Positions 1 through 37,164 of a stretch of 37,164 bases of DNA are shown piece by piece. How positions within the stretch are numbered: the stretch's first letter is position 1; the number at the start of each line of letters is the position of its first letter. A program made the position numbers and the translations under genes. The notes under the pieces are model-generated. The model did no database searches. It was given only the letters and a program-made list of their open reading frames with translations, and was not told the origin of the DNA. Source of the DNA: Geobacteraceae bacterium (GTDB lineage: Bacteria > Desulfobacterota > Desulfuromonadia > Desulfuromonadales > BM103). The stretch lies in contig JAHEDT010000030.1 in the NCBI GenBank assembly GCA_024641085.1, forward strand, positions 1 to 37,164, read 5' to 3'.

Positions 1-326
1 CCCATACGGACCTCGGCGAGCGCCCGCAGCAGTTCCGGATCGCGCTGTTCCACCAGTTTGGCGAGAGGGTCCATGATGCTCCCCTCGGTGAGCGCCTTGA
101 CAAAGGTCCCACCGCCCTGCCGTGAATCTAAAAAACCCATCGCCTCGAGGACCATGATCGCCTCGCGCACGGAAGGCCGGCTGACACCGAGCATGGTCGC
201 CAGTTCGCGCTCCGACGGAATGCGGTCCCCGGGTTTGAGTTCTCCCCTTGAGATCAGCTGCTTGATCTGGTTGACAATTTCTTCGGAAATTTTTTTGGGC
301 CGGATCGGCTCGAGGACAATGGTCAT
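1..326 (-). CDS. FadR-type GntR transcriptional regulator (N-terminal part, cut by window edge)
   Basis: This is the first ~108 residues of a GntR-family repressor; the rest lies beyond base 1. The start is the ATG at 326-324, giving MTIVLEPIRPKK. The winged-helix domain occupies about residues 8-75, with the typical IKQLISRGELKPGDRIPSER stretch, then RELATMLGVSRPSVREAI and the wing motif RQGGGTFV. The sequence then enters the helical region (DPLAKLVEQ...LLRALAEVR) typical of the FadR/FCD subfamily, whose C-terminal domain binds small organic acids. A 13-bp perfect TTGGT-N3-ACCAA palindrome lies just upstream, matching the known PdhR/LldR-type site, so autoregulation is likely. The ligand and main targets are not visible; lactate, pyruvate or glycolate metabolism would be usual for the subfamily. 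Family call is confident, function is inference. Confidence 0.9.
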   Translation of the reverse strand, partial: MTIVLEPIRPKKISEEIVNQIKQLISRGELKPGDRIPSERELATMLGVSRPSVREAIMVLEAMGFLDSRQGGGTFVKALTEGSIMDPLAKLVEQRDPELLRALAEVRM

Positions 327-346
327 GCCTTTTCCCCACTCGCTAT

Positions 347-359
347 TTGGTATGACCAA
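347..359. promoter_or_regulatory. FadR/PdhR-type GntR operator (TTGGTATGACCAA)
   Basis: This is a 13-bp inverted repeat, TTGGT-ATG-ACCAA, with perfect arms. It matches the established TTGGTnnnACCAA core bound by PdhR and related FadR-subfamily repressors. It starts five bases past the -10 hexamer of the regulator's promoter on the minus strand, so it covers the expected transcription start. A bound repressor would therefore block its own gene. I found no second copy by eye in the window. Confidence 0.75.
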
Positions 360-364
360 TTTCT

Positions 365-394
365 AGCATAACAGGGGGGCTTTTACAACGACAA
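365..394 (-). promoter_or_regulatory. Sigma-70-like promoter of the GntR regulator gene
   Basis: On the minus strand a -35 hexamer TTGTCG (394-389) and a -10 hexamer TATGCT (370-365) are separated by 18 bp. The operator at 347-359 follows directly and the ATG is at 326. The hexamers are only moderate matches, but their position relative to the operator supports the call. The promoter lies in the 80-bp gap after the response regulator gene, so the regulator may also be read through from upstream. Confidence 0.5.
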
Positions 395-406
395 AGCGGC
401 CGCAGA

Positions 407-1153
407 TTAACGCCGCCCGCTCTTGTAGCGCTTCAACCAGCCTTGCAGGTACTCCTCTTCATGCTCGAGCTCGAAGGCATTGATCAAGCCACGGCGCAGG
501 GCCACAGCCACGGCCCGGTTGCGCAGGTTGAAGGCTTCACCGACCTTGTCGCTCTGGAACTGCTCCTGGTCGAGACTCAGCTTGCCATAGAGGGAATTGA
601 GCCGGCTTTGCACACCGCGACGTGAGAGATAGCGGCGCTGGGCGATGAGGTTGTCGGTCAGGCCGAGGGAGATATCGATCAGGGCCTCGAATTCGATATC
701 GGACAGTGCTGTCTGGCTGTGGCCGGTGCGTCCCTGGACCTTGCGCACTTCCGGGTCGATCCAGCATTGGTCTTCGAACAACACCGTGCCCATGGCAGTC
801 ATGATCCGCTCGCGCGGACTCGACTTGAGGACATAGCCGTACACCGTTTCCGGCGGCACGATCTTAGCCAGGGCCCGCACATACATTTCATCCTTGAACT
901 GGCTCCAGAAGACGATCCGGGCCTGCGGCTTGCGCTCCCAGAGAGCTCTGGCGAAATCGACGCCATTCATCAGCGGCATCTGGATGTCACTGATCACCAG
1001 GGGCTTTTCGTGGGCCAGGGCCAGTTCAAAAGCGACCTGCCCGTCGGGCGCGTGCTCAACCACGCACTCCTGGTCCCAGTCGCTGACCATCTGCTTGAGA
1101 AACTCGAAATCCTTGGGGTTGTCTTCAGCTATGACCAGGGCATAGGGGGCCAT
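407..1153 (-). CDS. NarL/LuxR-type two-component response regulator
   Basis: A 248-residue response regulator. The receiver domain covers about residues 1-125: acidic pair E10-D11, phospho-acceptor D56 in VISDIQMP, serine of FWSQF at the conserved Thr/Ser position, and the lysine of YVLKSSP. The output half carries a LuxR-type helix-turn-helix at about 147-190 (LSDIEFEALIDISLGLT... then RRYLSRRGVQSRLNSLYGKL), diverged from the usual consensus but aligning throughout. About 55 further residues follow, longer than a plain NarL protein. It lies 24 bp downstream of the histidine kinase gene on the same strand, so the two form a cognate pair in one operon. Targets are unknown; the divergent Spy-like gene and the downstream GntR gene are candidates by position. 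Confidence 0.92.
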   Translation of the reverse strand: MAPYALVIAEDNPKDFEFLKQMVSDWDQECVVEHAPDGQVAFELALAHEKPLVISDIQMPLMNGVDFARALWERKPQARIVFWSQFKDEMYVRALAKIVPPETVYGYVLKSSPRERIMTAMGTVLFEDQCWIDPEVRKVQGRTGHSQTALSDIEFEALIDISLGLTDNLIAQRRYLSRRGVQSRLNSLYGKLSLDQEQFQSDKVGEAFNLRNRAVAVALRRGLINAFELEHEEEYLQGWLKRYKSGRR

Positions 1154-1177
1154 GGCAGCATCTCCTTTGTCATTCTT

Positions 1178-2542
1178 TTAAAGCGGCAACACCAGTTCGA
1201 AGCGCGTCCCGCTGGAGAAACGCGAATGCCGCCAGCTGGCCTGGGCCCCGATCGCGCGCGCGCGCTCTTGAATATTGTGCAGCCCCCGACCTCCGAAGGT
1301 GGTCGGCATCATGGGCGTTTGGTTGAAGCCGCCGCCGTTATCCTCCACGGCGACGACCAGGGAGTGGTTGCGCAGCGCCATGTTGACCTCCATCTGGCTG
1401 GCATGGGCATGACGCAGGACATTGTTGACCGCTTCTGCAATGATCCGGTAAACGGTCACCTGGGCCAGGCGCGGCAATTTGAGATCGACAGCATCGTCAT
1501 CAGCCATGAAATGGTAGACAGGTGAGCCCGGCGCCTTGCAGGCTTTTTCCAGCAGGGATTCGACCGCAGCCGACAGACCGAGGATATCGAGGGTCTGAGG
1601 GTGCAGGTTGTCCATCACCGCCCTCAGGTTGGCAGTCGCCCGCTGGAGGTCCGCCTCGATCCAAGCGGCCTCCTCGCCACAGGCAGGGGTTTGGCGCAGT
1701 TGTTCGAGACCTCGCCCGACAGCCGACAGATCGGCGAGGGTCTGATCATGGATGTCCATGGCAATTCGCCGGCGTTCCTCTTCTGCCCCTTCGAGCAGTT
1801 TTTCCGCTGCCACGACCCGGATCAACTGATCGGTCATGCGGTTGATGGAAACCGTCAGGCCGTCGAGTTCGTCACGAACCTCATCGGGAGCTTGCGGCGG
1901 TGAAAAATCTCCATTGGTGATGCGCACAGCACTCGCCGAGAGGACATGGATGCGCCGCAGAATATTCCTAGCAAAGGCCAGCGAAAGCAGAATCCCCACC
2001 AGGATGGCAATACCAAGCACGACAATCGTGACAAAGGTCGTTTCTGCCACCAGGGCGTCGAAATCCTCACCGTGCAGTTCACTCATATCATCGCGCTGCT
2101 GGTTGAGTGCGTTGAGTTGCGCCGCAATCTCCGGGCGCAGTTCGGTAAGGGCGGCATCAAAGCGCTCGAGGAGAATCCCCTGCTCCGGGTTCAAATCGGC
2201 AATCGTCTTCCGCAACTGGCCCAGGTCCTCGATACCCACCTGCCCGGATTCCTGGAGACGATCGATCGACATGATCAGGTGCTGGTGCAGGTTGGCGATC
2301 AGCCCCAGGGCCCTGGGATCCGGCACCTGGGCCTGGGCCAGGAAACGCACCAGGCCATGCATGCGCTGGGAGGCCATGTCCGCTTCCGCCAGGGCAATGA
2401 ATGCCGACTTGAGGTCCTTGGCGTGTTGACGCTTGGCCGACATGTCCCAGTAGGTGTACTGCAGGAAGCACAACAGCAGGGTCATCAGGCAAAGCACCAC
2501 GGCGGGCGCCAGGATTATCTGGTGTTTCAGAGCGAGTCGCAT
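1178..2542 (-). CDS. Membrane sensor histidine kinase, NarX/DegS type (HisKA_3)
   Basis: A 454-residue inner-membrane kinase. TM1 is at about residues 9-30, then a mostly helical periplasmic sensor region of about 135 residues, TM2 at about 170-191, a HAMP linker (about 190-245), and a HisKA_3 dimerisation domain with phospho-acceptor H265 in RRRIAMDIHDQTLADLS. The ATPase domain has an N-box (EAVNNVLRHAHA), a G1 box (VEDNGGGF) and a G2 box (GGRGLHNIQERA). This arrangement pairs with LuxR-type regulators, and such a gene follows 24 bp downstream. The periplasmic part resembles four-helix-bundle sensors, but I cannot name its ligand. No strong Shine-Dalgarno precedes the ATG; the start is supported because TM1 begins directly after it. 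Confidence 0.92.
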   Translation of the reverse strand: MRLALKHQIILAPAVVLCLMTLLLCFLQYTYWDMSAKRQHAKDLKSAFIALAEADMASQRMHGLVRFLAQAQVPDPRALGLIANLHQHLIMSIDRLQESGQVGIEDLGQLRKTIADLNPEQGILLERFDAALTELRPEIAAQLNALNQQRDDMSELHGEDFDALVAETTFVTIVVLGIAILVGILLSLAFARNILRRIHVLSASAVRITNGDFSPPQAPDEVRDELDGLTVSINRMTDQLIRVVAAEKLLEGAEEERRRIAMDIHDQTLADLSAVGRGLEQLRQTPACGEEAAWIEADLQRATANLRAVMDNLHPQTLDILGLSAAVESLLEKACKAPGSPVYHFMADDDAVDLKLPRLAQVTVYRIIAEAVNNVLRHAHASQMEVNMALRNHSLVVAVEDNGGGFNQTPMMPTTFGGRGLHNIQERARAIGAQASWRHSRFSSGTRFELVLPL

Positions 2543-2575
2543 AGGCAGAAAATATCACAGATTCCTGACCTGAGC

Positions 2576-2593
2576 ACTGTGCAATCGCACAGT
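2576..2593. promoter_or_regulatory. Inverted repeat between divergent kinase and Spy-like genes
   Basis: ACTGTGC and GCACAGT form perfect 7-bp arms around AATC. The repeat sits in the 197-bp gap between the histidine kinase start (2542, minus) and the Spy-like start (2740, plus). A TTGACA hexamer at 2616-2621 follows on the plus strand, without a convincing -10 partner. It could be a regulator operator or a short hairpin. Its role is inference from position. Confidence 0.4.
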
Positions 2594-2739
2594 AGCGTGC
2601 GCATCAGGGCGCTGATTGACATAAATTTCATTATTTTTGCCTCTCCAGGTAAACCGATGGCCACAGAGGTGCGTCCAATTGAACAGATTCCCGGATTTAA
2701 TGGCAACAGCAGACACCCACCCCGACAAGGAGATTCATC

Positions 2740-3237
2740 ATGCACACCCTGAGAACCCTGGCCTTGGCACTCCTGCTCACAAGTCTGGCCATGACCCCGG
2801 CATACGCTAAGCGCCATGGCGGGGACCGGCCGTTCAATCTTGAAGGGGGCAGGATGGAACAGTTTGAACAGCTCAAGGAAACTCTGGAATTGACCCTGCA
2901 ACAGTAAGCGGAGATTCGCGCAATTCTCACCGAGAGCATGCAGGAGATAAAGGCCCGACGGAGAGAGCTTCGGGCAACCCGGGCTGCGGTTCGCGACGTA
3001 TGCGCCGCAGCGACTCTCGACGAGTCGCGCCTGCGGACACTGCTCCTCAGGCAGTCCGAGTTGCGTGCCGAGCAGATGGTTGCTCAACATGCGGTGCGCG
3101 CCAAGGTCAAGCAGACCCTGACCGCTGAACAACAGGCAAGGTGGGAGGAACTCCGCAGGCAGCGCAGGGGTCACCGGGGCGGGCAAGAGGCCCCCGTCCA
3201 CACAAGTCAACCGGAGCGCGGTGCAACGAGTATGTGA
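2740..3237 (+). pseudogene. Spy/CpxP-like periplasmic LTxxQ protein, interrupted by an in-frame TAA
   Basis: The reading frame opens at ATG 2740 after a good AAGGAG (2727-2732). It begins with a clean signal peptide ending TPAYA before KRHGG. It reaches the first LTxxQ motif as LTLQQ and then meets TAA at 2905-2907 (codon 56). The same frame resumes at once with AEIRAIL and runs to 3237, including a second motif (LTAEQQARW) near the C-terminus. Read through, it would be about 165 residues, the usual size for Spy/CpxP-family periplasmic chaperones. CAA to TAA is the simplest explanation, since Gln fits that position. The rest shows no other damage, so the lesion is recent or a sequencing error. 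It diverges from the sensor kinase gene. A re-start at ATG 2938 would lack a signal peptide and is unlikely to be functional. Confidence 0.8.
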
Positions 3238-3299
3238 TCCTGCAAAGGGGCCGGCCACAGACAGGGGCATGCGAACGGCTGACGAGCTGTGATCACTGT

Positions 3300-3959
3300 T
3301 TAAAGCTTGAGGTTACGCCAGTCGACGGCAGCATAATCCGCGAGGAGGGCCAGGGGGATGAACGTATCCAGTTCATGCCAGGTGCGTCCGGTCAAGGCCC
3401 GGGAAAAATCACCAAACAGGGTCACTTCTTTGGAAAAAACCTCCCGAAATCGCCAGCGCAGAACCTTGCCCGGCAAACTCAACGGATCGCCGGCGTGCAG
3501 TGTACAGACGGTCCCGTCGAAATCTTCTCCGCTGGTATCGATGTTGGGCAAGCCGTGCAGCCGGCAGGTCATCGGCCTGGCCGCATACACCAGGCAATAG
3601 CCGTTCTCATCGAGCAGTGGGCACGGAGTCGGGTCCTCCTCGGCCATGGAGGTCCACTCATCCTCTGGCAGGGCGTTCAGCAGATAGGGCGGTTTGAGTT
3701 CCGGCCAGCGCTGGCACAGCTCGGACAGCCGGGGACGACAGCGGTTGACGACCCCGATCTGGACATCGCCAGACAGATCGGAGAAAGCCTGCTTAAGCAG
3801 CCAGGCATCGAGCAGGGTGATATCGAAGAGGCCGCGGCAGCAGGCGCTGCAGCCACCCCGGCAAGCCAGGGACGAACCGCCGGCCTGCAGGCAGGCCGAG
3901 AACCAGGAGTCCACATCCGTGAGCAGCCGGCGATAAGCATTGAGAGAGTGGGTCAGCAT
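3300..3959 (-). CDS. YkgJ-family cysteine-cluster protein (putative Zn/Fe-binding)
   Basis: A 219-residue protein with the cysteine pattern of the YkgJ family: C33, C37, C40 and C41 in CRGGCSACCRG, then CPLLDENGYCLVYAARPMTC about 80 residues later, followed by RLHG. These cysteines are thought to bind zinc or an iron-sulfur cluster; biochemical roles in the family are poorly known. There is no signal peptide or membrane segment, so it is probably cytoplasmic. It stands alone, converging with the broken Spy-like gene and diverging from the cytochrome b5-like gene. The start at 3959 lacks an obvious Shine-Dalgarno, so a shifted start is possible. Family assignment is good, function unknown. Confidence 0.85.
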   Translation of the reverse strand: MLTHSLNAYRRLLTDVDSWFSACLQAGGSSLACRGGCSACCRGLFDITLLDAWLLKQAFSDLSGDVQIGVVNRCRPRLSELCQRWPELKPPYLLNALPEDEWTSMAEEDPTPCPLLDENGYCLVYAARPMTCRLHGLPNIDTSGEDFDGTVCTLHAGDPLSLPGKVLRWRFREVFSKEVTLFGDFSRALTGRTWHELDTFIPLALLADYAAVDWRNLKL

Positions 3960-4097
3960 AGATCGGAGTTTTTTGGTGTCACATTATCAAGCACGGCATG
4001 GCGGGATTCTCGCCGGAGAACTTGATCCAATGCCGCAGGTGGTTTTTGGGCGGAGCCGCGACAACTCAGGCATGAGCCGCACCCGCGGCCTGAGAGC

Positions 4098-4125
4098 TTG
4101 CCAAGCTTCTGATTACCAGTATTAT
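4098..4125 (+). promoter_or_regulatory. Candidate sigma-70 promoter for the cytochrome b5-like gene
   Basis: TTGCCA (4098-4103) and TATTAT (4120-4125) are separated by 16 bp. They stand about 65 bp upstream of the cytochrome b5-like start at 4190 in a 230-bp gap between divergent genes. Both hexamers are close to consensus. The rest of the gap shows nothing else I can support. Confidence 0.5.
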
Positions 4126-4189
4126 ATAGTCATTCATATCAACAGGCTACCACCTCTTCTTCCGACGAAGTTGCTACGCCATCGCTGAA

Positions 4190-4522
4190 ATGGACAAGCT
4201 TATGACCCTTGCAGAACTCGCCAGCTACGATGGCCGTGACGGTCGGCCAGCCTACATTGCTGTGAACGGCACGATCTACGATGTCACCTCCAGCCCCCGC
4301 TGGGAAAAGGGCTTTCACCCCCCCGACCACCAGGCGGGACAGGACCTGACTGAAGAACTGGGCAAGGCGCCCCATGTTCGCGCGGTGGTTGAACGCTTCC
4401 CCGTCGTGGGCACCCTTCAGGAAGAGGCGCCCTCACCAGGGGCGGGGGGACGCGGCACACTCGTCGTGGGGATCATCATTGCGGCCGTGGTCCTTGGCAT
4501 AGCCATCTTCCTGGCCCTTTAG
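4190..4522 (+). CDS. Membrane-anchored cytochrome b5-like heme-binding protein
   Basis: A 110-residue protein with a cytochrome b5-like fold. Its N-terminal motif MTLAELASYDGRDGRPAYIA is followed by VNGTIYDVT. The heme-ligand region is GFHPPDHQAGQDLTEEL ending in KAPH, with H43, H47 and H62 as candidate axial ligands. This HxxxH...APH form is the bacterial variant rather than the classical HPGG. A Gly/Pro-rich linker (about 80-89) leads to one C-terminal transmembrane helix (about 90-110), so it is a tail-anchored electron-transfer protein. Orientation in the membrane is not evident. The ATG at 4190 has no clear Shine-Dalgarno; the second ATG at 4202 (MTLAEL) is a possible alternative start. 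No redox partner is adjacent. Confidence 0.85.
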   Translation: MDKLMTLAELASYDGRDGRPAYIAVNGTIYDVTSSPRWEKGFHPPDHQAGQDLTEELGKAPHVRAVVERFPVVGTLQEEAPSPGAGGRGTLVVGIIIAAVVLGIAIFLAL

Positions 4523-4687
4523 CGGGAACCTCCGTTGCGGGGGCAGTAAAGTCAGGTTTTCAACTGAAGACCAGGTCGGCATCAAAAACCTCTGGACGCC
4601 AAGCAAACCCGCGACATCCTGGGCTGTCGATTTGAGCCGCCGGAGATGCTGCAAGGCAAAAAAATCTCACCGCCACGTTTTGCCTGC

Positions 4688-4716
4688 TTGATTTTTCCGG
4701 TTTCCTCGGTTATCCT
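4688..4716 (+). promoter_or_regulatory. Candidate sigma-70 promoter of the 4.72-4.86 kb short unit
   Basis: TTGATT (4688-4693) and TATCCT (4711-4716) are 17 bp apart. The predicted start point is about 4723, at the ATG of the small frame at 4724. The -35 lies next to an inverted repeat (GGCAAAA at 4655-4661 and TTTTGCC at 4678-4684). Each hexamer matches consensus at four of six positions, so the call is tentative. Confidence 0.35.
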
Positions 4717-4723
4717 CCGCGCC

Positions 4724-4843
4724 ATGTTCCGCTTCGTGATTTTACTCGTCAGCATTATCTGGGCCAGCCTGCTGCTTATTTCCTGGAGCAGCCCGCCGGA
4801 TTCAGCCGCCCAGCAAGCTCCGCCCGTCAAAATCGCCTCCTGA
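4724..4843 (+). CDS. Possible 39-residue single-pass membrane peptide
   Basis: A 39-codon frame beginning MFRFVILLVSIIWASLLLIS, which reads as one transmembrane helix or signal anchor, followed by a polar tail (SSPPDSAAQQAPPVKIAS). No Shine-Dalgarno is present. A promoter-like pair places the transcript start at or one base before the ATG, so translation would be leaderless. The stop codon lies inside a terminator hairpin. I do not recognise a family. It could equally be a chance frame inside a short non-coding RNA, or the tail of the cytochrome b5-like transcript. Its hydrophobic character is the only coding evidence. Confidence 0.35.
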   Translation: MFRFVILLVSIIWASLLLISWSSPPDSAAQQAPPVKIAS

Positions 4844-4859
4844 TTCCAGGGGGCTTTTT
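4835..4859 (+). terminator. Rho-independent terminator (probably bidirectional)
   Basis: GCCTCCT (4835-4841) pairs with AGGGGGC (4848-4854) over a 6-base loop, with one G-U pair, and is followed by TTTTT (4855-4859). On the other strand the stem is followed by GATTTTGA, so it can also end the radical SAM gene whose stop is at 4893. It separates two convergent units. Confidence 0.65.
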
Positions 4860-4892
4860 CTGTTGCCCTGCCGCACGTCTTCTTATCCGGCC

Positions 4893-5810
4893 CTAAGCTC
4901 TGCAGCGCGCTCCCTGACGGGAACCACGCCGGGCAAATTCCGCATCGATCGCATTGAGCACTTCCCACTTTTTAAGCGACCAGAGCGGTGCCAACAACTG
5001 TCCCCGTGGCCCGTCGCCTGTCAGGCGGTGGATCAAGGTGGCCGGGTGCAACCGCTCCATGACATCGACGACCAGTTCGACATATTCGTTCATTGCCAGC
5101 AGCTGAAACTTGTTGTCCGCATAGAGGCTGCCGAGCGGCGTGTTTCGCAGCACATGGAGCAGATGCAACTTGACGCCGTCGATCTGCAGCTCTGCAAGCA
5201 GGTCGGCTGTTGTCAGCATGTCGGCCCGGCTCTCGCCGGGCAGGCCGAGAATCACGTGAACACAGACCCTCAGGCCGCGCGCCCTGGCCGCACTGTATGC
5301 TTCGGCAAATGTGGCATAATCGTGGCCGCGCTGCAGCCAGGCGAGGGTCCGGTCATGGCTGCTCTGCAGCCCGAGTTCCAGCCAGAAGTAGGTTCTCCGG
5401 TGATATTCAGCAAGCAGATCCAGAACCTCGTCGGGGACACAGTCGGGTCGGGTGCCCACCGCAAGGCCGATGACCTTGTCGACGGCCAGGGCCTCATCGT
5501 AAAGGGCCCGCAACCGATCCACCGGAGCCAGCGTATTCGAAAAAGGCTGGAAATAGGCCATATATTGATCGGCTTTGTACTTACGGCTCATGACTTCTTT
5601 GCCCTGTTCGATCTGCGCGGCAACGCTCAGCTTGCGCTCGATGCCGACCGCCCCGGCCCCCCCGGGATCGCAAAAGAGACAGCCATGGCCAGACCGGCCG
5701 CCATTGCGGTTTGGACAACCGAAACCGGCATCGATAGAGATCTTGTGGACCCTCACACCGAAGCGGTTTTTAAGGTGTTCGGAAAAAAGCTGGTATGGTT
5801 TCAATGACAT
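4893..5810 (-). CDS. YhcC-type radical SAM protein (TIGR01212 family)
   Basis: A 305-residue radical SAM protein. The cluster-binding cysteines are C32, C44 and C47 in GCPNRNGGRSGHGCLFC; the long first spacing is characteristic of the YhcC/TIGR01212 family rather than the usual CxxxCxxC. The N-terminus MSLKPYQLFSEHLKNRFG also matches that family, and the size is normal. Later family-typical segments include YFQPFSNTLAP, GTRPDCVPDEVL, WLELGLQSSHDRTL and VHVILGLPGE. The reaction is not established for the family, although some members are annotated as tRNA-modifying. It is a single-gene unit with a terminator about 40 bp downstream. It diverges from the CheY-like gene. Confidence 0.92.
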   Translation of the reverse strand: MSLKPYQLFSEHLKNRFGVRVHKISIDAGFGCPNRNGGRSGHGCLFCDPGGAGAVGIERKLSVAAQIEQGKEVMSRKYKADQYMAYFQPFSNTLAPVDRLRALYDEALAVDKVIGLAVGTRPDCVPDEVLDLLAEYHRRTYFWLELGLQSSHDRTLAWLQRGHDYATFAEAYSAARARGLRVCVHVILGLPGESRADMLTTADLLAELQIDGVKLHLLHVLRNTPLGSLYADNKFQLLAMNEYVELVVDVMERLHPATLIHRLTGDGPRGQLLAPLWSLKKWEVLNAIDAEFARRGSRQGARCRA

Positions 5811-5867
5811 GACAGGACTATGCCATCGTCACCCTTCGAGGGCAAGGGGGCAAAGATTTTTCAGCGA

Positions 5868-5895
5868 TTGCAGTGCGGCCCCTGCTTGATATAAT
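5868..5895 (+). promoter_or_regulatory. Candidate sigma-70 promoter of the sugar-nucleotide/glycogen cluster
   Basis: A perfect TATAAT (5890-5895) is preceded, at 16 bp spacing, by TTGCAG (5868-5873). The CheY-like gene starts at 5930 after AAGGAG at 5918-5923. The perfect -10 and the location in the divergent gap support the call; the -35 is weak. It may drive the whole plus-strand cluster that follows. Confidence 0.6.
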
Positions 5896-5929
5896 AAAAA
5901 AGTTTTCTCACCCACCCAAGGAGCACACC

Positions 5930-6286
5930 ATGGCGCACCTGCTGGTCATTGACGATGAAGGTGATATCCGCCACCTCTATGCTGCCGAACTGGAAGACGA
6001 GGGGCATACCGTTGTTACCTGCGCCAACAGCAAGGAGGCGATGGAACAGCTGCGGGAGAAGGCTTTCGATCTGGTCGTCCTCGACATTCAGCTCGACCAG
6101 GAAAACGGCCTGGAACTACTGCAGAAGATCGCCCGTATGCGGGAGAGCACCCCGGTGATCCTTTGTACCGCCTACAGCTGCTACAAGGATGATTTTTCCT
6201 CTTGGCTGGCAGAAGCATACGTGGTCAAAAGTTCCAACCTCGACGAGTTGAAACGAGAGGTTCGACGCATCCTGGCAAAATCCTGA
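5930..6286 (+). CDS. Single-domain response regulator (CheY-like receiver)
   Basis: A 118-residue stand-alone receiver. Acidic residues D9-D10 (VIDDEG), phospho-acceptor D52 in VVLDIQL, the conserved threonine in LCTAY, and the lysine in YVVKSS are all present. No output domain follows, so it acts through protein contact or as a phosphate relay. The start is fixed by AAGGAG seven bases upstream of ATG 5930; an upstream in-frame ATG at 5873 lies across the promoter and is not used. No kinase is adjacent. It ends 38 bp before the sugar nucleotidyltransferase gene, so the two probably share a transcript. A link between phosphorelay signalling and glycan synthesis is possible, but this is inference from position. 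Confidence 0.92.
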   Translation: MAHLLVIDDEGDIRHLYAAELEDEGHTVVTCANSKEAMEQLREKAFDLVVLDIQLDQENGLELLQKIARMRESTPVILCTAYSCYKDDFSSWLAEAYVVKSSNLDELKREVRRILAKS

Positions 6287-6324
6287 CATTATCCTGAGAA
6301 CCTTCAAGGGTTTGAGGAGACGTA

Positions 6325-8835
6325 GTGAAAGCAGTCATCATGGCGGGAGGCTTCGGCACCCGCATCCACCCCTTGACAATCAGTATGCCCAAGCCGATGA
6401 TCCCCTTGATCAACCGGCCGATCATGGAGCATATCGTCGTCCTGCTCAAGCAGCACGGCATTACCGACCTGATCCTGCTGCTCTTTCATCAACCTGAGAT
6501 CATCAAGAAGTATTTCGGCGACGGCAGCGAATTCGGTGTACATATCACATACGTGACGCCGCTCGAGGATTACGGAACAGCGGGCGCCGTCAAGGCCGCA
6601 TCCCGACATCTCGATGAACGCTTCCTGATCATCAGCGGCGACCTGCTGACCGACTTTGACCTGTCCAAGGTGATGGCGTTTCATGCCAAGAAACAGGCCC
6701 GGGCGACGATGACCCTGACGTCGGTGACTGACCCCCTGCAGTTCGGCGTCGTCATCACAGACAGACAGGCCAGGGTGACCAAATTCCTCGAAAAACCGGG
6801 TTGGGGAGAAGTTTTCTCCGACACCATCAATACCGGCATCTACATCCTGGAACCGGAGGTTCTCAACCTGATCCCCGAGGGGGAGAACCGGGACTGGGCT
6901 AAAGATGTTTTCCCCAAAATGCTTGAAAACGGCGAAGCGCTGTACGGATGCAATATGCCCGGCTACTGGGCGGACATCGGCAATCCAGAGGCCTACCTCG
7001 AGGCTTGCCGAGATATCTGTCACGGCAAGGTGGCCGTACAGATCGCCGAACCTCCACTCTCCACCGACAGCACCATCTTCGTAAGCCCCGATGCCCAGGT
7101 CGACGAGCAAGTAGAGCTCTCCGGCATGGTGGTGCTTGGCGACAACACCCGAATCCAGGGCAATGCCAGACTCAGCAACTGCGTGATCGGCCGCAACTGC
7201 CTGATCGAGGAGGGCGCCATCCTCGAGGACGCAGTCCTCTGGGACAATGTCTACATCAAGGCCGGCACCAGGATCACCGGCGCCAACCTCGGCCACCGCG
7301 TCAGGATCGGCCAGCGGGCGGTGATCGAATCGGGAGCCGTGATCGCCGATGAGACCATCGTCGGCAATGAGGTCAATATCCGCCCCGACGTCAAGATCTG
7401 GCCGCGCAAGGTCGTCGAGAGCGGGTCGACCGTGTCCACCAACCTGATCTGGGGAGAGAAGTGGCGCAAGAGTCTCTTCGAGGGCGCCGTGGTTCGTGGC
7501 CTGACGAATGTCGAGATGACCCCGGAATTCTCCGCCCGACTCGGTGCAGCTTACGGTTCGACCATCCCCAAGGGAAGTTTTGTCCTGACCGGTCGCGACG
7601 CTATTCGCTCATCACGCATGCTCAAGCGCTCCTTTGTCGGCGGACTGCTTTCCGCCGGGATCAATGTGCACGATGTCAAGATGATCTCGCTGCCGGTGCT
7701 GCGCTACAAGCTGACGACCTTCGGTGAAGTCGGCGGAATCCATTTCCGCCAGTCGCCCGAGGATTCAGCTGCCACGGAGATCATCTTCTTCGATGGCAAC
7801 GGCAACGAGGTTTCCTCGACCATCGCCAAGGGGATCGAGCGCATCTACTTCAAGGAGAACTTCCGGCGCGCCCATCACTCAGAACCGGGCGGCATCGACG
7901 AATTGCCCCGCATCTACGACTATTATCGCGAAGGTTTCCTGCGCAACCTCGACGGCGCCTTGCTCAAGAAGGCCGCGGCCAAGGTGGTTCTGGACCTCAA
8001 TCATTCGCCGGCAGCGGACCTTCTTCCCGACATGCTGACCGGGCTCGGCTTTGAAGTCACCGAACTGAATTCCCATGTCCACGAAAAACCGATGGACATG
8101 ACCGTGAATGAATACGATGCTGCACTTGACCGTTTAAGCCGCATCGTCAAGACCCTAGAAGCTGATGCCGGATTCTGGATCGGCCCCTCCGGGGAGAAAA
8201 TTCGCCTGGTCAGCGGCAGCGGTCGCGTTTTATCCAGCCGCGACGCACTCAACGCTCTGGCGGCCCTGGTTTGCGCAACGGAGCAGGACGGCTGTCTGGT
8301 CGTGCCGGTGGCGGCCTCCCAGACGGTTGACGAACTGGCCAAGGCCAGGGGCTTGACTGTTCAGCGGACCCGCTCCGATGGCTACTCGCTGGTTGAATCG
8401 GCGCGCAATCGCCAGGCCCGATTGGTCGCCTCGATGGATGACCGCTTCGGCTTCCCGGGGTTCCAACCACACTTTGACGGCCTTTTCACGGCCGCCAAGG
8501 TTATGGAACTCTGCGCCCGGTCGGGGCTGTCCCTGGACCAGGCCTTGGCCAGGCTGCCACGCCACACCTATCATCACCTGCAGCTGCCCTGTCCGTGGGA
8601 GAGCAAGGGGGGATTGATGCGGCGCATGAGCGAAGCGGCCGCCGACCAGAATGCAACGTTTACCGATGGGGTGCGGATTGATAACGACCGAGGCTGGGTG
8701 TTGGTCCTCCCCGACCAACATCGTCCGATTGTCCATATTCACGTGGAATCGACCGAGCAGGATGATGCCGACGACCTGCGTGATCTCTACCAGGAGCGGG
8801 TGTCGGGGTGGCTCAAAGAGCTGAGGCAGGGGTGA
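6325..8835 (+). CDS. Sugar-1-phosphate nucleotidyltransferase fused to a phosphomannomutase-like domain
   Basis: An 836-residue fusion starting at GTG 6325, with GAGGAG at 6314-6319. Residues 1-230 are a nucleotidyltransferase with MAGGFGTRIHPLT, SGDLLTDFD and FLEKPGWGE, which would form an NDP-sugar from sugar-1-phosphate. Residues about 245-365 are left-handed beta-helix hexapeptide repeats. The remainder follows the phosphomannomutase layout. S477 aligns with the phosphoserine, but TASHNP is replaced by RQSPED. The metal loop DGDxDR is replaced by GPSGEK at 620-625, so mutase activity is doubtful. Such fusions are commonly annotated as mannose-1-phosphate guanylyltransferase/phosphomannomutase. 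Here it stands before galT, a GH13 gene and glgA with no glgC nearby, so a glucose nucleotide product is also possible. Substrate is not settled. Confidence 0.9.
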   Translation: MKAVIMAGGFGTRIHPLTISMPKPMIPLINRPIMEHIVVLLKQHGITDLILLLFHQPEIIKKYFGDGSEFGVHITYVTPLEDYGTAGAVKAASRHLDERFLIISGDLLTDFDLSKVMAFHAKKQARATMTLTSVTDPLQFGVVITDRQARVTKFLEKPGWGEVFSDTINTGIYILEPEVLNLIPEGENRDWAKDVFPKMLENGEALYGCNMPGYWADIGNPEAYLEACRDICHGKVAVQIAEPPLSTDSTIFVSPDAQVDEQVELSGMVVLGDNTRIQGNARLSNCVIGRNCLIEEGAILEDAVLWDNVYIKAGTRITGANLGHRVRIGQRAVIESGAVIADETIVGNEVNIRPDVKIWPRKVVESGSTVSTNLIWGEKWRKSLFEGAVVRGLTNVEMTPEFSARLGAAYGSTIPKGSFVLTGRDAIRSSRMLKRSFVGGLLSAGINVHDVKMISLPVLRYKLTTFGEVGGIHFRQSPEDSAATEIIFFDGNGNEVSSTIAKGIERIYFKENFRRAHHSEPGGIDELPRIYDYYREGFLRNLDGALLKKAAAKVVLDLNHSPAADLLPDMLTGLGFEVTELNSHVHEKPMDMTVNEYDAALDRLSRIVKTLEADAGFWIGPSGEKIRLVSGSGRVLSSRDALNALAALVCATEQDGCLVVPVAASQTVDELAKARGLTVQRTRSDGYSLVESARNRQARLVASMDDRFGFPGFQPHFDGLFTAAKVMELCARSGLSLDQALARLPRHTYHHLQLPCPWESKGGLMRRMSEAAADQNATFTDGVRIDNDRGWVLVLPDQHRPIVHIHVESTEQDDADDLRDLYQERVSGWLKELRQG

Positions 8836-8901
8836 GCATCGTGATGCCGGTCAACACGGCAAACCATTTTCCGGGAAGAACCGGCCAGAAGGATCATAAC
8901 T

Positions 8902-9942
8902 TTGTCTGAATTCCGATGGGACCCCCTCAAGGGGACCTGGGTCATTACTGAAAATCAACGCAGCCGCCAACCACGCGAATTTATAATCGAGCGTCAAAGG
9001 AGTTCGATAACGGTCTGCCCTTTCTGCCCGGGGCAGGAGGGCAAAACCCCGCGCGAGGTCTACGCACTGCGTCCTGGCGGTACGCAACCCAACGAACCGG
9101 GCTGGCAGGTCCGGGTGGTGCCGAACAAGTTCCCGGTCCTGAGAATCGAAGGGGAGCTGAACCGGCAGTCGACCGGCCTCTACCGCTCTATGCATGGCGT
9201 CGGCGCACACGAAGTCATCATTGAAACCACGGATCACCAGCGCAGCCTGGCCCAGCTGGAGGTTACCGAAATCAGTGCCGTCCTGCAGGCATATCGTGCC
9301 AGGCTCCTCGACCTGCGGCAGGATCCGCGCTTTCGCTACCTGCAAATCTTCAAGAATCACGGCATCGAAGCCGGCGCACCGCTGCCCCACTCCCACTCCC
9401 AGCTGATGGCCGTGCCGATCACGCCGCCGGTGACTCGCAGCGAACTGAATGCGTGTTTCGGACACTACCGCGCCACCGGCAACTGCCTGATCTGTGACCT
9501 GTTGGCACAGGAAATCGCCGATGGCCGACGCGTGGTTTTCAACGACGGCCGATTCCTGGTGCTGGCCCCCTATGCTTCCTGCTTCCCCTTTGAACTGAGA
9601 CTCTTCCCGCTCCAGCACAATCACGATTTCGCTCTGCAGAGCGACCTGGAGCTGGCTGAGTGCGCCAGGGCCCTGCAGGAGATGCTGCGCCGTCTTTTTC
9701 GGCTGCTCGAGGACCCTCCCTACAACTACATCCTGCACACAGCTCCGCCAACCCCGGCAGAGGCGAGCAAGCCGGGTTATTGGCAGAGCCTGGGGCAGGA
9801 CTATCACTGGCATATCGAGCTGGTGCCACGCCTCAGCCAGATCGCCGGTTTCGAGTGGGGCAGCGGGTTCTTCATCAACCCGCTGCCGCCCGAGGATGCG
9901 GCACGCTTCCTGCGTGCCATCGACCTGGAGCTCACACTTTAA
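8902..9942 (+). CDS. galT: Galactose-1-phosphate uridylyltransferase
   Basis: A 346-residue GalT, exchanging UMP between UDP-glucose and galactose-1-phosphate (Leloir pathway). The zinc site begins with C39 and C42 (CPFCPG). The catalytic motif is H163-S-H165-S-Q167 (LPHSHSQLMAVP), H165 being the expected nucleophile; HSH instead of HPH is known in bacterial members. RVVPNKFPVL at the start and HWHIELVPRL at the end are also family-typical. The start is a TTG at 8902 with an AAGGAT-like ribosome site about 8 bases upstream, and the MSEFRWDPLKGTWV N-terminus fits. It lies 66 bp after the nucleotidyltransferase and 40 bp before the GH13 gene. No galK or galE is adjacent, so it may serve glucose-1-phosphate/UDP-glucose exchange rather than galactose use. 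Confidence 0.92.
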   Translation: MSEFRWDPLKGTWVITENQRSRQPREFIIERQRSSITVCPFCPGQEGKTPREVYALRPGGTQPNEPGWQVRVVPNKFPVLRIEGELNRQSTGLYRSMHGVGAHEVIIETTDHQRSLAQLEVTEISAVLQAYRARLLDLRQDPRFRYLQIFKNHGIEAGAPLPHSHSQLMAVPITPPVTRSELNACFGHYRATGNCLICDLLAQEIADGRRVVFNDGRFLVLAPYASCFPFELRLFPLQHNHDFALQSDLELAECARALQEMLRRLFRLLEDPPYNYILHTAPPTPAEASKPGYWQSLGQDYHWHIELVPRLSQIAGFEWGSGFFINPLPPEDAARFLRAIDLELTL

Positions 9943-9982
9943 ATGTTGCAATTTCTGACGATGCAATGGAGTCTATTCGGGA

Positions 9983-12900
9983 ATGTCTTTGCCCCTTGAC
10001 CATACATTGATCATGAACCGCAAGGCGCTCGATGAACTGCGCCAAGCGGGGCTGAGCGATCTGGGCGCCGAGCTGAGCGATATCAACGCAGCCCGCAAAC
10101 TCGCCCTCTGGCGGAAAGGCTCCGGAACGGGCCTCTATCTGCTCGCCCTGGTGACTGCAGCCTCAAGGCAGGTCGCGCTGCGCTACTTCGGTGAGGCGAA
10201 CCTCGCACCGGACAACGACAAGGTCATTCTGGCAGGGCAAGCGCACCTTCTGCCGGAACTGGGGTCAGCCTACCGGGACTACCTGGACTGTTACCCCAGG
10301 GAAGAATTGCAACCGGCGCGTCAACCCGGGACGACGGCGGCGGCCGGCCTCTCTCGACTGCGCCTGCTTGCCGAACTTCATGTCCTTGAACTCCTGGTTG
10401 AAAACCCCGCGACGCAGGATTTTCATGACCTCTATGACGACACCGATCTGTGCGCCCGTTTTGACTATCATTCCTTGATCGATCGGCTCACCCGGCTGAC
10501 CGGGACGCCGCAGGGGCCGCTCGTCCAAGGGCAAAGCCTGCCCGCGCTCCTGCGGGCGCCTATGCGTGCCGCCCCCCACAGCCTGGCTGGTCAGGTTGCC
10601 TACATTGCGCAGCACTGGGCCGCTTGGCTCCCGGAGCAGATCCTCTCGGCCCTGCAGCTTGCCCGGGCCATAACCGGCGAGGAGGGCCGTGTGCACCTGC
10701 CCGGCCCCGGGCCATCACCTGTCCCACAGTTCGGCAAGGGCGACGGCAGCGAGGCCCCGGCTTCCTTCACGGCGGATTTAGACTGGATGGCCAGCTGCGT
10801 CCTGCTCGCCAAATCGATCCATGTGTGGCTTGACCAGCTCAGCATCCGCTACCGGCGTGCCATCACGACCCTGGCCGAGATCCCCGACGAGGAGTTGGCC
10901 GGCCTGGCCAGCCAGGGATTCAATGCTCTCTGGCTGATCGGTATCTGGGAACGTTCCGTGGCATCGAAGCGTATCAAGCAAATGTCCGGCAACCCAGAAG
11001 CCGAAGCGTCTGCCTATGCCCTGCACGCCTACCGGGTGGCCGCCGACCTGGGTGGCGAGAGCGCCCTGCACGAGTTGGAGCAGCGCTGCCAGCAGCACGG
11101 CATTCGCCTGGCCTGCGATGTTGTCCCCAACCATACCGGGATCGACTCAGAGTGGGTCAGGGAGCACCCCGAGTGGTTCCTGCAGGGCGACCAGCCACCC
11201 TATCCGGGGTACGCGTTCAGCGGCCCGGACCTTTGTGATGCTGAGGGACTCAGCATCCGCATCGAAGACGGTTACTGGGACCACAGCGATGCCGCCGTGG
11301 TCTATGAACTCATCGAGCATAACAGTGGAAGGCGCCGTTACATCTATCACGGCAACGACGGCACACACATGCCTTGGAACGATACGGCGCAGCTCAACTT
11401 CCTGCTGCCCGAAGTGCGCCAGGCCATGAGCGACCTGATCCTGAATGTTGCCAGGCGCTTTCGCCTGATCCGCTTCGACGCCGCCATGACCCTGGCTCGC
11501 AAGCATTTCCGCCGCCTCTGGTTTCCACCACCGGGCGGCAGTGCCGGGGTGCCGTCGCGCTCGGTCTGCTGGATGTCCGATGCCGATTTCGACCAGGTCT
11601 TCCCTGTCGAGTTCTGGCGCGAGGTGGTGGATCGCATCAACCGCGAAGCCCCTGACACCTTGTTGATCGCCGAGGCTTTCTGGCTGATGGAGAGCTATTT
11701 CGTCCGCAACCTCGGCATGCACCGGGTCTACAACAGCGCTTTCATGAACATGCTCAAGCGCGAAGAGAACGCCAAATACCGCAAGATCCTCAAGGATATC
11801 CTCGCCTTCAACCCGGAGATCCTGAAGCGCTACGTCAACTTCATGAACAACCCCGATGAAGCGACCGCCGTGGAACAGTTTGACAAGGGAGACAAGTATT
11901 TCGGCGTTGCCACCCTGCTCGCCACGCTCCCCGGGCTGCCGATGTTCGGTCACGGCCAGATCGAGGGGTACCGCGAGAAATACGGTATGGAGTATCGCCG
12001 AGCCTACTGGCAGGAAGAACCGGATACCGGCTTTATAGCGCATCATGCACAGCAGATTTTCCCATTGCTGCGCATTCGACAACGGTTTGCCGGTGTCGAT
12101 CATTTCTCACTCTATGATTTTGCCTCCGAGCACGGCATCGATGAAAACGTCTACGCCTTCAGTAACGGTCCACCCGGTGGTAAACTCCTGGTCGTCTACA
12201 ACAACGCCGCACAACCCACAGCAGGTCGACTGCATCAGGCCGTGCCCAAGGCAGGCCCTGCACAGGAAGGGGCCGCGCACCCGATGCCGCCTCTCTGGCA
12301 GGAGCTTGGACTGGACCGGGATCGAGGCGGCTTCTGCAGGTTTCGCTCCATGCGCGGGGTTGACTACCTGCAGGCAGTCGATCAACTGCAGCACGGCATG
12401 ACGTTGCAGCTGGACGCTTATGAGCACCAGGTCTTTCTTGATTTCCGACTGCTCGACGATGCCGATGGCCTCTGGCAACAGCTGGACGAGCGCCTGCAGG
12501 GACGGGCGGTTGCCGATCTTGATCGCGAGATGCTGCAGATGCGCTATCAGCCTCTCTGGAGTTTGTTTAACGATCTGCTCGACCCGGGGCGGCTGCATGT
12601 CCTGGCGGGAGCCTTGCTGGCAACTCCGCAGCCCACACCGCTCAAAAGCATGATTGCACAACTGAATGATGAACTGCAGGACTTCGCTGCCGCTCTGCAC
12701 TCAGCGACAGGCGCTGCTGAGCCCCAACCCACCGGCACGATCGACCTGGGAAGGCTGCTCGCCGACATGACTGAGTGGCTGACAGAGCAGTCTGCCGGCA
12801 AACTGCCGTGCAGCCTGCTGGCCGAGGCGTGGAACGGAACACGCCGGCAGCCAGGACTCGGCGCACCAATCCTCAGCTGGGTGCTGCTGCAGAGCCTCGG

Positions 12901-13342
12901 CGTGGTTATTGGTGTTGACCGCGGCTCACGCTGCCTGCAGCAACTCCGTCAATTCGGTCTCGACCACGCCTGGCAGGTGAGCGCCGCGTCAATCGATCAG
13001 GAGAGAGACATATTCCTCACCTTGACTCTGCTCGAGGCCGCGGATCTTTCCCCCCATCCGGCCAGCAGCGAACCTGCTTTTGCCAGCGTGTGCAGAGATC
13101 CCGCCAACGCCGGATTACTCGGCATCAACACACATGCCGGCACGACCTGGTTTGTCGATGAGGGGATGGCGTCTCTGGCAGGGGCCGTCGCACTGCAGGC
13201 CGGGATCATGCCCCTGATACAACCACGGGCAGAGGGCCGCGCCAAAGGTCCGGCCACAGCCATCGCCGGAGTCCTCCGCCAGCGCCTGGCGCGCGCCGCG
13301 GCCGTTGGCTACCGACTGGATAAATTCCTCCGCCTGGGTTAG
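9983..13342 (+). CDS. Large GH13 alpha-amylase-family protein (1119 residues)
   Basis: A cytoplasmic-looking GH13 protein with no signal peptide, more than twice the size of a simple alpha-amylase. Four conserved GH13 regions are present: DVVPNH near residue 379, IRFDAAM with the nucleophile at D499, LLIAEAFW with the acid/base at E564, and FMNNPDE with the third acid at D625. All three catalytic acids are therefore intact. About 290 residues of alpha-helical sequence of unknown role precede the barrel, and about 370 follow it. The gene lies between galT and glgA, so it probably acts on glycogen or maltodextrin, as a hydrolase or transglycosylase. I cannot assign a subfamily or an exact reaction. 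A weak GGAG lies about 12 bases upstream; ATG 10013 is an alternative start. Confidence 0.85.
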   Translation: MSLPLDHTLIMNRKALDELRQAGLSDLGAELSDINAARKLALWRKGSGTGLYLLALVTAASRQVALRYFGEANLAPDNDKVILAGQAHLLPELGSAYRDYLDCYPREELQPARQPGTTAAAGLSRLRLLAELHVLELLVENPATQDFHDLYDDTDLCARFDYHSLIDRLTRLTGTPQGPLVQGQSLPALLRAPMRAAPHSLAGQVAYIAQHWAAWLPEQILSALQLARAITGEEGRVHLPGPGPSPVPQFGKGDGSEAPASFTADLDWMASCVLLAKSIHVWLDQLSIRYRRAITTLAEIPDEELAGLASQGFNALWLIGIWERSVASKRIKQMSGNPEAEASAYALHAYRVAADLGGESALHELEQRCQQHGIRLACDVVPNHTGIDSEWVREHPEWFLQGDQPPYPGYAFSGPDLCDAEGLSIRIEDGYWDHSDAAVVYELIEHNSGRRRYIYHGNDGTHMPWNDTAQLNFLLPEVRQAMSDLILNVARRFRLIRFDAAMTLARKHFRRLWFPPPGGSAGVPSRSVCWMSDADFDQVFPVEFWREVVDRINREAPDTLLIAEAFWLMESYFVRNLGMHRVYNSAFMNMLKREENAKYRKILKDILAFNPEILKRYVNFMNNPDEATAVEQFDKGDKYFGVATLLATLPGLPMFGHGQIEGYREKYGMEYRRAYWQEEPDTGFIAHHAQQIFPLLRIRQRFAGVDHFSLYDFASEHGIDENVYAFSNGPPGGKLLVVYNNAAQPTAGRLHQAVPKAGPAQEGAAHPMPPLWQELGLDRDRGGFCRFRSMRGVDYLQAVDQLQHGMTLQLDAYEHQVFLDFRLLDDADGLWQQLDERLQGRAVADLDREMLQMRYQPLWSLFNDLLDPGRLHVLAGALLATPQPTPLKSMIAQLNDELQDFAAALHSATGAAEPQPTGTIDLGRLLADMTEWLTEQSAGKLPCSLLAEAWNGTRRQPGLGAPILSWVLLQSLGVVIGVDRGSRCLQQLRQFGLDHAWQVSAASIDQERDIFLTLTLLEAADLSPHPASSEPAFASVCRDPANAGLLGINTHAGTTWFVDEGMASLAGAVALQAGIMPLIQPRAEGRAKGPATAIAGVLRQRLARAAAVGYRLDKFLRLG

Positions 13343-13384
13343 AATGCCGAGCTGAAATGAACTTCTCCTGCCACGAAATACGCC

Positions 13385-14845
13385 ATGCCTGAACCAGCCC
13401 TGAAAGTACTCATGGTTGCTTCGGAGGCCGCGCCCTTCGCCAAGACTGGCGGACTGGCTGATGTTGTCGGCTCCCTGCCTCCGGCGCTGCAGAGCCTGGG
13501 CCACGATGTGCGCCTGGTCATGCCCTGGTATCGCGCCGTCCGCAAGGTCACCGGCCAGATCCGTGCCAGCCGGCGCAAGCTGTCTGTGCCGATGGGGGGA
13601 CGCGTCTTCCAGGTCGGCTACCGTTCCGTGGAAAACCGGGGCGTTCAGATCTATTTCATCGATCTCCCGGAGTTTTACGACCGCCCCGGGCTCTACGGAG
13701 ACATGGGCAGTGACTATCCAGACAATGCCGAACGCTTTGGACTGCTCAGCCGGGCAGCCCTTGAACTCACCCGCGAACTCGGTTTTGCACCGGATGTCAT
13801 CCACGCCCACGACTGGCAGACGGGGCTGGTCCCGGTGTACTTGCGCCGACAGCTCTGGCGCGACCCGTTCTTTGCCGGCAGTCACAGTCTGTTCAGTATT
13901 CACAACCTCGGTTACCAGGGAGTTTTTCCTCTTGAGACCGCCCGCATCCTCGGTCTTGAGGCGTCACCGCTTTCACCCGAAGGCCTCGAATACTACGGTC
14001 AGATCTCCCTCTTGAAGGGCGGCATCGGCTTTGCCGACCAGGTCAATACCGTATCGCCAACCTACTGTCGGGAGATTCAGACCCCTGAAAGCGGCATGGG
14101 CCTCGACGGTCTGCTGCGTGCCCGGTCAGACCGACTGCACGGCCTTTTGAACGGGCTCGACGAAAACCTCTGGTCACCGGCCAGCGACCGGGCCCTGGCT
14201 CACAGCTATGCGCCGCGCAAACTCTCCGGCAAGGCCTTGTGCAAAACAGCCTTGCAGCAGGAACTCGGCCTGCAGGCTTCTCCACGGACCCCGTTAGTGG
14301 CCATGGTCACACGGCTCGACTCCCAGAAAGGGGTCGAGCTGGTCCTGGAGAGCTGGGACAGGATCCTGTCACGCAGACTGCAGTTGGTGATTCTGGGCAC
14401 CGGCAATCCCGACTTCGAGCACCGTCTGACCGCTGCCGCTGCTTACTACCCCGGCCAGGTGCGCGTGCTGCTGCGTTTCGACGACGATTTGTCGCGACGG
14501 ATCTATGCGGGCAGCGATCTGTTTCTGATGCCGAGTCGCTATGAGCCGTGCGGCCTGGGTCAGTTGATCGCGCTGCGCTACGGCTCGGTGCCCCTGGTGC
14601 ATGCGACCGGCGGGCTGATCGACACGATCGTCGATCCGCAGACGGCGGCAGGCCATGCCAACGGCTTCGTGTTTCGTGAATACCGGCACAGCAGCCTCCT
14701 CGAGGGACTCGACCGGGCTCTAACGGCATACGCTGTGCCAAGAGAGTGGCAAAAGCTCATGCGGCAGGGGATGACCCAGGATCTGTCCTGGACCCGGGCC
14801 GCCGCGCAATACGTTGATCTCTATCGATTGTGTACAAAGGACTGA
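13385..14845 (+). CDS. glgA: Glycogen synthase (GT5)
   Basis: A 486-residue glycogen synthase, transferring glucose from ADP-glucose (or UDP-glucose) to the growing alpha-1,4 chain; E. coli GlgA has 477 residues. The N-terminal sugar-nucleotide motif is K20-TGGLADV. HAHDWQTGLVPVYL, FSIHNLGYQG and QVNTVSPTYCREI follow in the order expected of GT5. The C-terminal lobe carries VTRLDSQKGVEL, and PSRYEPCGLGQLIALRYG with its conserved glutamate, ending in ATGGLIDT. It starts 42 bp after the GH13 gene and is followed almost directly by a small acidic protein. No glgC or glgB is in the window. Confidence 0.95.
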   Translation: MPEPALKVLMVASEAAPFAKTGGLADVVGSLPPALQSLGHDVRLVMPWYRAVRKVTGQIRASRRKLSVPMGGRVFQVGYRSVENRGVQIYFIDLPEFYDRPGLYGDMGSDYPDNAERFGLLSRAALELTRELGFAPDVIHAHDWQTGLVPVYLRRQLWRDPFFAGSHSLFSIHNLGYQGVFPLETARILGLEASPLSPEGLEYYGQISLLKGGIGFADQVNTVSPTYCREIQTPESGMGLDGLLRARSDRLHGLLNGLDENLWSPASDRALAHSYAPRKLSGKALCKTALQQELGLQASPRTPLVAMVTRLDSQKGVELVLESWDRILSRRLQLVILGTGNPDFEHRLTAAAAYYPGQVRVLLRFDDDLSRRIYAGSDLFLMPSRYEPCGLGQLIALRYGSVPLVHATGGLIDTIVDPQTAAGHANGFVFREYRHSSLLEGLDRALTAYAVPREWQKLMRQGMTQDLSWTRAAAQYVDLYRLCTKD

Positions 14846-14847
14846 CC

Positions 14848-15072
14848 ATGACGGATGAGCAGGAGAACAAGGTCGAACCGGGGCCCATGGAAGAAACAAC
14901 CAGACCGGAGCGCTTCCCTGAACTAGCCGAGCTGGAGGAGAAGATCCAACGGCGCCTGCGCAGCAATCAGCGTTTCCTGGAACGTTTCATGGATGAAGAC
15001 TTCGATGACCTGGATGATGATGACATAGGCAACAGCGATGACGATGACCCGGAGCAGCTGGAAGAGCTCTAG
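14848..15072 (+). CDS. Very acidic small protein of unknown function
   Basis: A 74-residue protein starting at ATG 14848, two bases after the glgA stop, with AAAGGA at 14836-14841 inside the end of glgA. It is therefore likely translated together with glgA. The middle (about 25-45) is a charged helix (ELAELEEKIQRRLRSNQRFL). The C-terminal third is almost entirely Asp/Glu (DEDFDDLDDDDIGNSDDDD). There is no cysteine, signal peptide or membrane segment. I recognise no family. Position suggests an accessory to GlgA or glycogen, but nothing in the sequence proves it. An upstream in-frame ATG at 14830 would overlap glgA and is less likely. Confidence 0.6.
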   Translation: MTDEQENKVEPGPMEETTRPERFPELAELEEKIQRRLRSNQRFLERFMDEDFDDLDDDDIGNSDDDDPEQLEEL

Positions 15073-15128
15073 GGGCTGCCGGGCCATGAGGCGCGCTGGC
15101 AATTCATGGCATGCTTGAGGGCTCCGTC

Positions 15129-15422
15129 CTAGGAACGGGCCAGGGTGTCCAGATAGTCCTGCCACTCGGTCGGCAGCAGATCGCGCTTGCGGGTGTTGCA
15201 CTCCTTGCAGGCCGGGACACAATTGCCGCGGGAACTCCGGCCGCCGCGCACCAACGGCACGAGATGGTCCAGCGTCAGTTCGCTCGGCTCAAAACGTCCG
15301 CCGCAGTAGTAACAGAGGCCGGCCGCAATCCGGTTGCGCCACCATTGGGAGCGCCTCAGTTCACGGGCTTTCTGCCGTTCGTGGCGCAATTGCTCTTCGG
15401 GGATGTCGCAGAAAGTATTCAT
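15129..15422 (-). CDS. Small HNH-type nuclease-domain protein
   Basis: A 97-residue protein built around a zinc-stabilised HNH domain. C37 and C40 (CYYCGG) and C72 and C75 (CKECN) form the treble-clef zinc site. The catalytic core is LTLDHLVPLVRGG, with D52-H53, then N67 in RGNCVPAC and the final N76 of CKECN. The frame stays open up to 15563, but homology to the HNH fold and the charged helix before it begin after the ATG at 15422. Neither start has a convincing ribosome site. It converges with the glgA-side operon and diverges from trkA. Such solitary HNH proteins are common in bacteria; a role in DNA repair or defence is unproven. Confidence 0.82.
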   Translation of the reverse strand: MNTFCDIPEEQLRHERQKARELRRSQWWRNRIAAGLCYYCGGRFEPSELTLDHLVPLVRGGRSSRGNCVPACKECNTRKRDLLPTEWQDYLDTLARS

Positions 15423-15429
15423 GGGTTTT

Positions 15430-15454
15430 AGAATACAGAAGTCAGAATACAGAA
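15430..15454. repeat. Two direct repeats AGAATACAGAA spaced by GTC
   Basis: AGAATACAGAA occurs at 15430-15440 and again at 15444-15454, followed by a degenerate third start (AGAATATAG). The repeats lie just upstream of the HNH gene, in the 155-bp gap before trkA. A degenerate TGTGTCCTGTATTTCTG in the same gap resembles the complement. It looks like a short intergenic repeat family, but copies elsewhere cannot be seen here. Confidence 0.6.
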
Positions 15455-15577
15455 TATAGTAAAAAGCTTGGCCGCACATGGTTGCCAACACCGCGATTCT
15501 TGCCCGGCAAGAGGCTGGTGGAGGTGCTATCCTGTGTCCTGTATTTCTGCTTTCGTCTTTCAAACAAGGATGACTTG

Positions 15578-16930
15578 ATGAACATACTCATCGTCGGAGC
15601 CGGCCAGGTTGGCTACTTTCTCTGTGAGCGGTTGTCCCTGGAAGGGCACGAGGTTACCCTGATCGATCGCGACCAGGACAATCTCAATGCCGCCCAGGAC
15701 CGGCTCAACGTGCTTGGCATCCTCGGCAACGGGGCCAGTGCCGAAACCATGGAACAGGCCGGCATCAAGGACGCGGACATCGTCATGGCGGTCACCGATC
15801 TCGACGAGGTCAACATTCTGGCGTGCCTGCTGGCGCGGGAATACGGCGTCCGCAAGCGTATTGCACGCGTCAAGAGCATCGATTACCTGAGCCGCGGGGC
15901 AGTGCTCTCCAAGGACAAGCTCGGTATCGACCTGATGATCAATCCAGACGATGCCGTTGCCGACGAACTGGCCAACCTGGCTGGGCGGGCCGGGACTTTC
16001 GATGTCGCTGAATTCGTCGATGGTCAGATCCAGTTTCTCGGTTACCGCATCACCGAAGACAGCCCGTTGTGCGATTTGACCCTCAAGGAACTGGGAGAAA
16101 TTCGCGGCATGTACCGGTTCGTCGTCGTCGCGATTGCACGCCATGGCCACACCATCATCCCCCGCGGCGAAGACACCATCCAGGTTGGCGACAGCATCTT
16201 CATCTTCGCCCACAAGGAAGAGCTGCCTGCCATCCAGTACCTGTTGCAGATCAAGGAAGACAAGCGTCGGGGCGCCCGCAAGGCCTTCATTCTCGGCGGT
16301 GGGCGCATCGGCCTGCGCGTTGCCCGCAACCTGGAGCAGCGCGGCTTCATCGTCCGCCTGGTGGAACGCGACCAGGACCGCTGCGAGAAGCTCTCGGCCA
16401 ACCTGAAGAAGACCATGGTGATTCACGCCGAAGGGACCGACATCCGCGTCCTGCTCGACGAGGGGGTCGCGGATGCCGATATCTTCATCGCCGCCACCGA
16501 AAACGACGAAACCAACATCCTCTGTTCCCTTCTCTGCAGGCGTCATGGCACGAACCGCACGCTCTGCCTGGTGAATCGCCCGGAGTTCCTCGACCTGGCC
16601 CCGTCCCTGGGAGTTGACGCCTGTGTCTCGCCGCGCCTCGCCGCGGCGGGGGCCATTCTCAAGTTCGTCCGGCGGGGCAATGTCATCTCCCTGGCAACGA
16701 TCGAGGGCAGCAATTCGGAGGTCCTCGAGATCGAGGTAAAAACCGGCAGCATGCTGGTCAACACCCCGCTCAAGGAGCTGCACTTCCCGCGCGGCGCTAT
16801 CATCGGCGCCATTGTTCACCAGAAGGGCTATGAAATTCCTGATGGAGAGAGCCGCCTCAAGATCGGCGACCGCGTGCTGGTCTTTGCTCTGCCCGAGGCA
16901 CTGGCCAAGGTGGAAAGGTTCTTCGAATAG
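15578..16930 (+). CDS. trkA: Trk potassium uptake regulatory subunit TrkA
   Basis: A 450-residue peripheral membrane protein gating a TrkH channel. It has two tandem RCK units, each with a Rossmann NAD-binding domain followed by a TrkA_C domain. The first glycine motif is GAGQVG at residues 7-12, the second GGGRIG near residue 240. The duplicated form is typical of TrkA rather than KtrA. ATG 15578 is chosen because AAGGA lies seven bases upstream and MNILIVGAGQVG is the family N-terminus; the longer frame from 15482 would add a non-conserved leader. The trkH stop-start junction is immediate, so the pair is one transcript and translationally coupled. Confidence 0.95.
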   Translation: MNILIVGAGQVGYFLCERLSLEGHEVTLIDRDQDNLNAAQDRLNVLGILGNGASAETMEQAGIKDADIVMAVTDLDEVNILACLLAREYGVRKRIARVKSIDYLSRGAVLSKDKLGIDLMINPDDAVADELANLAGRAGTFDVAEFVDGQIQFLGYRITEDSPLCDLTLKELGEIRGMYRFVVVAIARHGHTIIPRGEDTIQVGDSIFIFAHKEELPAIQYLLQIKEDKRRGARKAFILGGGRIGLRVARNLEQRGFIVRLVERDQDRCEKLSANLKKTMVIHAEGTDIRVLLDEGVADADIFIAATENDETNILCSLLCRRHGTNRTLCLVNRPEFLDLAPSLGVDACVSPRLAAAGAILKFVRRGNVISLATIEGSNSEVLEIEVKTGSMLVNTPLKELHFPRGAIIGAIVHQKGYEIPDGESRLKIGDRVLVFALPEALAKVERFFE

Positions 16931-18373
16931 ATGAACATCACCCTGACCCTGCGTATTCTGGGCGCGCTTCTGCTCTTTTTGGCCATCGCCCTGCTTCTGC
17001 CGGTGCCCATTTCATGGCTCTATGGTGATGGGGCCGCCGCAGCCTTCATCCTCTCGGCCGTCATATCGGCAGCCTGCGGTGGCCTGCTGTACAGTCAGTT
17101 TCGTTCCGAAACCGATCTCTCGGTCCGCGAGGGCTTTGCCGTGGTCACCTTTGGCTGGACCTTCTTTGCCCTGTTCGGGGCCTTGCCATTTGTTTTTACC
17201 GGTGCGGTCCCCTCGTATATCAACGCTTTTTTCGAAACCATGAGCGGCTTCACCACCACCGGTTCGACGATTCTTACCGATATAGAGGCGTTGCCGCCAA
17301 GCCTGCTCCTGTGGCGTTCCCTCACCCAATGGCTGGGCGGCATGGGAATTATCGTGCTCTCCCTGGCGATCCTGCCGATGTTGGGTGTTGGCGGCATGCA
17401 GCTGTTCAAAGCCGAGGTCCCCGGACCGACTGCCGACCGCCTGAAGCCTCGCATCCAGGATACCGCCAAGCTGCTCTGGGGGGTTTACGTACTGCTCACC
17501 GGCGCCGAAGTGGTGCTGCTCATGGCTGGCGGCATGAGCCTCTTCGACAGCGTCAACCACTCCTTCGCCACCATGGCCACCGGCGGCTTTTCAACCCGCA
17601 ACGCCTCAGTAGCCGCCTATGGCAGCGCCTACATCGATTGGGTAATTACCGGCTTCATGTTCCTGGCGGGGGTCAACTTCTCCCTCCACTACCTCGCACT
17701 GCGCGGCAAGATCGGGGATTTTCTACGCAACGAGGAATTTCTCTTTTACACCGTCCTGGTCGTGGCCGGGACGTGCCTGATCGTCCTGCTCAATATGGGT
17801 GAGACCTACCCTGACTTTTTCGACAACCTGCGCTTCAGCGCTTTCCAGGTGGTGTCGATCATGACCACCACCGGTTTCGGTACCGCTGACTATGAGCTCT
17901 GGCCGGTGCTTTGCCAGTATCTGCTGGTCTTTTCCATGTTCATCGGCGGCTGCGCCGGCTCCACCGGAGGCGGCATCAAGGTCGCCCGCATCCTGCTCCT
18001 GTTCAAGCATGCCCAGGTTCAGGTCTTCCGCCTGATCCATCCACGCGCCGTGCGCCTGGTCAAGCTCGGCGAACGACCGGTGGACAAGGAAGTGATGCAG
18101 TCGATACTCGGCTTCTTCGCTCTCTACATGGGGGTCTTCGTCGCAGCCTCCTTCATCATGGCCGGGCTCGGCATGGATCTGCCTTCGGCCGGCGCTTCGG
18201 TGATCGCCACCCTGAGCAACATCGGCCCGGGACTCGGCTCGGTCGGACCGGTCGACAATTTCGCCCACGTCCCGGCTTTCGGCAAGCTGGTACTGGCCTT
18301 CTGCATGCTGTTGGGGCGCCTGGAGCTGTTCACCGTGCTGGTCCTGGTCTTTCCGAGTTTCTGGCGAAAATGA
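16931..18373 (+). CDS. trkH: Trk potassium channel subunit TrkH
   Basis: A 480-residue polytopic inner-membrane protein that conducts K+ under TrkA control. Its four pore loops are recognisable in order: SGFTTTGSTI, SFATMATGGFSTRNA, IMTTTGFGTADY and LSNIGPGLGSVG. GGCAGSTGGGIKVARI marks the conserved segment of the third repeat. The N-terminus begins with hydrophobic helices from residue 7. The ATG follows the trkA stop with no gap. The length and the SNIGPG motif place it with TrkH rather than KtrB, which is encoded separately on the opposite strand at 20082-21464. Confidence 0.94.
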   Translation: MNITLTLRILGALLLFLAIALLLPVPISWLYGDGAAAAFILSAVISAACGGLLYSQFRSETDLSVREGFAVVTFGWTFFALFGALPFVFTGAVPSYINAFFETMSGFTTTGSTILTDIEALPPSLLLWRSLTQWLGGMGIIVLSLAILPMLGVGGMQLFKAEVPGPTADRLKPRIQDTAKLLWGVYVLLTGAEVVLLMAGGMSLFDSVNHSFATMATGGFSTRNASVAAYGSAYIDWVITGFMFLAGVNFSLHYLALRGKIGDFLRNEEFLFYTVLVVAGTCLIVLLNMGETYPDFFDNLRFSAFQVVSIMTTTGFGTADYELWPVLCQYLLVFSMFIGGCAGSTGGGIKVARILLLFKHAQVQVFRLIHPRAVRLVKLGERPVDKEVMQSILGFFALYMGVFVAASFIMAGLGMDLPSAGASVIATLSNIGPGLGSVGPVDNFAHVPAFGKLVLAFCMLLGRLELFTVLVLVFPSFWRK

Positions 18374-18380
18374 CCCTGCC

Positions 18381-19253
18381 ATGTCGACCGGACCTGAAGC
18401 CGTCCGCGGCAAATGGCCGCCCTTACGACTTTTCATCTACCTGCTTGCCGCACTGATTTTTGCCATGCCTGTCCGAACAGCCCTCGAACATCACTTTCTC
18501 TACTTCCCCGAATCCCGCCACGCGGCGACCCCGGCGGATGTGGGGCTGGCCTACGAAACGATCGATTTCCCGGCCGCCGACGGGACCCGGCTGAGCGGCT
18601 GGCTGATTCCGGGACGGCCCGGCGCGCCAGTGGTGCTGTTCTGCATGGGCAATGCCGGCAACATCTCCCACCGACTGGACACGCTGCAGTTGCTCCATGG
18701 CCTGGGTGTCGCCGTGTTTATTTTCGATTACCGGGGGTATGGAACGAGTGCGGGGACAACGAGTGAAGCCGGGACCTACGATGATATCGCCGGTGCCATG
18801 GAGCTGCTGCACAGGCGCGGCTGGCCGCAGCAGCAGACGATTATCTTCGGCCGCTCGCTGGGTGCTGCAGTTGGCCTCGAAGCCGCCCTGCACGCCCCGC
18901 CGGCAGGCTTGATCATGGAGTCGGCGTTTACCTCGATCGCCGCCTTGGGCCACCACCACTACCCACTGCTGAACCTGCTGCTCGGCTGGCTGATCGGAGC
19001 AAAGTACGACAACCTGGCAAAGATCTCCCGGCTGCAGAGCCCCCTCCTGCTGATCCACGGCAAGAGCGACACCATCTGCCCGCCGTTCATGGCCGAGGAG
19101 CTTATGACAAGGGCGCCCAGGGACAAGCAGATACTCTGGATTCCAGGGGCCGATCACAACGATGGCTTCGTCGTCGGAGGGGAACCCTACCGGAACGCTT
19201 TGCGCCAGGGCATCACGCGCTGGACCGGGTTCCCAGCCAACGGCAACCAGTAA
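18381..19253 (+). CDS. Membrane-anchored alpha/beta hydrolase (BEM46/YfhR type)
   Basis: A 290-residue serine hydrolase with an N-terminal hydrophobic anchor (about residues 15-32, LRLFIYLLAALIFAMPV). FLYFPESRHAATPADVGL is typical of the BEM46/YfhR group. The triad can be read: S159 in FGRSLGAA, D230 in GKSDTICP and H259 in PGADHNDGF. An oxyanion-type FCMGNAGNISHRLD segment lies near residue 85. Substrates of this group are mostly unknown. The gene starts 7 bp after trkH and probably shares its transcript, but I see no functional reason for the pairing. No terminator with a T-run was seen in the 148-bp convergent gap downstream. Confidence 0.88.
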   Translation: MSTGPEAVRGKWPPLRLFIYLLAALIFAMPVRTALEHHFLYFPESRHAATPADVGLAYETIDFPAADGTRLSGWLIPGRPGAPVVLFCMGNAGNISHRLDTLQLLHGLGVAVFIFDYRGYGTSAGTTSEAGTYDDIAGAMELLHRRGWPQQQTIIFGRSLGAAVGLEAALHAPPAGLIMESAFTSIAALGHHHYPLLNLLLGWLIGAKYDNLAKISRLQSPLLLIHGKSDTICPPFMAEELMTRAPRDKQILWIPGADHNDGFVVGGEPYRNALRQGITRWTGFPANGNQ

Positions 19254-19401
19254 ACCGCCAAGCGGGAGACAACCCCAATCCCAATCAACAAAGCTCTTGA
19301 CGCAAAGGGAGCAGGCCCGCCGCTCAGGACAACCTGCCATTCCATTCAGCAGCCCGATGTGCAACTGCGCTCACCCGGCCCACTCAGCAGGCTGGTCAGC
19401 T

Positions 19402-20064
19402 TTATTTCTGTTTCCGCAGAGCCTTGTCAATATCCTCGGTTTTGCCGATAAGGACCAGGACGTCGCTGTCCTTGATCAGGTAAGACGGCGGCGGTGCCGG
19501 CAGGAACTGGTCGGTCAGGATATCCTTGATGGCGATCACTGTGACATTGAATTTTTTTCTCAGGTCCAGCTCGACCAGGGTTTTGCCGATGAAATGTTTC
19601 GGCGGATCGGTTTCAGAGAGGGAGTATTCCTCGGCGAGTGGAATGAACTCGAGGATGTTCGGACTCGACAAGTTGTGGGCGATTCTCCTGGCCATATCCT
19701 TCTCGGGGAAAATGATATCGGTCGCGCCGACCCGTTCAAGAATCCGTCCGTGATCTTCGTTGACCGCCTTGACCAGAATGCGCCGCACCTTCAATTCCTT
19801 GGCATACAGGGTAATCAGGGTCGAAAGGTGTGAGCGGTCCCCGGTGGAGACCACGACGGCATCCATCTCCGCGAGCCCCTGGGCACTTAAGAACTCCTTG
19901 TTGCCCGCATCGCCCAAAATCGCGTAAGCGCAGATGTCCTTGACGGCCTGGACCTTCTCCTTGTCGGAGTCGATGGTGATGATTTCATGCCCGGCCTGAT
20001 AGAGGGCGGCGGTTATATGAAATCCGAAGTTGCCCAAGCCGATCACGCAGAATTTCTTCTTCAT
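19402..20064 (-). CDS. ktrA: KtrA-type potassium uptake regulatory protein (single RCK)
   Basis: A 220-residue cytoplasmic RCK protein: a TrkA_N Rossmann domain with G9-LGNFG followed by a TrkA_C domain (about 140-215). It has only one RCK unit, as in KtrA, unlike the 450-residue TrkA at 15578. Start ATG 20064 has GGAGGAG (20078-20072 on this strand) at good spacing; open frame upstream of it lies inside ktrB and is ignored. It follows the KtrB gene by 17 bp, so the pair is one operon. Nucleotide binding would control the KtrB channel. Confidence 0.93.
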   Translation of the reverse strand: MKKKFCVIGLGNFGFHITAALYQAGHEIITIDSDKEKVQAVKDICAYAILGDAGNKEFLSAQGLAEMDAVVVSTGDRSHLSTLITLYAKELKVRRILVKAVNEDHGRILERVGATDIIFPEKDMARRIAHNLSSPNILEFIPLAEEYSLSETDPPKHFIGKTLVELDLRKKFNVTVIAIKDILTDQFLPAPPPSYLIKDSDVLVLIGKTEDIDKALRKQK

Positions 20065-20081
20065 AAGGTGTCTCCTCCGGT

Positions 20082-21464
20082 TTACCCGATCATGATATTT
20101 TCTTCGGCGTACTGGGTTGCATGACGGCGCATTCTCCCGGCGATGGCGAACGCCACGGTCAGAAGGCCGACCCTGCCTGCGAACATCAAGAGGATGATGA
20201 TCCACTTGCCCAAAACGCTCAATTTGGCCGTCGCGCCGATCGACAGACCGACGGTCCCGAACGCTGAGAAGGTTTCAAAGAGGTAACTCAGGAACTCCCG
20301 CTTGTTTTCATGCGCAATATCGGGCGCCTGGACGATCAGCAGGCCAAACAGGGCAATCCCGATCAGAATGCTGGCCAAAATCACCAGCGCCAGAGCCTTG
20401 GTGATGACATCCGTGGGGATGGTCCGCCGGAAAATATTGGTATGAGGACTCCCCTTGAGACGGCTGTAGAAGATCGCTAAGAACAGCGCCAGGCTGGTGG
20501 TCTTGACACCCCCGCCCGCAGACCCCGGGGAAGCGCCGACGAACATCAGGAAAATCATCAGGAACAGCGTTGGTGCACGGAGCACATTCAGGTCGATGGT
20601 GTTGAACCCGGCGGTCCTGGCTGTCACCGATTGGAAGAGCGCCGTCCACACCCCTTCCATCAGAGGCCTCCCGGCCAGGGCACCGTGCATTTCAAGCCAG
20701 CCGATCACCACCGCCCCATAAACAATCAGGCAACCGGAGGTGACCAGAACGATCTTGGTATGCAGGGACAGTTTCACCTTCTGCTTTCTATGTCGGACAC
20801 GGATTCGGCCCACCTGGAGCAATTCCCGAATCACCAGGAAACCGATTCCACCCAGGGTAATCAAGGCCATGATGGTCACGTTGACCAGGGAATCGTTGCG
20901 GAAGCCAACCAGGTTATCGGGGAAGAGGGAAAACCCGGCGTTGCAAAAAGCGGAAATGGAGTGGAAGACCGCTGAGTAGAGACCGGGCCAAAACCCGAGT
21001 TGCGGAATGAAGGCCGCCGACAGCAGAACGGTTCCGACCACTTCGATGATCAAGGTCATGATGACGATGTCATTGATCAGTTCGCGCCACGAACTGATCG
21101 GCGTGTGCATCAGCGTCTCGTTGATGATCCAGCGGCCGCGGGCACTGACCCCGACCCGCAGGTAAATGAACAGGTAGACCGAGAATGTCGTGATACCCAG
21201 CCCGCCGATCTGAATCAGCAACAGGACCACGCCCTGACCGAACAGGCTCAGCCTGGTTCCAGTATCAACCACCACCAGACCGGTGACACACTGTGCGGAG
21301 GTCGCGGTAAACAAGGCGTCCAGGAAGGACAGCGGACTGCCGTTGGCCGCCATTGGCGTCGCCAGCAACACGGCCCCCGTCAGAATAGCCAGGGCATAGG
21401 AAAACATCAGGGCTTGTGCAGGAGAGAACGCTTTAACCCTCATTAAAACCGTGCGCATACTCAT
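20082..21464 (-). CDS. ktrB: KtrB-type potassium channel subunit
   Basis: A 460-residue polytopic membrane protein of the Ktr/Trk/HKT superfamily. Pore loops appear as TATSAQCVTGLVVVDTG (the CVTGLVVVDTG form is characteristic of KtrB), SISAFCNAGFSLFPDNL, SVTARTAGFNTIDL and FSAFGTVGLSIG. GASPGSAGGGVKTT is the conserved third-repeat segment. The ATG at 21464 is tentative; ATG 21458 is in frame and neither has a strong Shine-Dalgarno. It is the promoter-proximal gene of the ktrBA pair. It opens into the long gene-free gap at 21465-21957, which should hold its promoter, although I found no convincing hexamers. Confidence 0.93.
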   Translation of the reverse strand: MSMRTVLMRVKAFSPAQALMFSYALAILTGAVLLATPMAANGSPLSFLDALFTATSAQCVTGLVVVDTGTRLSLFGQGVVLLLIQIGGLGITTFSVYLFIYLRVGVSARGRWIINETLMHTPISSWRELINDIVIMTLIIEVVGTVLLSAAFIPQLGFWPGLYSAVFHSISAFCNAGFSLFPDNLVGFRNDSLVNVTIMALITLGGIGFLVIRELLQVGRIRVRHRKQKVKLSLHTKIVLVTSGCLIVYGAVVIGWLEMHGALAGRPLMEGVWTALFQSVTARTAGFNTIDLNVLRAPTLFLMIFLMFVGASPGSAGGGVKTTSLALFLAIFYSRLKGSPHTNIFRRTIPTDVITKALALVILASILIGIALFGLLIVQAPDIAHENKREFLSYLFETFSAFGTVGLSIGATAKLSVLGKWIIILLMFAGRVGLLTVAFAIAGRMRRHATQYAEENIMIG

Positions 21465-21957
21465 CTTTGCTTCAAGGCTTTCTCTTGACGCAACAGGTTA
21501 TCGATGCCGGGAGGATGACCACTGCGCAAAAACCTCCCCAAGGATCATGATAAATATACCAGCTTCTGGGGCCCGAAGCACTCATGCTCATGAGTTTAAA
21601 CATCCTCACCCCTGCCCCCAAACCCTGCAGACCACCGCCCGGGGCATCTGGCCGGCATTGTAAATTAGGAGCGACGGCCCAGGCTCCGGCGCGGGCTCAT
21701 GGGACTTCAGGCAGGGGGCATCCAGGGCAACCGGCACCTCGACCAGAGGCACTGAAGGCGCACAAAAAATGGCCCCCATCCAATGGATGGGGGCCCCCCT
21801 GTCGAACAAATAACAATCCCTCTCTTCGTATCAATCAGCAAGCCTGCAAACACAAGCGATATTTGTTGCGGTTATGATACACAAGCCCTCTCACAAATTT
21901 CTCACAGCGCTTGTGTACGGCAGCAACCATCACGTCCTGGTCAGTGACCAGTCTTTT
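21465..21957. other. Gene-free gap of about 490 bp with structured elements
   Basis: No convincing protein gene is present on either strand. Part of it must hold the ktrB promoter, but hexamers are poor. From 21763 to 21958 it holds a strong minus-strand terminator, then inverted repeats and a plus-strand terminator-like hairpin. In detail: GTATCA (21828-21833) can pair with TGATAC (21875-21880). CGCTTGTGT (21908-21916) can pair with ACACAAGCG (21850-21858) or ACACAAGC (21879-21886). This suggests a structured RNA, either a free plus-strand RNA or the 3' untranslated region of the response regulator transcript. The 21465-21760 part shows nothing else I can support. Confidence 0.45.
21763..21795 (-). 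terminator. Strong rho-independent terminator of the degP-to-regulator operon
   Basis: GGCCCCCATCC (21771-21781) and GGATGGGGGCC (21785-21795) form a perfect 11-bp stem with a 3-base AAT/ATT loop. Read on the minus strand, the stem is followed by A and then TTTTTT (21769-21764). It lies about 160 bp past the stop of the BTAD response regulator gene. The plus strand lacks a T-run after the stem, so termination is one-directional. Confidence 0.85.
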
Positions 21958-21958
21958 T
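21937..21958 (+). terminator. Terminator-like hairpin on the plus strand, in the gap
   Basis: CTGGTC and GACCAG enclose AGT (21937-21951) and are followed by TCTTTTT ending at 21958. On the plus strand this is a short rho-independent terminator shape. No annotated plus-strand gene precedes it. The T-run overlaps the stop codon of the convergent response regulator gene. It may also be just an operator-like palindrome. Confidence 0.4.
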
Positions 21959-23172
21959 CAGGCCCCGGCCAGCCAGCCCTTCGGCAGGGAGATCCTGGCA
22001 AAATCATCTAGCGCTTCCTGCACCTCATCTCCGTTGAAGCCTTCCCTGATCAGGGCTTCAGTGTATTGCTTGAGCGCCTGTTTGGCCTGACCGGGATTGT
22101 CTTCCGCCAGGCACAACTGGTAGAGCAGCCGGGAGACACTGTCGTTAGCGGGGTCGTAGCGCAGGGCCCCGCGCAACAGCTTGGCGGCTGGCTGGTAGCG
22201 CTTGCTCTCAGCGAGCAGGCGGGCAAAGGTCAGGCTGGTCTCCAGGTAAAGCTGCTCCATGTCGTTCTGAAACACTGAAGCCGCGTCAACGCCAAAGCCT
22301 CCCGGCAAAAAGGTGCCCTGCCAGAGGCTGAACGCCGAGGAAAAAGTGATTTCCGCCGGCCAGAAATCGCCGGCCGCAACCTGCTGGTTCCCCTTGCGGG
22401 CCAGGCGGCGAAACTCATGGCAGTCAATCCGGGCATTTTCCAGGAAGAGATAGCCACGCTTGACCACCAGGTACTTTTTACTGTCGATCGGTTCAAGGAC
22501 CTGATCAAGCGTGCGCCGCACGCGTGACAGGAGGGAGTCAAAGCTCGAGCGAGCCCTGCTTGGCGGGCTGTCCGGCCAGAGTGCCAGTTGGACCTCGTCC
22601 TGGGAGACCTTGCCGTCAGGTGCAGCCAGCAGCATGGCCATGAGCTGGCGTTGCGCCGGGCTGAACTCCTCGTCCCAGGAGAGCCGATGATCGTCAATGA
22701 GCAATTCACATTTGCCAAGGGATTTGATGATGAGCTTTGGCGTGTCGATCTCTCCGGCGGGCATGGCTCCTGGATCAGGCGCCGCTGTCTCGCGACTTCT
22801 GCCGCGGCGCAAGAGTGTTTTGACACGCGCCAACAACAGTTTCGGCGAGAAAGGCTTCGTCATGTAGTCGTCGGCACCGACCTCCAGTCCGGCGACAATA
22901 TCATCTTCTTCGGTTTTTCCGGTCAGCATGAGGACCGGTAGTTTGCTCATCCATGGATCCTGACGAACGGCACGGCAGACATCCAACCCGTTCATCTCCG
23001 GGAGGTTGAGGTCGAGGACGATCACATCCGGTGGATCCTCCTCGATCTGCTGCAGGGCAGCTTCACCGCTCTGAACAACCGAAGTCCGGTATCCGGCTTT
23101 GTCCAGGCAGGAAAAAAGCAACTCGCAAACGCTGGGATCGTCTTCGACAATCAGGACATATGCCCTGTCCAT
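21958..23172 (-). CDS. Response regulator with winged-helix and BTAD domains
   Basis: A 404-residue regulator in three parts. The receiver (1-120) has E10-D11-D12, phospho-acceptor D54 in VIVLDLNLPEMNG, T84 and K106 (YMTKPF). An OmpR/SARP-like winged helix follows at about 145-245, with a FSPAQRQLMAMLL start and YLVVKRGYLFLE at the wing. A BTAD-type helical domain (about 255-390) starts at ARIDCHEFRRLARKG and ends with TPR-like repeats (YQPAAKLLRGALRYDPANDS). BTAD domains are best known from actinobacterial SARP activators. ATG 23172 is used because the receiver begins right after it; GAGAGG lies about 10 bases upstream. The frame extends to 23289 but overlaps the next gene. It ends the degP-rluD-pgeF operon, with no kinase adjacent. 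Confidence 0.9.
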   Translation of the reverse strand: MDRAYVLIVEDDPSVCELLFSCLDKAGYRTSVVQSGEAALQQIEEDPPDVIVLDLNLPEMNGLDVCRAVRQDPWMSKLPVLMLTGKTEEDDIVAGLEVGADDYMTKPFSPKLLLARVKTLLRRGRSRETAAPDPGAMPAGEIDTPKLIIKSLGKCELLIDDHRLSWDEEFSPAQRQLMAMLLAAPDGKVSQDEVQLALWPDSPPSRARSSFDSLLSRVRRTLDQVLEPIDSKKYLVVKRGYLFLENARIDCHEFRRLARKGNQQVAAGDFWPAEITFSSAFSLWQGTFLPGGFGVDAASVFQNDMEQLYLETSLTFARLLAESKRYQPAAKLLRGALRYDPANDSVSRLLYQLCLAEDNPGQAKQALKQYTEALIREGFNGDEVQEALDDFARISLPKGWLAGA

Positions 23173-23198
23173 GAGAATACGGACCTCTCGTAAAAAAG

Positions 23199-23993
23199 TT
23201 AGCGCAGCAAAGCGAAGCCCATCTGGCGACCTGTTCTGCCATGATCGCGCCGATAGGAAAAAAATGTCTCCTTGTGACAGCAGGTACATTCCTTGACGAT
23301 GTCAGCCGCGGTCCGTTCGACACCGGCCTCATCAAGCTGGAGCAGAGTGCTCTGCTGCAAATCCAGCTGCCAGTGGCCAAGACTGGTCTCCGTGGCAATT
23401 CTACCCCACTGGTCGGTCCCCTGGCGAAAGGCGTCGCGCACCGGGCGGTCGACCTCGTAACTGTGAGCGGCGATTCCAGGACCGATCGATGCACAGAGAT
23501 TCCCCGGCAGGCAGCCAAAAATCTCCTGCATTGCTCTCACTGTCCGCCCAAGCAGGCCGGCGGCAGTGCCGCGCCAGCCGAGATGGATGACCGCGGCGAC
23601 ATGTTTTTGCCGGTCGTAAAGGATGACCGGGAAACAATCGGCAACCAGGATACCGATCAGGATATTGTGCTGGTTGGTGATAATTGCATCGCTATTGACG
23701 CGCTGGAAATGGGACACTTCGGGATTGGGCTGGTCGATCACCAGTATTTCACTGCCGTGAACCTGATTGACCGTCAAAAGCAGGTGTGGCTCCAGTTCAA
23801 AAGCCCTGGCGACGGCAGCCCGGTTGGCGTCCACCTGCGACGGCTGGTCACCGGAATTGAAACCGAGATTGAGCGAGTTGAAAGGTGGCCGGCTGCTGCC
23901 CCCATTACGGGTGGTGAATCCGCACACCAGGTTGTCCCGGTCCGCCCAGGCCGGCTGCAGGTAATGAATTTTGCCCTGTTTAACTGTTTTCAT
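23199..23993 (-). CDS. pgeF: PgeF/YfiH-type multicopper-oxidase-fold (laccase domain) protein
   Basis: A 264-residue DUF152/YfiH-family protein. Conserved motifs are TTRNGGSS, NQVHGSEI, VADCFPVI, IHLGWRGT and a C-terminal cysteine pair in ECTCCHKETFFSYRRD, which supply the metal-binding histidine/cysteine sites. E. coli YfiH (PgeF) is reported to remove wrongly incorporated L-serine from peptidoglycan precursors; older annotations say polyphenol oxidase or laccase, and some relatives act as purine-nucleoside enzymes. ATG 23993 overlaps the end of rluD by 14 bp, so translation is coupled; the rluD-yfiH pairing is common in bacteria and supports the call. Confidence 0.92.
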   Translation of the reverse strand: MKTVKQGKIHYLQPAWADRDNLVCGFTTRNGGSSRPPFNSLNLGFNSGDQPSQVDANRAAVARAFELEPHLLLTVNQVHGSEILVIDQPNPEVSHFQRVNSDAIITNQHNILIGILVADCFPVILYDRQKHVAAVIHLGWRGTAAGLLGRTVRAMQEIFGCLPGNLCASIGPGIAAHSYEVDRPVRDAFRQGTDQWGRIATETSLGHWQLDLQQSTLLQLDEAGVERTAADIVKECTCCHKETFFSYRRDHGRTGRQMGFALLR

Positions 23994-24972
23994 GTGATGT
24001 CGTTTCAACCGGCCCCGCATACAAAGGGATATCGAGGTCGGCAGGCTGGTGGTGATATTTTTCTTCCAGGTAACTGAGTATCTCCTGCAGTTCAGGTGGC
24101 AGTGCCGCCTGGAACAACATTGCGGCGCCGTCCGGATGGTCAAAACCGAGTTGCCAGGCATGCAGGAACTGTCGGCCCAGTCTCCCCACCATCTGCTGTA
24201 AAGCACCGTCGCCGAGGCCCCTGATCCGGCTGCTGCCACCATAGAGCGGGTCGCCGACGACCGGACAGTTCAGCCCTGCCAGGTGAACCCTGATCTGGTG
24301 GGTCCGGCCGGTTTCCAACCGCAGGTCGACCAGGCTCAGTCGGTCGGCTTCATAACGGCGCAGCACCTGCCAGTGGGTGACCGCATGACGGCTGGTACGC
24401 GCTTCGGTTGACATCTTCTTGCGATGGACCGGGTGCCTGCCGATCGGCTGGTCAATGGTACCTCGGGCCGCCGGCATCATGCCGTATACCAGAGCCCGGT
24501 AGCGCCGCTTGATCGTGTGGGCCTTGAACTGCCTGGCGAGAGACTGGTGAGTGCGATCGTCCTTGGTCGCGACCATGACTCCGGAGGTGTCTTTGTCGAG
24601 CCTATGCACGATGCCGGGCCGCAGTTCACCGCCCACCCCGGAGAGATCCTTGCAGTGATGCAGCAAGGCGTTCACCAGGGTCCCGCCCTGATGACCCGGG
24701 GCGGGGTGCACCACGAGTTGAGCAGGCTTGTTGACAACGATCAGAGCCGCGTCTTCGTAAAGCACGGTCAGCGGGATATCTTCTGCCTGGGCCGTGGGGG
24801 CCACCGGCTCAGGCAGGACCACGCAAATCTTTTCGCCTCCTCGCAGCTTGGTGCCGGCCTTGCTCTTGACGCCGTCCAGGGTCACGGCACCTTCATCAAT
24901 CAGGCGCTTGATCTGCGAGCGTGTCAGCTCCGGCAGGCTGTCATCCAGGAAACGGTCCAGCCGCACTGCCAC
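23980..24972 (-). CDS. rluD: RluD-family 23S rRNA pseudouridine synthase
   Basis: A 330-residue pseudouridine synthase. An N-terminal S4 RNA-binding domain (about 3-55, RLDRFLDDSLPELTRSQIKR) precedes the catalytic domain, where the nucleophile is D126 in HRLDKDTSG. NKPAQLVVHPAPGH, GRTHQIRVHL and GDPLYGG are further family motifs. RluD modifies helix 69 of 23S rRNA in E. coli; the exact positions here are not shown. The start is a GTG at 24972, with no better in-frame start or clear Shine-Dalgarno, so the 5' end is uncertain by a few codons. It follows the 89-residue protein gene by 44 bp. Confidence 0.93.
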   Translation of the reverse strand: MAVRLDRFLDDSLPELTRSQIKRLIDEGAVTLDGVKSKAGTKLRGGEKICVVLPEPVAPTAQAEDIPLTVLYEDAALIVVNKPAQLVVHPAPGHQGGTLVNALLHHCKDLSGVGGELRPGIVHRLDKDTSGVMVATKDDRTHQSLARQFKAHTIKRRYRALVYGMMPAARGTIDQPIGRHPVHRKKMSTEARTSRHAVTHWQVLRRYEADRLSLVDLRLETGRTHQIRVHLAGLNCPVVGDPLYGGSSRIRGLGDGALQQMVGRLGRQFLHAWQLGFDHPDGAAMLFQAALPPELQEILSYLEEKYHHQPADLDIPLYAGPVETTSHENS

Positions 24973-25016
24973 GTGCGCAGCAGTGACCTGAAGACAGCAT
25001 GGAACAGGCCGACTGC

Positions 25017-25286
25017 TTACCAGATCGAACTCTCGATCTTGCCGGCCTGTTTGATCATGACATCGACGATCGCCCGGTCATAAAGGTGATCACGGTCGGT
25101 CAGATCAGGAGAAACCCGGCCATAGAAATGCTCGCGACCTTCATCCAGTTCGGCAGCCAGGACATCAAAAACCGAATCGTTCTTGATCCCCTCCTTGACC
25201 TTCTCCTGGTTATAAAGGGCGATATCCGAGACAATGGCACGGGCTAATCGGAATGCCAGCTTAGGGTTATCTACCAGTTTGGCCAT
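25017..25286 (-). CDS. Conserved small protein of unknown function (89 residues)
   Basis: An 89-residue soluble, mostly helical protein with a strong ribosome site (GGAGG upstream of ATG 25286). The body (FRLARAIVSDIALYNQEKV, then DVLAAELDEGREHFYGRVSP) is rich in charge and has no cysteine, signal or membrane segment. It lies between degP and rluD on the same strand, so it is part of that operon. I recognise no family or motif. The good start signal and operon position make a real gene likely. Confidence 0.8.
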   Translation of the reverse strand: MAKLVDNPKLAFRLARAIVSDIALYNQEKVKEGIKNDSVFDVLAAELDEGREHFYGRVSPDLTDRDHLYDRAIVDVMIKQAGKIESSIW

Positions 25287-25323
25287 GAGACCTCCACATT
25301 ATGCAGTGAACAAAATATCGTCA

Positions 25324-25340
25324 CGGGTGGAGCACACCCG
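25324..25340. other. Hairpin between degP-like and small-protein genes
   Basis: CGGGTG (25324-25329) and CACCCG (25335-25340) form a 6-bp stem over a 5-base loop in the 59-bp gap after the degP-like stop. On the minus strand only a short TTTT follows, about 12 bases later, so it is not a standard terminator. It may reduce readthrough or protect an mRNA end. Confidence 0.3.
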
Positions 25341-25345
25341 CTTAC

Positions 25346-26776
25346 CTAATCCTTGAGCGGCAGAGCGACGAACAGATTCGTGTCACCACGCTGCAGGAGC
25401 AGCAGGGCGCTGTCCCTCACCCGTGCCCTCTGGCGGGCCGTATACAAATCAGCCAGCGTCTTGACCACATGATGGTTGATCGCCAGGACCAGGTCTCCTT
25501 GCTGGATGCCGGCATTGGCGGCAACGCTGTTCGGTTCAACCTCCGCGACGCGAACCCCCGCTCCGGTTTCCTCAAAGCTCATACCGACCCAGGGGGCGGA
25601 TTCTTCCGCATATGGCTGCTGGATGGCAGGTTGAGCCGTTTCATCACGCGCCACGAGAACGACTATGAGTGTCAGACGCGTCGCCTCACGCAGCACTTCA
25701 ACCGGGACGCGTTTGCCGAGCGCCGAACTCGCGACCAGCAATTGCAATTCCTTGACAGTGCGCACCGGCTTGCCGGCGAAGCTGAGCAGGACATCACCGC
25801 GTCGGATCCCAGCCTTTTCTGCCGGGGTTCCAGGCAGCACGCGGGTCACCAGGGCGCCGGTCACCCGGTCCATGCCAAAGGATTCGGCGAGGGCGGCATC
25901 CAGCGGCTGGATGCTGACCCCAAGCCAGCCACGGGTGACTTGTCCGCTGCTGATCAACTGGTCAGCGATCAGCCTGGCCAGGTTGATTGGAATGGCAAAA
26001 CCGATTCCCTGACCGCTGGCGACGATCGCCGTGTTCACGCCGACCACTTCACCGTAAATATTCAGCAGTGGTCCACCCGAATTGCCGGGGTTGATCGAAG
26101 CATCGGTCTGGACGAAATTTTCATAGTCCTCGATCCCCACGTCAGTCCGGCCGGTGGCCGAGATCACTCCGACCGTCAGAGTGCTGTCGAGGCCGAAGGG
26201 GTTGCCGATAGCCAATGCCCACTGCCCCACCTTCAGCCGGTCGGAATCGCCGAGCACGGCAACCGGCAGCGGCCCTGCAGCATCGATCTTGATCACCGCC
26301 ACGTCGGTTTTCGGATCAACACCGACGACCTTGCCAGGAAACACCCGCTGATCAGTGAGGCGGACCTTGATTTGTTCCGCCCCGGACACTACGTGCTCGT
26401 TGGTCAGAATATATCCGTCCTCGCTGAGGATGAACCCCGAACCGAGGCTGCGCTCACGCTGCTCAGCGGGAGGAGCGGGCAAGAAGTCGCCGAAGAAATC
26501 CTCGAACAGAGGACTGATCCGATCGACCATCCGTACCCGTTCGGCACTGATATTGACGACCACCGGAGTGACCTTGTCCGAGACTTCGATAAATGCTCTT
26601 TGCGAGAGCAGCAGTTCGGCAGCCGGGGCCTCCACCGGCGGCGGCGAAACCTCCTGTCGCACAGAACTCGTCAGGCTCGTCTCTGGCCGTTCGTTGCAGC
26701 CGCCGACCACCAGCCACGGCAACATCAGAAAAACACAGCCGGACAACCTGAAAAAGAGCTTGAACATCTGTTCCAC
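25346..26776 (-). CDS. DegP/HtrA-type serine protease, probable lipoprotein
   Basis: A 476-residue HtrA-family periplasmic protease for misfolded envelope proteins. The hydrophobic N-terminus ends in LVVGGC27, a lipobox-like site, so it is probably lipid-anchored rather than free as in E. coli DegP. The triad is H128 (ILTNEHVV), D158 (DPKTDVAVIKID) and S233 (NPGNSGGPLL). Two PDZ domains follow (about 270-360, starting TRGWLGVSIQPLD; and about 390-470, with EPNSVAANAGIQQGDLVLAI). The frame starts at GTG 26776; ATG 26767 (MFKLFFRLSG) is an equally possible start, since GAGG sits 3 or 12 bases away respectively. It is the first gene of the minus-strand operon that runs to the BTAD regulator. Confidence 0.93.
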   Translation of the reverse strand: MEQMFKLFFRLSGCVFLMLPWLVVGGCNERPETSLTSSVRQEVSPPPVEAPAAELLLSQRAFIEVSDKVTPVVVNISAERVRMVDRISPLFEDFFGDFLPAPPAEQRERSLGSGFILSEDGYILTNEHVVSGAEQIKVRLTDQRVFPGKVVGVDPKTDVAVIKIDAAGPLPVAVLGDSDRLKVGQWALAIGNPFGLDSTLTVGVISATGRTDVGIEDYENFVQTDASINPGNSGGPLLNIYGEVVGVNTAIVASGQGIGFAIPINLARLIADQLISSGQVTRGWLGVSIQPLDAALAESFGMDRVTGALVTRVLPGTPAEKAGIRRGDVLLSFAGKPVRTVKELQLLVASSALGKRVPVEVLREATRLTLIVVLVARDETAQPAIQQPYAEESAPWVGMSFEETGAGVRVAEVEPNSVAANAGIQQGDLVLAINHHVVKTLADLYTARQRARVRDSALLLLQRGDTNLFVALPLKD

Positions 26777-26797
26777 ATCCCTCGTTTACGACTCAGC

Positions 26798-26826
26798 AGG
26801 TTAGCGAAAGCAAGGCCTTATGTCAA
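26798..26826 (-). promoter_or_regulatory. Candidate sigma-70 promoter of the degP-like operon
   Basis: On the minus strand a perfect TTGACA (26826-26821) is followed at 17 bp by TAACCT (26803-26798), about 22 bp before the GTG start of the protease. It overlaps the stop codon of the upstream HAD phosphatase gene. The -10 matches consensus poorly, so confidence is moderate. Confidence 0.45.
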
Positions 26827-27614
26827 TCTGGACCGCTTGCTCTCTGCCCGGACAGGCCGCCATGGGTTGCAATCATGGCCAGCAGTTCTTCATGGCTGCC
26901 CTGCCAGTCGGCCTTGAAGTGAGCCTCCGGACGATGAATGCGCCAGGGCGTCAGCAGACAGGTCTGCATGCCAACCTGGCAGGCAGCGAGATCGTGCAAG
27001 GTATCGTTGCCGATCATCAGGCAGGCGGCAGCAGGGATGCGCAGCCGGTCCAGAATCTCTTCGAAAAAGCCCGGATTCGGCTTACAGAAATGGGCCGTTT
27101 CATAAGCGGTCACATGATGAAAGGCACCACCGTCCAGGTCTCCCCAGGCAATACGGGCATCGATCAACGCCCGTGGGAATATGGGATTGGTCGCCAGCAC
27201 GACCTGCCACCCCCGCTGCAGGGAAGCTTCGACCAGGCGTGGTGACAGGGGATGCCCGGCAACCAGGTGCCGCAGGGATTCAAGGTCTTTGCGGTAGAAG
27301 CGCTCCAGGCTGGCCGCATATGCACCAGGCGACAAAGCCAATTCCGACTGTAGCACGTCGAGCAGAATGCACTCGAGCGTTTTGCCGGCATCGGTATTGG
27401 CAAACATGGCAGCGACCGCATGGTGCAGGGTCCGGGTCGCCCGTGCGGGGTCGACCTGATCGCTCATCTGCTCCGTCAAACGCAGCAGGTAACTCGGCAC
27501 GAAGCGGTGCATGTCAACATCGATCAAGGTTCCGTCAAGATCGAAAAAAACCGCCTGGATGTTGTCGAGGTCGAGTTGTTTCGGCCTGATTTTGCGCATA
27601 AATGACGAGAACAT
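26823..27614 (-). CDS. HAD-superfamily phosphatase
   Basis: A 263-residue HAD hydrolase. Motif I is FFDLDGTLID with nucleophile D25 and acid D27. Motif II is the threonine in VVLATNP. A lysine in HFCKPNPGFFEEIL serves motif III, and MIGNDTLHDLAACQ gives motif IV. The cap is a helical C1 insert (about 40-110). The start is ATG 27614; the open frame upstream to 27728 is not conserved-looking, and ATG 27599 is an alternative. No strong Shine-Dalgarno is visible. It diverges from elbB across a 145-bp gap and ends 46 bp before the protease gene. Substrate is unknown; HAD phosphatases are not predictable from motifs alone. Confidence 0.87.
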   Translation of the reverse strand: MFSSFMRKIRPKQLDLDNIQAVFFDLDGTLIDVDMHRFVPSYLLRLTEQMSDQVDPARATRTLHHAVAAMFANTDAGKTLECILLDVLQSELALSPGAYAASLERFYRKDLESLRHLVAGHPLSPRLVEASLQRGWQVVLATNPIFPRALIDARIAWGDLDGGAFHHVTAYETAHFCKPNPGFFEEILDRLRIPAAACLMIGNDTLHDLAACQVGMQTCLLTPWRIHRPEAHFKADWQGSHEELLAMIATHGGLSGQRASGPD

Positions 27615-27759
27615 GACAATTAAGATATCATGACCCGTCAGGCAACGACCAGCACACATTTCCGACAACCTTGACATAAAGGGATTTTTCTTTAATCTTG
27701 ACAGAGTCCGAAAGGGTGAACAAGGCACAGACTGTCACCAGATTCCTAGGAGGAGGCTT

Positions 27760-28428
27760 ATGGCAAAACGTATTGGAGTAATCCTGTCCGGATGCGGCGT
27801 CTATGACGGCAGCGAAATCCATGAAGCAGTCATCACCCTGCTGGCGATTGACCGGGCCGGCGCAGAAGCGGTCTGCATGGCTCCTGACATTCCGCAGATG
27901 CACGTTATCAATCACCTGGCCGGAGAACCTGCCGAAGGAGAATCCCGTAACGTGCTGGTTGAATCAGCGCGCATAGCCCGCGGCAACATCAAGGATATTG
28001 CCAAGGTCAAGGCTGCCGAGATCGACGCCCTGATCCTGCCGGGCGGATTCGGTGCGGCCAAGAACCTCTGCGATTTTGCCGTGAAGGGCCCCGACTGCTC
28101 GGCCAACACCGAGGTGGCCCGCCTGATCAAGGAGATGTATGCCGCACAGAAACCGATTGCTGCCGTTTGTATCGCACCGGCGGTCCTGGCCAGGGTGCTT
28201 GGCAATCCAAGTGTCGCGCCGCAATTGACCATCGGCAACGACGCCGGCACCGCTGAAGCGCTCCAGAAAATGGGGAGCGAGCATGTCCAGTGCCCTGTCA
28301 GGGAGTTTGTCGTCGACCGCAAGCACAAACTGGTCTCAAGCCCGGCCTACATGCTTGCCGGCCGCATTTCCGAAGCTGCAGAAGGTATTGAGAAAACCGT
28401 CCAGACATTGATTGGTTTGACCGAATAA
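27760..28428 (+). CDS. elbB: ElbB-type isoprenoid biosynthesis glyoxalase (DJ-1/PfpI superfamily)
   Basis: A 222-residue protein close in length to E. coli ElbB (217). The N-terminus MAKRIGVILSGCGVYDGSEIHE and the segment LPGGFGAAKNLCDFAVKG are characteristic of ElbB. The nucleophilic-elbow cysteine is that of AAVCIAPAVLA. ElbB was linked to isoprenoid synthesis in E. coli and shows glyoxalase activity; its role here is not evident. GGAGG stands upstream of ATG 27760. Two TTGACA hexamers (27671-27676 and 27698-27703) lie in the 145-bp divergent gap, but neither has a good -10 partner. Confidence 0.92.
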   Translation: MAKRIGVILSGCGVYDGSEIHEAVITLLAIDRAGAEAVCMAPDIPQMHVINHLAGEPAEGESRNVLVESARIARGNIKDIAKVKAAEIDALILPGGFGAAKNLCDFAVKGPDCSANTEVARLIKEMYAAQKPIAAVCIAPAVLARVLGNPSVAPQLTIGNDAGTAEALQKMGSEHVQCPVREFVVDRKHKLVSSPAYMLAGRISEAAEGIEKTVQTLIGLTE

Positions 28429-28665
28429 CCCAACGACCGCCGGAATTTCGGTTACACTGGATTGTGAAGCAGGAGAGCCCGGGAGCGGGTCCGCGAAGCG
28501 GGATTCTCAGTGCGCCCTGTTGCTCTGTGGCCAAGTCTTCAGTTTTGACGATATCGCATTTTTATGCCCCGACTTGCCCGGCCAGATCTCTGGTCATGCA
28601 AAGTCGGAGATTATATCCGGCCACCCGGCTGGAGGGTCCTATCATACTTTAGCAAGGAGTGAACC

Positions 28666-28824
28666 ATGACCAAGTACCGCTGTGTAATCTGTGACTACAT
28701 CTATGACCCGGCTGAAGGCGACCCGGGCAACGGCATCGCCCCCGGGACAACTTTCGAGGACCTCCCCGATGACTGGGTCTGCCCCCTCTGCGGAGCTGAC
28801 AAGAGCAACTTTGAGCCGGTTTGA
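28666..28824 (+). CDS. Rubredoxin
   Basis: A 52-residue rubredoxin, normal size. The single iron is held by C6 and C9 (CVIC) and C39 and C42 (CPLC), and the core [16 protein letters not shown] and [15 protein letters not shown] is canonical. It is a one-electron cytoplasmic carrier, often serving peroxide or superoxide defence in anaerobes. Start is fixed by AAGGAG at 28654-28659. Its stop TGA (28822-28824) overlaps the TTG start of lipB (28821), so the two are probably coupled. The 237-bp gap upstream shows no gene and no convincing promoter. Confidence 0.95.
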
Positions 28825-29546
28825 ATGTCTCGTTGACCCCCATCGCATCTGTTCCAAGCCCGCCGGCTTCGCCGCAAGGGTTCAGGGTCTGGCGTCCCGG
28901 CCTGATGGCCTACCGGGACGCCCAGGCCCGCCAGGAACAGCTGGTTGCAGAGCGCCTGATCTGGCCGTTCGACCTGCTGATTCTGCTGGAGCACCCCCCG
29001 GTCATCACTTTTGGCCGCAATGCCAGGCAGGAGCACCTCCTCTGGAGTGATGCCGCCCTTCTGGCCGCGGGTATCGACTGCGTGACAAGCCGTCGCGGCG
29101 GCGACATCACGATGCACCTCCCCGGGCAGATGGTCGGCTATCCAATCGTTGACCTGAACCACTACCAGAGAGATCTGCACCGTTTTTTACGCCTGCTGGA
29201 GGACATCCTCATCAGGACCCTCGCCGACCATGGCCTCCAGGGGGAAGCCCTGCCTGGGAAAACTGGCGTGTGGATCGAGGGTCGTAAAATTGCATCAATT
29301 GGCGTGGCAGTCCGGCACTGGATAAGCTATCATGGTTTTGCACTGAACATTGACAATGACCTCTCTGCGTTCAAGGCCATCATTCCCTGCGGCCTGTCAG
29401 GCATCTCCATGACATCCATGAGCAAGGAACTCGGCAGGCCGGTTGACAAGCATGCCGTTGCTGAGTCGCTCATCGGCCACTTCGGCAAGCTAATGAACAG
29501 AACTCTACTCGGCAGTTACCATGACACGACCACCGCGCAAACCTGA
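28821..29546 (+). CDS. lipB: Lipoyl(octanoyl) transferase
   Basis: A 241-residue LipB, moving octanoyl from acyl carrier protein to apo-lipoyl domains such as SucB. Motifs: [30 protein letters not shown], catalytic K156 in GRKIASIGV, and catalytic C190 in IIPCGLSG. The start is a TTG that overlaps the rubredoxin stop; it adds about 20 non-conserved residues before [15 protein letters not shown], so a later start cannot be excluded. The end overlaps lipA by 26 bp. This makes a lipoate synthesis pair just upstream of the genes whose products carry lipoate. Confidence 0.94.
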
Positions 29547-30396
29547 CTGGCTCAAGGTCCGCTTCCCGGCCGGCCCGAATTATGCCAGGATCGACCGCCT
29601 GCACCGCGAACAGGGGCTGCACTCTGTGTGCCGCAGCGCTGCCTGTCCCAACCAGGGAGAATGCTGGGAACAGGGGACCGCCACCTTCATGATCCTGGGG
29701 AACCATTGCACCCGTGACTGTGGTTTCTGCAACGTCGTCCACGAGACACCGCTGCCCGTCGATCCACAGGAGCCTGACAAGGTTGCCCGGGCCATCGCCG
29801 AACTCGGTTTGCGACATGCCGTGATCACTTCGGTGACGCGTGACGACCTTGCCGACGGCGGCGCGGCCCAGTTCGCAGCGGTCACCCGCGCAATCCAGGC
29901 TTGCAGCTCACAGTGCCGCGTCGAATTACTGATCCCGGACCTGCAGGGCAACCACGACGCCCTGGAGGCCATCCTGGCTGCCGGGCCGCAAGTTTTGGGG
30001 CACAACCTGGAGACGGTCCCCAGACTCTACCGAGCCGCCAGGGCGGGCGCCGATTACCGGCGATCCCTGGAACTGCTATCCGCCGCCGCCAGGATTGCCC
30101 CCGGGATCCCCACCAAATCAGGCTTGATGCTTGGCATGGGGGAAACCAGCGACGAGATTGTCGACGCCATGCAGGACCTGCGCCAGGCCGGCTGTGCGAT
30201 GCTGACCCTGGGGCAATACCTGCAACCGACCCGAAACCATTTGCCGGTCATCCGTTACATCGAACCGTCTGAATTCAAGGAGTTACACCAGGCAGGGCTC
30301 CAGATCGGCTTTACCCATGTCGAGGCTGGCCCCCTGGTGCGCTCTTCTTACCACGCCGCAGAACAATTTGAAGGGGATGGCCATGACCAATCCTGA
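29521..30396 (+). CDS. lipA: Lipoyl synthase (radical SAM)
   Basis: A 291-residue LipA, inserting two sulfurs into the octanoyl chain. The radical SAM cluster is held by C63, C67 and C70 (HCTRDCGFC). The auxiliary cluster is held by C37, C42 and C48 (CRSAACPNQGEC), and the C-terminal RSSYHA (about 274-279) gives the conserved serine. SGLMLGMGETSDEI and GQYLQPTRNHLPV are also family-typical. It overlaps lipB by 26 bp at its start and trxB by 14 bp at its end. Confidence 0.96.
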   Translation: MTRPPRKPDWLKVRFPAGPNYARIDRLHREQGLHSVCRSAACPNQGECWEQGTATFMILGNHCTRDCGFCNVVHETPLPVDPQEPDKVARAIAELGLRHAVITSVTRDDLADGGAAQFAAVTRAIQACSSQCRVELLIPDLQGNHDALEAILAAGPQVLGHNLETVPRLYRAARAGADYRRSLELLSAAARIAPGIPTKSGLMLGMGETSDEIVDAMQDLRQAGCAMLTLGQYLQPTRNHLPVIRYIEPSEFKELHQAGLQIGFTHVEAGPLVRSSYHAAEQFEGDGHDQS

Positions 30397-31366
30397 CCTG
30401 ATTTACGAAACCATCATTCTCGGTTCGGGGCCCGCAGGGCTGACGGCCGCGATCTATGCCGCGCGCAGCCGCTGCTGTCCCCTGTTGATACACGGTATAC
30501 AGCCGGGCGGGCAACTGACCACGACCACGGCAGTCGACAACTTCCCTGGGTTCCCCGAGGGGGTAGACGGGCCTGATCTGATGGACAAAATGCGCCAGCA
30601 GGCGGAACGCTTCGGCACTCAGTTCATCGAAGGCGAGGTGACCAAGATCGACTTCAAGGAGCGGCCGTTCCGGCTTTGGATGGGCGACGAAATTTATCGC
30701 TGCCTGTCGCTGATCATCTCCACCGGCGCCTCGCCCAAGCTGCTCGGCCTGGGCAACGAAGAATCACTCTATGGTCGCGGAGTGTCCGTGTGCGCGACCT
30801 GCGACGGCTTCTTCTATCGCGACCGCGAAGTGATCGTGGTCGGCGGCGGTGATACCGCCATGGAGGAGGCCGTTTTCCTGACCCGGTTTGCCAAGAAGGT
30901 CACCGTCGTTCATCGCCGCAATTCGCTGCGGGCCACGCCGGTCCTGGCCGAACGAGCGCTGACCAACAAGTCGATCAGCTTCAAATGGGACTCAGCGGTC
31001 ACGGAAATCCTCGCTGACGCGAGTGGCGTCACCGGGGCCCGCATCAAGAACCTCAGGACCGCAGAGGAATCGGAAATGCCCTGTGACGGCATCTTTATCG
31101 CGATCGGCCATCAACCGAACACCGATCTCTTTGCTGGCCAGTTGGATATGGACGACGATGGTTATCTGCTCACCAAGAACGGTACTGAAACCAGCGTACC
31201 CGGGGTCTTTGCCGCCGGAGATGTGCAGGACAACCAGTTTCGCCAGGCCATAACAGCCGCAGGGACGGGTTGCATGGCGGCGATCCAGGCCGAGCGTTTT
31301 CTCGATGACCTACCTTACGATCCGAGCCTCTCCTGCCAAAAAGGGGTGTGCAGAACCACAACCTAG
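30383..31366 (+). CDS. trxB: Thioredoxin reductase (NADPH/FAD-dependent)
   Basis: A 327-residue thioredoxin reductase. It begins with the FAD Rossmann motif GSGPAG (15-20) and has the redox pair C137-A-T-C140 in SVCATCDGFF. The NADPH-binding fold starts with VVGGGDTAMEEA, and the C-terminal FAD segment is GVFAAGDVQDNQFRQA. Start ATG 30383 is selected over ATG 30377 because AAGGGG ends 6 bases before it. It overlaps the lipA stop by 14 bp, so it belongs to the lipB-lipA transcript, although the function is thiol homeostasis. sucA follows 147 bp later behind its own promoter. Confidence 0.94.
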   Translation: MTNPDLIYETIILGSGPAGLTAAIYAARSRCCPLLIHGIQPGGQLTTTTAVDNFPGFPEGVDGPDLMDKMRQQAERFGTQFIEGEVTKIDFKERPFRLWMGDEIYRCLSLIISTGASPKLLGLGNEESLYGRGVSVCATCDGFFYRDREVIVVGGGDTAMEEAVFLTRFAKKVTVVHRRNSLRATPVLAERALTNKSISFKWDSAVTEILADASGVTGARIKNLRTAEESEMPCDGIFIAIGHQPNTDLFAGQLDMDDDGYLLTKNGTETSVPGVFAAGDVQDNQFRQAITAAGTGCMAAIQAERFLDDLPYDPSLSCQKGVCRTTT

Positions 31367-31399
31367 GACTTTTTCGCCAATATAGAGAGCGGCTGCATC

Positions 31400-31453
31400 G
31401 CAAACGGACCCCGATGCTGGAGAGGATCCTTCCCCGGTCGAGGTTCCGTTTGC
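31400..31453. promoter_or_regulatory. Long inverted repeat ahead of sucA, overlapping its -35
   Basis: GCAAACGGA (31400-31408) pairs with TCCGTTTGC (31445-31453), and the middle (GGAGAGGATCCTTCC) is itself nearly palindromic. The right arm overlaps the TTGCCT -35 element of the sucA promoter. It lies just past the trxB stop. There is no T-run, so it is not a plain terminator. It may be an operator or an RNA hairpin at the trxB end. Confidence 0.5.
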
Positions 31454-31478
31454 CTGAACGATACCCTCCTGATATAAT
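31450..31478 (+). promoter_or_regulatory. Sigma-70 promoter of sucA
   Basis: TTGCCT (31450-31455) and a perfect TATAAT (31473-31478) are spaced by 17 bp, 36 bp upstream of the sucA start at 31514. This is the best promoter in the window. It allows the 2-oxoglutarate dehydrogenase genes to be expressed apart from the lip-trxB transcript. Confidence 0.8.
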
Positions 31479-31513
31479 TCTGAAGTTTTCATCTCTTCCT
31501 GACAGGGGAATCA

Positions 31514-34201
31514 ATGAGTATAACCAGCAATGTCAGCCCACAGTGGCTGGAAGAGCAGTATCAACTTTGGGCATCCGACCCCGGGCAGGTTTCACCTGAC
31601 TGGCAGGCTTTTTTCGAGGGCTTCGACCTGGCCCGGCAGACGCCGACGGCCGACCGTGACCTGGCGGCCAAGAATTCAGCCGTCGACTCGCTGATCTACC
31701 GCTACCGTGACCTCGGCCACATGATTGCCCACACGGACCCGCTCTCCACGGCCCAAACAGAGTCTGCAGAGCTGAATCTGGCGGCCTTCGGTCTCACCGA
31801 AGCCGACCTGGACAGGACCTTCTACCCGTTGCGTTTCCCCCAACAGAGTGCGCCACTGAGTGACATCATTGCGTTGCTTAGAGAGACCTATTGCGGGGAA
31901 ATCGGGGTGGAATTCATGCACATCCAGGACCCGGTGAAGCGTGACTGGCTGAAACAGCGCATGGAGGGGAATCGCAACCGCCCTGAATACAGTCGTGACA
32001 CACAACTCCACATCCTCGAGAAGCTCCAGGAGGCGACTCTCTTCGAAACATTCCTGCATCGTAAATTTCTCGGTCAGAAACGTTTCTCCCTCGAGGGTGG
32101 CGAAGTCATCATCCCCGTCCTCGACAGCCTGCTCAATCAAGCCGCACAAAGTGGCGTCAGCGATCTGATCATGGGGATGGCCCACCGCGGCAGGCTCAAC
32201 GTGCTGGCCAACATTTTTCAAAAACCCCTGGAGAATATCTTTGCTGAATTCCAGGATAATCTGGAACTCGCTTTTGTCGGTGACGGCGACGTCAAGTACC
32301 ACAAAGGCTATTCCACTGACCTCACACTGCCATCCGGACACCACATTCATCTCAGCCTGGCCGCCAATCCCAGCCACCTTGAAGCCGTTGACCCGGTGGT
32401 CATCGGCAAGTGTCGGGCCCGGCATGTCGGTTATGGCCCAGGCGGCAAGAAGCGGGTTCTGCCGGTCCTGATTCATGGCGACGCAGCTTTCGCCGGTCAG
32501 GGGCTGGTCGCCGAGGTTCTCAATCTCTCCCGGATTGACGGTTACCAGACGGGCGGCACCTTCCACCTGGTACTCAACAACCAGATCGGCTTCACCACCT
32601 CGCCGGCCCATGCCCGCTCAACACTCTACGCCACCGATGTCGCCAAAATGCTCATGGTGCCGATTTTCCATGTCAACGGCGAAAATCCCGAAGCGTCCGG
32701 TTTTGCAGCCGAAATGGCCCTGGAATATCGCCAGCGTTTCGGTGACGATGTTGTGTTGGAAGTGATCTGTTATCGCCGCCATGGCCACAACGAAGGGGAC
32801 GAGCCGTTTTTCACCCAACCGCTGATGTACGAGAAGATTCGCCAGCGGCCGCCCCTGCACGAAATCTATGCCGAGAGGCTCTCCAAGAATGGTGTGGACA
32901 AGCAGACTATTTCAACAAGTGCCGACCGCATAACCGCGCGGCTCGAGGAGGCGCTTGCCGGGAAGCCGAAGCCGCAGACCGATATTGGCTTCCAGGCCAA
33001 ATGGACTGGCGTACAGCGCGAGTTCACTCCGGTGGAACCGGGGACCAAGGTCGCCGCAGAAACACTCGTAAAACTTGCCAAACGCCTGACCCACTTACCA
33101 AAGACGCTCAATTCTCATCCGAAAATTGCGCGGATGTTGAAAAAGCGTGAAGAATGCATCCTGAATGGCGAAGGCATCGACTGGGCCAATGCCGAGTCGC
33201 TCGCCTTTGCGTCCCTGCTGATCGAGAACATTCCGGTGCGCCTTTCGGGGCAGGATTCGCAGCGGGGGACTTTTAATCAGCGCCACTCCACTCTGGTAGA
33301 CCAGAAGACCGGCCAGTTGTACGTGCCCCTGGCATTTCTGCAAAAGGGCCAGGCTGCGATCCAGATTTACAACAGCATGCTGTCTGAAGCTGCGGTGCTG
33401 GGCCTTGAATATGGCTACTCACTGGAGACCCCACACGGACTGACGATCTGGGAAGCCCAGTTCGGAGACTTTGCCAACGGCGCCCAGGTGATCATCGACC
33501 AGTTCATCGGCGCCAGCGGCACCAAGTGGGACCGTTCCAGCGGGCTGGTCCTCTTTCTGCCGCACGGCTATGAGGGCCAGGGTCCGGAACATTCCAGTGC
33601 CCGTATCGAACGCTATATGAACCTCTGTGCAGCCAATAACATGCAGGTGACCTACCCGAGCACCCCGGCCCAGCTCTTCCATCTATTGCGCCGCCAGTGC
33701 AAGCTCCCCTACCGGAGGCCATTGATCGTCTTCACTCCCAAGAGTCTCCTGCGCCTGCCGGCCTGTACCAGCACAATCAAAGATCTGAGCGAGGGCTCTT
33801 TCCAATCGTTCATCCCCTGCGCCCTGCCTGCCGAGCAGGTGGAAATCCTATTGCTCTGTAGCGGCAAGATCTTCTACGAGCTGCAGGCCGCTATCGAGGA
33901 CCAAAAGACAACCAACGTTGGACTGATGCGTATAGAGCAGCTCTACCCGCTACGTTATGAAGCTTTGCAAGATGAGCTGGCCCGTTATAGCAAGGCCAAA
34001 CGCATCTCCTGGGTCCAGGAAGAGCCGAAAAACATGGGCCCCTGGCCGCACCTGCACACCAGCCTGGCCCGGATTCTCGGCAAGTTGCCGGACTTCTGCG
34101 GCCGCCGGCCGGCATCGGCACCCGCAGTCGGCTCGCACCGACGTCATCTCGAAGAACAGCAGCTGATCATAGACGCAGCCCTGCATGGCAAGGACAAATA
34201 A
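31514..34201 (+). CDS. sucA: 2-oxoglutarate dehydrogenase E1 component
   Basis: An 895-residue thiamine-diphosphate enzyme that decarboxylates 2-oxoglutarate and passes the succinyl group to the SucB lipoyl arm; the E. coli protein has 933. The N-terminal E2-contact segment WLEEQYQLWASDPGQVSPDW is kept. Further motifs include MGMAHRGRLNVLANI, GDGDVKYHKGYSTD, NPSHLEAVDPVVIGK, the cofactor motif GDAAFAGQGLVAEVLNLS and FHLVLNNQIGFTT. The transketolase-like C-terminal half has PHGYEGQGPEHSSARIERY and a terminal segment with WVQEEPKNMGPW. The sucB ATG follows the stop with no gap. A full E1 of this type implies an oxidative TCA branch. Confidence 0.97.
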   Translation: MSITSNVSPQWLEEQYQLWASDPGQVSPDWQAFFEGFDLARQTPTADRDLAAKNSAVDSLIYRYRDLGHMIAHTDPLSTAQTESAELNLAAFGLTEADLDRTFYPLRFPQQSAPLSDIIALLRETYCGEIGVEFMHIQDPVKRDWLKQRMEGNRNRPEYSRDTQLHILEKLQEATLFETFLHRKFLGQKRFSLEGGEVIIPVLDSLLNQAAQSGVSDLIMGMAHRGRLNVLANIFQKPLENIFAEFQDNLELAFVGDGDVKYHKGYSTDLTLPSGHHIHLSLAANPSHLEAVDPVVIGKCRARHVGYGPGGKKRVLPVLIHGDAAFAGQGLVAEVLNLSRIDGYQTGGTFHLVLNNQIGFTTSPAHARSTLYATDVAKMLMVPIFHVNGENPEASGFAAEMALEYRQRFGDDVVLEVICYRRHGHNEGDEPFFTQPLMYEKIRQRPPLHEIYAERLSKNGVDKQTISTSADRITARLEEALAGKPKPQTDIGFQAKWTGVQREFTPVEPGTKVAAETLVKLAKRLTHLPKTLNSHPKIARMLKKREECILNGEGIDWANAESLAFASLLIENIPVRLSGQDSQRGTFNQRHSTLVDQKTGQLYVPLAFLQKGQAAIQIYNSMLSEAAVLGLEYGYSLETPHGLTIWEAQFGDFANGAQVIIDQFIGASGTKWDRSSGLVLFLPHGYEGQGPEHSSARIERYMNLCAANNMQVTYPSTPAQLFHLLRRQCKLPYRRPLIVFTPKSLLRLPACTSTIKDLSEGSFQSFIPCALPAEQVEILLLCSGKIFYELQAAIEDQKTTNVGLMRIEQLYPLRYEALQDELARYSKAKRISWVQEEPKNMGPWPHLHTSLARILGKLPDFCGRRPASAPAVGSHRRHLEEQQLIIDAALHGKDK

Positions 34202-35452
34202 ATGGAAATAAAAATCCCTGAAATCGGCGAATCGATTCTCGAGGCCTTGGTCGCCAACTGGCACAAGGAGGACGGCGCCGCGGTTGCCAAAGATGACATC
34301 ATCTGCGAACTGGAAACTGACAAGGTCAACGTCGAGCTGACTGCGGAAGCCTCCGGAATCCTGCACATCGTGATTCCGGAAGGGCAGACGGTACCGATCG
34401 GCACGATCATAGCCAATCTTGAAGAAGGCGCCGGCGAGCAACCCGCCGCGGCTCAGAAGCCTGTAGAGAAAGCGGCGCCGTCCGTTCCGGCCCCGCCTGC
34501 AGAAGCACCGGCCAAGCAGGCTGCCTCACCAACGGCCAATCCAGCCGCCCGCCAACAGGCTGAGACTCGCGACATCAAGCTGCAGGATGTCGCCGGCAGT
34601 GGGCGGGGAGGTCGCGTCATCCTCGATGATGTCCTGGCCCACAGCAAAGACAGCGCCCCGAAAAAACAGACCGCCGCGGCGCCGGCCAAAAAGGCCGAGC
34701 CGTCAGCCGGTGCCCAGCCTCAGGTTGAAGAGGCAGCGGCAGCTGTCGACGGCCGGCCAATTACCCGCCAGCCAATGACGCCGATCCGTCAACGCATCGC
34801 CGCACGACTGCTCCAGGCACGCCAGCAGACCGCTATGCTGACCACCTTCAACGAAGCCGACATGTCGTGGGTCAAAAGGCTGCGCAGCCGCCACCAGCAA
34901 CACTTCACTGCCAAGCACGGCATCAAACTCGGCATGATGTCGTTCTTTGTCAAGGCCAGCATTGAGGCCCTCAAGGCGTTCCCGGCGGTCAACGCACGCA
35001 TCGAGGGGACCGACGTCGTCTACCACCATTATTACGATATCGGTATTGCCGTGGGCACCGACCGCGGTCTGGTCGTCCCGGTCCTGCGTGATGCCGACCG
35101 GCTGACTTTCGCCGAAATCGAACAGCAGATCGCCGACCTGGCCACCAAGGCCAACGCCCGCAAGCTGACCCTGGCCGACCTCGAGGGCGGCACCTTTACC
35201 GTCAGCAATGGCGGAATCTACGGCTCGCTGCTCAGCACGCCGATCATCAACCCGCCGCAATGCGGGGTACTCGGCATGCACTCAATCCAGGACCGCCCGG
35301 TGGTCAGGGACGGTGAGATCGTCATCCGGCCGATCATGAACCTGGCTCTCAGCTACGATCACCGCCTCATCGACGGCCGCGAAGCAGTCGGTTTTCTCAA
35401 GCTGATCAAGGACTACATCGAGGACCCGTCAGAGTTGTTTCTTGAGCTTTAA
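34202..35452 (+). CDS. sucB: Dihydrolipoyllysine-residue succinyltransferase (E2)
   Basis: A 416-residue E2. One lipoyl domain (1-77) carries the modified lysine K41 in ETDKVNVEL. An Ala/Pro linker follows, then an E3/E1-binding domain around 118-150 ending [14 protein letters not shown]. The catalytic trimer domain (about 185-416) has [13 protein letters not shown] with H387 and D391. The [16 protein letters not shown] and [14 protein letters not shown] segments are typical of the succinyl-transferring form. Start ATG 34202 abuts the sucA stop. LipB and LipA upstream make the cofactor bound at K41. Confidence 0.96.
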
Positions 35453-35520
35453 AGGGTCCGAGGCAATAAGCTCAAGAAGAGAAGCGGGAAAAATCCAAAA
35501 AAAGACCGACGAGTTGTTGG

Positions 35521-35559
35521 GTGCGTCGCTGGAAAAGAACTGTTTTTCTCCAGCCGCAC
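35521..35559. promoter_or_regulatory. Bulged hairpin in the sucB-lpd gap
   Basis: GTGCG (35521-35525) pairs with CGCAC (35555-35559) and GCTGGA (35528-35533) pairs with TCCAGC (35549-35554), giving 11 bp with a TC bulge. It lies 19 bp before the lpd Shine-Dalgarno (AGGAG, 35578-35582). It may stabilise the upstream or downstream mRNA, or adjust Lpd level. No strong promoter was seen in this 137-bp gap. Confidence 0.45.
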
Positions 35560-35589
35560 TACGCACCTCTCGAATCCAGGAGTTTCATA

Positions 35590-36999
35590 ATGAGCGAGAT
35601 CAATGACCTGATCATCATCGGCGGCGGTCCAGGCGGCTACGTTGCCGCGATTCGTGCCGCGCAACTGGGTTTTACCGTGGCCGTTGTCGAAAAACGCAAG
35701 GCACTCGGCGGCACCTGCCTTAACGAAGGGTGCATCCCGAGTAAAGCCCTGCTCGACTCAAGTGAGCTGTTCGTCCAGGCCCGCGACAAGTTCGCCGGGC
35801 ACGGCATCATCGTCGCCCCTCCCGCGCTCGACCTCGACAAAATGATGAAACGCAAGGAAGACGTCGTCACACGCCTGACCCGAGGCATTGCCAGCCTGTT
35901 CAAAAAGAACCAGATCACCCTGGTCACGGGCACCGGCCGCCTCGGCAAGCCGGCGGCAGATGGTTCGCTGCAGGTCATCGCGGCAACCAGCGAAGGGGAA
36001 CAGACCCTGAAGGGGAAACGTGTCCTGCTGGCCACCGGCAGCGTTGCCATCGACATCCCCGGCTTGCCCCAGGATGGTAAGCGCGTCGGACAGGCCCGGG
36101 ATGCCCTGGAGTACACCACGGTCCCCGAACACCTGGTGGTGATCGGCGGCGGCTACATCGGCCTGGAACTCGGCTCCGTCTGGCTCCGGCTCGGCGCCAA
36201 GGTCACGGTCGTGGAGATGCTCGAGCAGATGTTGCCGAGTACCGACCAGGAAGTGGCCACAGCCCTGCTCAAGAGCCTGCAGAAGCAGGGGATGACCATT
36301 CATGCGGCTACCAAGGTGGCCGGGATGGAGCAATCTGACCAGGGTGTCACCCTCAAACTCGAAGGCAAGGTGACAGAGACCCTCTCCTGCGACAAGGTTC
36401 TGGTGGCCGCCGGGCGCAAACCGTGTCTTGATGGGCTCGGGCTCGACGAGGCGGGAGTCAAACTGAGTGAAACCGGTCGAATCGCTGTCGATGAGAATTA
36501 CCAGACCAACATGCCCAACATCTTTGCCATCGGTGACCTGATCCACGGACCGATGCTCGCCCACAAGGCGATGGACGAGGGGGTTGTGTTCGTCGAACGA
36601 CTGGCGGGCGAGCACCCGACGGTCGACTACAACCTGATTCCCGGGGTGGTCTACACCCACCCCGAAGTGGCGTCCATTGGCGCCACCGAAGAACAGCTCA
36701 AGGCACAGGCTATCCCTTACAAGGTGGGCCGCTTCCCCTTCATGGCGAGCGGCCGCGCTCGCGCCATGGACAACGTTGACGGCTTCGTCAAGGTTCTCGC
36801 CAACCCGGAGAGCGGTCGTCTTCTCGGCGTGCACATCATCGGCCCGAGCGCTTCGGAATTGATCAGCGAAGCGGTCACCATCATGGCGTTCGACGGCAGC
36901 ATCGAGGATGTCGCCCTGACCATGCACGCCCACCCGACCCTCAGCGAAGCATTCAAGGAAGCGGCGCTAGGAGCCTTCGGCAAAGCGGTGCACGCCTGA
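35590..36999 (+). CDS. lpd: Dihydrolipoyl dehydrogenase (E3)
   Basis: A 469-residue flavoprotein that reoxidises the lipoyl groups of SucB and passes electrons to NAD+. The FAD motif is GGGPGG (11-16), the redox disulfide is C43 and C48 (GGTCLNEGCIPSK), the NAD motif is VVIGGGYIGLELGS, and the interface base is the histidine in MHAHPTLSEAF near the C-terminus. Start ATG 35590 is set by AGGAG 8 bases upstream; the frame opens earlier, at 35521, but that part lies in a hairpin region. It is separated from sucB by 137 bp and can also serve other lipoyl complexes. A terminator follows. Confidence 0.97.
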   Translation: MSEINDLIIIGGGPGGYVAAIRAAQLGFTVAVVEKRKALGGTCLNEGCIPSKALLDSSELFVQARDKFAGHGIIVAPPALDLDKMMKRKEDVVTRLTRGIASLFKKNQITLVTGTGRLGKPAADGSLQVIAATSEGEQTLKGKRVLLATGSVAIDIPGLPQDGKRVGQARDALEYTTVPEHLVVIGGGYIGLELGSVWLRLGAKVTVVEMLEQMLPSTDQEVATALLKSLQKQGMTIHAATKVAGMEQSDQGVTLKLEGKVTETLSCDKVLVAAGRKPCLDGLGLDEAGVKLSETGRIAVDENYQTNMPNIFAIGDLIHGPMLAHKAMDEGVVFVERLAGEHPTVDYNLIPGVVYTHPEVASIGATEEQLKAQAIPYKVGRFPFMASGRARAMDNVDGFVKVLANPESGRLLGVHIIGPSASELISEAVTIMAFDGSIEDVALTMHAHPTLSEAFKEAALGAFGKAVHA

Positions 37000-37112
37000 C
37001 CACCTTGCGCGACCCGCTTAAGAACAAGGCCCCATTAGCGTTCTGCGGTGATATTTGTAGTCTCGAATATCCCCAGGTGATGTAAGAACGACTTGCAGCA
37101 ATACTTATAGGA

Positions 37113-37148
37113 AAGCCCCAACCCGCGAAATCAGGTTGGGGCTTTTTT
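37113..37148 (+). terminator. Strong rho-independent terminator after lpd
   Basis: AAGCCCCAACC (37113-37123) and GGTTGGGGCTT (37134-37144) form a perfect 11-bp stem over a 10-base loop, running into TTTTTT (37143-37148). It is about 115 bp past the lpd stop and closes the sucAB-lpd unit. The sequence between lpd and this hairpin shows no gene. Confidence 0.9.
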
Positions 37149-37164
37149 GTCTTGAACATTGTGA

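Follow-up and report, generated by a model that had tools for sequence, protein, structure and literature searches.

The window, that is, the whole 37,164-nt stretch of DNA that was analysed, contains a gap (positions 21465–21957) between two minus-strand genes, trkH (20082–21464) and a response-regulator gene, upstream of which lies pgeF (about 23199–23993, minus strand). Because both flanking genes are on the minus strand, the gap sequence is the 3′ region of the regulator gene. An alignment of 16 copies of the locus, pattern searches and a terminator scan revealed a set of minus-strand features in this region: a tandem-heptamer box, a −10 element, a predicted RNA with a nearly invariant core, and an intrinsic terminator (Table 1). 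Within the box, the first TGAGA and the second TGAG are invariant in the 15 relatives. The −10 element stands 10 nt after the 17-bp box core, with 9 nt between the second heptamer and the −10. In the alignment the predicted RNA starts about 6 nt after the −10, from which we infer a 5′ end at about 21867 (±2 nt).

The strong minus-strand terminator at 21795–21771, which had been pointed out in a preliminary description of this DNA, was recovered by the scan, and covariation supports its hairpin. It is the only minus-strand terminator found by the scan between the regulator stop codon and 21795, and it may end both the sRNA and the regulator mRNA. Outside the terminator, the 16-sequence alignment contains no covarying helix; a possible internal helix of the sRNA, TTGCAGGCTT/GGGTTTGTAA, is paired at 79.4% (shuffles, 80.3%; 30–47% when slid) and does not covary. 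A small ORF within the sRNA was rejected, as no reading frame is conserved. The window gave no Rfam match at the gathering score, the four sub-threshold matches in the gap having E-values of 1.1–9.7, and no Rfam family was found for the small RNAs described here. Searches of openly licensed (CC) PMC papers brought up no title on this sRNA. Judged from the sequence, the gap holds a conserved small non-coding RNA gene on the minus strand, with its own activator-type promoter and terminator and with predicted transcription. The unit has the sequence properties by which bacterial intergenic and 3′-UTR sRNAs are recognized: a conserved promoter, a short non-coding unit, an intrinsic terminator and no conserved frame. 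The predicted sRNA family is new; its kind is known.

Table 1. Coordinates of features in the window and in related loci
Feature	Locus	Position	Strand	Basis or remark
Response regulator, 404 aa (receiver, OmpR/SARP-type winged helix, BTAD)	Window	21958–23172	−	Pfam, predicted fold
Terminator-like hairpin of the preliminary description	Window	21937–21957	+	Scan; conservation test came out against it
Putative activator box, TGTGAGA-N4-TGTGAGA, period 11 bp	Window	21889–21906	−	Alignment, pattern search
−10 element TATCAT (relatives mostly TATANT)	Window	21874–21879	−	Alignment, pattern search
Predicted sRNA, about 104 nt	Window	21764–21867	−	Alignment, sRNA model
sRNA core GTTTGCAGGC	Window	21842–21851	−	Invariant but for one C/T position, 16 sequences
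Intrinsic terminator hairpin	Window	21771–21795	−	Scan, covariation; followed by A and T6 (21764–21769)
Second RNA	L011	900–974
Second RNA	L015	1407–1481
Second RNA	L016	1429–1504
Second RNA	L017	1833–1901
Second RNA	L019	1493–1570
Second RNA	L021	1456–1526
Second RNA	L023	1410–1485
Second RNA	L058	1668–1741
Polysaccharide genes behind boxes	L088, L089, L093; L150 and L154 (family f5)
Receiver-PilZ behind boxes	L090, L157
Receiver-GAF-GGDEF behind box	L097
Histidine kinase behind box	L092
PKD-repeat protein behind box	L083

Competing hairpins and other readings of the gap

The preliminary description had proposed that CGCTTGTGT (21908–21916) pairs with either ACACAAGCG (21850–21858) or ACACAAGC (21879–21886), that GTATCA (21828–21833) and TGATAC (21875–21880) close another helix, and that alternative pairings like these are typical of regulatory RNAs. 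The strings are present at these positions, and the exact 8- and 9-bp complementarities, which are rare in shuffled sequence, speak for an RNA of the plus strand, or of both strands, that switches between two hairpins. Of 2000 dinucleotide shuffles of 21800–21936, 27 produced a perfect 9-bp inverted repeat and none an 8-mer with two reverse-complement partners; when the window was divided into 271 equal tiles, 11 held a 9-bp inverted repeat and one a doubly paired 8-mer. The inverted repeats of the gap are unusual, occurring more rarely than by chance, and such rarity in a single sequence is no evidence for an RNA switch. Fold z-scores of −3.9 (plus strand) and −4.7 (minus strand) also favour such an RNA, but the folded stretch includes the strong terminator hairpin. 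A sigma-70 scan found no plus-strand promoter, although it failed to flag the minus-strand promoter, which has no −35 element, as well.

Comparison with relatives argues against the switch. Across the 16 aligned sequences the three proposed helices paired at 50.3, 51.6 and 65.5%, as against 50.1, 50.6 and 62.9% for shuffled columns, with 256, 202 and 29 of 500 shuffles as high; the helix with the highest value shows one double change. By the same measure the minus-strand terminator paired at 87.5% (shuffled, 81.8%; 0 of 500 as high) with 13 double-change cells, so that the covariation check suggested in the preliminary description supports this terminator alone. The plus-strand terminator-like hairpin is present in the scan, with arms CTGGTC/GACCAG at 21937–21951 and a T-rich tail, but is not conserved in relatives (40.8% pairing versus 36.2%; 84 of 500 shuffles as high) and is probably incidental.

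The proposed arms lie largely in promoter elements. TGATAC overlaps the minus-strand −10, the GTATCA/TGATAC helix being among those that pair near the shuffled level; ACACAAGC sits in the spacer between box and −10, sharing one base with the −10; and CGCTTGTGT is upstream of the activator box. None of the three is therefore within the predicted RNA. The sequence upstream of the box, which holds one arm of both hairpins, is poorly conserved. The two competing hairpins are thus largely promoter DNA and are not conserved; a two-state, riboswitch-like RNA was rejected, since its exclusive helices lack covariation and their pair counts are near those of shuffles, and we give the switch almost no credence. 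What stands of the original proposal is a regulatory RNA in the gap, here as a conserved sRNA gene; its strand, which is minus and not plus, its extent and its mechanism had to be revised.

The suggestion that the RNA derives from the 3′-UTR of the BTAD regulator transcript came close in linking it to the regulator's 3′ region, but a conserved promoter layout of its own precedes the RNA. A purely processed RNA of the regulator mRNA, with the box serving some other purpose, would fit the common orientation and the single terminator behind the regulator gene. We consider it improbable, because relatives keep the layout of box, exact 10-nt spacing and −10 immediately ahead of the RNA, and other genes are preceded by it too. 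It is also unlikely that the block consists of a terminator and regulatory DNA and yields only a leader or decay product. Such a reading would account for the lack of covarying helices outside the terminator and of a detectable coding frame or RNA target, but not for the 10-nt core, which varies at one C/T position and lies inside the RNA and outside the promoter, nor for a second RNA, strongly covarying and preceded by the same box, that is found nearby in several relatives.

Conservation and linkage to the regulator

A nucleotide search of 58 genomes found the block at E ≤ 1e-10 in seven other genomes of the family, at 74–85% identity. The regulator gene is present in 14 of the 15 loci from this search, the exception being L023; trkH stands beside it, within the 1.6–3.5-kb stretches examined for these 15 loci, only in the same-genus relative L009. 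The stretch fetched for L023, which has no regulator gene, carries a second, 5′-truncated sRNA copy (1613–1694) beside the second RNA, and a full copy is found on another contig of that genome.

Among 136 genomes of the order, the regulator was detected at E ≤ 1e-100 in 21, all of them from family f1 (21 of 22 f1 genomes). The sRNA model matched 17 of these 21 at E ≤ 1e-8; 16 had supplied sequences to the model and one, G005, had not. The match in G017 runs up to a contig end. In 18 genomes the start of the RNA follows the end of the regulator match at a distance of 47–211 nt and on the regulator's strand, and the sRNA is located directly behind the regulator in 18 of 19 testable genomes of the family, G013 and G020 not being testable as a contig end truncates the regulator gene. 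In G003 the regulator is diverged, and neither box nor RNA lies behind the gene. A count over named loci, which overlaps the order-wide count and is not independent of it, gave box plus core in 16 of the 17 loci with at least 145 nt behind the gene, the exception being L077, whose regulator is 35% identical; 21 named loci have a regulator match and 19 a longer one, two of the latter ending at the gene. With the threshold relaxed to E ≤ 0.01, the sRNA model matched 38 of the 136 genomes. The 25 weaker rows have E-values of 1.3e-4 to 0.01, and in 16 of them the match is confined to the 3′ part of the model.

The SARP-type regulator and the box regulon

Pfam matched Response_reg and BTAD in the regulator, whereas the winged helix was not called at E ≤ 0.001. 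The predicted structure of the C-terminal 267 residues (mean pLDDT 87.9) matched AfsR on the afsS promoter with a Z-score of 18.4 (241 residues, 3.8 Å) and EmbR with 18.1, the next rows being at 13.6; when the whole regulator was compared, the match list was filled by receiver domains. Pfam BTAD, secondary structure and fold together reveal an OmpR-type winged helix followed by BTAD, the arrangement that defines a SARP.

In the AfsR-afsS system of Streptomyces the two genes are adjacent, and afsS encodes a small protein. The regulator studied here shares the SARP domain with AfsR, but has a receiver domain and lacks the NOD and TPR parts, and the unit behind it is, unlike afsS, without a conserved frame. 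The afsS promoter carries two 11-bp direct repeats beside the −10, as far as described in the sections of PMC10936776 used here, and two direct repeats of the same period stand beside the −10 in the present promoter. According to the same sections, SARP promoters have repeats 11 or 22 bp apart, with the last repeat 8 bp from the −10 (PMC10936776); here the period is exactly 11 and the gap to the −10 is 9 nt rather than 8.

A strict pattern of box, 10 nt and TATANT (at most two mismatches) yielded 97 sites in 25 of the 136 genomes, compared with two for the reversed-pattern control; 78 sites are in f1, and 18 are promoters of this sRNA. A SARP-domain protein (E ≤ 1e-20) is encoded by 86 of the 136 genomes, among them all 25 box-positive ones, and none of the 50 SARP-lacking genomes has the box (Fisher 3.6e-6, uncorrected for kinship, which inflates the co-occurrence; outside f1, 6 of 65 versus 0 of 49, p 0.036). 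At this stringency 61 of the 86 SARP-positive genomes are without a box. In box-positive f5 and f8 genomes the SARP proteins are all larger and distant. Reading of the box thus need not fall to the adjacent regulator, and another SARP protein may share or own it. The adjacent regulator is the likely activator of the sRNA.

Pho boxes also have an 11-bp period, and among NCBIfam models PhoB scores best against the regulator, though far below the cut-off; both would fit a PhoB-type (phosphate) promoter driving the RNA. The box was, however, missing at up to three mismatches from all 18 regions upstream of PBP_like_2 genes, about four of which are imperfectly placed (L130 and L140 likely on the wrong strand, L131 and L136 with an over-extended start). 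CTAACA-type repeats are seen there instead by eye in L138, L139, L141 and L142, and the E. coli Pho-box pattern was not found in the 18 regions either. On the absence of the box upstream of these phosphate-binding-protein genes PhoB was rejected as the regulator, and we hold a phosphate promoter to be very improbable.

Boxes of this kind are also found ahead of polysaccharide genes, receiver proteins and c-di-GMP-I(-GGC) riboswitches. Ten hand-chosen ORFs behind strict or looser boxes gave matches that include Capsule_synth, GDP_Man_Dehyd, Poly_export, Polysacc_synt_2, REC-PilZ, REC-GAF-GGDEF and histidine kinase (Table 1). Rfam identified 12 c-di-GMP-I or c-di-GMP-I-GGC aptamers in 9 of 18 loci, a count that is no enrichment test because the loci were picked, several for their riboswitch-leader look. 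Eight box sites, distinct by position, are followed on the same strand by at least one such aptamer. The window's own genome has just one further perfect 17-bp box (L083, about 3730); it lies upstream of a c-di-GMP-I-GGC aptamer (3526–3611), and this leader precedes the PKD-repeat protein gene. Three tandem c-di-GMP-I-GGC aptamers stand behind a single box in L099 (2853–3306), and L026 (1545–1595) has, in one genome, five head-to-tail heptamer copies at 11-bp spacing.

Proposed function and related RNAs

Conservation, promoter layout, terminator covariation, linkage and genome-wide box enrichment were computed here; transcription, activator identity, base-pairing action and targets are what we infer beyond them. 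With a probability of roughly 0.7, the locus is a SARP-activated sRNA gene in the 3′ region of its regulator's gene and part of a surface/biofilm regulon. The sRNA would be transcribed from its own minus-strand promoter within the 3′ region of the receiver-SARP regulator gene. The activated regulator, or another SARP-domain protein of the cell, would bind the tandem heptamers beside the −10 and recruit RNA polymerase, and the transcript would stop at the intrinsic terminator, possibly in common with the regulator mRNA. Its mode of action would most likely be base pairing in trans, as is usually inferred for RNAs of this type, and it could serve a regulon of surface-polysaccharide, receiver-PilZ, GGDEF and cyclic-dinucleotide-riboswitch genes as its post-transcriptional arm.

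The base-pairing step is weak, because the core is largely paired and no targets emerged. The core has a predicted mean unpaired probability of 0.02–0.51 in the 16 RNAs. A search for its complement gave 67 sites in 22 genomes (reversed control pattern, 10), of which 50 were inspected; six flagged sites are the sRNA gene itself, and no recurrent 5′-UTR target of AGCCTGCAAAC was seen among the 50. Two in-frame offsets recur among the sites (L242, L256 and L261; L238 and L240). A biofilm regulon would also suit a CsrA-sequestering RNA, but the 16 RNAs have only 0–2 GGA motifs outside the last 38 nt, 10 of them having none. A CsrB/RsmZ-type RNA was rejected as several GGA motifs in loops are not present, and CsrA sequestration is barely plausible here.

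Type I 3′-UTR sRNAs have their own promoter within or after the mRNA 3′ end. The proposed sRNA gene agrees with them in position and shared terminator, and differs by its SARP-type box and by a promoter just after the stop codon. CiaR of Streptococcus pneumoniae is not known to be a SARP. In PMC4295557 it is described as a response regulator driving the expression of several sRNA genes (csRNAs) alongside protein genes, a likeness to the present system by description and not by RNA sequence. GSU1771 of G. sulfurreducens, a receiver-SARP regulator, controls exopolysaccharide and electron-transfer genes according to the portions of PMC10599522 and PMC7962754 cited here. It is likened to our regulator by description and not by orthology: the domain content is the same as described there, and the theme overlaps that of the box regulon. 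By analogy, a comparable surface/biofilm programme may have this sRNA as its RNA arm; PMC10599522 nowhere uses the term sRNA. GSU1771 differs in acting largely as a repressor, exopolysaccharide genes, pilA and cytochromes rising in the deletion mutant (PMC10599522). Activation of the sRNA is therefore not a given; control might run in either direction, and the box in the −35 place would fit activation.

The initial hairpin observation thus becomes a precise, testable gene, a candidate sRNA family that has a defined promoter and is linked to a regulator sharing its domain make-up with GSU1771 (exopolysaccharide, extracellular electron transfer). If our reading holds, the programme by which these bacteria govern biofilm and electron transfer includes a post-transcriptional arm, and the SARP box can be used for predicting the regulon.

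A second RNA, preceded by an activator box of the same kind, lies near the first in several f1 genomes (Table 1). Its two helices show strong covariation (25 double-change cells; none of 500 shuffles as high), and all 8 sequences carry RCCUCC, an anti-Shine-Dalgarno motif, between a small hairpin and the strongly covarying terminator. Its model matched 12 f1 genomes at E ≤ 1e-4, eight of which had built it, with weaker matches in 19 genomes outside f1; the window's genome had none at E ≤ 1e-4. As a tentative extension that may well prove wrong, SARP-type response regulators in Desulfuromonadales could run an RNA arm consisting of a pgeF/regulator-linked sRNA and often a second sRNA with exposed RCCUCC. 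The same box would drive both RNAs along with exopolysaccharide and cyclic-dinucleotide-riboswitch genes, allowing a single regulator to set biofilm output at transcription and translation simultaneously. If this were true, analogous box-driven RNAs behind pgeF in other families would point to an old, order-wide circuit.

Box-like sites were found behind pgeF in 6 of 40 loci fetched. In L186, L188, L203 and L204 the box is followed by a short RNA-like unit with a strong terminator hairpin, and L187 perhaps has a unit of the same kind. The f5 loci L121/L147 and L122 show the same arrangement behind pgeF, whereas in L118 and L119 it is located away from pgeF. The units in L186, L188, L203, L204, L121, L122, L118 and L119, mostly behind pgeF and from other families, have a G-run before a C/G-rich terminator; these units lack the GTTTGCAGGC core and are therefore termed analogous. 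The gene that comes next in L186 and L203 resembles, by eye, the end of trkH.
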